Below the pieces are notes generated by a model, which worked only from the letters and a program-made list of their open reading frames with translations, was not told where the DNA came from and made no database searches. Of a stretch of 64,000 nt of DNA, positions 1 through 64,000 are shown piece after piece (position 1 is the stretch's first letter; each line of letters opens with the position of its first letter). The translations under genes were made by a program, and so were the position numbers. Origin of the DNA: Asanoa hainanensis (GTDB lineage Bacteria; Actinomycetota; Actinomycetes; Mycobacteriales; Micromonosporaceae); NCBI RefSeq assembly GCF_900188485.1, contig NZ_FZPH01000010.1, forward strand, positions 1 through 64,000, given 5' to 3'.

Positions 1-342
1 GTCGAAGGTGACGTCGCCGAGGCGGCCGGTGCCGCGGACCTCGCAGGCGCCGGTCTTGGCGTCGACGCGGGAGCCGGCGGGCAGCTCGACGGTGACGTCG
101 ACGGAGCCCTTGGAGCCGATCAGTTTGTGGTGGGTGGTGGAGTCGGTGATGCGCAGGACCCCGTCGTGGTAGTCGACGGTGGTGCGCTCCGCGGCCTGGA
201 CGTCGTGGCTCTTGGCCGCGTTCACGGGCTGGACCCGCACCGTGGTGACGGCCTGGTCGGAGGCGATGAACTGGACGCGGCCGGCGGGGATCTCGAGGAT
301 GGTGGCGATCGGGGCGGGGGTCTCGAACTTCTGCGTTGTCAT
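1..342 (-). CDS. DUF4097-like protein, 3' part cut by window edge
   Basis: The first 114 residues are visible, beginning MTTQKFETPAPIATILEIPA at an ATG whose complement is at 340-342; the rest lies left of the window. The alternating short beta-strand pattern, the segment VDYHDGVLRI and the later segment VTVELPAGSRV match DUF4097-type beta-strand repeat proteins, which are common in Streptomyces and Micromonosporaceae and probably fold as a beta-helix. No signal peptide is seen. It lies upstream of, and on the same strand as, nothing else visible; the lipoprotein at 406-921 ends 64 bases before it, so the two could be cotranscribed. Function is unknown for this family. Confidence 0.75.
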   Translation of the reverse strand, partial: MTTQKFETPAPIATILEIPAGRVQFIASDQAVTTVRVQPVNAAKSHDVQAAERTTVDYHDGVLRITDSTTHHKLIGSKGSVDVTVELPAGSRVDAKTGACEVRGTGRLGDVTFD

Positions 343-405
343 GCCTCGACTATCGGCACCGGTGCTGCCACGCCCCCGCCACGGACCTGACGGGACCCCT
401 GACAC

Positions 406-921
406 TCATTCCCATAGCCGCCGCGACAGCTCCTGGGCGGCGGCTTCCGTGTCGACCGGGATGGTGAGCCATTCGCCGCTGAGTGGTTCGGCGAGCTCGG
501 GCGCCGAAACTACTCGGTCCTGGACGTTGACCGCTATCTGGTGTCCGGCGGACCGTGCGGTCCAGGCGGCGAAGGCGGCGCGGTCCGCCGGCGCGAGGGT
601 TATCTCCACCGCGTGGATGCCGATTGAGTCCGCGCCGAACTCGACCGCTTCGGCCCGGGTCACATCGAAGCCCGGATCGACGAAATAGCACCAGTCCCCA
701 CCGGCTCCCGGACCCGGAAGACCGCCAGCACCAGCTATGCAGGCGGCCTCGTCCACCCGCGCGACCACGTGCAGCGACACCGGTGTGCGGAGCTGTCGAG
801 GCGCGGTCGGGTCCGACGGCCGCGGAGTCGGCGGCTCCTGCCTCGCCGCGCAAGCGGTAGAACCGACAGCGACGGAGGTCGCGAGCACGATGGCGATGAC
901 TCCGAAACGCCGAATGGTCAT
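406..921 (-). CDS. lipoprotein with SecDF P1 head-like domain
   Basis: This 171-residue protein starts MTIRRFGVIAIVLATSVAVG and has a probable lipoprotein signal ending near C24 (STAC, a weak lipobox). The C-terminal half contains ITLAPADRAAFAAWTARSAG and then QDRVVSAPELAEPLSGE, which resembles the P1 head subdomain of SecD/SecDF (strand, helix, then a VISAP-like strand). None of the SecD transmembrane segments is present, so it is a free-standing exported head domain and not a translocase. An open frame continues upstream to 2115, but that part is a shadow of the neighbouring gene; the ATG at 921 begins the signal peptide. Substrate or partner is unknown. Confidence 0.7.
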   Translation of the reverse strand: MTIRRFGVIAIVLATSVAVGSTACAARQEPPTPRPSDPTAPRQLRTPVSLHVVARVDEAACIAGAGGLPGPGAGGDWCYFVDPGFDVTRAEAVEFGADSIGIHAVEITLAPADRAAFAAWTARSAGHQIAVNVQDRVVSAPELAEPLSGEWLTIPVDTEAAAQELSRRLWE

Positions 922-965
922 GTCGTCTTCCGATCTTCGGAGTCGAGCGATCGATCCTGATGATG

Positions 966-2252
966 TCAGCCGTATGCACGCCTCGTCCTTGCCCGACGCA
1001 GGACGAGCACGTTGGCCGCGGCGACGAGCAGCAGGAAGGCGACAGCGGCGGTACGGCGGAGCGACCACGGCCAGCCGCCCGCGTCGACGTCGAACACGGT
1101 GCTCTCCGGCACCAGGTCGGTGGCGAACTGGAAGTCGGTGAGTCCGTCCGAACCCGTGGGGAAGCTGAGCATCCGGTCGAATCCGTTGCCGGTGAGGGAG
1201 AACTCCGCGACGCCGTTGCCGAGGGTGAGGTAGACCCCGTCGCCGCCGTTCCAGCCCAGCAGCCGGTCGCCTGAGCTCAGCGGCATCGAGCTGGGTACGG
1301 CGCCGTTCTGGCCGAGCCAGTCGCCGCGGAAGTTCAGGCGCCAGATGTTGCCGTACCGCTCGCCGGCGGCGATCAACAGCGACGTCGACAACGTGTTCAG
1401 GCCCAGCGTCACGACCTCGCGGCAGCGTTCCACTGGACCGTTGACGGTGACCGGCTCGGCGGGCTTGGGCGGGTCGACCTGATAGAGGCGCAGCGTGCAG
1501 CCGTCCTCCGCGCCCGCCGATGCGAGGACGGCCGACCCCGTCGCGGCGAAAGCCGCCTGCACGAGCCCGTTGCCCGTGTCCGGGCGGGGATCGGCGACCT
1601 GGACGAAGCGGCGGGTGTCGAGGTCGAGCACGCTCACTCCGGCTGGGCCGGCTCCTTTCTCGGTCGCGGTGGCCTGGGTCGCGAACGCCACGCGCCGGTT
1701 GTCGGGCGACCAGGCCAGTGGGCGGAGGGCGAGTGGGGGCTCGAACGAGTAGCGCTGGGCCTGGCCGGTGCGCAGGTCGACGACGTCGGCCTGCTCCGTC
1801 GTGCGGCTCGGGTTGGTCAGCACGACGGTGAGACCGTCCGGCGACAACAGCGCGGCGCCGTTCTGGTCGTCGAAGCGGCGGTAGGTGACCCCGTCGGTCG
1901 CGAGCACGATGTAGTGGCCGCCCTGGGCGAACAGCGCGATCGCCCGGCCGGGCGGGTCCTGCGCGACGGTGGTGGTCACCCCGGCGGCACCGGCCAGCAC
2001 GCGGGGCAGTCGATAGGTGGTCGACTCCTCTCCGGGGGCCGTCGACGGGCCGGGCAGGGCCACCGTCGCGGCCAGGACGGTCGCCACGGCGGCCGCCGCC
2101 AGCGCCACGGGCCACATCCGCGCCGCCCTTTCAGGGCCGCGGCGGCGGCGCGCGGCGGCTCTGGCTCGCAGCGTCGCCGGCGGGGGAGCCTTCACCGGAA
2201 TCGCGTCGACACTCGTGCGGATGAGCTCCGCGACCCGTTCCTCGGAGATCAT
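966..2252 (-). CDS. membrane-anchored propeller-like protein, partner of the sigma factor
   Basis: The 428-residue protein has a cytoplasmic N-terminus of about 45 residues rich in Ala and Arg, a transmembrane helix (about 46-66, WPVALAAAAVATVLAATVAL), a long extracytoplasmic part with TolB/WD40-like phrases (LLSPDGLTVVLT, LAWSPDNRRVAFA), and a second helix near the C-terminus (TAAVAFLLLVAAANVLVL) followed by a basic tail. The ATG at 2252 overlaps the stop of the sigma gene by four bases (ATGA), which indicates translational coupling. Position and architecture suggest an anti-sigma or sensor role for this ECF factor. That is inference: no zinc-binding anti-sigma motif is visible. A paralogous pair lies at 52559-54225. 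Confidence 0.75.
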   Translation of the reverse strand: MISEERVAELIRTSVDAIPVKAPPPATLRARAAARRRRGPERAARMWPVALAAAAVATVLAATVALPGPSTAPGEESTTYRLPRVLAGAAGVTTTVAQDPPGRAIALFAQGGHYIVLATDGVTYRRFDDQNGAALLSPDGLTVVLTNPSRTTEQADVVDLRTGQAQRYSFEPPLALRPLAWSPDNRRVAFATQATATEKGAGPAGVSVLDLDTRRFVQVADPRPDTGNGLVQAAFAATGSAVLASAGAEDGCTLRLYQVDPPKPAEPVTVNGPVERCREVVTLGLNTLSTSLLIAAGERYGNIWRLNFRGDWLGQNGAVPSSMPLSSGDRLLGWNGGDGVYLTLGNGVAEFSLTGNGFDRMLSFPTGSDGLTDFQFATDLVPESTVFDVDAGGWPWSLRRTAAVAFLLLVAAANVLVLRRARTRRAYG

Positions 2253-2713
2253 CGGTCCTCCAGCTGAGCCTGCAGGTGTGCGAGGCCGCGGTGCAGCAGC
2301 GACTTGGCCGTACCCAATGGGCAGTCGAGCGCCTCGGCCACCTCCGCGACCGAAAGGTCGAGGTAGTAGCGCAGGAACAACGCCATCCGGTAGCGCGGCG
2401 CGAGCCGGGCCATGGCGGCGCGGACGGCGACGATCCCGGGATCGGGCGGCACGGCCGGAGTCTGGTCGAGCGTGCTCGCGTGCCGGCGCTCGAGGATCCG
2501 GCGGCGGACCCACGACGAGCAGCGGGACACGACCGCTTTGCGCAAATAGGCAACGGGCGCTTCGACCTGGTCGATGCGGCGGTACCACTCGACGAACACG
2601 TCCTGCACGACGTCTTCGGCGGCCGGCATGCTGCCGACCGTCACGTAGGCGAGCCGGACCAAAGAGGCATACTGCGCCGCGTACACCGTGTCGAACGCGT
2701 CGGCTCGCGCCAT
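2249..2713 (-). CDS. SigE-family ECF RNA polymerase sigma factor
   Basis: The 154-residue protein starts MARADAFDTVYAAQYASLVR. Region 2 contains LVRLAYVTVGSMPAAEDVVQ and the following DVFVEWYRRIDQV; region 4 contains LRYYLDLSVAEVAEALDCPL, then GTAKSLLHRGLAHLQ. Length and order match the small actinobacterial SigE-like group of sigma-70 proteins. The open frame runs to 2821, but ATG 2713 starts just before region 2 with a purine-rich GAGGTGG about 17 bases upstream, so I prefer it. It is coupled to the propeller protein and divergent from the MFS gene at 2812. The cognate promoter cannot be assigned from sequence alone. Confidence 0.88.
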   Translation of the reverse strand: MARADAFDTVYAAQYASLVRLAYVTVGSMPAAEDVVQDVFVEWYRRIDQVEAPVAYLRKAVVSRCSSWVRRRILERRHASTLDQTPAVPPDPGIVAVRAAMARLAPRYRMALFLRYYLDLSVAEVAEALDCPLGTAKSLLHRGLAHLQAQLEDR

Positions 2714-2811
2714 CGTCTGGACCGCCACCTCAATGAGGCGCGCGAGCGACCCGTTTCGTTGCACGCGCGTGGCCGCTTGTGCGGGTGCCGTGGTTCTGGA
2801 AGGTTCCGGCC

Positions 2812-4107
2812 GTGCCCACAACTGAATCGGTTGCCCTCGGCCCGCTTTCGCAGAGTTGGCGGCAGGACTTCCGGCGCAGATGGGCCGCGTTCGCCGTCAG
2901 CGAGTTCGGCGGCGCGCTGGGCTACTCGGCGATGCCGATCGTCGCGGTGCTGGTGCTCGGGGCATCGGACTTCCAGGTGTCGCTGCTGACGGTGGCCGCC
3001 GGGGTGGTGAGCGCCGTGGTCGCACTGCCGTTGGGTCCGTGGATCGAGCACCGCCGCAAGGTGCCGGTGATGGTCGCGACGGACCTGCTGCGGTTCGTGG
3101 CTATCGCGTCGGTGCCGGTCGCGGCGTACTACGGGGTCCTGACCTACTGGCACCTGTGCGTCGTGGCGGTGGTGGAGATGGCCGCGCGGATGGCGTTCGA
3201 CTCGGCCGGTCTCGCCCAGCTGCGGGCCCTGGTGCCGGCCGAGCGTCGAGCGGAGGCCAACGGCCGCTTCGAGACGACAATGTGGACAGTGAACGCGGTC
3301 GGACCGCCCACGGGCGGATTCCTCATCTCCTGGCTCGGCCCGACCGTCACGATGGCCCTCGACGCGGTCAGCTTCCTGGTCTCCGCGGTGACCCTGCGCG
3401 GCCTGAGCGCCTCCGAAGTCGCGCCGCCGGCGCGATCCGGCGCCCATCACTGGCTGCGGGACGCGACCACCGGCTGGCGTTACATCTTCGCCCGCCGCGG
3501 GCTGGCAGCGCTGTTCTGGAACTCGATGATCTTCGGCGGTTGCATCCTGGCAGCCGTGCCCCTGCTGGCGGTCTTCGTCCTGCGGGATCTCGGTTTCTCG
3601 CCTTGGCAGTACGGCCTGATCGGCGGCGTGTCCAGCGTCGCCGGCATCCTCGGGTCAGTGCTGGTCATGCCGATCAGGAGGCGCATCGGCGAAAACCGGG
3701 TGCTGTTGTTCGGAGGTGTCGGCCGCAACCTGTGGCTCGGTCTCATCCCGCTCGCCACCGGCGCCACCTCGGGGCTCGTGATGATCACGGCCGCGCACTT
3801 CCTGCTCTACCTGTTCGCCGGCATCTTCAGCCCGACGTTCGCCACGTACCGGATGAACGCGACCGACGACGCCCACATGTCCCGCGTGGTGATGGCCTGG
3901 TCGATCGCGAACAAGGTCGTCCAGCCGGCCTTCATCGCCGCGGCCGGGGTGCTGGCCGCGATCACGAGCGCCAGAACGGCACTAGCGGTCCTGGCGGCGA
4001 TCCTGCTGACGGGCATCCTGCTGCTGCCGTGGCGGCCCGACCCCGGGCCCGAGCTTGTCAGCGACGGCGGAAGAGACCTCGCTTCGGCCGCACCACGCCC
4101 TCGATGA
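2812..4107 (+). CDS. MFS transporter, EntS/MFS_3-like exporter
   Basis: This 431-residue hydrophobic protein has about 12 predicted membrane helices. The segment LRALVPAERRAEANGRFE before a glycine-rich helix, and GGFLISWLGPTVTMALDAVS, are typical of MFS_3 proteins (enterobactin exporter EntS and many antibiotic exporters). GTG at 2812 is preceded by GAAGG at a good distance; an earlier in-frame GTG at 2779 would add 11 residues without a visible ribosome site. The 3' end overlaps the convergent gene at 4058 by 50 bases. It is divergent from the sigma factor. Substrate is unknown; proton-driven efflux is inferred from the family. Confidence 0.85.
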   Translation: MPTTESVALGPLSQSWRQDFRRRWAAFAVSEFGGALGYSAMPIVAVLVLGASDFQVSLLTVAAGVVSAVVALPLGPWIEHRRKVPVMVATDLLRFVAIASVPVAAYYGVLTYWHLCVVAVVEMAARMAFDSAGLAQLRALVPAERRAEANGRFETTMWTVNAVGPPTGGFLISWLGPTVTMALDAVSFLVSAVTLRGLSASEVAPPARSGAHHWLRDATTGWRYIFARRGLAALFWNSMIFGGCILAAVPLLAVFVLRDLGFSPWQYGLIGGVSSVAGILGSVLVMPIRRRIGENRVLLFGGVGRNLWLGLIPLATGATSGLVMITAAHFLLYLFAGIFSPTFATYRMNATDDAHMSRVVMAWSIANKVVQPAFIAAAGVLAAITSARTALAVLAAILLTGILLLPWRPDPGPELVSDGGRDLASAAPRPR

Positions 4108-4780
4108 GCGACCGGATCGCGTCGAAGGTGAGCACGTCCGGGTTGCGGTCGGCCGACGCGATCAGCCCGAGGCAGCGCACGACGAAACTGCGGTCGCCGT
4201 GCTCGTCGGCGACGAAGACCGGACCGCCCGCGAAGCCCTCGGGCAGTGCGCCCAGCCAGCGCACCACACCGTCGGGATCCCGCCCGATGTTGGAGGTGGC
4301 GATGGCCAGGGGCCGCTGCTCACCCTGGTCCCGGACGACATGTCCCAACGCGTACGCCCGGCGTTGCCGCCCGTCGACGGCGCGCACGTGCTCGGCCGTG
4401 GCAGCGACGCCCTCGGTGACCTCCGCTGTCGCCCAGGACCAGCCCTTCGTCGCCGCATGCTCGTGGAGGAACAACGTGCGGGTGACCGCCACGCCGGAGC
4501 GCCGCGACCACATGCCCTCGAAGTCGGTCACGAGCAGGTAGTCGGATGCCGCGTCGGTGGGCTCGATCAGCGCTGGGCGGAGCCGCGCCCTACCCACCTT
4601 CGTCCGCGTCAGACGGTCGGCGGTCACCAACCACTCGCGTACGTTGTCGCCGTCGGGCGTGGACTCGACGAGCTCGTTGTAGAAGAACGCCGTCCCCGCG
4701 CCTGGGCTCTCGCCCAGCGGCAGGGTGCAGGCGCTCCAGTGCTCCAGGATCGCGTCAGCGAGTGGATCATCCGTGGTCAT
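4058..4780 (-). CDS. trypsin-like fold protein lacking catalytic residues
   Basis: The 240-residue protein has the layout of a trypsin-like serine protease: GAGTAFFYNE, then REWLVTADRLT where active members have WLVTNRHV, and later ALPEGFAGGPVF where active members have G-x-SGGPVF. The histidine position is Arg and the nucleophile serine is Ala, so hydrolytic activity is unlikely. No signal peptide is visible, so it should be cytoplasmic. It is followed ten bases later by the lipoprotein gene start region in the opposite direction of reading order (same strand, upstream gene 4791-5543), which could form an operon. Assignment to the fold is by eye from three motifs only. Confidence 0.6.
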   Translation of the reverse strand: MTTDDPLADAILEHWSACTLPLGESPGAGTAFFYNELVESTPDGDNVREWLVTADRLTRTKVGRARLRPALIEPTDAASDYLLVTDFEGMWSRRSGVAVTRTLFLHEHAATKGWSWATAEVTEGVAATAEHVRAVDGRQRRAYALGHVVRDQGEQRPLAIATSNIGRDPDGVVRWLGALPEGFAGGPVFVADEHGDRSFVVRCLGLIASADRNPDVLTFDAIRSLIEGVVRPKRGLFRRR

Positions 4781-4790
4781 CTTGCCCCGC

Positions 4791-5543
4791 CTAGAGCAAC
4801 CGGTAGTGCGCTGCGGTCGCTTCGGTCACCGAACGAGGGTTCGGCGCCTTGATCGACAGCTTCGCCGGCGCGGTGACGGTCAACGACGTGTAGACCTCGC
4901 CCTCGGTTGTCTGCACCGTGTAGCTCATCCGCACCAGCCGCCCGGCCAGGTCGAGGTCGGCGGATAGCGGGACGGCCGACGGGTTCTGCGCGAAGTCGGC
5001 GACCCGCTGGAGGGCCGCCTTCTCGCTCGCGGAGGTCGCCGCGTCGACCGCCTTCTTCAGATCGACGGTGCCGCCGTACAGCACGCCGGCTTGCTCATCG
5101 ATGGAGACCAGGCCGGCGAGAATTCCCCATTGGGCGTTGACGTCCAACGAGGCGCGCAGCGGGCTCGTCGCCGAGAGCTTGTCGAGGTCTATGCGCAGCC
5201 AGGCGTTCTGCTTCTTCGGATCGCTGGCGACGAACACCTCGTCTCCGATGCGGACCATGCGGGTCTTCCCGTCCGCGGACTCCATCGTGCCCTGCATGGC
5301 ATCGGCGTCGAGGTCCGTGTCGACCGTTACGCGGGAGACCAGGTCGCCGTCGAGGCGCAGCCGGACCTCCATGGTGAAGGCCCGCTCGGCGTACACGAGC
5401 TTGACCGAGTCCTGCACGGCCGCGATGTGGTCGGGTGCCGGGCTGGTAGGCGGCGCGGACGGCGCCGCGGAGCCGGGCCCGCCGCCACATCCGGCGACCA
5501 AGACGAGCCCAAGCAGAGCGACACAGGCACGATATCGACGCAC
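4791..5543 (-). CDS. LppX/LprG-like secreted lipoprotein
   Basis: This 250-residue protein begins VRRYRACVALLGLVLVAGCG (GTG start) with a clear lipobox LVAGC, so it should be lipidated at C19. After a Pro/Ser/Ala linker comes a region with paired beta strands (FTMEVRLRLDGDLVSRV, MVRIGDEVFVASDPKKQ, WLRIDLDKL) and a C-terminal VRMSYTVQTTEGEVYTSL. This is the pattern of the LppX_LprAFG lipoprotein fold, which binds lipids in mycobacteria. It lies just downstream (3') of tRNA-Lys on the same strand, and its stop is ten bases from the start of the trypsin-like gene. Cargo is unknown. Confidence 0.78.
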   Translation of the reverse strand: MRRYRACVALLGLVLVAGCGGGPGSAAPSAPPTSPAPDHIAAVQDSVKLVYAERAFTMEVRLRLDGDLVSRVTVDTDLDADAMQGTMESADGKTRMVRIGDEVFVASDPKKQNAWLRIDLDKLSATSPLRASLDVNAQWGILAGLVSIDEQAGVLYGGTVDLKKAVDAATSASEKAALQRVADFAQNPSAVPLSADLDLAGRLVRMSYTVQTTEGEVYTSLTVTAPAKLSIKAPNPRSVTEATAAHYRLL

Positions 5544-5589
5544 CCGCGCACCCTACAGTGATCTTGCGCCGCTCGGGTGGCATGGAAAA

Positions 5590-5665
5590 TGGTGGGCCGC
5601 CAGGGACTCGAACCCTGAACCTATGGATTAAAAGTCCACTGCTCTGCCGGTTGAGCTAGCGGCCC
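5590..5665 (-). tRNA. tRNA-Lys (anticodon TTT)
   Basis: The complement folds as a complete cloverleaf: seven perfect acceptor pairs (GGGCCGC with GCGGCCC), D arm GCTC/GAGC, anticodon stem GTGGA/TCCAT with loop CTTTTAA (TTT anticodon at complement 5630-5632), T arm CAGGG/CCCTG with TTCGAGT loop, discriminator A, and an encoded CCA at 5590-5592. It is the left boundary of the accessory zone. A second 3' half lies inverted at 6027-6070 and a second 5' part at 14513-14555. Confidence 0.97.
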
Positions 5666-5818
5666 GCGTCAGACAGGATACCGGACCGTAGCAGAGTCAC
5701 CCGTTCACTGGAGGCCCTTGCCGTCGCGGGATGGGCTGCGCGCCGTTTCTGCAGCTCATGTCCCATTTGCGCATAGCGGATGGGGTGGGCGCGTGGTGGC
5801 GATACACGAGATAACGCC

Positions 5819-7563
5819 TCACTGTACGCCCGCGCTCCCGGGGGTTCGACGGAGCTGTGTCGTCGCTCTGTGTAACTGAGGCCAAGGGTTTTCTTGCTCG
5901 AAGTGGCGATATGTTGCCAACATGCGAGCGCCCAGGGGGCCGCCCAGGTCCATACTGGACATTCTGCGGTTCCGTTTGTGCAGGTGGAAGCGTTGTTTCA
6001 AATTCGGATTATTGAGGTCTTGAGGGCTTTTAATCCATAGGTTCCGGGTTCGAGTCCCGGGCGGCCCACCTGAGTCGTTCTCGTGCGAGTGGCTCGCAGG
6101 TGTGCCGACAGCGGCACCTGATCGGCGTGGCACCAGGGCAGAGGCAGCTTCGGCCTTGGCGCGTTCAGACTCTAGCTCGTGCACGACCGAGGTGTAGGTG
6201 TTCGCAGCGACAGTGATGCTCGAGAGCCCGAGTACCTCCTGGATGTCCTTGAGGTCGGATCCGGATGCCTTGAGGAACGTCGCAGCGCAATGCCGCAGGT
6301 CGTGCAGCCGGATCGGCGGCAGCCCGGAACCTGCGACAGGTCGCTCGAACCGATCGCTGACCTGCTCAGGATGCCACTGGCGACCGTCGGGTCGCACGAA
6401 GAACAACTCGGTCTTCGGCCAGGCGGCGTCGGCCCGCCAGCGTTCCCGCCGCTCCTGGTAGTTGCGTAACGCCGTGGTCGTGGAGGCGTCGAGCGCGATG
6501 ATGCGGTCACCGGCGTAACTCTTGACGACCTTGAGCACTGGTCGATAGCCGACCGTCGTGAGCTGCTGAGTGATCGTGGCGGTCCCGCCCGCCAGGTCGA
6601 CGTCGTTCTCGCGCAGGCCGAGTGCTTCGCCGCGACGCAGGCCCCGGTGCAGGATGAGAGCGACGATGGGGTAGACCAAGTCGTCATGGTCCTCGACATG
6701 ATCGAGGAACGCGCCGGCTTGCTCGGGTGTCCACACCATGACGCTGCTGGGTCGTAGTCCCGTCTCCTTCCACTGCTGTACGGCGGCGGAGGTCCATACC
6801 CGCGCCCTCGGTGCTTGAACCGAAGGCAACTCGACGTATGCTGCGGGGTTGGACTCGATGAGCCGATGGGTGCGTATCGCATCGTTGAGGGCTTTGCGCA
6901 GGGTCGCGCGGATACGTTGCATCGTTGCCGGACCCGTCTTACGGACACCCTTGACCGACGCCCGGACCTGGACATCACCGCTGCAGCGGGCGATGTCGAT
7001 CTGGAGGTTGCGGTCGCTGATTCTGTCGAACATCGACTGGAGATGGCCGACTCGGAGCCGATCGATCGGGATGTGACCAAGGTGCGGCACGAGATGGACC
7101 CGGATATGGGTCTCGTAACTGACCAACGTGGTGGGTTGGATCTTGCGACGACTGGCGTGCCACTGCCAGAGGTAGTCACCCGTGGTCATCGCAGAAGATG
7201 CCATGAGCCCGGCCCGGACGCCGCGGGTACAGCATCCCGATCGGGAAACGGCCGACCGCTCTTGGTGTCCCTGAGCATGCGCGCGATCTCGTTGCCGACT
7301 GCGTTGTCGTCACCAGCGAGTTCGAGTAGCGACTGCGCACTGCCACGGTCGACGAGTGCCGCTTCACGGGTAGCGAAACCGAAACGTCGCAGCTGCCACC
7401 GTTTGCCATCGGGCTGCACCGGTAGCTCAATCCGGTAGCCCCACGTGCCGTGGGCGGCGCTCCACGCACCACCGGCACGACGCAGCCTCGGACATGCGGC
7501 GCCGATCTTTTTCCTGTTCTCACCACGACAAGAGCAACTCTTGAACGGCAATCCCCGTGACAT
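5819..7563 (-). pseudogene. tyrosine recombinase (integrase), frameshifted
   Basis: The N-terminal part (ATG 7563, MSRGLPFKSCSCRGENRKKI, then HGTWGYRIELP) is in one frame; near 7190-7215 it shifts, and the core-binding and catalytic domains (MTTGDYLWQWHASRRKIQPT, HIRVHLVPHLGHIPIDRL) continue in another. Catalytic Arg (LHRGLRRGEALGL), Lys (KVVKSY), HxxR (LHDLRH) and Tyr (NTYTSV) are seen. The third-motif histidine is Leu (VLGLSSI instead of LGHSS). The C-terminus reads GGPPGTRTRNLWIKSP, which is the translated tRNA 3' half at 6027-6070, so the true protein end is near 6070 and the frame to 5819 is readthrough. No xis-like gene follows. The enzyme is probably inactive. Confidence 0.85.
6027..6070 (+). 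other. attachment-site copy: inverted tRNA-Lys 3' half
   Basis: On the + strand this segment starts in the anticodon loop (CTTTTAATCC) and runs through variable loop, T arm and acceptor to the first CC of CCA. Compared with the complete tRNA at 5590-5665 it differs in the T stem by a compensatory pair (CCGGG/CCCGG against CAGGG/CCCTG), so it came from another functional tRNA-Lys. It lies inside the 3' end of the integrase gene, as is usual for attP of tRNA-targeting actinobacterial elements. It is oriented opposite to the local tRNA gene. Confidence 0.85.
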
Positions 7564-7866
7564 GAGAATTACTCCCGGTAGGCGCCTGGGCCGTGCGATT
7601 GGGCTCCACCCAGAAGACCGTCCAACCACCCTAAAAGGGTAGAAGAGTAGCGGAGGCGCGATAAGGCGCATCCGTAGTTGCTGCTCAAACGAGTGACAAC
7701 ACCAGCCTGAGTGCCGCGCTGATGGTCACGGGCGAGTGTGTCAGCTCACGGCGACAAGTCATCCACATCAATCCCTGTCGAATCCGTCCATCGTTCGTTG
7801 TGACTCGAGTTCCGGCGCCGAGGTGCTGCTTTGCGAGCGGGTAGTGTCACAGGCGTGACCGCTCCG
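7564..7866. other. gene-free stretch upstream of integrase and formyltransferase
   Basis: No convincing coding frame is seen on either strand. A small perfect hairpin (ACCCT-AAA-AGGGT, 7628-7640) lies about 65 bases upstream of the integrase start. It could be part of an integrase promoter or operator. The excisionase or regulator gene often found here in such elements is missing. Confidence 0.4.
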
Positions 7867-8888
7867 ATGCGTGTTGCCCTTGCGACGTTCGGCATCGATG
7901 AGTTTGCGGCGCTCCGCGCCACCTGCGTTGGGGCGGGCCACGAGCCCGTCGCGTACGTGTATTGCCGCTCGATGAAGCCGAAAGGCCGGACGGATGCTCG
8001 CGCGGCGGCGGTCGCCGGTCGTGTGATGGAGGCGCTTCCGCCGGGCATGGATCTGCTGTTGCCCCCGGTACGGCTGAAGGGTTGTCCGGCGCCCTGGGCG
8101 GATATCGACTGGATCTGCTGGTGGTCTACGGCTTCAACTGGAAGCTGCCCGCGTCCGTGTTGCGTACGCCTCGGTTGGGTGTGATCAACGTTCACTCGTC
8201 GCTGTTGCCCCGGTACCGGGGCCCGGCGCCGGTGTTGTGGGCGATCCGGAACGGTGACGCGGAGATCGGGTTGACGGTCCATCGGATGGACGAGCAGTTC
8301 GACACTGGTCCGATCCTTGCTCAGCGGGGTGGGATCGCGCTGGGGGAGGACGTCAGTCCGCAGCGGTTGTGGCAGCGGGTCAGGCCCGTCCTGGACGAGG
8401 TGCTCACGGTCGCGTTGGACGAGGTGGCGAAGGGTCTTCCCGGGGTTCCGCAGGATGACGCCGGCGCGTCCTACGCGGGGTTCGTGGAGCCTGAGTTCTC
8501 GTTGGTGGATTGGTCGCGTACCGCCGTGCAGGTGCACAACCAGGTGCGGATGTTCGGCTTCATGGGGCCGGATCATGCTCCGGTCGCCGAGGTCGGCGGT
8601 CGGTGGCTGAAGGTGCTGCGGACCCGGCTGAGACCGGCGGACGGCATCCGGGTGCAGTGTGCTGATGCGCCGATCTGGATCGTGGAGTCGGCACCCGCAC
8701 AGTCGCCGCTATTGGTTGCTGAGTGCTCGGGTGATGCGCTCGCGCAGTGCGCTGGCCTCGGGGAAGACGCTGGTAATCCGCGCCGCGGGCGCGACGGACC
8801 CGATGCTTGGACGCTCCGCTGCAGTGGTCACCCGGTGCGGCGCCGCGCTGCGGGCACGGCCAGTCCGAGTCCGGATCCTCGACCGTGA
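7867..8888 (+). pseudogene. methionyl-tRNA formyltransferase-like protein, frameshifted
   Basis: The N-terminal strand-helix (ATG 7867, MRVALATFGIDEFAALRA) is in one frame. After GMDLLLPP, around 8066-8080, the reading continues in another frame with GALGGYRLDLLVVYGFNWKL, INVHSSLLPRYRGPAPVLWA, TVHRMDEQFDTGPIL and PEFSLVDWSRTAVQVHNQVR. These are the N, H and D catalytic signatures and the C-terminal start of the formyl_trans_N/C family (10-formyltetrahydrofolate-dependent N-formylation). The end after WIVESAPA (about 8697) resembles the usual end of related proteins, so the last part to 8888 may be readthrough. GTG 7855 is an alternative start. One indel makes the gene nonfunctional unless the sequence is in error. 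Confidence 0.75.
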
Positions 8889-8967
8889 CGACGCCGTCCG
8901 GCAGCCAGCCACTGTTCGACGGATCGTCAGCAGCCTCGCGGATCGGTAAGCGATCAAGGAACTGCAT
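8709..8967 (-). pseudogene. possible small gene remnant, unrecognised
   Basis: From a possible start at 8967 (MQFLDRLPIREAADDPSNSG, then WLPDGVVTVEDPDSDWPC) the codon use is GC-rich at third positions for about 45 codons. The apparent continuation (RPSIGSVAPAARITSVFPEA, SALRERITRALSNQ) is in another frame ending at 8709. It overlaps the tail of the formyltransferase remnant on the other strand. I do not recognise it, and it may be noise; it is listed because the amino acid composition looks protein-like. Confidence 0.25.
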
Positions 8968-8994
8968 TCGCGAGGTGTAACGGGATCAGGGGCT

Positions 8995-10149
8995 TCACTC
9001 GTCGAGTGCTGCCAGGTCGAGGCGTTCGAGGAGGCTGGGTTTGCGGGCGTGGGCCGTCCGCAGTTCTGCCAATCGCTGCCGGAACGGTGCGGTGGCGTGG
9101 TCGCGTTCGGCGAGGTCACCCAGGTCGGTGAGGAGTTGAACGGCGGCGTCGTAGTCGCGGGGTTTCTTGGCGGCGATGAGGTCGTGGATCTGCTGCCACG
9201 CGCCGGGTTGGTCGGCCGCGAGGGCGTCGAGGTGTCGTTGCCGTGCCGCGGCAGCGGACCGTTCCCGGCGGACGCGGTCCTGTTCGCGTTGTTGGGCTTC
9301 GCGGCGTTGCCGTTCGACGCGGATTTCGGCGGCTGCCGCGAGGATTTCTCCCGCGGTGCGCCGGGTGGCGGGGGCAGCGGGTGTCGTGGCGGGCTGTTCG
9401 TCGCGGTAGCGGCGTAGCAGGCCGCTTCGGACATGGTTGTCGCTGCCGGTGATCAGATCGGTGAGGATCTTGTCCTTGTCCCGGGCGGCAAGGCCGGTGA
9501 CCCATGTGCGAAGTTGAGCACGGCTCGGTTCCTCGGCGGTGGCCGGCGCGGAGCCGGCCGCCGCGGCCGCGAGCAGGTCGGGGTCGACGCATAGAAAGTC
9601 GGCGATCGCGGTAAGGGATGCGTCGAGCGTGCCCAGCCCGGCGGGAACCGGCGGTTCCGGTTCGTCGTCGGAGAGTTCTTCCGATTGCAGGCACCGGAGC
9701 CAGCCGAGGTAGAGCAGTCGCAGGTCACCGGCGGCGAGGGCGGCCCTGGCCGGGATGATCGAGGCGAGCAGGCCGTCTCCGCCGATGTCGAACTCGTCGA
9801 CGCCTTCTTCGTCCTCGCGGTGCAGGTGGATGATGATGTGCTGGCCCGCGGTCCACGCCGACGCGCCGTCGCCCACGCAGTAGTCGGCGGCCACCGCCGG
9901 GTCGAGCACGCGCTTCGGGAGCCGGAGCATGAGTTGACGGGTGCCCCAGTTCGTCAGGTACAGATGAGCGTCGAAGTAACGTTCCATCATCCGCTGCGGG
10001 TCGCCTTTGAAGTTGCCCCACTCGTAGGTGTTGACGAAGCTGGTGGCGGTGATGTCGGCGCGGGTCGACAGCGCCCGCAGTTCGGCCCGCTCACGGGCGG
10101 TGAGAGGCCGGTCGACGGCGGTGAACTCGTAGTACTGGTACTCGCTCAC
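8995..10149 (-). CDS. conserved protein of unknown function (MSEYQYYEF family)
   Basis: This intact 384-residue protein begins MSEYQYYEFTAVDRPLTARE and contains TRADITATSFVNTYEWGNFK, MERYFDAHLYLTNWGTRQLM and RLPKRVLDP. I know this start from a widespread family of bacterial hypothetical proteins with no assigned function. The middle (about 120-150) is acidic; the region of about 260-310 is Arg/Glu/Gln-rich and probably a coiled coil; the end (KPRDYDAAVQLLTDLGDLAE) is helical and could be TPR-like. It is six bases downstream of the small gene at 10156-10467, forming a two-gene operon. It is divergent from the TOTE-type primase-helicase. It is one of the few undamaged genes in the island. Confidence 0.8.
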   Translation of the reverse strand: MSEYQYYEFTAVDRPLTARERAELRALSTRADITATSFVNTYEWGNFKGDPQRMMERYFDAHLYLTNWGTRQLMLRLPKRVLDPAVAADYCVGDGASAWTAGQHIIIHLHREDEEGVDEFDIGGDGLLASIIPARAALAAGDLRLLYLGWLRCLQSEELSDDEPEPPVPAGLGTLDASLTAIADFLCVDPDLLAAAAAGSAPATAEEPSRAQLRTWVTGLAARDKDKILTDLITGSDNHVRSGLLRRYRDEQPATTPAAPATRRTAGEILAAAAEIRVERQRREAQQREQDRVRRERSAAAARQRHLDALAADQPGAWQQIHDLIAAKKPRDYDAAVQLLTDLGDLAERDHATAPFRQRLAELRTAHARKPSLLERLDLAALDE

Positions 10150-10155
10150 GCCCGG

Positions 10156-10467
10156 TTACCTTCCTGCCCAGTGTCGGAAGGCGTCAATCCAGTCGACGCC
10201 GTCCGGTGGCGGGGTGGGCAGGGGTAGGTCGAGCAGGTCAATCCGCTGCCGGTCGCGGCCACGGGTGCAGATCGCCGCGATGCTGTCGCCGGTCAGGTCG
10301 ACCTTGCGCACAGTGACCTCGACACCGAGGATCGTGGTGCTGAACGGCACCGCCAGGTTCTCTTCGATCATGGTGTAGAGGCCGGTGAGCTGTTCGTCGT
10401 CGTTGTAAGCGTCGACGGTGGCTTCTTCGATCATCGCTTCGAGCGCCGCAACCCGCTTCGCTGCCAT
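10156..10467 (-). CDS. small acidic protein, probable partner of the downstream gene
   Basis: The 103-residue protein starts MAAKRVAALEAMIEEATVDA, followed by YNDDEQLTGLYTMIEENLAV, then beta strands (TTILGVEVTVRKVDLTG, IAAICTRGRDRQRIDLL) and a final WIDAFRHWAGR. It resembles small proteins often labelled 'calcium-binding protein' that lie next to the MSEYQYYEF family, but I see no EF-hand and would not infer metal binding. The ATG at 10467 lies 52 bases from the ATG of the divergent primase-helicase, so the two units share a promoter region. Confidence 0.72.
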   Translation of the reverse strand: MAAKRVAALEAMIEEATVDAYNDDEQLTGLYTMIEENLAVPFSTTILGVEVTVRKVDLTGDSIAAICTRGRDRQRIDLLDLPLPTPPPDGVDWIDAFRHWAGR

Positions 10468-10519
10468 CGACAGATGGTAGCGACCCCTCCGCTGGAGGGT
10501 CCTATGCCGGTCTACGAGG

Positions 10520-12888
10520 ATGGTCGGTGTGGGTGGGGTGGACGAGTTCGCCGGTCTTCGCCGGGAGGTCGAGCGTTTACGGGCGGAGAACGCCCGCCTT
10601 GCACGGCTGCTGGAGCTGCGCGGTCAGGACATTGGTCCGGCGCCTGAGCAGCTGGCGGCGCCGGTCGCCGCGCCGGGCCTGGTCACGATGAACTCCCCGG
10701 TGCGGGACAAGCTGGACCTGTTCACCAGCCTGTTCCAGGCCCGCAACGACGTGTACGCGACGCGGTGGGAGAACCGCCGGCTCGGTACGGCCGGTTGGTC
10801 ACCTGCGGTCGCCGGTGGCTGGCGTAAGGGGATGGACCGGCGTAGCGCCGCGTACCTGCCCCGGACGGCGGAGGTCGTCGCCGCCCATCTCGTCGGCGAC
10901 GTGTTCATGGGGCTGTACCCCTTGATGACCGGCAACACCTGCCATTTTGTGGTGGCCGACTTCGACGGCCCGACGGCGATGCTCGACGCCCTCGCCTACA
11001 CCAAGGCGGCACGGACCAGCGGCGCCCCGACCGGGCTGGAGATTTCCCAGTCGGGACGCGGAGCCCACGTGTGGATCTTCTTCGCCGGCCCGGTTCTGGC
11101 GGCGGTCGCCAGAGGGGTCGGCACAGTGCTGCTGCACGAGGCGATGGTGCTGCGCGGGTCGATGGACCTGCGCTCGTACGACCGGCTCTTTCCCAACCAG
11201 GACGTCTTACCGGAGGGCGGTTTCGGGAACCTGATCGCCGCGCCGCTGCAGGGCCGCCGTCGTAACGACCACGGGCTGACCACCTTCCTCGACCTTGCCA
11301 CGTTGGAGCCGTACGAGGACCAGTGGGCGTTCCTGTCGACGCTGGACCGGCTCAGCCCGGGCGATGCCGAACGCCTCGCCCGGCAGGCGAAACGTGCCAC
11401 CACCGGCACCGACGTCGCCTCGATGAGCCGATCCGCCGCGACCCGCGTCCATCCCGCCCTACCGCTGGAGGTTCACGCGGAGGTCGGCGCCGGCCTGAGC
11501 ATCGACGCGGCACAACTGACCCCGGCCGCCCTCGCCACGTTCAAGCACGTAGCCGCGATGGCGAACCCGAAGTTCTACGAGCTGCAACGCCTGCGCAAGT
11601 CGACCTGGGACACCCCGCGCTTCATCCGCGGCTACGACCTCACCCTCGACTAGCGCCTCATCCTGCCGCGCGGCCTGCGCCACGCCGTCACCACGATCGT
11701 CGAACAGGCCGGATCACGGCTGGCCGTCACCGACGTACGCAACCCGGGCCGGGAGATCGATGTCGCATTCACCGCCGCACTCACCACCAGGCAGAGCACC
11801 GCGGTTGGTGAAGTGCTGGCCCATGATGACGGGCTGCTCGTCGCACCGCCCGGTTCCGGGAAGACGGTCATGGCCTGCGCCGTGATCGCCGAGCGAGGCG
11901 CCTCCACCCTGGTGCTCGTCGACCGTAAGGCCCTGGCCGACCAGTGGCGGGAGCGCGTTGAACAGTTCCTCGGCGTCCGCGCCGGCCAGCTCGGCGGTGG
12001 CCGGCGAAAGCTCACCGGAACGGTGGACATCGCCCTGCTGCCATCCCTGGCACGGCGCGACGACATCGCCGGCCTCACCGAGGGGTACGGGCACGTAATC
12101 GTTGACGAGTGCCACCACCTCGGCGCCGCCGCGTACGAGCACTCCGTCAAGCGCATCGCGGCGCAGTTCTGGCTTGGGCTCACCGCCACCCCCACCCGCC
12201 GCGACGGGCTCGGCCAACTCGTCACCTGGCAACTCGGCCCCGTGCGGCACACCATGACCGAGGAAGAGCAAGGCCCCTCGCCGCCGCGCTGGAGTTCAAC
12301 ACCGGCCCACAACGACTCCTGCACGTCCACGAGACCAAGTTCCAAGCCGCCGACGTGGACCTGGACGCACCGGGTGCGCTCGCCGAGGTGCACCGGCTCC
12401 TGGCTGTTGCAGAGCCGCGGAACACGCAGATCGCCGCCGACGTCACCGCCGCGCTTGCCCGCGGGCGAAACTGCCTTGTCCTCACCCGCCGAGTCGCCCA
12501 CGTCGAGGCCCTCACCGCGATGCTTGCCGCGCGTGGGTATCAGCCGCTTGTCCTGCAAGGCTCGATGACCACCACCGACCGGCGGGCCGCCGTCGGCCGG
12601 CTCGCCGACGCCAAGGCCGGTGACGGACTACTCGTCATCGGCACCGCACCATTCATCGGCGAAGGCTTCGACGCCCCAGCACTCGACACCCTCTTCCTCG
12701 CCGGCCCAATCTCCTACGACGGCCTGCTCATCCAATGCGCCGGCCGCGTGATCCGCGCAGCACCCGGCAAGGACGTCGCCGAGGTCCACGACTACCACGA
12801 CCCGGCGACGCCGGTCCTCGCCGCCTCGCTCCAACGCCGCATGCCCGGCTACCGCGCACTCGGCTTCACCAAGACCGGCGAACGTTGA
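10520..12888 (+). pseudogene. TOTE-type AEP primase / SF2 helicase, stop plus frameshift
   Basis: Read through two lesions, the gene gives about 789 codons, the usual full length. The order is an N-terminal coiled coil (LRREVERLRAENARLARLLE); an archaeo-eukaryotic primase domain with LYPLMTGNTCHFVVADFDGP (DxD acid pair near residue 148), SGRGAHVWIFF and SYDRLFPNQDVLPEGGFGNL; then an SF2 helicase with Walker A (APPGSGKTV), DECH box (IVDECHH), GLTATPTRRD and motif VI (QCAGRVIRA). A TAG at 11651-11653 interrupts the frame between the two domains, and an indel near 12267-12282 shifts the frame after MTEEEQG. The family belongs to the so-called TOTE conflict systems thought to act against invading DNA. 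Only the primase half (377 residues) is expressed intact. Confidence 0.85.
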
Positions 12889-13371
12889 TCTGAACGCCGC
12901 AGCGCACCCACCCGCGCGATCGCAATGTGATCCTACGGCGATCGGACGTTCAGCACCTGGCGAGCACGACCGCCACAGAACCAGCACAGCAGACCTACCT
13001 CGACACGTTGAACAAGCTCCGAGGAGGTACGAGATCACGTAGACCTGCGGATACGTGCCGAACCGTTCGAGTACAACACCTTGCGAAGCAACACGTCCAG
13101 CGAGTGAGTACTCGCGGGCGAGGGAAACTCAGCCAGTCTGACTACGGATCAGAAGGTTGTAACTGGTGTCGTCGTTGTGCAGCGCTGGTGGAGCCGATCA
13201 GCAAGATCCACTTGAGTGTGTTCGAGTTCGCCTGCTGGATAGTCACGCGCCTGGTCCCGTGGATCAGCCGCTGAACGTCGCACACGCCGATCACCTTGCC
13301 CGCGACGTCAGCCCATTTCGTACCTCGGCAAACTGGCCGGCCCCAACGAGCGGACGGCCCTGGCGAAGGTC
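12889..13371. other. stretch without a recognisable gene
   Basis: All open frames here have poor composition for this genome. In the frame of the next gene, the stretch just before 13372 (YLGKLAGPNERTALAKVVD) looks protein-like, so the original 5' end of that broken gene may lie near 13320. Nothing else is seen. Confidence 0.4.
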
Positions 13372-14076
13372 GTGGATTGCATCGCCAGGGCCGTAGCGAC
13401 ATCGTCTCAGAGGGGCGGTGTCGCGTGGGTCGTGGTTACCGGCGTGGTGGTGCTTGCGGTCTCCGTGGTCTGGGTTGCGCGCTCCGTCGTCGGCGGCGGA
13501 GATGCACCTGCGTCGGGCGATATGGCGTTCGGGTGTCTGATGGAGGTCAACGAGCCCGACCACGACTACTGGCGGCGGGTGGCTGCCGACGTCGCGGACC
13601 GTGCCCGGTTGACCGCCGAGCAGCGCCAACGAGTCGAGGCGATCACACCGACCGTGACGCGCGTCGCGGGTGGCGGCTGTCTGCATCTCGACCCGTCCTG
13701 CCGGGGACGCGGATCGTCACATCCACCTACCGATGAGGACCTCGACATCGCCCGTCGCGGGCTCGAGCAGTTCGGCGCGGAGGAGGTGACGGTGCGGCTG
13801 GCCGTGCGGACGACCCTGCGCCGGCGGGCGCGCTGGTTTATGCGACGCTTGAAGCGCTGGCCCGGCTGGCCGCCGACGGCGACTACGACCCGCAGAACCA
13901 GTATCTGCCGGGCACCCGTCAGCGGATGGGAGGACGTGGCCTCGCCCGAAGCCGAACGCCGGATTCTGCGCTACCTCTGGGCCGGGCTGGCGGATTGGCG
14001 ACCCGGGCGGTGGAACCTGATGCTCGCCGCCAACGTCGTCGGGGTACAGAGATCGGGGCTCAGCATTTCGTGGTAA
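13372..14076 (+). pseudogene. membrane protein of unknown function, probably twice frameshifted
   Basis: The start reads GTG at 13372 and includes one strong transmembrane helix (VAWVVVTGVVVLAVSVVWVA), then RRVAADVADRARLTAEQRQR and DEDLDIARRGLEQFGAEEVT. Protein-like sequence then moves to another frame (ALVYATLEALARLAADGDYD, then PQNQYLPGTRQRM) and back (DVASPEAERRILRYLWAGLA, then DWRPGRWNLM). Two compensating indels are the simplest reading. The domain is not recognised. A single-pass membrane protein with an extracytoplasmic helical domain is the most that can be said. Confidence 0.5.
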
Positions 14077-14512
14077 CCCCCACTGTTTCGACCGAGTCGT
14101 GGACCCGTCGGCGACACCAGGGCTCGGGATACGGCAACGCCTTCCGTGAGGCGCTCCTGCATGTAGAGGGCTCGAATTCGGCGGCGGAACCGGCCGGCTC
14201 AAGCGGGATCGACGAATCCAGGAACCGGCCGAGGAACTTGGCGCGATTGCCGGCGAACGCTCTCCCCGGTGAGTGCCGGTCCGCATCCTCGGCAGCGGCT
14301 CGGGTGCTCCGTGGGTGCTCGGATGGCGGCGACGCCTGACGGATTCGTTGGCTGGATTCCGGATTCCGGCCGCCAGCGCCTATTCACGGGCTGAACACCG
14401 TAAGTGACGACCGCGCTGACCTAGCGATACTCCGCCACTGGTAATCGGATTTACAGGCAAGAATCCGGACGCCGACACTAAACGTTTAGTAGCGGGGGCG
14501 AAGACAGCCGCT
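14077..14512. other. gene-free stretch with a palindrome near the tRNA fragment
   Basis: No coding frame is convincing. A perfect 14-bp palindrome, ACTAAACGTTTAGT (14477-14490), lies 23 bases from the tRNA-Lys 5' fragment. Base composition from about 14420 is less GC-rich than the surroundings. The palindrome could be an operator or an integrase arm site. Confidence 0.4.
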
Positions 14513-14555
14513 GTGCATTAAAAGTACACTGCTCTGCCGGTTGAGCTAGCAGCCC
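14513..14555 (-). other. truncated tRNA-Lys (5' 43 nt only)
   Basis: The complement reads from the tRNA 5' end (GGGCTGC) through the D arm (GCTC/GAGC) to a complete anticodon stem-loop (GTGTA-CTTTTAA-TGCAC). The anticodon stem differs from the full tRNA at 5590-5665 but still pairs, with compensatory changes. T arm and 3' acceptor are absent. The 25 bases beyond its 5' end also resemble those upstream of the full tRNA (CAGG-TACC-GACC). It has the same orientation as the full gene, so the two form a direct repeat enclosing 8.9 kb. It cannot give a functional tRNA on its own. Confidence 0.85.
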
Positions 14556-14799
14556 GCGGTGGTCAGGCTACCTGACCTGCGGTGAAACGTGGAGCCGGTT
14601 ACCGGGTTCGTGCCCCGTTTCGGCAGGTCTGCCGAACACTCGAACAACTCTCGAGCAGCCAAGCTGGCCGTAGCCGGGCAGGTCGAAGGGGCTTCGTGAG
14701 CTCGAACGGCGACGCATGGACGGGCGCTGGCCGGGCGGGTGTGGGCCAGGCCACGTCCCTACGTCGTTGACTCCCGGTCGGTCAGCGTCCGGCTTTGGC

Positions 14800-15340
14800 G
14801 TTGAACTAGTCGACGATCTCCTGTGGGATTCGGCCTTGCTCGCTCTCGCACCGGTCTGCCGGCGGCCGGTCGACCAGATCGCGATCGGCGACGGCCCGCT
14901 GATCCCAACCCGCCACCACCGCCTGGACGCTCAGAGGGAGAGCTACCGCTACGCGACGAACCTGCAGGTCTCGATCGACGCCAGAACCCGACGGGTCATC
15001 GCTTAGTTAGTGAGACCCGCAGTCAGGCGATCGCAACGACATCGTCGTTGTTCGCACCTGAGGCATCGACCGGAAGTTGGCCGGCCGGTCATGGCCGACG
15101 GCGGCGACTGCGGCAACCGCGACGTGATCATCCCGTATCGCAAACGCCCGCGGCAGCGAGCTTGCCGACTTGAAGAAGGACCTGAAAGGCGGCCGCCGCA
15201 AGGTCCGCGCCGCATCGAACGCGCCTTGGCCAGGATGAAGAGCCGGAAGATCCTTCGCGACTACCGCCGCGCCGCCGTTACATTGACCGACTCCGCTTTC
15301 GGGGATCGCCCATCTTCACAACATCGCCTTGACCTGGTGA
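14800..15340 (+). pseudogene. IS5-type DDE transposase remnant
   Basis: Fragments in different frames match the C-terminal two thirds of an IS5-group transposase: LIPTRHHRLDAQRESYRYAT, then NLQVSIDARTRRVIA ending in a stop at about 15004, then RPVMADGGDCGNRDVIIPYR, RIERALARMKSRKILRDYRR and IAHLHNIALTW ending at 15340. The middle DDE aspartate region is deleted or scrambled and the N-terminus is missing. No terminal inverted repeats could be defined. It lies just right of the tRNA fragment and may have broken the right edge of the island. Confidence 0.7.
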
Positions 15341-15721
15341 CCGCGAACCCCTCCGATCAGCTGACGCAGTCCAGTTACGAGATATTCGCCTAGGGAGCGT
15401 CTGGCCGAGTTCGTTGGCGCGACCGGTTACCCGGCCGCTACCCGATGACCGAACGTGGCTGAGCCGTCGTCGATGCCATCGAGCCAGAGCGCCCGCTGTT
15501 TGAATCAGCGCTATACCGCGACTAAATCCAACCTCCGAATAATGGCCAACGCTGGCGCGGTCAAAAGGTAGCGGAAAAAGCTGGATCGGTCATTTGCGCG
15601 GATGTCAAAGACTTGTTCACGTGGGGCAACTCGGTGCCGAGAATCGGTCCCCTGTTGGTCCTCTTCAATATTGTCATGGCGGCGGCGCGGCCGATGCCGT
15701 CGCCATCTGAGGGGATCTATC
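15341..15721. other. gene-free stretch before the M23 peptidase
   Basis: No gene is seen. An open frame runs upstream of the peptidase from 15602, but its sequence does not look coding, and the peptidase has a clear signal-peptide start at 15722. The promoter of that gene should lie here. Confidence 0.4.
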
Positions 15722-16721
15722 ATGATCACCAGCGCCTCGCGGCGTGTGGGTGCGGTCGGCCTCACCGCATTGGTGGGGGCCTTCTCGGCACTGAGCGCCA
15801 GCCCTGCCCATGCGGCGCCAGTTTATGAGGCGTCGTCAGGCCCTCGGCCGCACTTCCAGCTTCCCTTTCCCTGTGCTGAGCAGTGGCGATTGGGAACTTA
15901 TGTGGGGCACGATGATTACGAGATCGATATGACGATGGTTGGACAGGCTTCGCTTGGTCGTCCGATCGTCGCCTCTTACAGCGGGACTGTTATGGCTTCA
16001 GGGGATGGCGGCGACGCTGGCCTCCGGGTGCGGCTATGGCATGGAGGTGGTTGGCAGACCGAGTATTACCATATGCGGGACTGGCCGCTGGTCTCGGTAG
16101 GGCAGTTTGTGCAGCAGGGGCAGGTGCTTGGCTTCGTCGGCAGCACCGGGAAGAGCAGCGGCCCCCACCTGCACTACGCTCAGCGTTCGAACGGTTCGCA
16201 AACCTCGAACGGCACCGTTGTACAGTCCTACTTCAACGGCGCACCGTCTGGGATTACGCACGACAATTCGGACTATGGGTATAACGACATTAGTCAGAAT
16301 TGCCACGGAGGTCTCTATCGCGAACCCAATGGGGTTATGGCTGTTGCCAAGCGGATGGTTCAATGTTCAACCGCAGCTGCCCAAGACTTCAATCTACCCA
16401 GTATTGCCGCGCGACAACAGCAGCGGGGCAATATATGCGATCGCTGGCGGCGCCAGGTACCACCTGAATGGCACCGAATGGAGCCAGATCCCCAACGCGC
16501 AGTATGTCAACACGTCGTTGACCTGGCTACGTGGGCTAGCTGCGCGGCCGGCCGTGGGAACGTTGCTCGGTCGGTACAACGGACCCGAGATTTACCAGGT
16601 TACCAGTACCGGCCTGAAGCATCTCAGCGCAGCGGAATGGAACAACCGCCCCTTTACGAAGGTTCCTGACGGCTGGATAAATCTCATTGCCTGCTCCAGC
16701 GTATCGGGGCCAACCTGCTGA
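15722..16721 (+). pseudogene. secreted M23 peptidase, C-terminal domain frameshifted
   Basis: ATG 15722 begins a Sec signal peptide (MITSASRRVGAVGLTALVGA, cleavage after PAHAA). The M23 (LytM) metallopeptidase core follows, with zinc ligands in YVGHDDYEIDM and GPHLHYAQ and the supporting TEYYHMRDW. After about ISQNCHGG (near 16310) the protein-like sequence is in the +1 frame, ending at 16721 with RDNSSGAIYAIAGGARYHLN, then NTSLTWLRGLAARPAVGTLL and VTSTGLKHLSAAEWNNRPF. This is a repeat-type C-terminal domain found on secreted actinobacterial proteins. Without the shift the enzyme would end at 16669 with a nonsense tail; the catalytic domain itself is intact. The GC content is visibly lower than in the neighbours. 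Confidence 0.75.
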
Positions 16722-16976
16722 TATTCGAAGGCCGCGCATAGATCGAAACTGACGAGTGGTTGATCAGGTGTCCCGGCGGCTCGCGCCGTCGGGCAACCCT
16801 CGCGCCGGCGAAGTCGTCGACGGCGACTATTACGGCGATCGCGGCTCAACGTCCTTCATGAAGTCGCGGCGCCACAGGTATCGGCCAGGTGGCTGCCAGC
16901 GGCCGGCGAGGAGGAGCGCGGACGTGACGTGCGTCGGCCTACAGACGCGCCGTCGCCGTCGAGGCGGCTGGCAGAT

Positions 16977-17581
16977 CTAGGCATGAAGACAGCAGGTTCG
17001 GCCCCGGACGGGGTCTCGATCCCGGCAACCACTGTAGAGCCACCGGTCTCTCGCATCCGACGGGACAGTACTTCCGCAAAGTGCACCAGCCTCAGCGTCC
17101 ACGGGCCCGGAGATACCCGCGCTGTCGAGGACCGCATCAACCACCGGCCAGGGAAGATCATCGGCTGGAAACGCCCATAGCAGTTCCCAAATCCAACGAG
17201 CCAGTGCCTTCGTTGAGCTGGCGAGCCCGGTGCGTCAACATCGACGCGTTGACGGATCATCCACCATTGAGCGGCGGCCAGCTTGCGGGCAACGGGCTCG
17301 GTCAGATGCCTGGCGCACTCCAGAATCTCGACGACAGCGTCGCCGTGTGGGCCGAATAGCGTCCCGGTCGGGAGCTCGGCCAGGACATCCGCGACGAAGA
17401 ACCGGGTGTAGCGCGCGTCCGCATGCAAGCCTTCGGCAGCCCCTGCCACAGCAAGCCGTTCCTCTTCGCTGCTGGACGGGACGCTTGCTATGCGAAACAG
17501 CCGGCCCGGCCACCGTGCCATGATGACGGAGTCAAGCTGGCGATCCACCACGATCCACGGCGGGTCCCACGACGGGGTCAT
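16977..17581 (-). pseudogene. hypothetical protein, frameshifted
   Basis: The start MTPSWDPPWIVVDRQLDSVI, followed by ARWPGRLFRIASVP and DARYTRFFVADVLAELPTGT, looks like a genuine cytoplasmic protein. After VARKLAAAQ (about 17270-17210) the best continuation changes frame to ALARWIWELLWAFPADDLPW and PVVDAVLDSAGISGPVDAEA, stopping at 16977. ATG 17584 is an alternative start. I recognise it only as a hypothetical family of Micromonosporaceae and related bacteria. The frameshift makes it nonfunctional. Confidence 0.55.
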
Positions 17582-17803
17582 CATCCGTCTGCCGACGTTC
17601 GCATCCGCCATCGCGCCAGGCCGGTCGTCACTGACGCAGACGAAAGCCTCAACGACACTCGGTACGGTACCGCGCCGCCTGCCTCACTGCCGCAACCGAA
17701 TACGCACCTCGCGAAGGACGGTCAACCGGGGCGCGCACGGCGGCAGATCCGTGCACTCGGGGTTCAGCCAAGAAACGTCCACCTGCGTGTCAGGATCGCA
17801 GCC

Positions 17804-18040
17804 ATGGATGAGAAGACCGAAGCGCAGCTGCGTGTTATTCGCAAGGTCGCAGCGGCTCTGCAGGCGGCCGATGTCTCGGCATGGCTGTTCGGAGGCTGGG
17901 AGCTCCATGCGAGGATCGGCCGGATTACGCGCGAGCACGGCGACGTGGAATTCTGGGTCGAGCGTATTCACGCTGAGCGTTCGGAGACGCTTCTCCTAGA
18001 GGCTGACGCGACGCCTTTGACGACTCAACCGCCGGAGGAG
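17804..18040 (+). pseudogene. truncated nucleotidyltransferase-like protein
   Basis: ATG 17804 gives MDEKTEAQLRVIRKVAAALQ, then WLFGGWELHARIGRITREHG and DVEFWVERIHAE. This is the start of the aminoglycoside-adenylyltransferase-like nucleotidyltransferase family (GGWxxDxxxGrxtReHxDIdfw). One acidic metal ligand of the usual GGWELD motif is His here. After TQPPEES (about 18035) the similarity ends, although the frame stays open to 18226. The downstream half is therefore missing. Resistance activity is not expected. Confidence 0.65.
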
Positions 18041-18184
18041 TCTTTAGCCGCTGAGCCAGTCCTCGCCCAAGATGCGCTGGCCCCAGATGACCGCATCCGC
18101 GACCGGCGAGGGTGGCAGTCCGTTCGAGCCAGGCCGAGTCCGGGGGTCGCTTGCTTGTACAGGCGACGCCAAGCAATCCCCGGG

Positions 18185-18510
18185 CGTAGAAGAGCGTCCG
18201 CGGGCCCGAACCGGAGGATCGCGTAAGCCGGTCTGGGCGAGAAGGCGCGTAACTCGGGCTCCATGGCGGCGAACAGCTTCGTAGCCGACGCCGGCCTCGG
18301 TGATCGCCTTCTCCAAGCGGTCCTCGATCCCGTGGATCCCATCGACCACGTCAATCTCTGCGAGCCCATCGCCGGGCAACGTGTAGCGCACGGTTACGGA
18401 ATGTTCGGATGAGCCAGCCCGTCCTTCGTCGGAGACCGGTTCGGAACGCGCACACGCGACCAAGACGCCCAGCAGGAGGGCGGCGACAGTGATGACGGCT
18501 GCGGTGGACC
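18185..18510 (-). pseudogene. small lipoprotein-like gene, broken
   Basis: Upstream coding-like sequence includes a signal segment (VAALLLGVLVACARSEP, lipobox LVAC), then VTVRYTLPGDGLAEIDVVDG and IHGIEDRLEKAITEAGVG in one frame. The end of the protein, LFAAMEPELRAFSPRPAYAI and LRFGPADA, is in another frame. No proper start codon precedes the signal segment, where GTCATC stands in the expected place. The family is unknown to me beyond small secreted or immunity-like proteins. It converges on the truncated nucleotidyltransferase. Confidence 0.5.
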
Positions 18511-18769
18511 GGCAACTTTCCGCGCGGGCGTGTAGATCACGGCATCAAAGTAAGGGTCGCGCTGTCACCCGCGAAGATCGTAGTGCTCGATACCGCGACG
18601 GACTTCAACCAGACCCCCTGTCGCCTGCGATCAGGCTCGCCTGCCGGGAATCCGGAGCGGGCGCTGATCTCATGCTGTCGTGCGGCCCGGTTGACCGCGT
18701 CGCGGTCGTCGGGTGTCCTTCAGCCCACTGGTGAGGGGCGCGGGCGTATCGGCGCAGCGCTTGCCAGCC

Positions 18770-18796
18770 GGGGCGCCGCGAGGCCGCGACGCCCCT
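18770..18796 (-). terminator. GC-rich hairpin after the peptidoglycan-binding protein gene
   Basis: GGGGCG (18770-18775) pairs with CGCCCC (18790-18795) and encloses an inner CGCG/CGCG stem. It lies 12 bases downstream of the stop of the gene at 18808 on the minus strand. No U-tract follows in that direction, as is common in actinobacteria. Confidence 0.45.
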
Positions 18797-18807
18797 TTAC
18801 CGGTGGT

Positions 18808-19380
18808 TCAGCAGGTGCGGGCGTTGTAGGCGGCCCAGTAGGGGCCCGTGCCGTCAGGCGTGTAGAAGCGGTAGTTCCCGTCCGGCGAGCGCTGCAGGAC
18901 GAAATCGTGCGAGGCGTACGAGCTCCGGGCGCCCTTCACGCCGTCGAAGGTCACGTACAGCCACCCGTTCTGGTTGTCGTGCTGCGAGAGCCGGTCGCCG
19001 GCCTTCGTCCAGGTGTTCCGGCCGGCGGAGCCGTCCGCGGTGAGGCCCTTGTCGCGCTGGAAGTTCCGGGTCGCGGCGTCGGTCTGGTCGCCGAAGATGC
19101 CGTCGATGCCGGACGAGGGCAGGTAGCCGTTCGCCCAGAGAATGGTCTGCCACAGGCAGCCGACATTCGAGGAGCGGTGCGTGGAGACGTTGACGACACC
19201 CTCGTCGTCGAAGTCGTCAGCCACACCGCCGGTGCCGTAGACGTACGCCCGGCCGCTGTAGGAGCCGCTTGCCGCGGCCGGCGTGGCGAAGGCGACGGTC
19301 ATGCTGAGCGCCAGCGCCGCGCCGACGGCCGGGGCGGCGGCCCTGCGCAGCAGGTGGCGGATGGAGCGGTGCGAAGACAT
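18808..19380 (-). CDS. secreted peptidoglycan-binding domain protein
   Basis: The 190-residue protein starts MSSHRSIRHLLRRAAAPAVG with a classical Sec signal peptide (cleavage after ATPAAA). One PG_binding_1 domain follows: VGCLWQTILWANGYLP, GIDGIFGDQTDAATRNFQRD, KGLTADGSAGRNTWTKAGDR. The C-terminal 60 residues (WLYVTFDGVKGARSSYASHD, FVLQRSPDGNYRFYTPDG) are of unknown function, and a lone Cys is the last residue. AGGAG lies at the right distance before ATG 19380. It is divergent from the SARP regulator with about 130 bases between, so it may be a target. It is probably a cell-wall-associated secreted protein. Confidence 0.85.
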   Translation of the reverse strand: MSSHRSIRHLLRRAAAPAVGAALALSMTVAFATPAAASGSYSGRAYVYGTGGVADDFDDEGVVNVSTHRSSNVGCLWQTILWANGYLPSSGIDGIFGDQTDAATRNFQRDKGLTADGSAGRNTWTKAGDRLSQHDNQNGWLYVTFDGVKGARSSYASHDFVLQRSPDGNYRFYTPDGTGPYWAAYNARTC

Positions 19381-19509
19381 CGATCTCCTCTTGTTGCTGG
19401 TGGAGCAGTGTGGACGGTGGAACGGTACGGCGGGGCCCGTACAATCGCCGCACAACTGGCGTACAACCCAGCGGCCCGCCCGCCCGACCGACTGCAGCGC
19501 GAGGTGCGT

Positions 19510-22317
19510 GTGCGTTTCGAGCTCCTCGGCCCACTCCGCGTGCACCGCGAAGGCCAGCCGGTTCCGCTCGGCTCGGTGAAGCAACGCCTCCTGCTGGCCA
19601 CCCTGCTGCTGCGACCGAACGAGGTTGTCACCGCCAGCGAGCTGGCCGCCATGCTGTGGGGCGACGACGAGCCGGCATCGGCCGCGGCGAACCTGCGCAC
19701 CTACGTACGCGGGCTGCGCCGGGCGCTCGGCGGCGGCACGCCCATAGCCGCCGCGGCCGGCGGCTATGTGCTGCGGGTGGGAGCCGGCGAGCGCGACCTG
19801 GACCTGTTCGACGCCGCGGCGGCGCGGGGCCGTGAGGCCCTCGCGGCCTCGGACGCGGACCGGGCCGCGGCCGAGCTCTCCAGGGCCTTTGGCCTGTGGC
19901 GTGGGGAGCCGCTCTCCGACCTGCCGCTGGGGCTGGCGCTGGCCCGCCGTGCAGCGCGGTTGGTCGAGCGGCGGCTGCTCGCTGAGGAGGACTACGCGGA
20001 GGCGGTTCTGGCGCTCGGCGACCCGGCCGAGGTGGTGCGCCGGCTGCGGTTGCTGCTCGATCGGCACCCGCTGCGCCAGCGGGCGTGGGGCCAGCTGATG
20101 GTAGGCCTCTACCGCATCGGCGATGTAGGCGGCGCGCTGGATGCCTTCCAGCAGGCACGGCAGGTGCTGGCGGAGGAGACGGGCCTCGACCCGGCACCGG
20201 AACTCACCAGGTTGTACGACGACCTCCTCCATCATCGCCCGAGCCTGGCGGCGCCGCAAGGCCCGCAGCGGGCGGCGCCGGACGGGTCGCCCTCGCCCTC
20301 GGGCCCGTCGGGGCCGGTCGTCCAGCGTCCCCAGCAGCTGCCGCGCGCGGTGCCGGGGTTCGTCGGGCGCGGCGCCGAGTTGGCCAGCCTCGACGCGCTC
20401 CTGGACCGCGGCGCGCAGGGGCCGACCAGCGTGGTCATTGCCGCGGTGTCCGGCATGGCCGGGGTCGGCAAGACCGCCCTGGCGCTGCATTGGGCGCACC
20501 AGGCGGCGGATCGCTTCCCGGACGGCCAGCTCTACGTGAACCTTCGTGGCTACGACGAAGCCGGCGCGGTGCCCCCGGCCGATGCGCTGTCCGGCTTCCT
20601 CGAGGCGCTGGGTGTGCCGCACGCCCGCATACCGTCCGACCCGGAGGCCCGCGCGGGGCTCTGCCGCAGTCTGCTGGCCTCCCGCCGGATGCTGGTGGTC
20701 CTCGACAACGCGCGTGACTCCGCCCAGGTCCGCGCGCTGCTGCCCGGCTCCGGCGGCTGCATGGTCGTCGTCACCAGTCGCGACCGGCTGGACGGCTTGA
20801 TCGCCGCCGAGTGGGCCGTGCCGTTGACGCTGGGCGTACTCACCACGGAGGAGTCGACGAACCTGCTCGCCGGCCGCATCGGCACCGGCCGGCTCGCCGC
20901 GGAGCCGGCCGCGGTGGCCGAGATTGTCGAGGCCGCCGGCCGGCTCCCGCTGGCCCTGTCGATCCTGGCAGCGCGGGTGGCCACCCACCCTACGTTCCCA
21001 CTCGGGGCCATCGCCGCTGAACTGCACTCGGCCGAGGCAAGGCTGGACGCGCTGGCCGACGGCGACGTCCGGCGCGTCTTCTCCTGGTCGTACCTGGCCC
21101 TCGGCAACGACGCGGCCCGCTTGTTCACCCTGCTGGGGCTGCACCCGGGCCCGGACCTGACCGCCGCCGCGGCCGCGGCGCTCGCCGGCATGACGACCGC
21201 GGCTGTCACGCCGCAACTGCGGGAGCTGGCCCGGCTCCACCTGCTGACCGAGCACATGCCGGGCCGCTACGCCTTCCACGATCTGCTGCGGGCGTACGCG
21301 GCCGAGATCGCGGAGTCGTCGGAGCGCGCCGACGAGCGGGCGGCCGCCCGGGCACGCCTGTACGACCACTACCTGCACGCCGCCTATCCGGCGGCTGTGC
21401 TGCTCCAGCCGCAGTGGCCCCGGATCGATCCGGTGCCGCCGCTGCCCGCACTCGCGCGCCGGCCCGTGACCGATCACGACAGTGCGCTCGCGTGGTTCAC
21501 GGCTGAGCGCCGGGTGCTGATCCGCGTGGTGCGGCAGGCGGCCGAGAGCGGCTTCGAGGCGTACGCTTGGCAGATCGCGTGGGCGTTGAACACCTTCCTG
21601 GCACCGCGCGGCCTGTGGCAGGACCAGCTGGCCACCCAACGGGTCGCCCTCGCCGCCGCGGAGAAAATCGACGACCGGGCCGGGCAGGCTGTCGCCAACC
21701 GCCTCCTCTCCCGGGCACTGACCCGACTCGGCGACCACGGTGCCGCCGAGCAGCGGCTCCGGCGCGCGCTGGAGATGCACGAACGCCTCACCGATCCGAC
21801 GGGTCAGGCGCTGACGCTGCACAACTACTGCGAACTCTGTTATCTGGACGGCCGGCTCGACGAGGCGCTCGCGCACGCGCGCGAGGCGCTGCGGCTCTAC
21901 CGACTGGTCGGCAACCACTCGGGTGAAGCCCGGACGCTCAACGCGATCGGTTGGCTGCTGGCCAGCACGGGCGACTACGTGCAGGCCATCGAGAGCTGCA
22001 CCGAAGCGCTCTCCCACCAACGCCGGAGTGACGACCGCAACGGCCAGGCCGCGACGCTGGACAGCCTCGGCTTCGCCTACGACCGTCTGGGCGAACGCGA
22101 ACGCGCGGCAGAGTGCTACGAAGAGGCGATCCAGCTCTTCCGCGACTCCGTCGACCGGTATCACGAGGCGGAGACCCTGATCCGGCTGGGCGACACCCGC
22201 GAAGCGATGGGCGACGCGACCGCCGCCACCGCGGCTTGGCGCGAGGGGGTGCGGATCTACGACGAAGTCGGCGACTCCGCCGCCGAGGAGGCCCGCCGCC
22301 GGCTCGAACGCCGCTGA
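19510..22317 (+). CDS. SARP/AfsR-family transcriptional regulator with NB-ARC and TPR
   Basis: The 935-residue protein has an OmpR-like winged helix (residues 1-95: FELLGPLRVHREGQPVPLGS, then NLRTYVRGLRRALGG), a bacterial transcriptional activation domain (about 100-240: DLDLFDAAAARGREAL, HPLRQRAWGQLMVGLYRIGD), an NB-ARC ATPase (P-loop GMAGVGKTALAL at about 314-325, MLVVLDNARD as Walker B, GCMVVVTSRDRL) and C-terminal TPRs (about 690-930, for example DDRNGQAATLDSLGFAYDRL). GTG 19510 follows GAGG with a five-base gap; GTG 19504 is possible. Such proteins activate secondary-metabolism or morphogenesis genes. No biosynthetic cluster is next to it, so its target is open. Confidence 0.93.
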   Translation: MRFELLGPLRVHREGQPVPLGSVKQRLLLATLLLRPNEVVTASELAAMLWGDDEPASAAANLRTYVRGLRRALGGGTPIAAAAGGYVLRVGAGERDLDLFDAAAARGREALAASDADRAAAELSRAFGLWRGEPLSDLPLGLALARRAARLVERRLLAEEDYAEAVLALGDPAEVVRRLRLLLDRHPLRQRAWGQLMVGLYRIGDVGGALDAFQQARQVLAEETGLDPAPELTRLYDDLLHHRPSLAAPQGPQRAAPDGSPSPSGPSGPVVQRPQQLPRAVPGFVGRGAELASLDALLDRGAQGPTSVVIAAVSGMAGVGKTALALHWAHQAADRFPDGQLYVNLRGYDEAGAVPPADALSGFLEALGVPHARIPSDPEARAGLCRSLLASRRMLVVLDNARDSAQVRALLPGSGGCMVVVTSRDRLDGLIAAEWAVPLTLGVLTTEESTNLLAGRIGTGRLAAEPAAVAEIVEAAGRLPLALSILAARVATHPTFPLGAIAAELHSAEARLDALADGDVRRVFSWSYLALGNDAARLFTLLGLHPGPDLTAAAAAALAGMTTAAVTPQLRELARLHLLTEHMPGRYAFHDLLRAYAAEIAESSERADERAAARARLYDHYLHAAYPAAVLLQPQWPRIDPVPPLPALARRPVTDHDSALAWFTAERRVLIRVVRQAAESGFEAYAWQIAWALNTFLAPRGLWQDQLATQRVALAAAEKIDDRAGQAVANRLLSRALTRLGDHGAAEQRLRRALEMHERLTDPTGQALTLHNYCELCYLDGRLDEALAHAREALRLYRLVGNHSGEARTLNAIGWLLASTGDYVQAIESCTEALSHQRRSDDRNGQAATLDSLGFAYDRLGERERAAECYEEAIQLFRDSVDRYHEAETLIRLGDTREAMGDATAATAAWREGVRIYDEVGDSAAEEARRRLERR

Positions 22318-22500
22318 CACCCGCCAGACGCCCCGCAGAAGAGCTTTGCTCCAGGTTTCGTGGGTCGCTTCGGGATCAGATCTGGCGGCTTTCCGTTCTA
22401 CGGCGGACCAGCGACCGTGGGCAGTCGGCAATACTGGCGCACCGTGACAATCCTTCGCATTGGATGATGTGGTGTTGTGGGCAACGGCGAACCTTGATTT

Positions 22501-23427
22501 ATGACGACCACGCCGGAGCCGCAACGCCAGCGGCGCATCGCGCTGTTCTCCGTCAGTTCAGGCATCGTGGGACTCATCGCTGGCGCCCTCCTCGGCGCCG
22601 TCGCTGACAACCTCGCTGACGGGTCATTCGGAATCGCAACGACGTCTTCGGTGGCGGCAGCTTTGGCCATCGGTGTCTTCGCCACGGTGATGCAGCTGCT
22701 GGTTCGCGCGTTCGAGGAGCACGCGAGCGCCGTCGAGCGCAACGTCGACCGACACGGCGGCGCGGTCGAGCGGGCTGTCGAGCAACACAGCCAAGCGATC
22801 GACACGGCCACGAGCAGGTTGCGGGACGGTCTGGCCGACCTGCGCTACCAGATCGGGCAGACGGTGCATTACCAGACCATCAGCGGCATGACGTTCGCGT
22901 CGACGTTGCAGGATCCGGTCACCCAGGTCTGCCTCGCCGCCACCAGTGAGATTCTTGTGCTCGACCTGCTCGACGAGTCCGGCGACCACCCGGCATCCGC
23001 GATCGATGACCCGTTGCTCGCGGGCTTCCTCGACGAACTGATCAAGAGGGTCGAGTCGGATCCGGACCTCGCGTACTCCCGCATCGTCCAGGTTGGTCGG
23101 TCGGCGGCGCTGTCGACGGCGAGCCGCTCGTACGAGAAGCACTTCGCGACCATGGTGAAGCTGCACGACGCCGGACGAACCGACGTCACCCTCAAGACCG
23201 CGGAGTCGCGCTATCCCTTCAAGTTCATCCTCGTTGACCGAAAACACCTGATGCTGCAACTCAACGCGGTCGACCGCGAGAACGAACGACACCTCAAAGC
23301 CTGGTGCGAGTTCCTCTTCACGCGTGCCCACCCAGAGCTGATCAAGGGCTTCCTCCGCATGTGGCAGGACGTCGACGGGGCATCCGAAACCCGCGCCGTC
23401 ACCGCCAAACGGCTGGAAGGTGGGTAG
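22501..23427 (+). CDS. two-TM membrane protein with coiled coil and unknown C-terminal domain
   Basis: The 308-residue protein has two membrane helices in the first 70 residues (LFSVSSGIVGLIAGALLGAV and VAAALAIGVFATVMQLLVRA), a polar heptad-like segment (FEEHASAVERNVDRHGGAVE), then a cytoplasmic alpha/beta domain with VCLAATSEILVLDLLDES, FKFILVDRKHLMLQLN and HLKAWCEFLFTRAHPELIKG. The strand order and the KFILVD-K pattern recall PLD-like sensor/effector domains, but there is no HKD motif. I do not recognise the family. The 3' end overlaps the convergent small gene at 23399 by 29 bases. Confidence 0.7.
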   Translation: MTTTPEPQRQRRIALFSVSSGIVGLIAGALLGAVADNLADGSFGIATTSSVAAALAIGVFATVMQLLVRAFEEHASAVERNVDRHGGAVERAVEQHSQAIDTATSRLRDGLADLRYQIGQTVHYQTISGMTFASTLQDPVTQVCLAATSEILVLDLLDESGDHPASAIDDPLLAGFLDELIKRVESDPDLAYSRIVQVGRSAALSTASRSYEKHFATMVKLHDAGRTDVTLKTAESRYPFKFILVDRKHLMLQLNAVDRENERHLKAWCEFLFTRAHPELIKGFLRMWQDVDGASETRAVTAKRLEGG

Positions 23428-23767
23428 CGCAGCTCGGCTCGGACCTCCGAGGAAACGCGGCGATCCGCGAGGCTATTCGTTGACGGGCTGGATTGCCTGT
23501 GCGGCGATGCTTTTCGAAGCGCGAGGCCGGGTTACGTCGTGGCAGAGGTATCGCCAGGTCGCCGTGCTGGTCCGGTGGCGGGTCGGGTAGGTCGATGCCC
23601 GCCACGATGAGGAGTTCTGCTGCCTCCACTCGGAAGGCGCACGGGAATCGGCCTAGACAGCCAGCGATCGCGCACCGGTTTGGGTCGTTCGGGTTGCGGC
23701 CGTGGGCCAGGTAGCTGCGGTTCCATGCTTCGACCCGGGCCGGGTCCGGTGGGTTGCCGAAGAACAT
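23399..23767 (-). CDS. small hypothetical protein with CxxxxC pattern
   Basis: ATG 23767 is preceded by GGAGAGG and gives a 122-residue protein: MFFGNPPDPARVEAWNRSYL, then HGRNPNDPNRCAIAGCLGRF and PCAFRVEAAELLIVAGIDLP, then a basic low-complexity tail. Small proteins with this YLAHGRNP/Cys/RVEAAELL pattern occur in many Micromonosporaceae genomes, often near mobile elements. No function is known to me. The open frame upstream to 24091 is proline-rich and unlikely to be coding. Confidence 0.6.
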   Translation of the reverse strand: MFFGNPPDPARVEAWNRSYLAHGRNPNDPNRCAIAGCLGRFPCAFRVEAAELLIVAGIDLPDPPPDQHGDLAIPLPRRNPASRFEKHRRTGNPARQRIASRIAAFPRRSEPSCATHLPAVWR

Positions 23768-24111
23768 CGCGAACACCTCTCCTGCGGGTGCCGCGGCAGA
23801 CAGCGGCCCGGAGCTCTCGTCACGGACCGCTGCCGCCGCAGGCCGGTGCCCGGATCCCGGTGCGGGCTGGGCGGGCCCGCGACGACGCTGGGGCGTACCC
23901 GGGAATGGGCATGGCCATCTGGGAGCGCCGGGGCGGGTCGGTGACGGGGCTCCGAACCCGCCCCGGCTCGGAACGGGCGGGTGCCCGAACCGGGGGTGAA
24001 GGAGCCCGTTCGCAAGGGCCAACTCGGAAGCGAACACCTTCGGTGATACATGCTGCCAGGGCAACTCTGGCACGTCTACCTTGCCTCGCAACTTTGGTTA
24101 GTCGTCTTGTG
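23768..24111. other. upstream region of the small protein and the GntR unit
   Basis: No further gene is seen. It contains the first copy of a 14-bp direct repeat, GGCCAACTCGGAAG (24017-24030). The second copy lies at 24147-24160, just before the GntR start, and could include its ribosome site. Two copies of GCAACT-TGG (24061 and 24088) also occur. Confidence 0.4.
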
Positions 24112-24127
24112 GTTGCAAGATTGCAAC
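24112..24127. promoter_or_regulatory. inverted repeat, candidate GntR operator
   Basis: GTTGCAA-GA-TTGCAAC is a perfect 7-bp inverted repeat with a two-base spacer, 41 bases upstream of the GntR start. Its size and symmetry fit an operator for a dimeric GntR-type repressor, most simply the one encoded directly downstream (autoregulation). This is inference. Confidence 0.5.
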
Positions 24128-24167
24128 AGGGGTGATCTACTGGACAGGCCAACTCGGAAGTGAGCCG

Positions 24168-24401
24168 ATGTCCCCTTACAAGCCGGACTACCGACGCGTC
24201 GCCGACGACCTCCGTGAGCAGATCAAGGACGGTCGGCTGGCGCCGGGTGCCAAGCTGCCGACCAAGCGCGAGATGTGCGCGCAATACGGGGTGAGCAGCC
24301 AGACCATCGAGTCCGCCATGCTGGTCCTCAAGACCGAGGGTCTGCTCGACGGTCGCCAGGGCAAGGGCGTCTACGTCGCCCGTCCGGAGAGCGAAGGGTG
24401 A
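24168..24401 (+). CDS. minimal GntR-family regulator (DNA-binding domain only)
   Basis: This 77-residue protein is little more than a GntR winged helix-turn-helix: YRRVADDLREQIKDGRLAPG, KLPTKREMCAQYGVSSQTIE, AMLVLKTEGLLDGRQGKGVY. The usual effector-binding C-terminal domain is missing. ATG 24168 is preceded by GGAAGTGA; GTG 24132 is an alternative giving 12 more residues. The stop overlaps the GTG of the next gene by four bases (GTGA), so the two are translated together. Likely an autorepressor of the two-gene operon, or the operon is controlled by something that acts on this domain. Confidence 0.85.
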   Translation: MSPYKPDYRRVADDLREQIKDGRLAPGAKLPTKREMCAQYGVSSQTIESAMLVLKTEGLLDGRQGKGVYVARPESEG

Positions 24402-25348
24402 CCGTCGACCTCATCTCGGTCGACGACGTCGAAGCGGCGGCCCGGGCGATCGCCGGCTCGGTGGTGCGCACCACCGTCTTGCCGGCGGCCTGGGCCCCCG
24501 GCCTGCACCTCAAGCCCGAAAGCCTCCAGCCCGTCGGTTCCTTCAAGCTCCGCGGAGCCACCAACGCGATCTCGCGCCTGACCCCCGAGGAGCGCGGCCG
24601 CGGCGTCGTCACGCACTCGTCGGGCAACCATGGGCAGGCATTGGCGTACGCCGCGAAGGTCTTCGCCGCTCCCTGTGTGGTCGTCATTCCCGAGACGGCG
24701 CCCGAGATCAAGATCGCGGCGGTACGCGACATCGGCGCGGAAGTCGTCATGGTGCCGCCGAGCCAGCGGGTCGTTATGGCCCAGAAGCTGGCCGACGAGC
24801 GCGGTCTGACGCTGATCCCGCCGTACGACCACCGCGACATCATCGCCGGTCAGGGCACTGTCGGTCTGGAGATCCTCGAGGACTGCCCGGACGTCGACGT
24901 GGTGTTGGTGCCCGTCGGTGGCGGTGGGCTCGCGTCCGGAGTGGCGACGGCGATCAAGGCGCGCCGCCCCTCGGCGAAGGTGTTCGGCGTCGAGCCGGAC
25001 CTGGCGGGTGACGCGCACGAGTCTCTGCTCCGCGGCACGATGGTCACCTGGGACGTCGCCGACCTGATCAGGACCAGTGCCGACGGCCTGCGGGTGCCGC
25101 TGAGCGAGCTGACCTTCGAGCACCTGCACGCCCGGCTGGACGGCATCGTCACCGTGACCGAAGCGCAGATCATCGCGGCCACGTCGCTGTTGGTGCGGCG
25201 GTCGCGGCTCGTGGTCGAGCCGAGTGGGGCGGTGTCGACGGCGGCGTTCTTGTTTCGGCGCGATCAGTTGCCGCCGGGCAAGACGGTCGCGGTCATCTCC
25301 GGCGGCAACGTGGACCCGGCGGTCCTCGCCGCCGCAGCCGCCGCCTGA
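24398..25348 (+). CDS. PLP-dependent threonine dehydratase / serine racemase family enzyme
   Basis: The 316-residue protein is a fold-type II PLP enzyme. PLP lysine lies in PVGSFKLRGA (near residue 50), the substrate loop in THSSGNHGQALAYAAKV, the phosphate-binding glycine loop in VPVGGGGLASG and the C-terminal serine in VISGGNVDP. There is no ACT regulatory domain, as in catabolic threonine dehydratases and serine racemases, so the reaction is probably deamination of L-threonine or L-serine to the 2-oxo acid and ammonia. The GTG start is coupled to the minimal GntR gene. Exact substrate cannot be chosen from sequence. Confidence 0.88.
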   Translation: MTVDLISVDDVEAAARAIAGSVVRTTVLPAAWAPGLHLKPESLQPVGSFKLRGATNAISRLTPEERGRGVVTHSSGNHGQALAYAAKVFAAPCVVVIPETAPEIKIAAVRDIGAEVVMVPPSQRVVMAQKLADERGLTLIPPYDHRDIIAGQGTVGLEILEDCPDVDVVLVPVGGGGLASGVATAIKARRPSAKVFGVEPDLAGDAHESLLRGTMVTWDVADLIRTSADGLRVPLSELTFEHLHARLDGIVTVTEAQIIAATSLLVRRSRLVVEPSGAVSTAAFLFRRDQLPPGKTVAVISGGNVDPAVLAAAAAA

Positions 25349-25405
25349 ATATCCTCGGTCCCGGTTGGGTACTGACGCTCCATCCACAAACGGAGGAGTG
25401 CCGGC

Positions 25406-25648
25406 ATGTCCTACCCGACCAGTCCCGCCCGGCCGCGTAGCTCGGCCGCTCGAATCTGCACCATCATCGCGTTCGTCTTCGCCGTGCTCGCGGTGCTCAT
25501 CTCACCCGCGATCTTCGGCCTGCTCGGCCTGATTCTCGGCGTCGTCGGCGCGGTGCTCGGTGACAAGCCGCTCGGCTGGTACGCCGCCGGGGCCAGCGTC
25601 GCCGGCGCGGTGCTCGGCATCGTCATCAACGCCGCGCTGATGAACTGA
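25406..25648 (+). CDS. small two-TM membrane protein
   Basis: The 80-residue protein is preceded by GGAGG and has two hydrophobic segments, ICTIIAFVFAVLAVLISPAI with FGLLGLILGVVGAVLG, and WYAAGASVAGAVLGIVINAA. It resembles short DUF4190-like actinobacterial membrane proteins. No function is known. A strong palindromic terminator begins four bases after its stop. Confidence 0.8.
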   Translation: MSYPTSPARPRSSAARICTIIAFVFAVLAVLISPAIFGLLGLILGVVGAVLGDKPLGWYAAGASVAGAVLGIVINAALMN

Positions 25649-25651
25649 CCC

Positions 25652-25689
25652 CTGACAGCGAGGTCGGCCGCGGCCGACCTCGCTGTCAG
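25652..25689. terminator. bidirectional terminator, perfect 38-nt palindrome
   Basis: The sequence from CTGACAGCGAGG to CCTCGCTGTCAG is a perfect palindrome centred between 25670 and 25671. It lies between the convergent genes ending at 25648 and 25686 and includes the oligopeptidase stop codon. It should end transcription from both sides. Confidence 0.85.
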
Positions 25690-27788
25690 TCGGCCAACCC
25701 GACGCGGTCCAGGATCCATGCCGCGATGAACGCCTCGTCCTTCCAGGCGTCGTAGCGGCCGCTGGGACCACCGTGGCCCGCGCCCATCTCGGTCTTCAGC
25801 AGGTAGTGCCCGCGCGGTGCGGTCGCCCGCAGCCGGGCCACCCACTTGGTCGGCTCGTGGTAGAGCACCCGGGTGTCGTTGAGGCTGCTGGCCGCCAAGA
25901 TCGCGGGATAGTCCACATCAGACACGTTCTCGTACGGCGAGTAGGACTTCATGTAGGCGTAGACCTCGGGGTCGGCGAGCGGGTTGCCCCACTCCTCCCA
26001 CTCCATCACGGTCAGCGGCAGCGACGGGTCCAGAATGGACGTCAACGGGTCCACAAAGGGCACCTCGGCGACGATCCCGGTGAACGCCTGCGGTGCGAGG
26101 TTGGCCACCGCGCCCATCAGCAGGCCGCCGGCCGAGCCGCCCCGCGCGACCAGCCGGTCCGCCGAGGTCCAGCCGGCCTTCGTCAGGTGCTGGGCGCAGG
26201 CCACGAAGTCGGTGAAGGTGTTCTTCTTGGCCAGCAGCTTGCCGTCCTCGTACCAGTGACGGCCCAGCTCCCCGCCCCCGCGCACGTGTGCGACCGCGAA
26301 GACCATGCCCCGGTCGAGCAGCGACAGCCGGGGCACGGAGAACCATGGGTCCATCGAGGCCTCGTACGAGCCGTAGCCATATAGGACGCACGGCGCCGAG
26401 CCGTCGCGTGGCGTGCCCTTGCGGTGGATCAGCGAGATCGGCACGCGGGTGCCGTCGTCGGCCAGCGCCCACTCGCGGTGCTGCTCGTAGTCGGCCGGGT
26501 CGAACTCGCGCCCGTCCGGGCCCGGCTTGACCGGCTTGCGCTTGCGCAGCACCAGGTCGCCGGTGGCCAGGTCGTAGTCGTACACGGACTCCGGCGTCGT
26601 CAGCGACGTGTAGCGCAGCCGTACAGCCGCGGTCTGGTATTCGGGGTTGGCATCGATGTTGACGCTGTAGATCGGTTCCGGGAAGCGCATGTCGTAGCCC
26701 TCGGTCTCGCCGAGCGGCAGGATGCGCAGCCCGCTGAGGCCGTCACGGCGCAGCGAGATGACCAGGTGCTCGGCGAACGCGTCGACTGACTCCAGCCGGG
26801 TGCCGGGCTGGTGGGGAACCATCGTCACCCAACTCGTCGGGTCGTCGATCGACGTGTACGCGAGCTCGAAGTCCTCGGCGCCGTCGTTGTGCAGGATCAG
26901 GAACCGGTGTCCGTGGTGCTCGACCGAGTATTCGACGCCCTGCCGGCGGGGTGCGATCAGCGCGGGCTCGGAGGCCGGGTCGTCGGAGGCGATCACCCGT
27001 ACCTCGCTGGTGATCTTGCTGCCCGCCTCGATCAGGATGTAGCGCTGCGACCGGGTCAGGTCGACGCCGACCCAGAAGCGCTCGTCGAGCTCCTCGTAGA
27101 CCTTCACGTCGTCGCTGGTGGCGGTGCCGACCTGGTGGCGCCAGACGCGGTAGGGGCGCCACGCGTCGTCGACGGTGAGATAGAAGAGCGTGCCGCCGTC
27201 GTACGACCAGGCGGTGCCGTAGAAGGTGTCCGGCACCTCGTCGGGCAGCACCTCGCCGGTGCGCAGATCTTTGATCTTCAGCGTGAAGCGCTCGTCGCCG
27301 GTGAAGTCGGTCGAGTACGCGAGCCGGTTGCCGTCGGGGCTGACGTCGAACGCGCCCAGCGAGAAGAACTCGTGCCCGTCGGCGAGGGCGTTGCCGTCGA
27401 GCAGGATCTGCTCGCCCGGCAGCGGAGCGCCGTCGCCGGTCGCCGGTGGTGTGGTCTGTGCGGGGTCGGCGAGCGGCACGCGGCAGTAGATCGCGTACTG
27501 CTGTCCCTCGACGGTGCGGGTGTAGTACCAGAACGCGCCCATCCGGTACGGCACGGAGAGGTCGGTCTCCTGGGTGCGCGTGCGGATCTCGCCGAACAGC
27601 TTCTCGCGCAGCGGGGCCAGGTGCGCGGTCACCGCTTCGGTGTACGCGTTCTCCGCCTCGAGGTGCGCGAGCGTGTCGGGATCGTCCTTTTCCGCGAGCC
27701 ATGCGTACTCGTCGACGATCGTGTCGCCGTGGTGGGTGCGTTCCTGCTGGACCTGCTTGGCGACAGGGGGTTTCGGCTCGTCGGTCAC
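25686..27788 (-). CDS. ptrB: oligopeptidase B (S9A prolyl oligopeptidase family)
   Basis: The 700-residue protein has the seven-bladed propeller N-terminal part (HHGDTIVDEYAWLAEKDDPD, FSLGAFDVSPDGNRLAYSTD) and a C-terminal alpha/beta hydrolase. Nucleophile Ser is in RGGSAGGLLMGAVAN (near residue 551), Asp follows in ASSLNDTRVLYHEP, and His is in MGAGHGGPSGRYD (near 670). Length and spacing match PtrB, which cleaves after basic residues in short peptides in the cytoplasm. No signal peptide is present. The GTG start at 27788 lies 69 bases from the divergent flavoprotein gene. Confidence 0.92.
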   Translation of the reverse strand: MTDEPKPPVAKQVQQERTHHGDTIVDEYAWLAEKDDPDTLAHLEAENAYTEAVTAHLAPLREKLFGEIRTRTQETDLSVPYRMGAFWYYTRTVEGQQYAIYCRVPLADPAQTTPPATGDGAPLPGEQILLDGNALADGHEFFSLGAFDVSPDGNRLAYSTDFTGDERFTLKIKDLRTGEVLPDEVPDTFYGTAWSYDGGTLFYLTVDDAWRPYRVWRHQVGTATSDDVKVYEELDERFWVGVDLTRSQRYILIEAGSKITSEVRVIASDDPASEPALIAPRRQGVEYSVEHHGHRFLILHNDGAEDFELAYTSIDDPTSWVTMVPHQPGTRLESVDAFAEHLVISLRRDGLSGLRILPLGETEGYDMRFPEPIYSVNIDANPEYQTAAVRLRYTSLTTPESVYDYDLATGDLVLRKRKPVKPGPDGREFDPADYEQHREWALADDGTRVPISLIHRKGTPRDGSAPCVLYGYGSYEASMDPWFSVPRLSLLDRGMVFAVAHVRGGGELGRHWYEDGKLLAKKNTFTDFVACAQHLTKAGWTSADRLVARGGSAGGLLMGAVANLAPQAFTGIVAEVPFVDPLTSILDPSLPLTVMEWEEWGNPLADPEVYAYMKSYSPYENVSDVDYPAILAASSLNDTRVLYHEPTKWVARLRATAPRGHYLLKTEMGAGHGGPSGRYDAWKDEAFIAAWILDRVGLAD

Positions 27789-27857
27789 GTCGTCACGCTA
27801 CCCGGCGCGGCGTTCGACGGCGTTGCGGGTCGTTCGAACATGTGTACGATTACGCGC

Positions 27858-29147
27858 ATGAGCGTGCCGGGGGGCTTCGATGTGAGGAGGCGGCTGGCTT
27901 CGATTTGTGGCGAGGGCTTCGCGCGCGAGGCCGGTCCGGCCGACGACGTGATCGGTGTGCCCGCGCGGTGGGTGGCCGCGCCCGGCACGGTCGAGGCGGC
28001 GTCGGCCGTCCTGGCCCTGGCCGCTGCCGAAGATCTCGCGGTCGTCCCGCGCGGCGCGGCAACCAAGGTCGACTGGGGAGCGCCTCCTGCCCGGCTCGAC
28101 CTGCTGATCGACACCGGCCGGCTGGCCGGCATCTGGCACCGCGACGCCGGCGAGCTCAGCGTCGAGGTCGGCGCCGGCACACCGGTCCGGGCGGTGCAGG
28201 CCGCGCTGGGCCAGCGTGGCCACCGGTTGGCCTGCGATCCGCGCTCGATCGGTGCGACGCTGGGCGGCATCCTGGCGGCCGACGAGGCGGGGCCGCTCCG
28301 CCACCGCTACGGCACACCGTGCGAGCAGGTGGTCGGGGTGAGCTATGTAGACGCCGAGGGCCGGCTGCACCACTCGTCCGGCTGGTCGATGCGCGGCGCC
28401 GACGGCCCGGGTCTCAACCAGCTGCTGTGCGGCTCGCAGGGAGCGCTGGCCCTGCTGGTCTCGGCGACCCTGCGCACCCAGGCGGCGCCGGCCGCCCGGG
28501 TCTGGGTGACCCGCTCGGTGTGGACCCCGTTGGAGGTGCACGACCTGGTCCGCCAGGCACTGGCCGCGGCGGTGGCGCCGTCGGCGGTCGAGGTCGACCT
28601 GCCGGCACACCGGGCGATCCTGATCCCGCGCCAACGCAGCCGCCAGGGCCCGGGCACGGTGGCCCTGCTGCTGGAGGGCTCCCGCGCCGACGTCATCGAG
28701 CGTGCCGAGCAGTTGGTCCTGGTGCTGGGCGGCGATGCCCGGGCGCTGGAGACGCCACCGCGCTGGTGGCATCGCTACCCGTTCGAGCCGGGTGAGGTCG
28801 CGCTCCGCTTGTCGGTGCCGATCAGCGACCTGCACGCGGCGATCTACGCGCTGCGCGACGCGGTCGGCGGGCCGGTCCCCGTCCGCGGGGCCGCGGGCAT
28901 CGGCGTCGTCCACGCGGCGCTCCCGGCCAGCCTGGGCGGTGACCGGGTCTCCGCGATCCTCACCGCGGTCCGCGGGGTGCTGCTGTTCCGGGGCGGCACG
29001 TGTGTGGTGACCTCGGCCCCGCCGGCGGTCCGCCAGGCCATCGACATGTGGGGCCCGGTGGCGGCCCTGCCGACGCTGCGGGAGGTGAAAGAACGCTTCG
29101 ACCCCCAGCGCCGCATGGCGCCAGGCCGCTACATCGGCGGCCTATGA
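27858..29147 (+). CDS. FAD-binding oxidoreductase, GlcE-like
   Basis: This 429-residue protein has an FAD_binding_4 (PCMH-type) domain: VVPRGAATKVDWGAPPARLD, LSVEVGAGTPVRAVQAALGQ, DPRSIGATLGGILAADEAGP, LLCGSQGALALLVSATLRTQ. The C-terminal part ends VKERFDPQRRMAPGRY, like glycolate oxidase subunit GlcE and related 2-hydroxy-acid oxidases. The usual GlcD and GlcF partners are not nearby, so substrate and electron acceptor are open. ATG 27858 is used; the frame upstream is a shadow of ptrB. Confidence 0.85.
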   Translation: MSVPGGFDVRRRLASICGEGFAREAGPADDVIGVPARWVAAPGTVEAASAVLALAAAEDLAVVPRGAATKVDWGAPPARLDLLIDTGRLAGIWHRDAGELSVEVGAGTPVRAVQAALGQRGHRLACDPRSIGATLGGILAADEAGPLRHRYGTPCEQVVGVSYVDAEGRLHHSSGWSMRGADGPGLNQLLCGSQGALALLVSATLRTQAAPAARVWVTRSVWTPLEVHDLVRQALAAAVAPSAVEVDLPAHRAILIPRQRSRQGPGTVALLLEGSRADVIERAEQLVLVLGGDARALETPPRWWHRYPFEPGEVALRLSVPISDLHAAIYALRDAVGGPVPVRGAAGIGVVHAALPASLGGDRVSAILTAVRGVLLFRGGTCVVTSAPPAVRQAIDMWGPVAALPTLREVKERFDPQRRMAPGRYIGGL

Positions 29148-29260
29148 GGCCTCCGGCCTTGAATGAGGCCGCCCCTGGCTGCGGGAGGGGATGGCGTCGG
29201 ACCGCTGTGTCCCGCCGCTGCGGCCGGTGGCGGGTTGTGCCGGATCGCTGCGTCGGTGGC

Positions 29261-29896
29261 TTACGAGGGCTTCTTTCCGGGTGTGACGATCTCGTGGACG
29301 AGGCCGTACTCGCGGGCTTCCTCGGCGGTGAGTTGACGGCCGCGCGACAGGTCGTCCTCGATCCGGCTGCGGGGCTGGCCGGTGGCCTGGGCGATTCGCA
29401 CGATGAGGTCGTCCAGGACGCGCAGGTGATGGCCAGCGGCGTGGGCGACGTCCTCGGCGGTGCCGGAAACGCCGGCGGCGCGTGGCTCGCGGAGGCGGAA
29501 CCGGGTGTGCGGGAAAGCCCGCCGGTGCGGTGCCACCGCGTAGAGGCCGACCGCCGCGCCGCCGATCTCGGCCGAGGCGAGCGCGTGCACCGGCGCGTGC
29601 ATGACGTCGACGGCGTCGATGACCGCGAACACCGCGTCGAGGTCGCCGTCGGGGCTGCGCAGGTGCAACTCGACCGGGTCCTGGCCCTGAGCGTCGAGCG
29701 TGAGCAGAGCGGCAGCGGTCCGGGTAGCCGCGGACCCGGTCACGCTGCCCTGCAGGATGACGATGCGCCGATCGAAGAGCTTCTCCTCGAGCCAAGGCGC
29801 CAACGGCGGGCTGTTGTCCACGGGCGGCTGCTCAGCCCACTGCGGCGTGCTCCCAGGCGGCAAATTCCACCGGCGTGGGTGGTCGTCGAGGGGCAT
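29261..29896 (-). CDS. ClpP-fold protein with lost catalytic Ser and His
   Basis: The 211-residue protein follows the ClpP layout: LFDRRIVILQGSVTGSAATR, then LHLRSPDGDLDAVFAVIDAV, ALASAEIGGAAVGLYAVAP, RFRLREPRAAGVSG and LTAEEAREYGLVHEIV. In active ClpP the nucleophile serine stands in G-x-AAS and the histidine in MIHQP. Here the corresponding places read IGGAA and LREPR, so the protein is probably not a peptidase. ATG 29896 is preceded by GGAAGGGA. It has no neighbouring clp genes. A scaffold or decoy subunit role is conceivable but unproven. Confidence 0.8.
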   Translation of the reverse strand: MPLDDHPRRWNLPPGSTPQWAEQPPVDNSPPLAPWLEEKLFDRRIVILQGSVTGSAATRTAAALLTLDAQGQDPVELHLRSPDGDLDAVFAVIDAVDVMHAPVHALASAEIGGAAVGLYAVAPHRRAFPHTRFRLREPRAAGVSGTAEDVAHAAGHHLRVLDDLIVRIAQATGQPRSRIEDDLSRGRQLTAEEAREYGLVHEIVTPGKKPS

Positions 29897-30064
29897 CGTC
29901 AGTCCCTTCCGTCGTGGGCGCGACCTGGTCACCGGCCGCTCCGATGTCGACGGTCGTCGGCGCCGGTCGCTGGGACGAACCGGGCGGCCGGTGTTCAGAC
30001 CGCCGCGCGGCCGCGTCGGGCCTCCCTCCGCCGACCGTATACCGGCGGGCGGCACGGAGCCGCG

Positions 30065-30174
30065 TCGTTCGCGCGCGGCGAACACTCGGTTGGGCCGAGT
30101 GGCGCGGTGGCGGGTGGCGCAGGTCTTCGTCGTTGGCGCGCGGCGAACACCCAGTTGGCCGAGTGGCGCGGCTT
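30065..30174. repeat. two copies of a 45-bp intergenic repeat
   Basis: Copy one (30065-30110) and copy two (30130-30174) share the core GCGCGCGGCGAACAC, followed by GGCCGAGTGGCGCGG, with about five differences in 45 bases and the same orientation. They fill the gap between the MFS transporter stop and the ClpP-like gene. The pattern resembles dispersed REP-like elements of actinomycete chromosomes, but no other copy was noticed in this window. Confidence 0.65.
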
Positions 30175-30181
30175 GGCTGGG

Positions 30182-31807
30182 TCAGGCCGGGGCGACCGGA
30201 GGGCCGAGGGGTCCTCCAGGGGCATCGTCGTCGCGGGCGCCGGTGCGGGGTGGGGTCTTGGCCGGTTCCGTCGACTCGTGTTCGACCTTGCCGCCCGGGT
30301 GGAAGATCGCGAAAAAGAGGGCTACGAACAGCGCGAGGGCCATGCCGTAGAAGACGACTCGGCTTGCTTCCGCGTAGTCGCGTTGGATGGCGGCGAACGC
30401 CGCTTCGCGGATCGACGGCGGGAGCGACTCCGCGGCGGTGCTGGCACCCGTCGTGTTCATCAGGGAGTTGGCCGCGGTGGAAGCCTCGGCGTTGGACAGG
30501 CCCAGGCCGGACAGCGACGTCGTGATCTTGTCTCGGCCCACCTGCAGGAGCACCGTGCCCAGGATGGCCAGGCTCAGGCTCGAGCCGTAGTTCCGGAGGG
30601 TCTGAGTGATGCCGGTGACCTCGCCGTACGAGGCGTTGATCGCGCGGTTGACCGCGTCCGTGCTCGCTGGGCCCAGGAAGAAGCCGATGCCGGCGCCGGA
30701 GAGGATGATCCAGTACCACTGGCTGCCTTCGGACAGGGTGGTCAGGCTGCGGGCCCAGAACGCGAAGCCGATCGTGCCGAGTATGCAGCCCACGATCATC
30801 GGGCGGCGGGCACCGCCCTGGTCGAGCATGCGGCCACCGATCTGGGCCGCGACGACGAAGCCGCCGAAGAAGATGAGCAGGTACAGGCCCGCGCCGCTGG
30901 CGGACTGGCCCAGGGAGATCTGCGAATACACGCTGGCGAAGAAGAACAGCGGCACGAAGGACATCAGGCCGAAGAACAGGACCGCGTTGTCGATCGTGAA
31001 CGCGCGGTCGCGGAAGATCCGTACCTTGATCAGCGGGGTCTCGGTGCGGAGCTCGACCAGCACGAAGATCACCAGGATCACGAAGCCGGCGACGATGCAC
31101 AGCCAGGTGCGCCAGCTGTCCCAGCCCCACGAGCTCGCCTGCTGCAGGCCGAGCACGCTGAGCGCCATGCCCGCGACGATCAGCCCGGCTCCGCGCCAGT
31201 CGAGCTTTTCGCGGCGGTGGGCCGGGTTCACCCGGGCGTACCAGGTCAGGACAACTGCGATGATCGCCACGGGTACGTTCACCCAGAAGATCGCCCGCCA
31301 GGTGTAGTTGGTGAGCCAGCCGCCCAGGATCGGGCCGATCGCGGTCAGCCCGCCGCTGATGCCGAAGAAGATCGCCAGGGCACGGCCGCGCTGCTGCAGC
31401 GGGAACGCGGCGACCACGATGGCCAGCGCGGCCGGGAACAGCAACGCGGCGCCGAAGCCCTGGATGACGCGGAAGATGATCAGCCACGCCTCGGCGCCGG
31501 CGCCGGTCGGGGTCGCGCCGCACAGGGCCGACGCCACCGCGAAGATGGTGACACCGATCAGGACCATCCGCCGGTGGCCGAGGATGTCGGCGAGCCGGCC
31601 GCCGAAGGCGAAGAAGGCCGACAGCGACAGCAGATAGCCGTTGATCACCCACTGGATCGCGGACGCCGAGATGCCGAGCTCGCCGGAGATGTCCGGCACC
31701 GCGATCGACACGATGGTCTGGTCGATGAACGTCATCGCGACCGCGAACACCATCGCCGCGAGCGCGATGTACTTGTTCGACCCGGGCTCAGCGGTGGGCG
31801 TTGTCAT
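30182..31807 (-). CDS. MFS drug transporter, DHA2 family (14 TM)
   Basis: The 541-residue protein has 14 predicted helices. Motif C-type and DHA2 signatures are seen: AMTFIDQTIVSIAVPDISGE, WVINGYLLSLSAFFAFGGRL then ADILGHRRM (motif A), FRVIQGFGAALLFPAALAIV, GPILGGWLTNYTWRAIFWVN. ATG 31807 fits the family start MTTPT; GTG 31816 is possible. It ends in a hydrophilic tail. Proton-driven efflux of drugs or metabolites is the family role. The methyltransferase gene 27 bases upstream may be in the same transcript. Confidence 0.92.
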   Translation of the reverse strand: MTTPTAEPGSNKYIALAAMVFAVAMTFIDQTIVSIAVPDISGELGISASAIQWVINGYLLSLSAFFAFGGRLADILGHRRMVLIGVTIFAVASALCGATPTGAGAEAWLIIFRVIQGFGAALLFPAALAIVVAAFPLQQRGRALAIFFGISGGLTAIGPILGGWLTNYTWRAIFWVNVPVAIIAVVLTWYARVNPAHRREKLDWRGAGLIVAGMALSVLGLQQASSWGWDSWRTWLCIVAGFVILVIFVLVELRTETPLIKVRIFRDRAFTIDNAVLFFGLMSFVPLFFFASVYSQISLGQSASGAGLYLLIFFGGFVVAAQIGGRMLDQGGARRPMIVGCILGTIGFAFWARSLTTLSEGSQWYWIILSGAGIGFFLGPASTDAVNRAINASYGEVTGITQTLRNYGSSLSLAILGTVLLQVGRDKITTSLSGLGLSNAEASTAANSLMNTTGASTAAESLPPSIREAAFAAIQRDYAEASRVVFYGMALALFVALFFAIFHPGGKVEHESTEPAKTPPRTGARDDDAPGGPLGPPVAPA

Positions 31808-31834
31808 CAAATACACGCTAAACGGACATGGCCC

Positions 31835-32347
31835 TCAGTGGCTCGTATTCGGTGGCGTGGCGGCCACGCACTGCAAACCCTCGGACGAGGTCACCGAGGT
31901 GTCGAAACCTGCATCGACGAAACGCGCTGCCGCGCGCGCCGCGATCTCGTCGGACCGGCCGGGTGTGGGTCCGCGTCCCCAGCAGGCATACATCGTGCCG
32001 CCCGGCACCAGCAGCCGGCGCAGCAGGTCGAGCTCCTCCCGCGCGGGCGTGGTCCAGAACAGGTTCACGTTGATAGAGAAGATCTTGTCGAAGCCGCCCA
32101 ACTCGCCGACGCCGGCCAGGGTGAAGGGTGCCTGCAGCACGGTGAGCCGCCCGGCCGCGACACAGTCGGCGTTGCGGGCCAGCGTCTTCTTCACCGCAGT
32201 CAGCGAGCGGTCGATCGCGGTCATCGACCCGGTGAGCAGGCGCGCACAGACCAGCGCGGCCGCCGTACCGCCGCCACAGCCGATCTCCATGATCCGCTCG
32301 GCCGGCCCAGGATCGACCCGGTCGACCGACCACCGGATCCGATCCAC
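31835..32347 (-). CDS. class I SAM-dependent methyltransferase
   Basis: The 170-residue protein starts VDRIRWSVDRVDPGPAERIM and has motif I (MEIGCGGGTAAALV), the acidic loop (AIDRSLTAVKKTLARN) and the later FDKIFSINVNLFWTTPAREE and LLVPGGTMYACWGRGP. A perfect AGGAGG lies six bases before GTG 32347, so I use this start although the frame is open to 32440. The substrate is unknown. It precedes the DHA2 exporter on the same strand. Confidence 0.85.
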   Translation of the reverse strand: MDRIRWSVDRVDPGPAERIMEIGCGGGTAAALVCARLLTGSMTAIDRSLTAVKKTLARNADCVAAGRLTVLQAPFTLAGVGELGGFDKIFSINVNLFWTTPAREELDLLRRLLVPGGTMYACWGRGPTPGRSDEIAARAAARFVDAGFDTSVTSSEGLQCVAATPPNTSH

Positions 32348-32627
32348 GAGCAACCTCCTGAGGGCCAAGTCCTTCCGATCATCGCAGCCCGAGCCGAACC
32401 CCACGGCCGCCAACCGACCTCCGGCAACCTTGATCACCATCCGAAACGACCGCGATCAAGGCCGGGCGGCCGGAGCCTGACGCCGCGCGGGCCGGCGCCG
32501 CGGGTGGCTGCCGCGGGTTTGTAGCGGTCGCGGCCTGGCCACAGCGACACGCGTCAACCTGGCGCAGCCGCTGACGCCGTTAGCGGCCAGCGCGTGTCCG
32601 GGCCGAGGAAAGCGCCACGAGGCGTGC
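32348..32627. other. gene-free stretch upstream of the methyltransferase
   Basis: No convincing gene on either strand. The promoter of the methyltransferase/exporter unit should lie between 32350 and 32450. Further right, a 15-bp direct repeat, GGTGCGTCGCGGCGC, occurs at 32827-32841 and 32861-32875 within the doubtful frame annotated next. Confidence 0.4.
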
Positions 32628-32918
32628 GTGTGTCCCGGGGGGTGCCCCACGCGGCGCTTCGGCCAGGCCGGCGAAGAGCTCGCGAGAGCGCATCCGCTGC
32701 TCCGGGTCCGGTCGCTGCTCGCCGACCTGACCAGGCTCGGCCCGGTCCACCGCGAGGCCGGAGCACGTCACGCAGCCACAGCCGCGCGCGCCACGGCCGA
32801 GGCCGCCGCCGCTGTGTCCGGGTTGGGGTGCGTCGCGGCGCTTGGGCGCGTCCTGGTTGCGGTGCGTCGCGGCGCGCGCCGGGCCGATGGGCGACCTCCT
32901 AGCTACCGAGCCGGTTAG
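32628..32918 (+). CDS. doubtful small ORF
   Basis: A GTG-initiated frame of 96 codons shows GC-rich third positions for about 60 codons and a helical composition (EELARAHPLLRVRSLLADLT, AARATAEAAAA). It overlaps the stop of the SpoIIE gene by four bases. No ribosome site or recognisable domain is present. It may be spurious. Confidence 0.25.
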   Translation: MCPGGCPTRRFGQAGEELARAHPLLRVRSLLADLTRLGPVHREAGARHAATAARATAEAAAAVSGLGCVAALGRVLVAVRRGARRADGRPPSYRAG

Positions 32919-35014
32919 TTCGGGAGGGCGTCGTTGCGGAGGACCAGGATCGCGATGTCGTCCCGGGGCGTGTCGGCGGAGAAGCCGATCACCGTGGTTT
33001 TGAGGCGTGCCGCGACCACGTCGGCCGAATACCCGGCCAACGGCGCCGCGGCGTCGCGTAGGCGTTCCGGGCCGAACAGGTCTCGGCCGCGGCGCCGTTC
33101 GGTGACGCCGTCCGTGTAGAAGACCAGGGCGTCGCCCGGTCGTAGGGTCAGCTCGGCCACCGGGGTCGCGACCTCGTCGAGGAGGCCGAGCGCCGTGCCG
33201 CCCGTACCCACGAAGGCAGCTCGGCCGTCCGCGCGGACCGCGACCGGGCGGTCGTGGCCCGCCAGGTGCAGCGACACCGCGAGGGCGCCGTCGCCCGACG
33301 CGGCAGGGCCGACCGCGGCCAGCGCCAGCGTGCAGTAGCGTCCGCCGCCGCGTTCGACCAGCGTCTCGTTGAGGCGGGCCAGCGCCTCGGGCAGCGGCCG
33401 GGCGTCGTGCACCAGCACCCGGATCACGTCGCGGACCAGGCCGGTGACCGCCGCGGCCGGCACGCCCTTGCCGGACACGTCGCCGACCACCACCAGCCAG
33501 CGGTCGTCGGTGAGGGGCACCACGTCGTAGAAGTCGCCGCCGACCTCGGCCGCGTCGCCCGTTGGCACGTACTCGGCCGCGAAGCCGATGCCCTTGACCA
33601 CCGGCAGGACCGGAGGGAGCAGCGACTGTTGGAGGGTGTGGGCGACCTTCCGGCGCTCCTCGTGGATCCGGGCGTTCTCGATCGCGAGGCCGGCCCGGCG
33701 GGCCACGTCTTCGATCACCGCGATCTCGTCCGGATCGTGCCGGTGGCGCTGGTGCCGGCCGACGGCCAGGGTGCCGAGCCGCTGCCCGCGGGCCACCAGC
33801 GGCACCGCGAAGCCCTCCATCGGCGGGCCGAGCGGCACCTGGGCCTCGGTCCGGGACGACTCGCGCAGCCGCGACAGCATCGACTCCGGGCCGGATTCCT
33901 CCAGCACCGCGTGCAGGCGGGGGAGCATCGACTCGTCGGCGTGGCTGGCCGCGGCGAGGTGCAGCCGGCCCCACTCGTCGGTGGTGTGCACCGCGCACCA
34001 CTGGCCGAGCCGGGGCACCACGAGCTGAGGGATAAGAGCCATCGTCAGCTGTACGTCGAGCGACTGGGCCAGCAGTTCGCTCGCCTCGGCGAGGAACGTG
34101 AGCCAGCTCTGGCGCCGCAGGTCGGCGCGGCGCAGTCGGTCGTTCTCCACGTACAGCGAGAGCCGTTCGGCCACCAGCGCGGCGAGCGGCTGGGCGTAGC
34201 TGGACGGCGCGGCGTCGAGCTCGAGCTCGCCGCTGTAGGGGCGGTTGACCGCCAGCGGCATTCGCAGCAGCTCGTCGTCCGGCCTCGGCGGGCGGCCGTA
34301 GCGGGCCAGCACCTTGGAGCCCGCGCCGTCGCCGCGGTCGAGCCGGACCACGCCGCCGGCCGCGCCGACCATCTCCGCGACGCGGGACAGCAGGTCGTTG
34401 GCAAAATCGGGGAGCGGATCGTCCGCGTACGGGTCGGGGGCGGTCTGGCTGAGCTGGGCCATCTCGGTCGCGGTGGGGGTCGGGCCGGGAGTGGGCGCGG
34501 CCGCGACGGGCACACTGCCGAGGGTGGCGCCGGTCGCCAACTGCCGGGGTACGACGGCGTGTGGCGAAGCCGACCCGTCGGGCCGGTCGAGCCGGAACCA
34601 GACGCCCTTGCGCGCCCCTTCGTGAATGGTGCCCCACCGGGAGGCGAAATGGTCGACAAGCAACAATCCCCGCCCCCTTTCCGAAATTTCGGAAATGTCG
34701 GAGGCGTCCGGCCGCGGGTGGGCCAGCACCGTCTCGATCGGGCCGCCGGCGAAATCCGTCACGGTGACCGTCAGGCCGACCGTGTCGGCCGACACTTCGA
34801 TATCGAGGTCGGTGCCCGCGTGCACGACCGCGTTGGTAGACAGCTCAGTGGTCAGCAGCAATGCCTCGTTGCTGAGATCGTCGAGCCCGGCCTCGGCCAG
34901 CACGGCACGCACCAGGGCCCGGGCGGCCGCCGGTGTGCGCCGGTCGGCGGGCAGCCGCACATGACGGACGTGCTCGACCTGGCTCGCGACGCCCTCCGCT
35001 GACACGCTTAGCAT
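32915..35014 (-). CDS. SpoIIE-family phosphatase with ATPase and GAF domains
   Basis: The 699-residue cytoplasmic protein has, in order, a HATPase_c anti-sigma-type domain (about 20-150: NEALLLTTELSTNAVVHAGT and SERGRGLLLVDHF), a linker, a GAF domain (about 330-460: EWGRLHLAAASHADESML to FAVPLVARGQRLGTLAVGRH) and a C-terminal PP2C/SpoIIE phosphatase (GGDFYDVVPLTDDRWL, VVGDVSGKGVPAA, FYTDGVTERRRGRDLFG, RDDIAILVLRN). Such proteins dephosphorylate STAS anti-anti-sigma factors, and the ATPase domain may also act as an RsbW-like kinase. The STAS gene at 40553 and the HAMP kinase genes between suggest one signalling module. Confidence 0.92.
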   Translation of the reverse strand: MLSVSAEGVASQVEHVRHVRLPADRRTPAAARALVRAVLAEAGLDDLSNEALLLTTELSTNAVVHAGTDLDIEVSADTVGLTVTVTDFAGGPIETVLAHPRPDASDISEISERGRGLLLVDHFASRWGTIHEGARKGVWFRLDRPDGSASPHAVVPRQLATGATLGSVPVAAAPTPGPTPTATEMAQLSQTAPDPYADDPLPDFANDLLSRVAEMVGAAGGVVRLDRGDGAGSKVLARYGRPPRPDDELLRMPLAVNRPYSGELELDAAPSSYAQPLAALVAERLSLYVENDRLRRADLRRQSWLTFLAEASELLAQSLDVQLTMALIPQLVVPRLGQWCAVHTTDEWGRLHLAAASHADESMLPRLHAVLEESGPESMLSRLRESSRTEAQVPLGPPMEGFAVPLVARGQRLGTLAVGRHQRHRHDPDEIAVIEDVARRAGLAIENARIHEERRKVAHTLQQSLLPPVLPVVKGIGFAAEYVPTGDAAEVGGDFYDVVPLTDDRWLVVVGDVSGKGVPAAAVTGLVRDVIRVLVHDARPLPEALARLNETLVERGGGRYCTLALAAVGPAASGDGALAVSLHLAGHDRPVAVRADGRAAFVGTGGTALGLLDEVATPVAELTLRPGDALVFYTDGVTERRRGRDLFGPERLRDAAAPLAGYSADVVAARLKTTVIGFSADTPRDDIAILVLRNDALPN

Positions 35015-35149
35015 CCTGCCCCGAAGCGGCGGAATGTTCCAAGCCGCCCGGTCTGACAGCGGTAATCCGGAGGCGTGGCCTCGCGCCCGGCATGCGGCAA
35101 AGGCCATGATGGGAAGGCTGCCGGCGGCATCCCCCCGCCGACATCTCCT

Positions 35150-35186
35150 ACGCAGACCGAGCGACCTCCCCACGCAGACCGAGCGA
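35150..35186. repeat. 15-bp direct repeat upstream of the kinase operon
   Basis: ACGCAGACCGAGCGA occurs at 35150-35164 and 35172-35186, a 22-bp period (two helical turns). It lies immediately upstream of the ATG at 35193, and the second copy runs into the ribosome site GAGGAA. It could bind a regulator or affect initiation. Confidence 0.55.
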
Positions 35187-35192
35187 GGAACC

Positions 35193-35477
35193 ATGACCAC
35201 GGCGAAACCGAACCCCGCCGGGGACCAGTCCGCCGCCGCCGAAGAGCCCAAGGCCGAGGCCCGGCCGCCGCAGCAACTTGCGGCTGACGGGCGCCAAGGG
35301 CGCCAGCCAGCCGCCGCGCGCCACCGGGTTGGTGCTGGTGAGGCGGTGTGGCCGGGCCACGACCGGCGGTCGCCCGGGAGCGGGAGCGTGAGGCGGCGGC
35401 GACGCGGCAGCGCGCCGGCCGGACGGTTCAGCCCGGCCGCGAACCGGCGGGCGCTGGGCACGGGGAGTCGGCCGTGA
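35193..35477 (+). CDS. small disordered protein, coupled to the kinase gene
   Basis: ATG 35193 follows GAGGAACC and encodes 94 residues: MTTAKPNPAGDQSAAAEEPK, then a Gln/Ala/Arg-rich, structureless sequence ending GTGSRP. Its stop TGA overlaps GTG 35474 of the hybrid kinase as GTGA, the usual coupling signal in this genome. The start MTT(A/T)KPNPAG looks like the N-terminus of related HAMP kinases, so an alternative reading is that this is the kinase N-terminus detached by a frameshift near 35350-35470. Codon composition does not decide. Confidence 0.5.
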   Translation: MTTAKPNPAGDQSAAAEEPKAEARPPQQLAADGRQGRQPAAARHRVGAGEAVWPGHDRRSPGSGSVRRRRRGSAPAGRFSPAANRRALGTGSRP

Positions 35478-38400
35478 CGCGGCAGCCGCCCGCCGCTAGG
35501 CGGGGTCAGGATGCGGTGGCAGCAGGGCGGGAAGCGGAAGCCGTGGAGCAGGACCGGCGGCAGGTGGGTGACGTGGGGCAGCAGGAGCGGGAGTTGGCTG
35601 ACGTGATGCGGCACGAGCAGGAACTGGTTGACGCCAGGCAGCAGCGGCAGGAACTGGCTGACGCGCGTCGGCAGCTCGAGGAGCTGTCCGAAGGGCTGCG
35701 CCGGGTTGCCCGGGGTGATCTCAAGGTGCGCTTGCCGCGCCGGGCCGGGCTCGCCGGTGAGGTGGCCGACGCGTTCAACGACGTCGTGGCCACCCAGGAG
35801 CGGCAGCATCTCGACGTGCGCCGGATCGCCCGGATCGTCGGTCGCGACGGCCGGCTGACCGAGCGGCTGGACGAGGAGGGCTACGACGGCTCGTGGGCGG
35901 AGAGCCAGCGCGCGATCAACTCGTTGATCGACGACCTGGGTCGGCCGACCACCGAGATCGCCCGGGTCATCGTGGCGGTGGCCGACGGTGACCTGTCGCA
36001 GCACATGGCGCTCCAGATGGACGGCCGCCCGCTGCGGGGTGAGTTCCTGCGCATCGGGCGCACGGTCAACACGATGGTCGACCAGCTCAGCAGCTTCTCG
36101 AACGAGGTCACCCGGGTAGCCCGGGAGGTGGGCACCGAGGGTGAGCTCGGTGGCCAGGCCGACGTACGCGGCGTCGCCGGCACCTGGAAGGACCTCACCG
36201 ACTCGGTCAACACGATGGCGTCCAACCTGACTCACCAGGTGCGGTCGATCTCGGCCGTCGCGACAGCCGTGGCGCGCGGCGATCTCTCCCAGAAGATCAC
36301 CGTGTCTGCGAGGGGAGAAGTCGCCGCCCTGGCCGACACCATGAACTCCCTCACCGACACGCTGCGGCTCTTCGCGGAGCAGGTCACCCGCGTGGCCCGC
36401 GAGGTGGGCACCGAGGGCAAGCTCGGCGGCCAGGCCGCGGTGCCCAACGTCGCCGGCACCTGGAAGGACCTCACCGACTCGGTGAACTCGATGGCGAGCA
36501 ACCTGACCGCCCAGGTCCGCAACATCGCCCAGGTCAGCACCGCCGTCGCGAACGGTGACCTCTCCCAGAAGATCACCGTGGCCGCGCAGGGCGAGATCCT
36601 GGAGCTCAAGGACACGGTCAACACGATGGTGGACCAGCTCAGCAGTTTCGCCGACGAGGTCACCCGCGTCGCCCGCGAGGTGGGCACCGAGGGCAAGCTC
36701 GGCGGTCAGGCCCAGGTCCGCGGAGTCTCCGGCACCTGGCGCGACCTCACCGAGAACGTGAACCAGCTCGCCGGCAACCTGACCAGCCAGGTCCGCAACA
36801 TCTCCCAGGTCAGCACCGCAGTGGCGAAGGGCGACCTGAGCCAGAAGATCACGGTCGATGCCCGGGGCGAGATCGCGGAGCTCAAGAACACCGTGAACAC
36901 GATGGTGGACCAGCTGAGCAGCTTCGCCGACGAGGTCACCCGGGTGGCCCGCGAGGTGGGCACCGAGGGCAAGCTTGGCGGTCAGGCCCAGGTGAAGGGC
37001 GTCAGCGGCACCTGGCGCGACCTGACCGACAACGTGAACTCGATGGCGTCCAACCTGACCAGCCAGGTCCGCAACATCGCGTCCGTCACTACCGCCGTCG
37101 CGAAGGGCGACCTCGGCCAGAAGATCACCGTCGACGCCCGGGGCGAGATCCTCGAGCTGAAGTCAACGGTCAACACGATGGTGGACCAGCTCAGCAGTTT
37201 CGCCGACGAGGTCACCCGCGTGGCCCGCGAGGTGGGCACCGAAGGCAAGCTCGGCGGTCAGGCCCAGGTCCGGGGCGTCGCGGGCACCTGGCGCGACCTC
37301 ACCGACAACGTCAACTTCATGGCGTCCAACCTGACCAGCCAGGTCCGCAACATCGCCCAGGTCTCCACGGCCGTGGCCCGAGGCGACCTGAGCCAGAAGA
37401 TCACGGTCGACGCGCAGGGCGAGATCCTGGAGCTGAAGAACACGGTCAACACGATGGTGGACCAGCTCAGCAGTTTCGCCGACGAGGTCACCCGCGTGGC
37501 CCGCGAGGTCGGCATCGAGGGTCAGCTGGGCGGTCAGGCCCAGGTCAAGGGGGTCAGCGGCACCTGGCGCGACCTGACCGACAACGTGAACTCGATGGCG
37601 TCCAACCTGACCGGCCAGGTCCGTAACATCGCGTCCGTCACGACGGCCGTGGCCCGCGGCGACCTCGGCCAGAAGATCACGGTCGACGCCCAGGGCGAGA
37701 TCCTGGAGCTGAAGAACACGGTCAACACGATGGTCGACCAGCTCAGCAGCTTCGCCGACGAGGTCACCCGGGTCGGCCGGGAGGTCGGCATCGAGGGCAA
37801 GCTCGGCGGCCAGGCCCAGGTGAAGGGCGTCAGCGGCACCTGGCGCGACCTGACCGACAACGTCAACCAGCTCGCCTCGACGCTGACCACCCAGCTCCGC
37901 GCGATCGCGGAGGTCAGCACATCCGTGACCCGCGGCGACCTGACCCAGCGCATCACCGTCGAGGCCCAGGGCGAGGTCGCCGACCTCAAGGACAACCTCA
38001 ACCAGATGATCGTCACCCTGCGCGAGACCACGAAGAAGAACGCCGAGCAGGGCTGGCTCGACTCGAACGTGGCCCGGATCGGTGGTCTGCTGCAGGGCCA
38101 GCGCGACCTCGGCGAGGTCTGCCGCATGATCATGACCGAGGTGACCCCGCTGGTCGACGCCCAGCTCGGCGCGTTCTTCCTGGCGGACACCGACGAGGGC
38201 GTGGTGCGGCTGCGGCTGACCGCCTCCTACGGCTACGTCGCCCGCGACCACCACGTGATCTTCGGTCCCGGCGAGGGCCTGGTCGGTCAGGCGGCACTGT
38301 CGCGCCGGCCGATTCGGGTCGGCGCCGAGCCCACCGGCACGCTGACGCTGCGCTCCGGGATGCTCGACGCCCGGCCCCGCGACCTGGTCGTGCTGCCGGT

Positions 38401-39994
38401 GCTGTTCGAGGGCGAGGTGCTCGGCGTCATCGAGTTCGCCTGCATCGAAGCGTTCTCCGACCTGCACCTGACGTTCCTGGAGCGGCTGGTCGCCACGATC
38501 GGCATCGCGCTCAACACCATCCAGGCCAACCGGCGCACGGAGGAGCTGCTGGCCCAGTCGCAGCGGCTGGCGCACGAGCTCCAGGAGCAGTCGGCCGAGC
38601 TGCAGCGCACCAACAACGAGCTGGAGGAGAAGGCGAAGCAGCTCTCCGACCAGAACATCAACATCGAGACGAAGAACCACGAGATCGAGCTGGCCCGGAT
38701 CGGCCTGGAGGAGAAGGCGCGGCAGCTCTCGGCCGCGTCGGCGTACAAGACCGAGTTCCTGGCCAACATGAGCCACGAGCTGCGTACGCCGCTGAACTCC
38801 CTGCTCCTACTAGCCCGGCTGTTGGCCGACAACACCGAGGAGAACCTGTCGGCGAAGCAGATCGAGTTCGCCCGCACCATCCACAGTGCCGGGTCGGACC
38901 TGCTCTCGCTGATCGACGACATCCTCGACCTGTCGAAGATCGAGGTCGGTCGGATGGACGTGGAACCGACGGAACTGCGATTCGACGAGATCCGGGGGTA
39001 CGTGGAGCAGGCGTTCGCGCCGCAGGCGGAGGACAAGGGGCTGCGCTTCGAGGTGATGGTCGCGCCGGAGCTACCGGACATGCTGATCACCGACGCGCAA
39101 CGGCTCCAGCAGATCCTGCGCAACCTGCTCTCGAACGCGGTCAAGTTCACCGACAGCGGCGAGGTGACGCTGCGCATCCAGGCCGCCGAGCCGAGCCCGG
39201 ACCTCGACGCGCCGACGTTGCAGGCGGCGCACACCGTGTTCGCGTTCTCGGTCACCGACACCGGCATCGGGGTGCCCGACGACAAGCTGGGCCTGATCTT
39301 CGAGGCGTTCCAGCAGGCGGACGGCACGACCAGCCGGCGGTACGGCGGCACGGGGCTGGGCCTGTCGATCAGCCGCGACCTGGCCCGCCTGATCGGCGGC
39401 ACGATCACGGTGGTCTCGGAGCCCGAGGTCGGGTCGACGTTCACGCTGCTCGTACCCGATGTGCTCGCTCCGGACGCGGTCGTGGCGCCGATGCCGGCAC
39501 CCGCACCGCCGCGCACCACCGTGCCGCCGCTGTTGCGGCCGAGTGCCGAGCCGGCACGGCAGCCCAGCGCGGCCAGCCGGGCGCTCGACGGCGCCACCGT
39601 GCTGATCATCGACGACGACGTCCGCAACGTGTTCGCCCTGACCAGCGCGCTGGAGCTGCACGGCATGTCGGTGCTCTACGCCGACAACGGCGGCGACGGC
39701 GTGCGCTCCCTGGCCGAGCACCCGGAGGTCGACATCGTGCTGATGGACGCGATGATGCCCGACCAGGACGGCTACGAGACCACCCGGGTGATCCGCCGCA
39801 ACCAGCACAACGCCGGCCTGCCGGTGGTCTTCCTGACCGCGAAGGCGATGCCCGGTGACCGGGAGTCGGCGATCGCGGCCGGTGCGAGCGACTACATCAC
39901 CAAACCGGTCGACCTCGACGAGCTGATCGATCTGATGGCGAGCTGGGTGCATGGCACGGTCGACCGGGCGAGCCAGGAGGGCGGGGCGGTTTGA
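35474..39994 (+). CDS. soluble hybrid histidine kinase with tandem HAMP array
   Basis: The 1506-residue protein (GTG 35474 behind GGGGAG) has no membrane helices. After a Gln/Arg/Glu coiled coil come nine HAMP motifs recognisable by GDL ([16 protein letters not shown], then seven GDL-QKI/QRI units exactly 276 bases apart), a GAF domain (about 870-1020), a second coiled coil, HisKA with [17 protein letters not shown] (His near 1099), HATPase_c ([26 protein letters not shown]) and a receiver ([30 protein letters not shown]). It is the actinobacterial HAMP-GAF hybrid kinase type. GTG 35348 would extend it. It probably phosphorylates its own receiver and the response regulator directly downstream. 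Confidence 0.92.
36065..38010 (+). repeat. 276-bp tandem coding repeats (HAMP modules)
   Basis: Seven 92-residue modules, each with [20 protein letters not shown], then [12 protein letters not shown] and [11 protein letters not shown], follow at strict 276-bp spacing, with long stretches nearly identical in DNA (for example modules from 36620, 36896, 37172 and 37448). The array is prone to gain or loss of units by recombination. Assembly collapse is possible in other strains. Confidence 0.9.
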
Positions 39995-40010
39995 CCGCTA
40001 GGGTGAGACG

Positions 40011-40556
40011 GTGACAGGCACCGCGAAAGCACTGCTGGTCGACGACCGTAAGGAAAACCTCCTCGCGTTGGAGGCGATCCTGCAAGGGCTGCCGGTCAAG
40101 TCCGTGGCCGTCGAGGGCGGTGAGGCGGCACTGAAACAGCTGCTCGTCGACGACTTCGCGGTCATCCTGCTCGACGCGCAGATGCCCGACATGGACGGAT
40201 TCGAGACGGCCAACCACATCAAGCGCCGCGAGCGGACCCGGCACGTGCCGATCATCTTCCTCACCGCCGCCGACCGCGACGCCCAGCTCGCCCTGCGTGG
40301 TTACGCGGCGGGAGCGGTCGACTACCTGACGAAGCCGTTCGATCCGTGGGTGCTGCGCGCCAAGGTCTCGGTCTTCGTCGACCTGTGGACCAAGAGTCGC
40401 CAGCTCGCCGCGCACAGTGAGGACGTCCGCGAGCGGGAAGCCCGGTGGAAGGGGCTGACCGAGGCCGTCGACGCGGCCACCGCGCTGTTGCGCTCCGAGG
40501 AGGAGGGCTCGCGCGACCGCGCGATAGCGATGCTCGAACAGGCCCGCTGGGGCTAA
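40011..40556 (+). CDS. single-receiver response regulator
   Basis: The 181-residue protein is a CheY-like receiver ([20 protein letters not shown]; phospho-acceptor Asp in [36 protein letters not shown]; Lys in YLTKPFDP) with a C-terminal helix ([20 protein letters not shown]) and no DNA-binding domain. It starts 16 bases after the hybrid kinase stop and is surely cotranscribed. The output is probably protein-protein, for example towards the SpoIIE/STAS module. The stop overlaps the convergent STAS stop by four bases. Confidence 0.92.
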
Positions 40557-40888
40557 GCGGACGGCTCGCCGTTCTTGACCATCAGCGCCGAGCGGAGGCC
40601 GGTGATGTCGAGCACGCGCATGAGAAAGTCACCCACGTTGGTCAGCACCAGCACGCTCTGTGCGTCGCGCGCCTTGCGGCTGAGCACCACGAGGGTGCCG
40701 AGGCCCGTGGAGTCGCAGAACGTGACGCCGCCGAGATCGAGCGTGATCCGCGGGGTCGGCTCGGTCAGCACCTCGGTGATCGCGTTGACCAGACGGTTGC
40801 CGGTGAGCATGTCAATCTCGCCGACGAGACTCAGCACGGCCTCTTCGGGCGTGCGCCGCACGGTGATCGACAGCTCCGGACGTTCCAC
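40553..40888 (-). CDS. STAS-domain anti-sigma factor antagonist
   Basis: The 111-residue protein is a single STAS domain: [40 protein letters not shown] and [20 protein letters not shown]. The serine in CDSTGLG is the conserved site phosphorylated by RsbW-like kinases and dephosphorylated by SpoIIE phosphatases such as the one at 32915. GTG start at 40888. It is convergent with the response regulator. Partner anti-sigma and sigma factors are not in the window, unless the ATPase domain of the SpoIIE protein serves. Confidence 0.92.
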
Positions 40889-40987
40889 GCGAGCAGCCTA
40901 TCGCGATCTACTCGACCCGGCCCGTCGAGCGTCTCCCGTAGGGGCGCCTGCCAGCCATCTCCTACACGCTGTCAGAATGGCAGCACC

Positions 40988-42307
40988 GTGACCGAAACAT
41001 ATTCGGCCGGCACCGCGCCGGCATCCGAGGCCCTGTTCAGCCGCGCCCGTGAGCTCACTCCGGGCGGGGTCAACTCACCCGTGCGTGCGTTCCGAGCGGT
41101 CGGCGGCACCCCGCGCTTCATGGTCCGCGGCGAAGGCCCCTGGATGTGGGACGCCGACGACCGCCGCTACCTCGACCTGGTCTGCTCCTGGGGCCCGCTG
41201 ATCCACGGCCACGCGCACCCGGCCGTGATCGACGCGGTCCGGTCGGCGGCCTCCCGCGGCACCAGCTTCGGCACGCCCACGCCGGGTGAGGTCGAGCTCG
41301 CCGCCGAGATGATCGCGCGGACCCCGATCGACCAGGTCCGCCTGGTCAACTCCGGCACCGAGGCGACGATGTCGGCGATCCGGCTGGCGCGCGGCTTCAC
41401 CGGCCGGTCGAAGATCGTCAAGTTCGCCGGCTGCTACCACGGCCACGTCGACTCGCTGCTCGCGTCGGCCGGCTCCGGCGTCGCCACGTTCGCGCTGCCC
41501 GACTCGCCCGGTGTCACCGGCGCTTCCGCGGCCGACACGATCGTGCTGCCGTACAACGACCTCGCCGCGGTCGAGGCGGTCTTCGCCGCTGACGGCGCCG
41601 AGATCGCGGCCGTGATCACTGAGGCGGCGCCCGGCAACATGGGCGTGGTCGCGCCCCGCGACGGCTTCAACGCCGGCGTCGCCCGGATCGCGCACGCCAA
41701 CGGCGCGCTGTTCATCGTCGACGAGGTGATGACCGGCTTCCGGGTGTCGCGGTCGGGCTGGGCCGGCATCGAAGACACCCAAGCCGACCTCTACACCTAC
41801 GGCAAGGTGATGGGCGGCGGCCTGCCGGCAGCGGCGTTCGGCGGCCGCGCCGACATCATGGCCCGGCTCGCGCCGGCCGGCCCGGTCTACCAGGCCGGCA
41901 CGCTCTCCGGAAACCCGCTGGCCTGCGCCGCCGGCCTGGCCTCGCTGCGGCTCGCCGACGACGCCACCTACCGGCGCCTGGACGAGACCGCGGCCACGGT
42001 CGGCAAGCTCGCCGCCGAGGCGCTCGCCGCCGCGGGTGTGCCGCACCGGCTCTCGTACGCCGGCAACATGTTCTCGATCTTCTTCACCGACGCGGACGTG
42101 GCCGACTTCGCCGGCGCCAAGATCCAGAATGTCTACGCCTTCAAGGCGTTCTTCCACGCGATGCTCGACGCCGGCGTCTACCTCCCGCCGAGTGCGTTCG
42201 AGTCCTGGTTCGTGTCGACGGCGATCGACGACGCGGCCCTCGAAGTGTTGGCCGCGGCCCTGCCGGGCGCGGCGCGGGCGGCGGCGCACGCGGGGGGCGC
42301 GAGTTGA
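40988..42307 (+). CDS. hemL: glutamate-1-semialdehyde 2,1-aminomutase
   Basis: The 439-residue PLP enzyme converts glutamate-1-semialdehyde to 5-aminolevulinate in the C5 haem pathway. Signatures are [62 protein letters not shown] and the PLP lysine in [17 protein letters not shown] (near 272). Length is that of HemL. The GTG start lies 99 bases from the divergent STAS gene. The stop overlaps the start of the next gene (TTGA), so an operon through the cytochrome c genes is likely. Confidence 0.95.
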
Positions 42308-42951
42308 CGACAACGGTGGTGCACGTGCTGCGGCACGGTGAGGTGCACAATCCGGACAAGATCCTGTACGGGCGGCTGCCCGGCTTCAAGCTGAGCGAGC
42401 TCGGCGGGCAGATGGCCAAGGCCGCCGCCCAGGCGCTCGCCGAGCGCGACGTCACGCACGTCGTGGCCAGCCCGCTCGAACGGGCGCAGGAGACCGCCGA
42501 ACCGATCGCCGCCCAGTTCGGCCTTCCGGTCGCGGTCGACGAGCGCCTGATCGAGAGCGCCAACTGGTTCGAGGGCAAGCGGGTCTCGCCCGGCGACGGC
42601 TCGTTCAGCGACCCGCGCAACTGGTGGGTGCTGCGCGACCCGCTGACCCCGTCCTGGGGTGAGGCGTACCGGGCGATCGCCGAGCGGATGTTCGCCGCCC
42701 TGCACGCCGCCCGGGTGGCCGCCGAGGGCCACGAGGCCGTGTGCATCTCGCACCAGTTGCCGATCTGGACGCTGCGCCGCTACGTCGAGCGCAAGCGCCT
42801 CTGGCACGACCCGCGCAAGCGTCAGTGCGGCCTGTGCAGCCTGACCTCGTTCCACTTCGACGGCACCAAGATCGTTGGTATCGGCTACTCCGAGCCGGCC
42901 GCGCACCTGGTCGCCCTGTCGCCCAACGCCCGCAACGCCAAGGGCGCCTAG
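42304..42951 (+). CDS. histidine phosphatase family protein
   Basis: The 215-residue protein has the phosphoglycerate-mutase-like RHG motif ([20 protein letters not shown]), a second-half histidine in [11 protein letters not shown] and the typical [20 protein letters not shown]. The start is a TTG overlapping the hemL stop by four bases, which is unusual but well supported by the coupling. A phosphatase or mutase role is certain only at family level. Conserved between hemL and the cytochrome c maturation genes. Confidence 0.9.
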
Positions 42952-42952
42952 C

Positions 42953-43525
42953 GTGCGCCGTCGTGGGCTCCTCGTCGGGATAGTGGTCGCCGCCGTCGCG
43001 GTGGCCGCGATCGTGTACGTGATCACCGGCCGCGGCGGCGACAGCTGGAAGGACCTGTGCGGCACCTCCAGCGAGGGCTTCATCGAGTGCACCGCCGGTA
43101 AGCGCCCGGCCGCGCCGGAGGTCAAGGGCGAGCTGCTCGAAGGCGGCACCTACGACTCGGCCGCGGCCGCGGGCAAGGTCGTCGTCGTCAACTTCTGGGG
43201 ATCGTGGTGCGCGCCCTGCCGGGCCGAGATCGACGACCTCGAAGCCGTCTACGAGGCGACCAAGGGCAGCGGCGTCGACTTCCTCGGCATCAACATCCGC
43301 GACGGCCGGGACGCCGCGCTCGCCTTCCACAACCAGCGGGTGGCGTACCCGAGCGTCTTCGACCCGTCGAGCAAGCTGGCGCTCGGCTTCGAGATCCCGC
43401 CGAACTCCATCCCCGCCACGATCATCCTGGACCGGGACGGCGACATCGCGTACGTGATCCGCCGGGCGGTCACCAAGGACCAGCTCCAGCCGATCGTCGA
43501 GCGGGTCGCGGCCGAGGCGTCCTGA
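42953..43525 (+). CDS. TlpA/ResA-like membrane-anchored thiol-disulfide oxidoreductase
   Basis: The 190-residue protein has an N-terminal anchor (LLVGIVVAAVAVAAIVYVIT) and a thioredoxin fold with the active site FWGSWCAPCRAEIDDL, plus the cis-Pro region NSIPATIILDRDG. It should keep apocytochrome c haem-binding cysteines reduced outside the membrane, receiving electrons from CcdA encoded next. Two extra cysteines (DLCGTS, FIECTAG) lie near the anchor. GTG start directly after the previous stop; its own stop overlaps the ccdA ATG (TGATG). Confidence 0.93.
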   Translation: MRRRGLLVGIVVAAVAVAAIVYVITGRGGDSWKDLCGTSSEGFIECTAGKRPAAPEVKGELLEGGTYDSAAAAGKVVVVNFWGSWCAPCRAEIDDLEAVYEATKGSGVDFLGINIRDGRDAALAFHNQRVAYPSVFDPSSKLALGFEIPPNSIPATIILDRDGDIAYVIRRAVTKDQLQPIVERVAAEAS

Positions 43526-44277
43526 TGGGCGACACCTTCGGCAACCTGGCGACCAGCGGCCCGCTGTTCTTCGCGATCGGTGGCGCAGCGCTGGCCGGCC
43601 TGGTCAGCTTCCTCTCGCCCTGCGTGCTCCCGCTGGTACCCGGCTATCTCTCCTACGTGACCGGCCTCGCGGGCACCGAGCTCGAGCGCAAGGTACGTGA
43701 GCGCAGCCGGGTGCTGGCCGGCACGATGCTGTTCATCGTCGGCTTCACCACGGTCTTCGTGCTGGTCGCGGTGCTGGTGAGCCGGGTCGGCTGGGCGATG
43801 GTCGAGCACCGTCGGGCGCTGGAGATCGTGGTCGGCTCGCTGATCATCGTGCTGGCGCTGGCCTTCCTGGGCGTGATCCCCGGGTTCCAGCGGGAGCTGA
43901 GGATCCAGGCGCTGCCCAAGGCCGGCCTGCTCGCCGCTCCGGTGTTCGGGGCCGTGTTCGCGCTGTCCTGGGTGCCGTGCGTCGGCCCGACGATGGGCTC
44001 GGTGCTGCTGCTCGCCGGCACCTCGGGTCAGGCCGACCGCGCGGTCGTGCTCGCCGTCGCGTACTGCCTCGGGCTGGGCATTCCGTTCGTGCTCTTCGGG
44101 TTGTTCTTCACCCGGTTGCTCGGGCTGTTCAAGCTGATCCGCCGCAACAGCAAGTGGGTCACCCGGGTCGGCGGGGCGCTGCTGATCCTGATCGGGCTCG
44201 CGCTGGTCACCGGCGGCTGGAACAGCTTCCTGATCTGGCTGCAGAGCAGTGTCGGCCCGGGGAGCATCGGCATCTGA
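43525..44277 (+). CDS. ccdA: cytochrome c biogenesis protein CcdA
   Basis: The 250-residue membrane protein has six helices and two conserved redox cysteines, in FLSPCVLPLVPGYLSYVTGL and LSWVPCVGPTMGSVL. This is the CcdA/DsbD membrane core, which carries reducing power from cytoplasmic thioredoxin to the extracytoplasmic TlpA/ResA-like protein. It is coupled by TGATG overlaps on both sides. Confidence 0.95.
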   Translation: MGDTFGNLATSGPLFFAIGGAALAGLVSFLSPCVLPLVPGYLSYVTGLAGTELERKVRERSRVLAGTMLFIVGFTTVFVLVAVLVSRVGWAMVEHRRALEIVVGSLIIVLALAFLGVIPGFQRELRIQALPKAGLLAAPVFGAVFALSWVPCVGPTMGSVLLLAGTSGQADRAVVLAVAYCLGLGIPFVLFGLFFTRLLGLFKLIRRNSKWVTRVGGALLILIGLALVTGGWNSFLIWLQSSVGPGSIGI

Positions 44278-45851
44278 TGACGACGACCGAGACTCGGCCG
44301 GCTCCCGCCACCGAACCGCCGCCGCGCCCTGGTTGGGGCAACTTCGTCCTGGGCCTGGCCCGCGGCCTGTGGCGGCAACTGACCAGCATGCGTACCGCGC
44401 TGGTGTTGCTGTTCCTGCTCGCCGTCGCGTCGATTCCCGGCTCGGTGCTGCCGCAGAGCAACGTCGAGATCGAGAAGGTGCAGACCTTCTACCGGGAGCA
44501 CCCGACGCTGGCGCCGTGGGTCGAGAAGATCGACGGGTTCAACGTCTTCGGCTCGCCCTGGTTCGCCGCGATCTACCTGCTGCTGTTCACCTCGCTGATC
44601 GGCTGCGTGGTGCCGCGGCTGCGCGACCACTACAGGGCGATCCGGTCGCAGCCGCCCAAGGCTCCGGCCCGGCTGGACCGGTTGCCGCACCACGCGTCGG
44701 TCGCGGATTTCGACGGTGACGTGTCGGCCGTGGCGGCTGCGCTGCGCAAGCGCCGCTGGCGGGTGGTCGTCCGCGACGACACGGTCTCCGCCGAGAAGGG
44801 TTACCTCAAGGAGACTGGCAACCTGGTCTTCCACTGCTCGCTGCTGGCCGTGCTGGTCGCGGTCGCGCTCGGCTCCTGGTACGGCTGGCACGGCAACCGG
44901 ATCCTCGTCACCGGCAAGGACTCCGGCTTCTGCAACAGCCTCCAGCAGTACGACGAGTCGAAGCTCGGCCCGCGCGTCGACGAGGGCAAGCTCCCACCGT
45001 TCTGCGTGACGCTGGACGACTTCGAGGCGACGTTCCAGACCAGCGGGCAGCCCAAGCAGTTCCGCGCGTCGGTGACCGTCGAGGGCGACGGGCCGACCCG
45101 CAGCGCGAGCTTCTCCGTCAACGACCCGCTGCGGCTCGACGGCGCTTCGCTGTACCTGCTGGGGCACGGCTACGCGCCGATCCTGCGCTACACCGACCGG
45201 TTCGGGAAGACGCAGACCAAGGAAGGTCCGTTCCTGTCCATCGACGGGATGCAGACCAGCACCGGCGCGATCTCGTTCCCGGACGCCAACGTCGACCCGG
45301 CGACCGGCAAGCGCGACGCGAACCTGCAGATGGGCTTCGACGGCATCTACATGCCGACGGCGCCGGCCCAGGCGCCGTTCCTGCGTTCGGACTTCCCCGC
45401 CGAGAACAATCCCGGGCTGCTGCTCACTGCTTATCGCGGCAACCTGGGCTTGGACGCCGGCATCCCGAGCTCGGTCTACCGGCTCGACCAGACCCAGATC
45501 GACGCGGGCCGGCTCAAGCCCGTCGGTGAGGGCAAGCTGCTCAAGCCGGGTGAGAGCTGGACGCTCGACGACGGCTCGACGGTGCAGTTCGTCGGCACGA
45601 AGAAGTACATCGTGCTGTCGGTGCGCCACGACCCGGGTCAGGGCATCGCGCTGATCGCCGCCGTGTTCGCCCTCGGTGGCCTGATGGGCTCGCTGTTCGG
45701 CAAGCGCCGCCGTGTCTTCTTCCGCCTGGCTTCCCCGTCTCCGACGTCGAGTAGTAGATTGCTCGAAGCCGGTGGCCTGCCGCGCACCGACTACCCCGGC
45801 TTCGCCGAGGAGTTCGCTTCGACCGTCGCCGCCGTGAGAGAGAAGACCTGA
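44277..45851 (+). CDS. resB: cytochrome c biogenesis protein ResB
   Basis: The 524-residue protein has the ResB/Ccs1 layout: three N-terminal helices (MRTALVLLFLLAVASIPGSV, LPQSNVEIEKVQTFYREHP, AAIYLLLFTSLIGCVVPRLR), a further helix with LKETGNLVFHCSLLAVLVAV, a large extracytoplasmic domain (DDFEATFQTSGQPKQFRAS) and a last helix (GIALIAAVFALGGLMGSLFG). With CcsB it forms the system II haem lyase that attaches haem to apocytochrome c. TGATG couplings at both ends. Confidence 0.95.
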   Translation: MTTTETRPAPATEPPPRPGWGNFVLGLARGLWRQLTSMRTALVLLFLLAVASIPGSVLPQSNVEIEKVQTFYREHPTLAPWVEKIDGFNVFGSPWFAAIYLLLFTSLIGCVVPRLRDHYRAIRSQPPKAPARLDRLPHHASVADFDGDVSAVAAALRKRRWRVVVRDDTVSAEKGYLKETGNLVFHCSLLAVLVAVALGSWYGWHGNRILVTGKDSGFCNSLQQYDESKLGPRVDEGKLPPFCVTLDDFEATFQTSGQPKQFRASVTVEGDGPTRSASFSVNDPLRLDGASLYLLGHGYAPILRYTDRFGKTQTKEGPFLSIDGMQTSTGAISFPDANVDPATGKRDANLQMGFDGIYMPTAPAQAPFLRSDFPAENNPGLLLTAYRGNLGLDAGIPSSVYRLDQTQIDAGRLKPVGEGKLLKPGESWTLDDGSTVQFVGTKKYIVLSVRHDPGQGIALIAAVFALGGLMGSLFGKRRRVFFRLASPSPTSSSRLLEAGGLPRTDYPGFAEEFASTVAAVREKT

Positions 45852-46798
45852 TGGCCGCCTTGTCGGACGCCCTGCTGGTGGTGGCCATGCTCGGCTACCT
45901 CGTCGCGATGATCTGCTACGCCGCCGTGTACGCGTTCGGCGAGCGCGGCGTCGTGGCCAAGGTCGCGACGCGCGAGCTCGTCGGGGCCGGCGGTCCTCCG
46001 GTGGTCGAGGTCGTCGAGGAAGTACGCAAGCCGGCGCCCCGCCAGTCGTGGGCCGACCGGATCGCCGGTTGGGTGCTGATGCTTGCCGGTGTCGCCCAGA
46101 TCGGGTCCCTGATCTTCCGCGGCGTCGCCGGACATCGGCTGCCGTGGGGCAACATGTACGAGTACGTCCTCGCGGCCACCTCGGTCGCCGCGGTGGCGTG
46201 GATCGTCGTGATGGTCCGCCGTCCGACGCTGCGCCACCTGGGCCTCTACGTTGCGCTGACGCAGGTCGTCCTGCTCGGCGTCGCGGCGCTCCTGCTCTAC
46301 GTGCCGGTCGGCCCGCTGGTGCCGGCGCTCGACTCGTACTGGCTGGCCATCCACGTCACCGCCGTAGCCATCTCGTCGGGCGTGTTCCTGATCGGCTTCG
46401 TGCCGGCCGGCCTGTTCCTGCTGCGGGCGGGCTACGACAAGGGCAAGCACGGCTTCCCGTTCAGCCTGGGCGAGAAGCTACCGGCCGCGGCGGTGCTGGA
46501 GCGGCTGTCCTTCCGGCTGCACGCGTTCGCGTTCCCGATCTGGACCTTCGGCGCCCTGATCGCGGGCCCGATCTGGGCGGAGTCGGCGTGGGGCCGGTAC
46601 TGGGGCTGGGACCCCAAGGAGGTGTGGGCCTTCATCTCATGGATCGTCTACGCGGGCTACCTGCACGCCCGGGCGACGCCGAGCGTCAAGCAGACAACGG
46701 CGACCTGGATCGCGGTGCTGGGCTTCCTGACGATGCTGATGAACCTGTTCGGCGTCAACATCTTCTTCACGGGCCTCCATTCGTACGGCGGCCTCTGA
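45851..46798 (+). CDS. ccsB: cytochrome c biogenesis protein CcsB (CcsA/ResC family)
   Basis: The 315-residue protein has about eight helices and the tryptophan-rich haem-handling motif, here WGRYWGWDPKEVWAFISW near residue 250. Haem-ligand histidines are in YWLAIHVTAVAISSGVF, and VNIFFTGLHSYGGL lies at the C-terminus. It works with ResB. It is the last gene of the coupled operon; the next gene starts 82 bases later. Confidence 0.95.
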   Translation: MAALSDALLVVAMLGYLVAMICYAAVYAFGERGVVAKVATRELVGAGGPPVVEVVEEVRKPAPRQSWADRIAGWVLMLAGVAQIGSLIFRGVAGHRLPWGNMYEYVLAATSVAAVAWIVVMVRRPTLRHLGLYVALTQVVLLGVAALLLYVPVGPLVPALDSYWLAIHVTAVAISSGVFLIGFVPAGLFLLRAGYDKGKHGFPFSLGEKLPAAAVLERLSFRLHAFAFPIWTFGALIAGPIWAESAWGRYWGWDPKEVWAFISWIVYAGYLHARATPSVKQTTATWIAVLGFLTMLMNLFGVNIFFTGLHSYGGL

Positions 46799-46879
46799 CC
46801 TCCACCCGATCGGCCAGGCGCACTGGCTTGATCAACTCGCTAGGCTCCTGTTGTTGATCTTGGCAACGGGGAGCACGAG

Positions 46880-49468
46880 ATGCGGCTTGGTCGCGGCTTG
46901 GTATGGGTAGCAGTCGGTGCGTTGGTGGTGGCCGGACTGCCGATGATCGGCGGGACTGCCGCCCGGGCGGCTGAGCCGCCGTCGACGATCTACGTCGCCG
47001 ACATTTGTCACGGCCCGTCGGACGGCACCGAAGCGCGGCCCTACTGCTCGATCTCCGAAGCGGCCGCGGTCGCGAAGCCCGGCCAGACCGTCGCCGTCGG
47101 CACGGGGGTCTACCCCGGCCCGTTCGTCGTGCCGTCGGGGCAACCGGGCAAGCCGATCACGTTCTCCGGATACCGGGGGGCTTACGGCCGCACCGCCATC
47201 GACCAGAATGCGACCGGGCCGGCCATTGTGTTCTCCGGCGCGCACGATGTCGTCGTGGACGGCTTTGATGTCGGCTACGGCCAAACCCGCCCCACGGTCG
47301 TCATCGAGAACTCCAGCAACATCACCTTTTCCGACGCTCGAATCGTCGCGAACAAGGACCCAGGTGTTGAGATCAAGGGCGACTCGCATGCGGTGACGGT
47401 CAGTGGCACCACGGTGAGGGCAATACGAGCGCGGGCCTTCGTGGTCGGGGCCGGTACGACCGACACCGTGCTCAGCGGCAACAGTGTGTTGTCGACGTCG
47501 GGCGTGGTTGCCCCGTTGGACCCGGCGATCACGGTCACCGACGCCCCGAGGACGACCATCACGAACAACACTGTCGTCGTCGACTGCGCCGCCGGAGTCG
47601 CCGTGACAGGCGCCTCGGCCGGTTTCGCTCTTTACAACACGATTGTGCGTTCGACGTTGCTCAGCCTCCCGGGTCATTGCAAGGCCGACGCAGGGCTGGA
47701 TGCGGCCAGCGTGGCACCGGTGACCGTCAGCGGCGCGGCGACAACTGATGGACGGGTCGACTACAACGTGATCGACCCCGGACATGGTGGGCCGCTCTAC
47801 TCCTGGGCCGGAGCCGACTACGCGAATCCGACCTTGTTCCAGGCCTCCACCGGGCAGGGGTCGCACGACATCGGCGCGGACCCGAAGCTCGACGCGGTCG
47901 ATGAGAGCTCGTACGGGGCCGGCTGGAGTCCAGGCGACAGCTCTCCCGCGATCGACTCGGCACTCGCCGACGCTCCTGGGATTCTCGCCACCGACCTGCG
48001 CGGCAACGCGCATGCTGACAAACCCGACGTTGCCAACAGCGGCGGCGGATACGTCGACCGGGGTGCCGTCGAGCTTGTCCCCACGCCCACCGTCACCACG
48101 GCGATCTCCCACACACCCGGCGGGGGTGCCTTGGACACGGTGTTCACCGGCGACCGGACCTATCCCTGGCCTACGGACGGGCCGATCGGAACGTTCCTCG
48201 TCCGCGGAGACGGCCAGCGCGAGGTGCGGAGCCGCGACGGAGTTGTGCCGTTCACCTTCCGCGGCCCTGGCCAGGCCTGCGCGACGGTCACGTTCAGCCT
48301 CAGTGGCTTCCGCCTCGGCGGCAGCGTGCCCTACATCGACTCGCCGTGTATGACGGTGGGCGGTGGTTACGCCGCGATCACTCCGCAGCGGGTGCTCGAC
48401 ACGCGCTCGGCCGTCGGGGCGCCGGACACCACGCCGTTGCCCAGTCATGGACAGCTGAGCTTCGCCATTCCCGGTGTGGCGGCGACCGCCAGCGCCGTCG
48501 TCCTCAACGTCGCGGTGACGAAGCCGGCAAGTTCTGGCTCGTTGGGCGTGATGCCGTCCGACAAGTTCTGGTCCGTCGGCACGAACCTCCATTTCGTCGC
48601 CAACCAGACGATCGCCAACTTGGTGACCGTCCCGGTGCACGACGGCAAGGTGTCGCTCTACAACGACAGCGCCGGCACCGTGCACGTCCTCGCCGACCTG
48701 GTCGGCTACTACGCGAACACCGCGAACGGCTTCACCGCCGGCACGCCGGCGCGGGTGCTCGACACCCGCAACGCCATTGGTGTGCCCGGGTCTGTCCCGG
48801 TCGGCGCGCAGGGCCGAGTCATCGTGGACGTGTCGTCGCGGGTACCGGCCGGCACGACCGCGGTCGCGCTCAACCTGACCATCACCAAGCCCACTCAGAG
48901 TGGGCACATCACCGTGTTCCCGAACGGCTCCCCGGTGCCGGTGGCGTCGAACGTCAACTTCGTCGCCGGCCAGACGGTGAACAACATGGTGATCGCGCCC
49001 GTCGTTGGTGGGAAGATCGCGCTCGCGCACGGCGGCTCCGGCGCCGTGCACGTGATCGCCGACTTGGCCGGTTGGTTCGCGCCTGGTGCCGGTGGCGCGT
49101 TCCTGCCGACCTATCTGAGTCGTCGTCTGTTCGGACCCAACGGCGTCGCCGGGCTGATCGGGCCGGGGCAGTCGGTGCGGGTCTTCATCGACAGCAGCCA
49201 GTGTGGACCCGTCCGCTGCGAGCCACGTAGCTCTGTGGTCGCGAACCTGACGGTCGAGAGTGCGGCTGCGGCGGGCTACCTGTCCATCTACCCGTACGGC
49301 CAGCCCCGGCCGGTGATGTCCGTCCTCAACTTCAACAAGGGACAGACCGTGTCCACGCAGGCCACTGTGGGCATCGCCGAAGACTCTTTCGTGATATTCA
49401 ATAGCAGCTCGACGACTGTCGAGGTGTCCGTCGACCAGTTCGGCTTCTACTTCGGATCGGTGTCCTAG
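46880..49468 (+). CDS. large secreted beta-helix protein with VLDTR repeats
   Basis: The 862-residue protein has a Sec signal peptide (RGLVWVAVGALVVAGLPMIG, cleavage after ARA), then a right-handed parallel beta-helix typical of surface polysaccharide-binding or -cleaving proteins (about 50-400: SISEAAAVAKPGQTVAVGTG, DVVVDGFDVGYG, TTITNNTVVVDCAAGVAVTG). From about residue 500 come three repeats of about 120 residues built on RVLDTR, ATASAVVLNVAVTKP, GYLSIYPYGQPRP and VHVLADLVGYY. These are cell-surface modules common in actinobacteria. No sortase signal is visible. GGGGAG precedes the ATG. A tandem paralogue follows. Confidence 0.85.
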   Translation: MRLGRGLVWVAVGALVVAGLPMIGGTAARAAEPPSTIYVADICHGPSDGTEARPYCSISEAAAVAKPGQTVAVGTGVYPGPFVVPSGQPGKPITFSGYRGAYGRTAIDQNATGPAIVFSGAHDVVVDGFDVGYGQTRPTVVIENSSNITFSDARIVANKDPGVEIKGDSHAVTVSGTTVRAIRARAFVVGAGTTDTVLSGNSVLSTSGVVAPLDPAITVTDAPRTTITNNTVVVDCAAGVAVTGASAGFALYNTIVRSTLLSLPGHCKADAGLDAASVAPVTVSGAATTDGRVDYNVIDPGHGGPLYSWAGADYANPTLFQASTGQGSHDIGADPKLDAVDESSYGAGWSPGDSSPAIDSALADAPGILATDLRGNAHADKPDVANSGGGYVDRGAVELVPTPTVTTAISHTPGGGALDTVFTGDRTYPWPTDGPIGTFLVRGDGQREVRSRDGVVPFTFRGPGQACATVTFSLSGFRLGGSVPYIDSPCMTVGGGYAAITPQRVLDTRSAVGAPDTTPLPSHGQLSFAIPGVAATASAVVLNVAVTKPASSGSLGVMPSDKFWSVGTNLHFVANQTIANLVTVPVHDGKVSLYNDSAGTVHVLADLVGYYANTANGFTAGTPARVLDTRNAIGVPGSVPVGAQGRVIVDVSSRVPAGTTAVALNLTITKPTQSGHITVFPNGSPVPVASNVNFVAGQTVNNMVIAPVVGGKIALAHGGSGAVHVIADLAGWFAPGAGGAFLPTYLSRRLFGPNGVAGLIGPGQSVRVFIDSSQCGPVRCEPRSSVVANLTVESAAAAGYLSIYPYGQPRPVMSVLNFNKGQTVSTQATVGIAEDSFVIFNSSSTTVEVSVDQFGFYFGSVS

Positions 49469-49472
49469 AACC

Positions 49473-52052
49473 GTGTCAGGCCTTCGCCGCGGTCTCGTAC
49501 CGCTGATCGCCGCTGTCCTCATGACAGCCGTGCTTCCGCCGTCAGGAGTCAGCGCTGCGGCCGAACTATCGGCGACCATCCACGTCAGGCCGCGGTGTGA
49601 CGAGACCGCAGATGGCAGTGTGCGGTACCCGTTCTGTTCGATCACGGAAGCGACTAAGGTCGCCCAGCCGGGTCAGACCATCGAGGTGCAGCCAGCCGAT
49701 TACGTGGAGTCGGTGGTCGTCACCTCGTCGGGCCAGCCGGGCAGGCCGATTACGATCAAGGCGGTCCGCGGCCCGGGGCGGCCGGCGACCGTGCGGGCCG
49801 ACCAGAAGCAAGACGCGCCGGCCTTTCTGCTCTCCGGCGTGCATGATGTCGTCGTCGACGGCTTCCAGATCGGCCTGAACGGCTCCAACTCGGCACTGGT
49901 CATCGAGAACTCCAGCGACGTCACGGTCACCAACGGCTGGCTGCTGACGTCCGCGCGGGTGACCGCGCAGATCAAAGGTGACTCGCACCGGGTGACCGTT
50001 AGCGAGATGGTGACGCGAGGATTTCACCAGTCGACCTTCGAAGTGAGCGGCGGTGCCACCGACACGCTGCTCACCGGCAACAGCGTCTACCAGGAGCGGC
50101 CCTCCAACGGCAACCAGCCGGCCATCCGGGTCGTCGACGCACCACGGACGACCATCACCAACAACACGATCGTGACGGACTGTGTCGTTGGTGTCACGGT
50201 CGCCGGCTCCTCGGCGGGGTTCGGCCTCCATAACTCGATCGTGCGGACCAATCTGCCCAACAGTCCCGGTAGCTGTAGCCCACCGCAGGCACCGCCCTCG
50301 GCGGATGCCATTCCGGTGATGGTCGACGGCCCGGCCACACACGACAGCGAACTCGACTACAACCTGCTCGACCCGGTGCACGGCGGTCCGCTGTACTGGT
50401 GGGCCGGCACGACCTATTCGGATCCAGCCGCTTTCGCGACCGCGACCGGCCGCGGCGCCCACGACATCGCGGCTGATCCGAAATTGGGGAGCAACGATCC
50501 AGGGGTAAGCGGGTGGAGCGTCAAGGAGGATTCGCCGGCGATCGACTCGGCGCGCGCGGACGCGCCGGGAGTTCTCGGTCGTGACCTGCGCGGCAACCCG
50601 CACGCTGACAAGCCGGACACTCCCAACACCGGCGGTGGATACGTCGACCGTGGCTCCGCCGAACTGCTGCCGAAACCGGAGGTCTCGTTAGGTTTCGGCC
50701 GGGCGGGCGGCGGCAGCCTCGAGACGATCGCCACGGCGACCGCCAATTATGGGTGGTCGACCGACGGGCCGGCGGGCACGGCGCTCTTCTATTCGTTCAA
50801 CAACCCGTCCGACCAGCCGGCCGTTCTCACGCACACCGGCAGCGTCCGATTCACCTTTCACCGGGCGGGCGTTGCCTGCGTGAGCATCCAGTTCAGCACT
50901 GACGGGTTCCGCACGCCTTTGCCGGCACAGGAGCTCTCGCAATGCATAGTGCTCGGCTCCTCGTTCACCCCGTCGACCCCGCAGCGTGTGCTCGACACCC
51001 GGTCCGGCATCGGTGTTCCGGGCAACACCCCGATCGGGCCGAACGGTGATCTGGACCTGAAGCTCCCGGCGCCGTTCGCGGCAGCGAACGCCGTCGTCCT
51101 CAACGTCACCGTGACCCAGCCCACCGCACACGGCTACCTCACCGTTTATCCGCCGGTAGGCGAGCCGGAGTCATCGAACATCAACTTTGTCGCCGGGCAT
51201 ACGATCGCCAACCTTGTGACGGTGCCGGTGATCGATGGTCAGGTGCGGTTGTCCAGCAGTAGCTCGGGCACCGTGCACGTCGTCGCGGATGTTGCCGGGT
51301 ACTACGGGAACACCGGCGCGGCCATGCGGGCGCCAGCCCCGGCCCGCGTACTCGACACCCGGAGTGCGGTCGGCGTGCCTGGCACGACCCCGATCGGCGC
51401 GCAGGGGCGGGTGACGGTCGACGTGTCGTCGCGAGTGCCGGCCGGCACGACCGCGGTCGCGTTGAACCTGACGGTCACCAAGCCGAGTCAGAGTGGACAC
51501 ATCACGGCGTTCCCGCCCGGCGCCGCTGTGCCGACGGCTTCGAACCTGAACTTCGTGGCCGCACGGACGGTGAACAACATGGTGATCGCGCCGGTCGTCG
51601 ACGGGAAGGTCGCGTTGGCGCACGGCGGCTCGGGGACCGTGCACCTGATCGCGGACCTGACCGCTTGGTTCGGTCCGGGCGCTACGGACACGTACCTGCC
51701 GACGTCCCCGACGCGGATCCTCAACACCCGCATGACCGGCACACCGGTGGGCCCTGGCCAGACGGTGCGGGTCTCGGTAAACGCATGGGAGTGCTTCGAC
51801 CGCCCGTGCTCGCCCAGCGCGATCGTGGCGAACGTGACCGTCACCAACACGAAGTCCGCAGGCTATCTGACCGTCTACCCGTACGGCCAGTCCCGCCCGA
51901 CCGCGTCCGCCATCAACTTCACCGCCGGGCAGACGGTGGCGAACCTGGTCACCGTCGGCCTGGGGTCGGATTCGTTCCTCGTCTACAACAGCAGCGCGGC
52001 GCCCGTCGACGTGCTCGTGGACCAGGCCGGCTTCTACCTGTCGCCGGCCTGA
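49473..52052 (+). CDS. tandem paralogue: secreted beta-helix protein with VLDTR repeats
   Basis: The 859-residue protein (GTG start four bases after the previous stop) repeats the architecture of the first: signal peptide (GLVPLIAAVLMTAVLPPSGV), beta-helix (SITEATKVAQPGQTIEVQPA, HDVVVDGFQIGLNG, TTITNNTIVTDCVVGVTVAG) and three C-terminal modules (RVLDTRSGIGVPGNTPIG, SRVPAGTTAVALNLTVTKPS, VHVVADVAGYYGN). Cysteine positions are shared. The pair arose by duplication, and long parts of the repeat modules are almost identical between the two genes. Function is unknown; adhesion or carbohydrate contact is a guess. Confidence 0.85.
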   Translation: MSGLRRGLVPLIAAVLMTAVLPPSGVSAAAELSATIHVRPRCDETADGSVRYPFCSITEATKVAQPGQTIEVQPADYVESVVVTSSGQPGRPITIKAVRGPGRPATVRADQKQDAPAFLLSGVHDVVVDGFQIGLNGSNSALVIENSSDVTVTNGWLLTSARVTAQIKGDSHRVTVSEMVTRGFHQSTFEVSGGATDTLLTGNSVYQERPSNGNQPAIRVVDAPRTTITNNTIVTDCVVGVTVAGSSAGFGLHNSIVRTNLPNSPGSCSPPQAPPSADAIPVMVDGPATHDSELDYNLLDPVHGGPLYWWAGTTYSDPAAFATATGRGAHDIAADPKLGSNDPGVSGWSVKEDSPAIDSARADAPGVLGRDLRGNPHADKPDTPNTGGGYVDRGSAELLPKPEVSLGFGRAGGGSLETIATATANYGWSTDGPAGTALFYSFNNPSDQPAVLTHTGSVRFTFHRAGVACVSIQFSTDGFRTPLPAQELSQCIVLGSSFTPSTPQRVLDTRSGIGVPGNTPIGPNGDLDLKLPAPFAAANAVVLNVTVTQPTAHGYLTVYPPVGEPESSNINFVAGHTIANLVTVPVIDGQVRLSSSSSGTVHVVADVAGYYGNTGAAMRAPAPARVLDTRSAVGVPGTTPIGAQGRVTVDVSSRVPAGTTAVALNLTVTKPSQSGHITAFPPGAAVPTASNLNFVAARTVNNMVIAPVVDGKVALAHGGSGTVHLIADLTAWFGPGATDTYLPTSPTRILNTRMTGTPVGPGQTVRVSVNAWECFDRPCSPSAIVANVTVTNTKSAGYLTVYPYGQSRPTASAINFTAGQTVANLVTVGLGSDSFLVYNSSAAPVDVLVDQAGFYLSPA

Positions 52053-52074
52053 CGCACGTCACTATCCTGTCCCG

Positions 52075-52500
52075 ATGCGACACACCTGGCGGGTATCGCC
52101 GGCCGGTCGGATCGCCGGGATCGTGTTCATGGCCTTCGGGCTGTGGGTCATGGTCCGCGCGCTGCTGTCCGGCGCGCGGGACGGCTATGAACTGGCCATC
52201 TGGTACGGGTTCGGCTTCGGCCTGGCCGCCGTGCTCGTGCCGCTGCTGTTCGCGCTGCGGCCGGCCGTGACGCTGACCGGCACCGAGGTCGAGGTGCGCA
52301 ACCCGTTGCGCAGCCGGCGCGTGCCGCTCGGCGACATCACCGACGCCAAGACCGGCTACGGTGGCCTGCGCATCGAGACCCGGGACGGCCGCGCGGTCAC
52401 CGCGTGGGCCGTGCAGAAGTCCAACCTGGCCAGTTGGTCCGGCAAGCACACCCGGGCCGACGACGTCGCCGACGCGATCCGGGCACAGGCGGTTTCGTAA
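52075..52500 (+). CDS. small PH-domain membrane protein
   Basis: The 141-residue protein has two helices (RIAGIVFMAFGLWVMVRALL and LAIWYGFGFGLAAVLVPLLF) and a C-terminal bacterial PH-like fold (VTLTGTEVEVRNPLRSRRVP, LGDITDAKTGYGGLRIETRD). This matches the short actinobacterial PH-domain proteins that sit at the membrane. No function is assigned. It lies 22 bases after the beta-helix gene and 58 before the sigma factor. Confidence 0.78.
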   Translation: MRHTWRVSPAGRIAGIVFMAFGLWVMVRALLSGARDGYELAIWYGFGFGLAAVLVPLLFALRPAVTLTGTEVEVRNPLRSRRVPLGDITDAKTGYGGLRIETRDGRAVTAWAVQKSNLASWSGKHTRADDVADAIRAQAVS

Positions 52501-52558
52501 GAAGACTCAAGCAGCAGCCGCTGCCCCGGCGGCGTTGTCAGGGGTATGAGGAACAAGC

Positions 52559-53083
52559 ATGGACGCTGATCTCGAAGCGGAGTTCAGCGAGTTCGTCGGT
52601 GCCCGGTCGCACGCGTTGTTCCGCACGGCGCTCGCGCTGACCGGCCACCGCCAGCAAGCCGAGGATCTGCTTCAGACGGTGCTCGTCAAGGGCGCCCGGC
52701 ACTGGCCGCGGATCCGGTCCGGCGCGCCCGAGGCGTACCTGCGCACCGCGCTCTATCGCCAGCAGACCAGCTGGTGGCGCAGCCTGCGCCGGCGGGCCGA
52801 GGTGGCCACCGACGTGGTGCCGGAGCGGGCGTCGGTGGGCGACCCGACCGCGACCGTCGACCTGCACCTGGCCCTGCGCCAAGCGCTCGCCCGCTTGGCG
52901 CCGAGGCACCGTGCGGTGCTGGTGCTGCGCTACTTCGAGGACCGTCCCGACGCGGAGATCGCGGAGATCCTCGGCTGCGCCGAGTCGACCGTCCGCAGCC
53001 AAGCGGCGCGGGCCATCGCCCGACTGCGCGTGCTCGCCCCAGAACTGACCACGTCCGACACGAAGCAGGAGGTGTCGCGATGA
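52559..53083 (+). CDS. SigE-family ECF RNA polymerase sigma factor
   Basis: The 174-residue protein has region 2 (ALFRTALALTGHRQQAEDLL, TVLVKGARHWPRI) and region 4 (LAPRHRAVLVLRYFEDRPDA, EIAEILGCAESTVRSQAARA). It is the same SigE-like type as the factor at 2249-2713. GAGGAA lies before the ATG. The stop overlaps the next gene by four bases (ATGA). It presumably directs its own operon, but no promoter motif was confirmed. Confidence 0.9.
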   Translation: MDADLEAEFSEFVGARSHALFRTALALTGHRQQAEDLLQTVLVKGARHWPRIRSGAPEAYLRTALYRQQTSWWRSLRRRAEVATDVVPERASVGDPTATVDLHLALRQALARLAPRHRAVLVLRYFEDRPDAEIAEILGCAESTVRSQAARAIARLRVLAPELTTSDTKQEVSR

Positions 53084-54225
53084 ACGACCGTCTCGCGGGT
53101 GCGCTGCGGCAGACGTTCGACGAGATCGCCGACGCGGGACCGCCGCCGCAGGGGCTGGCCCGAGCCGCGCTGGCCGGTGCGCGGCGCAGCCGCCGTGGCC
53201 GGGTCGGCGGTGCTGTCGCCCTCGCCCTGTGTGCCGCGTTGGCCAGCGGCGTCGCGGTCAGCGGCCTCGGCGAAGAAGGCGGCCAGGGAGGCCAAGGCCA
53301 GGCCGGCCAGGGTGGGCCACCCCTCAACGCTCCCGGTGATGCGGTGGTCATGGCGTACAGCGGAGTCCGGGACCTGGCCGTGGAGGACGGCAGCCCGGCC
53401 TTCAACTACTCGCTGCTGCTGGACCGCGCGACGGGCAAGTACGAACGGATCGCCTACCGGTACGCGATGCCGTCGCCGGACGGCGAGCGAGTGCTGGTCG
53501 CGGTCGGCGACAACAGCGCACCCCACCCGAGCCGGGTGGGGATCATGAACCGGGCGACCGGCTCCGTGCGCTGGTTTCCGGACATCCCGGGCACCGTGGG
53601 CGACGGCGTGTGGTCGCCGGACGGCAAGCGGGTCGCGTTCCGGAACACGTCCAAGTCCGGCCCGATCACCGCGCTCGTGGCCGACGCCGAGACCCTGACC
53701 AGCGACGAGGTGCCGCTGCCGGACTTCCGCGAGGGTGACGTGCGGATGCGCTGGACGCCCGACAGCGCCGGCTTCGCGATCACCCTGGCGCGGTCACCCG
53801 ACGAGGCCACGGCAGCCCAGGCGAGTGAGGTCCGCTACTACGGCCTCGATGGGAAGCAGCGACACTCGCTGCCCGTACCCGATGCCAGCTTCACGGCCGC
53901 ACCGGCTTTCTCCGCCGGCGGGCAACTGGCCGTCAGCGGGCCGAAGGGCGGCGACGGGCCGCTGGAGGTCGCGATCGTCGATCCCCAGTCCGGCGCCGTG
54001 CACTCCCGCTTCACGCTGGCCGAGTCGGGGGCGATCGTCGACTGGGTCGGCGAGGCCCACCTGCTGGTCCGCACCTTCGGTCGCCAGGCGGAGCAGCTGA
54101 AGCTCGTCGGCCTCGACGGGGTCGTGGTCAAGGAGCTCACGCCGCCGGAAGACGTCTTCGCGCAGCAGATCTTCGTCGGCCCCGCCGACGGACTGCCGGA
54201 CTCCGCGGCCGACCTGACCTTCTGA
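53080..54225 (+). CDS. membrane-anchored propeller-like protein, sigma partner
   Basis: The 381-residue protein has a short cytoplasmic N-terminus (MNDRLAGALRQTFDEIADAG), one membrane helix (GGAVALALCAALASGVAVSG), a Gly/Gln-rich linker and a TolB/WD40-like domain (YAMPSPDGERVLVAVGDN, GVWSPDGKRVAFRNTSKS, MRWTPDSAGFAITLA, FSAGGQLAVSGPKGGDG). It differs from its paralogue at 966-2252 in having no second helix at the C-terminus. Anti-sigma or sensing function is inferred from the coupling to the sigma gene. Confidence 0.8.
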   Translation: MNDRLAGALRQTFDEIADAGPPPQGLARAALAGARRSRRGRVGGAVALALCAALASGVAVSGLGEEGGQGGQGQAGQGGPPLNAPGDAVVMAYSGVRDLAVEDGSPAFNYSLLLDRATGKYERIAYRYAMPSPDGERVLVAVGDNSAPHPSRVGIMNRATGSVRWFPDIPGTVGDGVWSPDGKRVAFRNTSKSGPITALVADAETLTSDEVPLPDFREGDVRMRWTPDSAGFAITLARSPDEATAAQASEVRYYGLDGKQRHSLPVPDASFTAAPAFSAGGQLAVSGPKGGDGPLEVAIVDPQSGAVHSRFTLAESGAIVDWVGEAHLLVRTFGRQAEQLKLVGLDGVVVKELTPPEDVFAQQIFVGPADGLPDSAADLTF

Positions 54226-54274
54226 TCGGGGGGCCGAGACGGTGCGGCACGGGTCATAGGCGAGACTGCTACCT

Positions 54275-55732
54275 ATGGCCCGTGCCTTTCCGTACCCGGA
54301 CCTCAAGGACTTCATCGCCGCCCTCGAGAGCGCCGGTGAGCTGCGGCGCGTCGGTGTGCCGGTCGACCCCACGCTGGAGATCAGCGAGGTGGTGACCCGC
54401 ACCGTGCGGGCCGGCGGGCCGGCGCTGCTGTTCGAACGGCCGACCCGGGGCGAGATGCCGGTCGCGATCAACCTGTTCGGCACCGAGCGGCGCACCGCGA
54501 TGGCGCTCGGCGTCGAGTCGCTCGACGAGGTCGGCGACCGGATCGGCGCGCTGGTCAAGCCCGAGCTGCCGGTGGGCTGGTCGGGGATCCGCGACGGGCT
54601 CGGCAAGGTGTTGCAGCTCAAGTCCGTACCCCCGAAGAAGGTCAAGACGGCCCCCTGCCAGCAGGTGGTCTATCGCGGCAAGGACGTCGACCTCAACCGG
54701 CTGCCGGGGCTCCAGGTCTGGCCGGGCGACGGTGGGATCTTCCACAACTTCGGGCTGACCCACACCAAGCACTCGGAGACCGGGAAGCGCAACCTCGGCC
54801 TCTACCGCCTCCAGCAGCACTCGCACAACACGCTCGGCATGCACTGGCAGATCCACAAGGACTCGACCGCGCACCACGCGGTGGCCGAGCGACGCGGCGA
54901 GCGGCTGCCGGTGGCGATCGCGATCGGCGCGGACCCGGTGGTCAGCTACTCCGCGAGCGCCCCGCTGCCGGGTGACATCGACGAGTACCTGTTCGCGGGC
55001 TTCCTGCGCGGCGAGCGGGTGGAGATGGTCGACTGCCTGACGGTCCCGCTGCAGGTGCCGGCGCAGGCGCAGATCGTGATCGAGGGCTACATCGAGCCCG
55101 GCGAGCGGCTGCCCGAGGGCCCGTTCGGCGACCACACCGGCTTCTACACGCCGGTCGAGCCGTTCCCGGTGCTGCACGTCGAGTGCATCACCACGCAGCG
55201 CGACCCGGTCTACCAGTCGATCATCACGTCGAAGCCGCCGCAGGAGGACCACGGGCTCGGCAAGGCCACCGAGCGGATCTTCCTGCCGCTGCTCAAGCTG
55301 CTGATCCCGGACATCGTCGACTACGACCTGCCGTCCGCAGGGGTGTTCCACAACTGCGTGATCGTCTCGATCAACAAGCGCTACCCGAAGCACGCGCAGA
55401 AGGTGATGAGCGCGGTCTGGGGCGCCCACCTGCTCTCGCTGGCCAAGCTGATCGTGGTCGTCGACGACGACTGCGACGTGCACGACTACGCCGAGGTGGC
55501 GTTCCGCGCGTTCGGCAACGTCGACTACGCGCACGACCTCGTGCTCACCCAGGGGCCGGTCGACCACCTCGACCACGCGTCGTACCAGCAGTTCTGGGGT
55601 GGCAAGGCGGGCGTCGACGCGACCCGCAAGCTGCCGACCGAGGGCTACACCCGCGGTTGGCCGGACGAGATGACCATGTCGCCGGAGATCACGGCCCTGG
55701 TCGACAAGCGGTGGAAGGAGTACGGCATCTGA
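54275..55732 (+). CDS. UbiD-family menaquinone biosynthesis decarboxylase
   Basis: The 485-residue protein has UbiD signatures: YPDLKDFIAALESAGELRRV, VWPGDGGIFHNFGLTHTKHS, IEGYIEPGERLPEGPFGDHT, KRYPKHAQKVMSAVWGAHLL and VVVDDDCDVHDYAEVAFRAF. With MqnP (overlapping, downstream) and UbiX (57664) it fits the late futalosine menaquinone pathway, decarboxylating a prenylated 1,4-dihydroxy-6-naphthoate using prenylated FMN supplied by UbiX. Cytoplasmic. The pathway role is inferred from family and neighbours. Confidence 0.92.
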   Translation: MARAFPYPDLKDFIAALESAGELRRVGVPVDPTLEISEVVTRTVRAGGPALLFERPTRGEMPVAINLFGTERRTAMALGVESLDEVGDRIGALVKPELPVGWSGIRDGLGKVLQLKSVPPKKVKTAPCQQVVYRGKDVDLNRLPGLQVWPGDGGIFHNFGLTHTKHSETGKRNLGLYRLQQHSHNTLGMHWQIHKDSTAHHAVAERRGERLPVAIAIGADPVVSYSASAPLPGDIDEYLFAGFLRGERVEMVDCLTVPLQVPAQAQIVIEGYIEPGERLPEGPFGDHTGFYTPVEPFPVLHVECITTQRDPVYQSIITSKPPQEDHGLGKATERIFLPLLKLLIPDIVDYDLPSAGVFHNCVIVSINKRYPKHAQKVMSAVWGAHLLSLAKLIVVVDDDCDVHDYAEVAFRAFGNVDYAHDLVLTQGPVDHLDHASYQQFWGGKAGVDATRKLPTEGYTRGWPDEMTMSPEITALVDKRWKEYGI

Positions 55733-56631
55733 TGGTCGCCGTGGCGGCGCCGGCCCCGAACCGGGTCCGGGCCTTCATGCGGCTGGTGATGATCGAGCAC
55801 TCGATCTTCGCTCTGCCGTTCGCCTACGTCGCCGCCCTGGCCGCCATGCGGCTCGATGGCGGCAGCGTGCAGTGGGACACCCTGGCGCTGATCACGATCG
55901 CGATGGTCGGCGCCCGTACGGTGGCGATGGCCGCGAACCGGATCATCGACCGGCGGATCGACGCACAGAACCCGCGCACCGCCAAACGCGAGCTGATCAC
56001 CGGTGAGGTGTCGCTGCGTACCGCCTGGATCGGGCTGTTGCTGTCGCTGGCCGTCTTCGAGGCCGCGGCCGCCGCGCTCAACCCGCTCTGCCTGGTCCTC
56101 TCGCCGATCGCGCTGTTCCTGCTGGTCATCTACTCGTACGCGAAGCGCTTCACCAACTACCCGCAGTTCTTCCTGGCCGCGGCGCAGGCGGTGGCCCCGG
56201 TCGGAGCCTGGATCGCCGTCACGGGGCAGTGGTCGTGGCCGGCGTTCGTGCTCGGCGTCGCGGTGGGCACCTGGATCGGCGGCTTCGACTGCATCTACGC
56301 GGTGCAGGACCTGGAGGCCGACCGCCGCATCGGCATCGGCTCGGTCCCGGTCAAGCACGGGGTCCGCGGTGCGCTGATCATCTCCGCGGTGACCCACGTG
56401 GTCACAGTCGGCTTCTACATCTGGTTCGGCGTGCTGGCCGACCTGGGCTGGCTGTGGGGAGCGGGCGTCGCGATCACGGCGGTCGTCCTGGTCTACGAGC
56501 ACGCCATCGTGAAGCCCACGGACCTGTCCCGAGTGAACAGGGCCTTCTTCACCGCCAACGGCGTGATCGGCATCGTCCTGTTCGCCTTCGCCCTGCTGGA
56601 CCTGGTCACCCTCCAGGGCCTGACCGCCTAG
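55732..56631 (+). CDS. mqnP: menaquinone biosynthesis prenyltransferase MqnP (UbiA family)
   Basis: The 299-residue membrane protein has about eight helices and the two UbiA aspartate motifs, NRIIDRRIDAQNPRTAKREL (first) and DCIYAVQDLEADRRIGIGSV (second). It attaches the polyprenyl chain to the aromatic head group at the membrane. The ATG overlaps the UbiD stop (TGATG). Its stop shares a CTAG with the stop of the convergent terpene synthase. Confidence 0.93.
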   Translation: MVAVAAPAPNRVRAFMRLVMIEHSIFALPFAYVAALAAMRLDGGSVQWDTLALITIAMVGARTVAMAANRIIDRRIDAQNPRTAKRELITGEVSLRTAWIGLLLSLAVFEAAAAALNPLCLVLSPIALFLLVIYSYAKRFTNYPQFFLAAAQAVAPVGAWIAVTGQWSWPAFVLGVAVGTWIGGFDCIYAVQDLEADRRIGIGSVPVKHGVRGALIISAVTHVVTVGFYIWFGVLADLGWLWGAGVAITAVVLVYEHAIVKPTDLSRVNRAFFTANGVIGIVLFAFALLDLVTLQGLTA

Positions 56632-57602
56632 TTCTGGGTGCCCACCCACTCTTCGACCACCGCGGGCATCGGGTAGCGAGGGGACTCCAGCGACCAGTCG
56701 ATCGTGCCGCGGACCGAGTCCGCCACGCCCTCGACGTAGCGGCGGACCGCGGCGTCGATGCGGGCGCCGAAGGCCGGCACGGCCGCGCGCAGTTCGACGA
56801 AGCGGGTCATCCGGTCCTGCCAGCGGCCGATCACCTCGCGGATCGCGGCGTCGCGGGCCAGGCCTCGCTCCCGCGCCGTGGCCAGCACCAGGTTGTGCCC
56901 CGCCGCGGTGTCCTCGTCGCGTTCCAGCGAGAGCAGGTCGTTGAACCAGGAGAGCAGGTCGTTGCCCGCCGCGCTGATCTCGCGGAGCACCGGGTGGTGG
57001 TAGACCGCCTCCGGGATGCGCAGGCGGCCCGCGCCGGCGAACTCGATCAGGGCGTACGAGACGTAGGCCGCCGAGGTGGCCCGGCGGAGCTGGATGTATT
57101 CCACGATGCCGGGGCGGCGGCCGACCCACTTGTTGCTGGCCTCGACCAGGATGCCGTCCAGGTGGTGGCGCAGCGCGTCGTTGATGCGGTCGACCGACAT
57201 CTCGGACAGGTCGCCGGTGATCGCCCGCCACGAGTCCAGCAGCATCGTCCGCATCGGGGCGCTCAGGCCGGGCGCCGGGTGCCGGCCGTCGCTGTCGATC
57301 GTGGCGAAGACGCCGTCGACGGTGGCCCGGACGCTGTGCAACGGCGGGGTGGCGTTGCCGTCGACGGTGTCGTCGAGCAGGAAGAACCAGGTGAACAGCG
57401 CCGTCACCAGGCGCAGGTCGGCCTCGGTGGCGTCCGGGTAGAGGCGCCCGGCGTAGCGGGCGAAACCGCTGCGCCGCAGCCGCTCGGCGGTCTCGGTCGC
57501 CACGCCTCGCTCCAGGAGCCAGCCGGTCAACCAGTTCTGCGCGTCGTCGGCGTGCGGAGAGATCCGCGGCGGGATGGGGCAGAACAGACCGGGCGTCACC
57601 AT
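56628..57602 (-). CDS. class I terpene synthase
   Basis: The 324-residue protein has the metal-binding acidic motif in FTWFFLLDDTVDGNATPP (DDTVD) and an NSE-like motif in GNDLLSWFNDLLSLERDEDT, where NDLLSLERD has Asp in place of the usual final Glu. The C-terminal part has no RY pair (SPRYP is nearest). Size and helical nature match bacterial sesqui- or diterpene cyclases. It is inserted, in opposite orientation, between mqnP and ubiX; no P450 or prenyl-diphosphate synthase is adjacent. Product cannot be predicted from sequence. Confidence 0.88.
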   Translation of the reverse strand: MVTPGLFCPIPPRISPHADDAQNWLTGWLLERGVATETAERLRRSGFARYAGRLYPDATEADLRLVTALFTWFFLLDDTVDGNATPPLHSVRATVDGVFATIDSDGRHPAPGLSAPMRTMLLDSWRAITGDLSEMSVDRINDALRHHLDGILVEASNKWVGRRPGIVEYIQLRRATSAAYVSYALIEFAGAGRLRIPEAVYHHPVLREISAAGNDLLSWFNDLLSLERDEDTAAGHNLVLATARERGLARDAAIREVIGRWQDRMTRFVELRAAVPAFGARIDAAVRRYVEGVADSVRGTIDWSLESPRYPMPAVVEEWVGTQN

Positions 57603-57663
57603 GGGCAGCGGCCTCCCGAGTGCGGGCCGGGTGGGGCCAAGCCCGGCTCATAGGCTTGACCGT

Positions 57664-58323
57664 ATGCGAACGCCGTGGGTGGTAGGGGTCTCGGGAGCAT
57701 CTGGTACGCCATATGCGGCTTCGGTGCTGCGGGGGTTGCTGGATGCCGGGGAGCCGGTCGATCTCGTGGTGTCCCGGGCCGCGCGGCTGACGATCCTGGA
57801 CGAGACCGGGTCGCCGTTGCGTGACGGGCACTGGAAGGACGACCTGGCCCGCTGGCTGGGCCGCGACCTGGCCGGCGCCGACCTGCTGTTCTGGCCGGCC
57901 GGCGACCTCGCGGCCGGCCCGAGCAGCGGCTCGTACCCGGCGCGCGGGATGGTGGTCGTGCCGGCGAGCACGGCGGCCTGCGCCGGCATCGCCCTGGGCC
58001 TGTCGAAGGACCTGCTCCAGCGGGCGGCCGAGGTCAATCTGAAGGAGCGGCGCCCGACGGTGCTGGTGCCCCGGGAGACCCCCGTGACCCGCAGTCACCT
58101 GCTGCACCTGCTGGAACTCGACGCCGCCGGCGCGGTCGTCCTGCCGGCGAGCCCGGGCTTCTACGGTGCGGGTGCCACGGCGACGGCGGCCCAGTTGGTC
58201 GACTTCGTGGCTGGCAAGATCCTCGACGCGATCGGCGTCTCACACGATCTCTCGCCGCGCTGGACCGGAGTGATCGGCGGTACGTCCGGGGGCCCGCCCA
58301 GCGGGCCCCACACAGACGATTGA
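57664..58323 (+). CDS. ubiX: UbiX-family flavin prenyltransferase
   Basis: The 219-residue protein has the UbiX features PWVVGVSGASGTPYAASVLR, MVVVPASTAACAGIALGLSK, NLKERRPTVLVPRETPVTRS and SPGFYGAGATATAAQLVDFV. It makes prenylated FMN for the UbiD enzyme at 54275. ATG 57664 lies 62 bases from the divergent terpene synthase start. The C-terminal tail is Pro/Gly-rich. Confidence 0.93.
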   Translation: MRTPWVVGVSGASGTPYAASVLRGLLDAGEPVDLVVSRAARLTILDETGSPLRDGHWKDDLARWLGRDLAGADLLFWPAGDLAAGPSSGSYPARGMVVVPASTAACAGIALGLSKDLLQRAAEVNLKERRPTVLVPRETPVTRSHLLHLLELDAAGAVVLPASPGFYGAGATATAAQLVDFVAGKILDAIGVSHDLSPRWTGVIGGTSGGPPSGPHTDD

Positions 58324-58326
58324 GAG

Positions 58327-58596
58327 CTAGTGCAGGCCTGCGTTGGTCGGGCCGTGGTTGCCGCTCTGGGCCGGCCCTGAGTTCGGCGAACGGTTCGCGC
58401 CGTCGTCGAGGTCGTCGAGCACGCCTTCGCCCTCGAGCAGGGCACGTACCTCGGACTCCCGGAAGCGCCGGTGTCCACCTGGTGTCCGGATGCTCCCAAT
58501 TCGGCCCGCCGCAGCCCAGCGCGTCACGGTCTTTGGGTCGACCCGGAAGAGTGCGGCCACCTCGCCCGGCGTCAGCAGACGGTCTCCAGTGTCCAC
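58327..58596 (-). CDS. bldC: BldC-family MerR-like DNA-binding protein
   Basis: The 89-residue protein is one winged helix-turn-helix: LLTPGEVAALFRVDPKTVTR, WAAAGRIGSIRTPGGHRRFR, ESEVRALL. It is nearly the BldC consensus, the developmental regulator of Streptomyces. It has an acidic, Asn/Gly-rich tail longer than the 68-residue S. coelicolor protein. GTG start at 58596. It ends three bases from the convergent ubiX stop. Confidence 0.92.
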   Translation of the reverse strand: MDTGDRLLTPGEVAALFRVDPKTVTRWAAAGRIGSIRTPGGHRRFRESEVRALLEGEGVLDDLDDGANRSPNSGPAQSGNHGPTNAGLH

Positions 58597-58843
58597 GGTC
58601 CCCTCCTCGCGTCAGCGAAAGCCTCTCGAACTGGTCTCAGATGTGCGCCCCGGCAGTGCGCGAGAGGCTTTCATAGGGACGTACGGCCATTAGAGCACCG
58701 TGAGAGTGCACTGTCCTGGAATCGGGGAAAACGCACTGTGTGGGCAGATCCCCCGTAAAATTGCGAGCCGTACTCTCCTTTGCCCATGTTTCACGCGGAC
58801 CGGCGAATCGTCCACTCCCGGCCCCGGTTAGGGTCTACAGGAC

Positions 58844-59302
58844 GTGGATGCCATCGACCTGCGACTCGTGGAGTTGTTGCGTACCAACGCCCGGCTGTCC
58901 TTCGCCGAGCTCGCCAGACAGGTCGGCCTGTCCGCGCCGGCGGTGCACGAGCGGGTCGGAAAGCTCGAATCGTCCGGTGTGGTCCGTGGCTACCGGGCCG
59001 ACGTCGACCCCGAGGCGATCGGCCTCGGCGTGACCGCGCTGATCAGCGTCGTCGAGGAGTCGACCACCGACGCCGACGACCTCCAGGAGCTCCTGCGGGA
59101 GCTGCCCGAGATCGAGACCTGCTACTTCATGGCCGGCGTCGAGTCGTTCCTGCTGACCGTGCGGGTCGGCACGATCGCCGAGCTCGAGCGGCTCATCGTG
59201 CGGCTGAACCGGACACCCGGGGTGGCTTCGACGCGTACCGCGATCGCGCTCTCGGCCAAGTGGGAGAACCGCCCGCGTCCGTTGTCGCCGCCGGCGGAAT
59301 AG
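58844..59302 (+). CDS. Lrp/AsnC-family transcriptional regulator
   Basis: The 152-residue protein has the N-terminal helix-turn-helix (DAIDLRLVELLRTNARLSFA, LARQVGLSAPAVHERVGKLE) and the RAM ligand-binding domain (VTALISVVEESTTDADDLQE, IETCYFMAGVESFLLTVRVG, RTAIALSAKWENRP). It starts with GTG and lies nine bases before the cysteine-degrading PLP enzyme gene. It is probably the amino-acid-responsive activator of that gene, as is common for Lrp-type pairs. Confidence 0.92.
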   Translation: MDAIDLRLVELLRTNARLSFAELARQVGLSAPAVHERVGKLESSGVVRGYRADVDPEAIGLGVTALISVVEESTTDADDLQELLRELPEIETCYFMAGVESFLLTVRVGTIAELERLIVRLNRTPGVASTRTAIALSAKWENRPRPLSPPAE

Positions 59303-59311
59303 CCTGCATCC

Positions 59312-60403
59312 ATGGAACAGCTCGACCGATGTGACGACGCTGATCGGGCGTGGGTGACCGAAGCGGTCGCCGCGGTCGAAGCCGACGCGAACCGCTCCGC
59401 GGACACCCACCTGCTGCCATTCCCGCTGCCTCGGGAGTGGGGGGTCGACCTCTACCTGAAGGACGAGTCGGTGCACCCGACCGGCTCGCTCAAGCACCGG
59501 CTGGCCCGTTCGCTGTTCCTCTACGGGCTCTGCAACGGCTGGATCGGCCCGCGCACCACGGTCGTCGAGGCGTCGTCCGGGTCGACGGCGGTCTCCGAGG
59601 CGTACTTCGCCCGGATGCTCGACCTGCCGTTCATCGCGGTGATGCCGGCGTCGACCTCGGCCGAGAAGATCGCGTTGATCGAGTTCCAGGGCGGCAAGTG
59701 CCATCTGGTCGACGACCCGTCCGCCGTGGTCGACACCGCCCGCCGGCTCGCCGCCGACCTGCACGGCCACTTCATGGACCAGTTCACCTACGCCGAACGG
59801 GCCACCGACTGGCGCGGCAACAACAACATCGCCGAGTCGATCTTCAACCAGATGTCCCGTGAGCGGCACCCGCTGCCGACCTGGGTGGTGGTCGGCGCGG
59901 GCACCGGCGGCACCAGCGCGACGATCGGCCGGTACGTCCGGTATCAGCGCTATCCCACCAAGATCTGTGTGGTCGACCCGGAGAACTCGGCCTTCTACCC
60001 CGCGTACGCCACCGGCGACTGGTCGGTCAGCACCGGTCGTGGGTCGCGGATCGAGGGCATCGGCCGCCCGGTGGTCGAGGCCTCGTTCCAGCCGCAGGTC
60101 GTCGACCGGATGTTCGAGGTGCCGGACGCGGCGTCACTGGCCGCGATGCGGGCGGCCTCCGCGGTGCTCGGCCGCCGCGTCGGAGGCTCCACGGGTACGA
60201 ACCTGTGGGGCGCTTTCGCCCTGATCGCGGAGATGCGCGCGGCGGGCGTACGCGGCTCGGTGGTGACCCTGCTCTGCGACGGCGGCGAACGCTACGCCGA
60301 CACCTACTACGCCGACGAGTGGGTGGCCGCCGCGGGCCTGCATCTGGCGCCCCACCTGCGAGTGCTGGAAAGCTTCCTGGCCACGGGGCAGTGGCGCGGC
60401 TAG
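59312..60403 (+). CDS. PLP-dependent cysteine synthase-fold enzyme, Cds1-like cysteine desulfhydrase
   Basis: The 363-residue protein is a fold-type II PLP enzyme. Lys lies in [20 protein letters not shown], the substrate loop in [20 protein letters not shown], and the phosphate loop in [19 protein letters not shown]. Overall it resembles mycobacterial Cds1 (Rv3684), which degrades cysteine to pyruvate, sulfide and ammonia, more than biosynthetic CysK. It follows the Lrp gene in an operon. Its stop overlaps the convergent DUF1089 gene by four bases (CTAG). Confidence 0.87.
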
Positions 60404-61020
60404 CCCCGTTTGGCCAGCCCCGGGTAGTCGACCACGAAGCCGGCGTCGTCGACGGTCATGTCGGCCCGGAAGGTGTCGCTCTCGTAGCGGATCTTGTTGC
60501 CGCCCAGTGGGGTGTACGTGTGCTCGCTGGCGATGATCTCCAGGCTGGGCAGCAGCAACCAGGCCGTCGTCACGGTGTAGGGCCGGTCGGGCGCGGCGTT
60601 GAGCAACCCGAGGCGGCGGATCACCAGCGTGTTGGTCAGCGGTGAGCCACCCAGGTCGACGTCGAGCGCCCGCTCCAGCCGCGACGCGTCCTCGATGCCG
60701 GGGAGGCCGACGCGGCGTTGCCCGGCGGCGACCAGCGCCGCGTCGAGATCACCCTGCTCGCCGGTGGTGGCCCGCCACCGGCCGGTGGCCCGCTGCAACC
60801 GGATCGTGCGGGTCCAGCCGGCGCCCTCGACGCTGACGTCCAGCCGGGCCGTCTGCCAGTTCTCGTCGACGATCAGCTCGTAGCGGGCCAGGTAGGGGAT
60901 GGGGTCGACCGCCTGCTGAGTGCCCCGGGCGACGAGCCCGCGCCGGTCGTCGAAGACGACGGTCTCGGCGCCGGGCACGTCGGTGCGGGTCCACAACAGA
61001 ACCTTCGGCAACGTGGCCAT
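60400..61020 (-). CDS. putative glycolipid-binding domain protein (DUF1089)
   Basis: The 206-residue protein starts [20 protein letters not shown] and shows the beta-rich pattern of the Glycolipid_bind family: [82 protein letters not shown]. Cytoplasmic; the ligand is uncertain despite the family name. It is followed at 61049 by the helicase gene reading into it from upstream on the same strand. Confidence 0.82.
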
Positions 61021-61048
61021 GCGATCACGTTACCGAAGGTCTGCCGAT

Positions 61049-62425
61049 CTAGTGGGTACGGCGCGGGCCGCTGCGGGGACCGCTCCGCGGGCCGCGGGGC
61101 CCGCCGTGGCGGTGCTCGCCGCCGTGCCGGTCGCCGTTCGGGCGCGGACGGCGCGGCTGCTCGAGGTCCGGCTTCACCGGGACGCCGCTGGGCTCGCGCG
61201 CGCCGGTCAGCTCGGTCAGCGCGGCGTCACCGGCGCGGACCCGAGTCTCCGCCGGCTCGACGCCCGCCTTGCCGAGCATCGCCAGCGTGCTGCGGCGCTG
61301 CTTGGGCAGCACCAGCGTGGCCACCGAGCCGGACTCGCCGGCCCGGGCGGTGCGCCCGGCCCGGTGCAGGTAGTCCTTGGCGTCCCGCGGCGGGTCGATG
61401 TGGACGACCAGCGTGACCCCGTCGACGTGGATGCCGCGCGCGGCGACGTCGGTGGCCACCAGCACGGTGGTCCGACCTTCCTTGAACTCGGCGAGGGTAC
61501 GGGTGCGCGCGCGCTGGGTCTTGCCGCCGTGCAGGCCGCCGGCCCGGACGCCCACCGCCGCGAGCTGCTCGACCAGCCGGTCGACGCCCATCTGGGTGCG
61601 GGCGAACATCATCGTGCGGCCCTCGCGGGCGGCGATCGACGCGGCGACCTGGAACTTGTCGTGTGGCGGGATCAGCAGCAGGTGGTGGTCCATCGTCGTG
61701 ACGCTGGCGGACGCCGGCTCCGTGGAGTGCGTGACCGGGTCGGTCATGAACCGCTTGACCAGCGAGTCGACGTCGTTGTCCAGGGTCGCCGAGAACAGCA
61801 GCCGCTGGCTGCCGGCCGGCGTCTTCGCGAGGAGCTCGGTGACCTCGGGCAGGAAGCCCAGGTCGGCCATCTGGTCGGCCTCGTCGAGGACGGTGACCTC
61901 GATGTCGTCGAGCGAGCAGATGCCGCGGTTGATCAGGTCGCCGAGGCGGCCCGGGGTCGCGACGATGACCTCGACGCCGCGCTGGAGCGCGTCGATCTGC
62001 CGGTCGTAGGGCACGCCGCCGACGGCGGTCTTCAGGAAGACGCCGAGCGACTTGCCCAGCGGCAGCAGCGCGTCGTTGACCTGCATGGCCAGCTCGCGGG
62101 TGGGCACCAGGACCAGGGCGCGCGGGTGCTTGGGCCGGGCCCGCTCGCCGCGGGCGACCCGGGCGAGCACCGGCAGGCCGAAGGCGAGCGTCTTGCCGGA
62201 GCCGGTCTGGCCGCGGCCGAGCACGTCCTTGCCGGCCAGCGCGTCCGGGACGGTGGCCTTCTGGATCTCGAACGGGGTGACGATGCCTTCGCGGGCCAGG
62301 GCCCGGACCAACTTCTGCGGCAGGCCGAGCGAGTCGAAGCTGTCGCGGGCCTCTTCGGTGCCCTCGGTCACGGCAGACGGGTCAAAGATGGACGGAAACG
62401 TGCTGGGGTCAGCAAACGCGGTCAA
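61049..62425 (-). CDS. DEAD-box ATP-dependent RNA helicase
   Basis: The 458-residue protein shows the motifs in order: FDSLGLPQKLVRALAREG with TPFEIQKATVP (Q motif), GRGQTGSGKTLAFGLP, VPTRELAMQV, VATPGRL, TVLDEADQMAD, LLFSATL, MMFARTQMGVDRL, VATDVAARGIH and YLHRAGRTARAGES. A basic, Arg/Gly/His-rich tail of about 50 residues follows and should bind RNA. The start is TTG 62425 behind GAGAGG, which fits the MTAFADPSTF N-terminus. General RNA remodelling or cold-shock role. Confidence 0.93.
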   Translation of the reverse strand: MTAFADPSTFPSIFDPSAVTEGTEEARDSFDSLGLPQKLVRALAREGIVTPFEIQKATVPDALAGKDVLGRGQTGSGKTLAFGLPVLARVARGERARPKHPRALVLVPTRELAMQVNDALLPLGKSLGVFLKTAVGGVPYDRQIDALQRGVEVIVATPGRLGDLINRGICSLDDIEVTVLDEADQMADLGFLPEVTELLAKTPAGSQRLLFSATLDNDVDSLVKRFMTDPVTHSTEPASASVTTMDHHLLLIPPHDKFQVAASIAAREGRTMMFARTQMGVDRLVEQLAAVGVRAGGLHGGKTQRARTRTLAEFKEGRTTVLVATDVAARGIHVDGVTLVVHIDPPRDAKDYLHRAGRTARAGESGSVATLVLPKQRRSTLAMLGKAGVEPAETRVRAGDAALTELTGAREPSGVPVKPDLEQPRRPRPNGDRHGGEHRHGGPRGPRSGPRSGPRRTH

Positions 62426-62612
62426 GTGGGGCCTCTCGTGGGCGGGCCATCTCGCGCGTCAGTCAAAAACCAGGGGCCAGGGTGTGCCCGCTTCGCAAGA
62501 TCGCCCATGGGGCGCGGAAGCGCGCCGGTCGATGAACTTGACGAGTGTACGGTGCGTGGCCGCCTGACGTCACATCGAGGCGGCTACGGGTGTGCGGCAT
62601 CACGCGCGCGGG

Positions 62613-64000
62613 TTACCCGAGGAACCCCGTGATCGAGTTGCTGACGAACAGGACGACGAGCGCACCGATGCCGATCAGCACGCCGAGGCCGATGGCGAGG
62701 AACAGGCCCACCTTGGCGTAGCTGCGCTTGGCCGGGGCCGGCTCGGAGCGCCCCTGGGCCAGGATGTGGCCGGTCAACGAGCCGGAGTTGTCCATCGTCG
62801 CGGCGGGATAGGCGGTTGGGAAGGCCGTCGTCATCTCCGGCGGGTCGTCCGACTGGCCGTAGAGCCGGCCACCGGGCCGCTGCCCTTGGGCCCAGCGTTG
62901 GTAGTCGGCCGCCGCGGGCGAGGTGCCGGGCGCGGTCGGGTTGGTCGACTCCGGCCAGCTCGGCAACGCCGGGGCGGGCGTCGCGGTGGCCGGCACCGCC
63001 GAGACCGCGGGTGGCGGCGGGAACGGCGGTGCGGGCGTGGGGCCCGGCGGAGGCCCGGGCGGCGGCACCGGTGGCCCGGGTGGCGCGGGCGGCCTCGGTT
63101 CCGGCACGGGCGGCACCGGTGAAGGCGGCGGCTGCGGGATCGGAGACGGTGGCACCGGCGGCGGGCCGGGTGGCGTCGGGCCGGGACCGGGCGGCGGGCT
63201 CGGCGGCGGGCCGGGTGCCGGGAACGGCGACGGCGCCGGCTCCGGGCCGGGGAAGGGCGGCTGCGGGTGCAGCGGCGGCTCCGGCTGTGGCTCCGGAGGC
63301 GGGGCGGGCCGCCGCGGGGGCGCCGGGCGACCGGGCTCTGGCTCCGGCTTCGGCTCGTCCGGCTCGGGCTGGTCGGGTGTGGGCTCGTCAGGGGCAGGGC
63401 GGGCCGGCTCAGGCTCCGGGTCGGGTTCGTCGGGACCTGAGCTTGACGCGGAACCACCTCCCAGGTCCGCCTCGCCGGCCCGGTAGACCCGGGCGCTGCC
63501 GCTGCTGACGGACGGCACCCCGTAGGGCAGGTCCGCGGCGGAGGGCCGGCGGGCGCCCGGCACGATGACCCGCGCCTTGGCGACGCGGGCCGTGGATCCC
63601 TGTTCGGGCGCCTCTACCGGCACGACCGATGCGGGGGTACTGGCCGCCCAGCCGGACCGCTGTGCCGGGATGGCCGACGCGGCCGGTTCACCCTCGGCCG
63701 CGACCGGCTCGACCCCGGGCAGCGAATAACCCGGGGCGGCCGGCGCGGCGGTCGGGCCGGCGGCCGGCTCGGGTCGGACGTAACCGGGCGACTCCTGCTC
63801 GGCCTTGTTGAACGGCACCGCGAAGCCGGACCACGGTGACTCGTCGGCGACCGGCACCTTGGGCACCCGCCGGTCGAGCGGCGGCACAGGCCCCTTGGCC
63901 GCCACGGGTGTGATCGGCGCGGCCCGGCTGGGCAGCGGCGCCTCGGCGGGCGCCGGCGCCTCGGCCGGCGCGGCGCTCTCGCCGGCCTGGTAGGTGCCGG
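62613..64000 (-). CDS. proline-rich membrane-anchored protein, 5' end beyond window
   Basis: The frame is open to the right edge, so the start lies outside; a GTG at 63905 is inside an already Ala/Pro-rich coding stretch and is unlikely to be the start. About 462 residues are visible. They are low-complexity Ala/Pro/Glu sequence with a long poly-proline region of PPxP and PEP repeats, then WAQGQRPGGRLYGQSDDPPE, and one C-terminal helix (VGLFLAIGLGVLIGIGALVV) with a short tail NSITGFLG. This is a tail-anchored cytoplasmic protein by topology. Function is unknown; related proteins are kinase-associated or division-associated in actinobacteria, which I cannot test here. Confidence 0.75.
   Translation of the reverse strand, partial: GTYQAGESAAPAEAPAPAEAPLPSRAAPITPVAAKGPVPPLDRRVPKVPVADESPWSGFAVPFNKAEQESPGYVRPEPAAGPTAAPAAPGYSLPGVEPVAAEGEPAASAIPAQRSGWAASTPASVVPVEAPEQGSTARVAKARVIVPGARRPSAADLPYGVPSVSSGSARVYRAGEADLGGGSASSSGPDEPDPEPEPARPAPDEPTPDQPEPDEPKPEPEPGRPAPPRRPAPPPEPQPEPPLHPQPPFPGPEPAPSPFPAPGPPPSPPPGPGPTPPGPPPVPPSPIPQPPPSPVPPVPEPRPPAPPGPPVPPPGPPPGPTPAPPFPPPPAVSAVPATATPAPALPSWPESTNPTAPGTSPAAADYQRWAQGQRPGGRLYGQSDDPPEMTTAFPTAYPAATMDNSGSLTGHILAQGRSEPAPAKRSYAKVGLFLAIGLGVLIGIGALVVLFVSNSITGFLG

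Follow-up and report, generated by a model that had tools for sequence, protein, structure and literature searches.

The 64-kb stretch of DNA analyzed here in its entirety (hereafter, the window) harbors an island of about 8.9 kb that encodes a tyrosine integrase and interrupts the host tRNA-Lys gene within its anticodon loop. The spare tRNA of this island appears to have been spliced onto one half of the host gene by a small DNA flip. We favor, with a probability of about 0.6, a scenario in which the island integrated in tRNA-Lys and a 392-bp flip of the adjacent spacer then gave rise to the present locus. The observed basis of this scenario is the displaced native 5′ half of the host gene with the DNA upstream of it, the sequences S and X as the two arms of the attachment site, and the split host tRNA accompanied by a complete spare one in relatives. 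The features of the locus are listed below by position within the window.

5590-5665, minus: complete tRNA-Lys(TTT), from ARAGORN and from core and congener comparison
5590-5626, minus: host-type 3′ part of the complete tRNA
5627-5634, minus: core within the complete tRNA
5635-5665, minus: 5′ half of the complete tRNA, joined to the putative island leader
5666-6026, no strand: spacer S; new tRNA leader at 5666-5690; putative attP arm when read towards 6027
5819-7204, minus: tyrosine integrase ORF, 461 codons (PF00589, E 3e-18; PF14659, E 4.3e-6)
5926-5934, plus: arm motif GAGCGCCCA in spacer S
6027-6070, plus: core (6027-6034) and inverted tRNA-Lys 3′ half; putative att junction S - core - 3′ half
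7186-7671, minus: 161-codon ORF upstream of the integrase; DNA up to 7607 common to M. zingiberis
8995-12888, no strand: cargo, including a TOTE-type primase (10520-11653) and helicase pieces in broken frames
14301-14516, minus: putative arm X of attP, with a motif pair at 14312-14320 and 14301-14309
14517-14555, minus: core (14517-14524) and displaced host 5′ half (14525-14555); putative att junction 5′ half - core - X
14556-14759, minus: native upstream DNA of the host tRNA-Lys, matching 5/5 congeners beyond the tRNA

The three tRNA-Lys pieces reported in the initial annotation were recovered by ARAGORN, by a repeat search and by whole-genome matches. The complete gene is the only tRNA found by ARAGORN in the whole window, and the repeat search yielded an inverted pair (5591-5637 and 6024-6070; 47 nt, 94%) and a direct pair (5621-5687 and 14511-14577; 67 nt, 85%). 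Comparison of the 76-nt tRNA with the whole genome gave E values of 1.9e-33, 9.8e-14 and 2.7e-11 at three places, so that these matches cannot be attributed to chance. The core CTTTTAAT occurs once in each piece, with no fourth site on either strand of the 64 kb. The 5′ halves of the complete tRNA and of the 14.5-kb piece are identical at 37/39 positions; for the inverted 3′ half and the tRNA, the agreement is 42/44. The complete tRNA and the inverted half form a 44-nt inverted repeat. The direct repeat of about 8.9 kb that had been described is correct in spacing (8,890) but not in extent, given that it continues beyond the tRNA into the leader. Likewise, the anticodon stem ascribed to the 5′ part does close, but through the bases that come directly after the core, and these differ in M. 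zingiberis and the genome G292, the two other genomes in which this junction was read. Turning the intervening segment around does produce a second tRNA-Lys-like sequence, but one in which a single anticodon-stem pair is damaged (the 14.5-kb piece has T for G30).

The DNA from 14556 onward matches the tRNA loci of all five congeners (53-269 nt, E 3e-7 to 2e-47), where a homologous leader precedes an intact tRNA-Lys; a 5′ fragment at this place without any element, the outcome that the initial annotation named as refuting its reading, was seen in none of the five. By this comparison, we identify the 14.5-kb piece as the host's own 5′ half, displaced. Spacer S has no match at the tRNA-Lys loci of these congeners, and the two host halves, when joined, reproduce the tRNA of one of them (G001) with a single difference. 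On the downstream side, support comes from 1/5 congeners and from part of a gene alone: the lipoprotein-like gene beside 5590 has no match at the tRNA in the five congeners and 32-37% matches at other places in four of them (E limit 1e-20), its sole syntenic trace being a 96-nt piece at about equal distance from the tRNA in G001. The locus does not follow the classic plan of 3′-half restoration, in that native upstream DNA precedes the displaced 5′ half, not the complete tRNA.

Assignment of the attachment site follows from the sequences flanking the cores. Copies of the motif GAGCACCCA stand in phase with the cores at 14517 and 6027, and relatives show the mirror image of this pattern. The motif was, however, chosen after the data had been seen, and matches outside this pattern also exist; the S of A. 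subtropicus lacks the arm motif within one mismatch. Arm X resembles the mirrored arm beside the 3′ half in relatives (z ≥ 4 in 14/16 pairs), and S resembles the mirrored arm beside the 5′ half (z ≥ 2.4 in 11/12 pairs), against z of −1.4 to 2.7 for 28 same-orientation arm pairs (single-base shuffles, 200 per pair; relatives at ~60%). The exceptions without similarity are the window S compared with G248 (z 0.3) and the M. zingiberis X compared with G297 (z −0.2). The best direct 10-mer common to S and X scored 27/30, compared to at most 24 in 30 column shuffles; as these shuffles are too few, the arm assignment is carried by motif phasing and arm homology. Together, these two lines of evidence indicate that attP is S - core - X, with the S arm apparently belonging, by both phase and homology, to the core at 6027 rather than to the core of the complete tRNA. 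The true att junctions, at 14517 and 6027, would then be oriented towards each other, so that some inversion separates the locus from plain integration. This agrees with the initial annotation in that an island integrated in tRNA-Lys and that simple integration is insufficient to explain the arrangement.

The presumed ancestral state is represented among relatives. Seven relatives at 54-62% (G248, G214, G297, G236, G170, G175 and G380) were searched for tRNA-Lys pieces, and in three of these (G248, G214 and G297), the host tRNA-Lys is cleanly split at 11-16 shared bp, and the split encloses both the integrase and, on the opposite strand, a complete spare tRNA-Lys whose stems are self-matching. 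In G236, a complete tRNA-Lys comes after the integrase on the opposite strand, and a 3′ half of the carried type is also present, with no 5′ half found; G170 carries a 5′ half with X, its two complete copies being located on other contigs; in G175 and G380, the search did not detect the split-plus-spare state. Among 23 integrase loci (L093-L115), a near-whole tRNA-Lys match lies close to the integrase in three (L093, which is M. zingiberis, L094 and L096). A Replic_Relax protein is encoded near the integrase in G248.

Under the favored scenario, integration would have cut the host gene such that its 5′ half and native promoter stayed at 14517 and above, and its 3′ half was left at 5634 and below. 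The island would have brought a complete tRNA-Lys, as in the relatives, located directly behind the integrase gene and with its strand opposite that of the host gene. The core would then have served a second exchange, in which the carried tRNA recombined with the junction S - core - host 3′ half and the 392 bp lying between both sites were inverted. The complete tRNA at 5590-5665 would thereby combine the host 3′ half with the 5′ half and leader of the island, whose own 3′ half would be left inverted beside the integrase. The flip probably postdates integration and is probably the work of the integrase, although RecA acting on the 44-nt inverted repeat could accomplish it as well; with the two att junctions now in facing orientation, clean excision would probably be more difficult. 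Points against this scenario are that all four known copies are flipped, that four of the seven relatives do not show the clean split-plus-spare state, and that the 5′ half of the complete tRNA is host-like: it has the CCGG D-loop found in 5/5 congeners and, in A. subtropicus, a GAGGA stem as in 6 of the 8 complete Actinoplanes copies listed. An island-borne 5′ half would predict this resemblance only with gene conversion.

The order complete tRNA - spacer - inverted 3′ half recurs in three other genomes and hence is not private to this strain; an inversion specific to the strain was accordingly rejected. The islands sharing it differ in length, and all four known copies are flipped, with no pre-flip copy containing this spacer found. 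In A. subtropicus, the inverted 3′ half directly adjoins the gene of a large serine recombinase (PF00239, PF07508). A 50% relative of this recombinase runs into a complete tRNA-Lys in G023, and the tyrosine integrase of A. subtropicus, on a separate contig, stops nine bases into the tRNA before unrelated DNA. On these two grounds, we rejected the idea that tyrosine and serine integrases have traded the spacer; the contigs do not join, but the most probable reading is that the inverted half was hit by a second island targeting tRNA-Lys. In G023, tRNA-Lys also comes after the integrase, there with no inverted half.

Past ~6080, the integrase ORF runs through the inverted 3′ half into S, and this tail shows no codon-position bias: differences over the three codon positions number 13, 16 and 12 against M. 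zingiberis and 20, 21 and 16 against G292, compared to 12, 15 and 46 in the integrase body. In view of these even differences, we rejected a working integrase tail that is encoded by S and swapped by the flip. The 161-codon ORF has no match in Pfam or PHROGs. Two scans of viral contigs revealed neither the spacer nor a close integrase in phages, and all integrases in phage (225) and plasmid (34) records were below 60% identity.

Integration in the 5′ half of tRNA genes, known for pTN3-like integrases of archaea and rare bacterial cases (PMC8371274, reviewing Williams 2002), suggests another possible, even if rather unlikely, history. An exchange between attP and the carried tRNA would have taken place once, in an ancestral circle, so that attP has since been 5′ half - core - X, the inverted 3′ half is an inherited fossil, and the host tRNA is rebuilt at each integration with the island 5′ half and leader. 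This history fits the arrangement common to all four copies, the displaced host 5′ half beside a complete tRNA with the element's leader, and the two as direct repeats at the island ends, also in M. zingiberis and G292, where the far-end 5′ halves stop exactly at the core. It fares worse with the arms, which are phased to S - core and core - X, the S arm being tied to the core at 6027 and not to that of the complete tRNA, and with the supposed fossil, whose T-stem stays paired across islands (pair 50-64 is C-G in two and G-C in two). The initial annotation instead attributed the arrangement to inversion of the segment between 6027 and about 14520. On this view, a two-tRNA form would have existed, in which the integrase or homologous recombination inverted the ~8.5 kb between 6034 and 14517. 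Because the att junctions face each other and share the core, the product would look alike; nevertheless, this proposal is improbable, as the three other genomes contain the same arrangement in islands of different length, none of the genomes searched showed the uninverted ancestor, whose chromosome would contain an unused attP besides two complete tRNA-Lys genes, and a 392-bp flip leads from the split-plus-spare state to the present locus with no need for the larger inversion. An assembly or chance artefact is conceivable in a draft genome of 44 contigs and yet highly improbable, given the strong whole-genome tRNA matches and the recurrence of the arrangement in independent assemblies, among which G292 is a single contig.

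More speculatively, and we consider this unlikely, the 392-bp spacer could be a switch worked by the integrase. In one orientation, attL and attR would be direct and the island able to leave; in the other, the att sites would face each other, excision would become inversion, and the island would be locked in, with exactly one working tRNA-Lys in either state. Surviving copies would be mostly locked, as are 4/4 of those known.

A close known parallel to the favored scenario is tRNA-dependent lysogeny, described for phages (Guerrero-Bustamante and Hatfull 2024, PMC10865867), in which a tyrosine integrase uses an attB in tRNA-Lys-TTT with cores of 8-17 bp, the element brings a tRNA of the same kind, and the att junctions do not rebuild the host tRNA. 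The window is similar in its tyrosine integrase, tRNA-Lys-TTT target and 8-bp core and, if the arm assignment is correct, in rebuilding the host tRNA at neither junction; G248, G214 and G297 follow this plan also in carrying a complete tRNA of the same kind. The window differs in having only halves in place of a complete separate carried tRNA: the carried 5′ half seems to be fused to the host 3′ half, and the island's 3′ half lies inverted next to the integrase. Moreover, that account concerns phages, whereas among six window proteins the integrase and the primase alone have PHROGs matches. The window's family compared with G248, G214 and G297 recalls the known differences in attP polarity among related integrases, for which the accounts consulted do not mention that a spacer located between attP and a carried tRNA is flipped, nor did we find a title or abstract describing such a flip in the open-access literature. 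Islander, which maps islands from tRNA fragments, is described as rejecting fragments in opposite orientation, so that such features can be missed.

The flip would keep the host supplied with tRNA-Lys and may lock the island in place. If the favored scenario holds, tRNA-dependent integration would extend from phages to islands of Micromonosporaceae, and a single core exchange would link two lifestyles at tRNA genes, one in which a spare tRNA is brought and one in which the host tRNA is rebuilt. Should the integrase work the flip, the island would be locked in without loss of an important tRNA.

The only tRNA gene in the window, tRNA-Lys(TTT), is accompanied by two partial copies, an inverted 3' half and a 5' piece, the placement of which in the initial annotation was confirmed by a repeat search.

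Pieces of tRNA-Lys in the window
5590-5665, minus strand: complete tRNA-Lys(TTT) (tRNA gene search of the window)
6024-6070: inverted 3' half, 47 nt, 94% identity (repeat search)
5621-5687 and 14511-14577: direct repeat with the 5' piece, 67 nt, 85% identity, spacing 8,890 (repeat search)

The pieces have a common core, CTTTTAAT, located at 5627-5634, 6027-6034, and 14517-14524 and nowhere else in the window. In a whole-genome search, these three places ranked first, third, and fourth among the matches to the window tRNA-Lys, the second being a full-length sequence (89%) on another contig. Each of the five other genomes in the genus sample (6 genomes including A. hainanensis) contains one tRNA-Lys at 97-100% identity. 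From 14556 on, the window matches the DNA upstream of tRNA-Lys in all five congeners (53 to 269 nt past the tRNA, E 3e-7 to 2e-47); on the island side, a separate comparison found matches extending at most 22 nt past the tRNA, and 5666-6023 of the spacer (5666-6026, between the complete tRNA and the inverted half) had no match at E 1e-3 in any of the five congener tRNA-Lys loci. The host 5' half (14525-14555) joined to the host 3' half reproduces the tRNA-Lys of the congener G001 with one difference; thus, the outer two of the three cores bound the island. G001 is the best candidate empty site among the congeners, being the only one with any of the downstream flank: 96 nt of the gene adjoining 5590, 81% identical and roughly as far from the tRNA as in the window.

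The arrangement is not private to the A. hainanensis strain; the spacer is present in 4 of 354 family genomes, A. hainanensis counted. The closest integrases to that of the island (tyrosine integrase, 5819-7204, minus strand) are those of M. zingiberis (92%, L021) and A. subtropicus (91%, L022). Window 5592-7607, from the complete tRNA through the spacer and inverted 3' half to the integrase gene, is matched at 91% by M. zingiberis, the match beginning no more than 2 bases from the 3' end of the tRNA; 46.8 kb away, this genome has a 5' half broken off at the core. The third carrier, G292, again contains the complete tRNA, inverted half, and integrase, and 15.2 kb away its 5' half likewise goes no further than the core; directly downstream of the complete tRNA-Lys is another tyrosine integrase ORF (L057 15249-16580), so that this site may be common to another element. 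A. subtropicus has the stretch from complete tRNA to inverted half, spacer included, at 84% identity to window 5590-6070; there, the inverted half is adjoined by a large serine recombinase, and the tyrosine integrase is on a separate contig that is cut nine bases into the tRNA; a search of this genome for the 5' half found none. A serine recombinase island seems to have landed in this inverted half (L041 10411-11988, L022 11125-12997), apparently parting it from the tyrosine integrase.

The islands share their ends and differ in cargo. In the window, the integrase frame is open over 461 codons, and the TOTE-type (TOTE conflict-system) primase and helicase pieces (10520-12888) are split into several frames by a stop and frame changes; this island looks old and partly decayed. 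A formyltransferase-like gene near the integrase (7831-8888) is in two frames, its DNA homology being common to A. subtropicus as far as 8763. In the G292 island, the cargo includes a BilC-like protein together with GTPase and caspase genes and looks like a defence cluster (L058 1780-11581: BilC-like protein, GASH, two double-GTPase, GAP1-N1/EAD1, and caspase/EAD1 proteins).

A search for tRNA-Lys pieces in seven genomes with integrases at 54-62% identity revealed a split host tRNA with a spare. In G248, G214, and G297, the gene is divided into 5' and 3' halves (100% identical to the query) that have 11-16 bp in common and enclose the integrase and, on the opposite strand, one complete diverged tRNA-Lys (86-89%) with matching stems (GAGGA/TCCTT, CTGGG/CCCAG). 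In G236, a complete tRNA-Lys of this carried type lies 400 bp beyond the integrase on the opposite strand, followed 28 kb further on by a 3' half of that type; the two (L094 3002-3075, L135 1588-1632) are inverted repeats continuing past the tRNA, and the first island's carried tRNA may have received a second copy by integration. The clean split-plus-spare state was not seen in G170, G175, or G380. The split-plus-spare layout is that of tRNA-dependent lysogeny, which PMC10865867 describes for Mycobacterium and Gordonia phages, often with tRNA-Lys-TTT and cores of 8-17 bp.

An arm motif, GAGCACCCA, was first spotted beside junctions bearing arm X (14301-14516), which is kept after the 5' half and core in M. 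zingiberis, G292, and G170, and was then scanned with one mismatch allowed (background, 17 matches per 126,178 positions). In X, the window, G292, and G170 have it as a pair at +196 to +211 relative to the core, and M. zingiberis has a single copy; the spacer of the window, M. zingiberis, and G292 holds one, at -101 relative to the core at 6027, where the same scan found none in A. subtropicus. In G248, G214, G297, and G236, side and strand are reversed: the motif is at -185 to -217 (as pairs in G248 and G236, singly in G214 and G297) and, in G248 and G214 but not G297, once at +93 or +114. Off-pattern matches are at -137 in the window and -319 in A. subtropicus (both minus strand), at +358 in G297, past the 3' halves of G236, and at -126 in C7 of G170. 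Alignment of X with the reverse complement of the relatives' left arm gave z of at least 4 in 14 of 16 pairs (the others -0.2 and 3.0), and of the spacer with that of their right arm, 2.4 to 6.6 in 11 of 12 (the other 0.3); same-orientation pairs (n=28) gave -1.4 to 2.7. Motif positions and arm alignments together suggest that the attP of the window family is most likely spacer-core-X, a mirror image of the relatives' attP, with the att junctions most likely at 14517 and 6027, facing each other. The polarity of attP relative to the tRNA core appears mirrored between these two groups of related integrases.

If the island integrated like its relatives, the locus would have read host 5' half, X, integrase, carried tRNA (opposite strand), spacer, core, host 3' half; a single exchange at CTTTTAAT between the carried tRNA and the last junction would turn 392 bp and yield the observed locus (the initial annotation had proposed an 8.5 kb inversion). 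The 3' half of the complete tRNA has the host T-stem in the window (as in 5/5 congeners), in M. zingiberis and G292 (as in the host 3' halves of three Micromonospora-like relatives), and in A. subtropicus (as in 7/8 complete Actinoplanes copies), and the T-stem of the inverted half differs from it, which would place the exchange before tRNA position 50; this fits the core, and homologous recombination early in the repeat could also account for it. The 5' half of the complete tRNA is host-like as well (window 5635-5665, CCGG D-loop as in 5/5 congeners; A. subtropicus L041 10041-10077, GAGGA stem as in 6/8 Actinoplanes copies), nonetheless preceded by the island's leader, which fits such a flip poorly; gene conversion is a possible cause. 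TAnCCT stands nine bases before the tRNA both in this leader and in native ones. Because no unflipped copy with the spacer was found (all four are flipped), a stable 5'-restoring attP (5' half, core, X), fixed once in an ancestral circle, could also explain the locus; the uniformity could reflect bias, locking, or common descent. Under the 392 bp flip, the inverted half would descend from the carried tRNA, and its T-stem pair 50-64 is kept as C-G in the window and A. subtropicus and as G-C in M. zingiberis and G292, as if it derived from a tRNA that worked at times.
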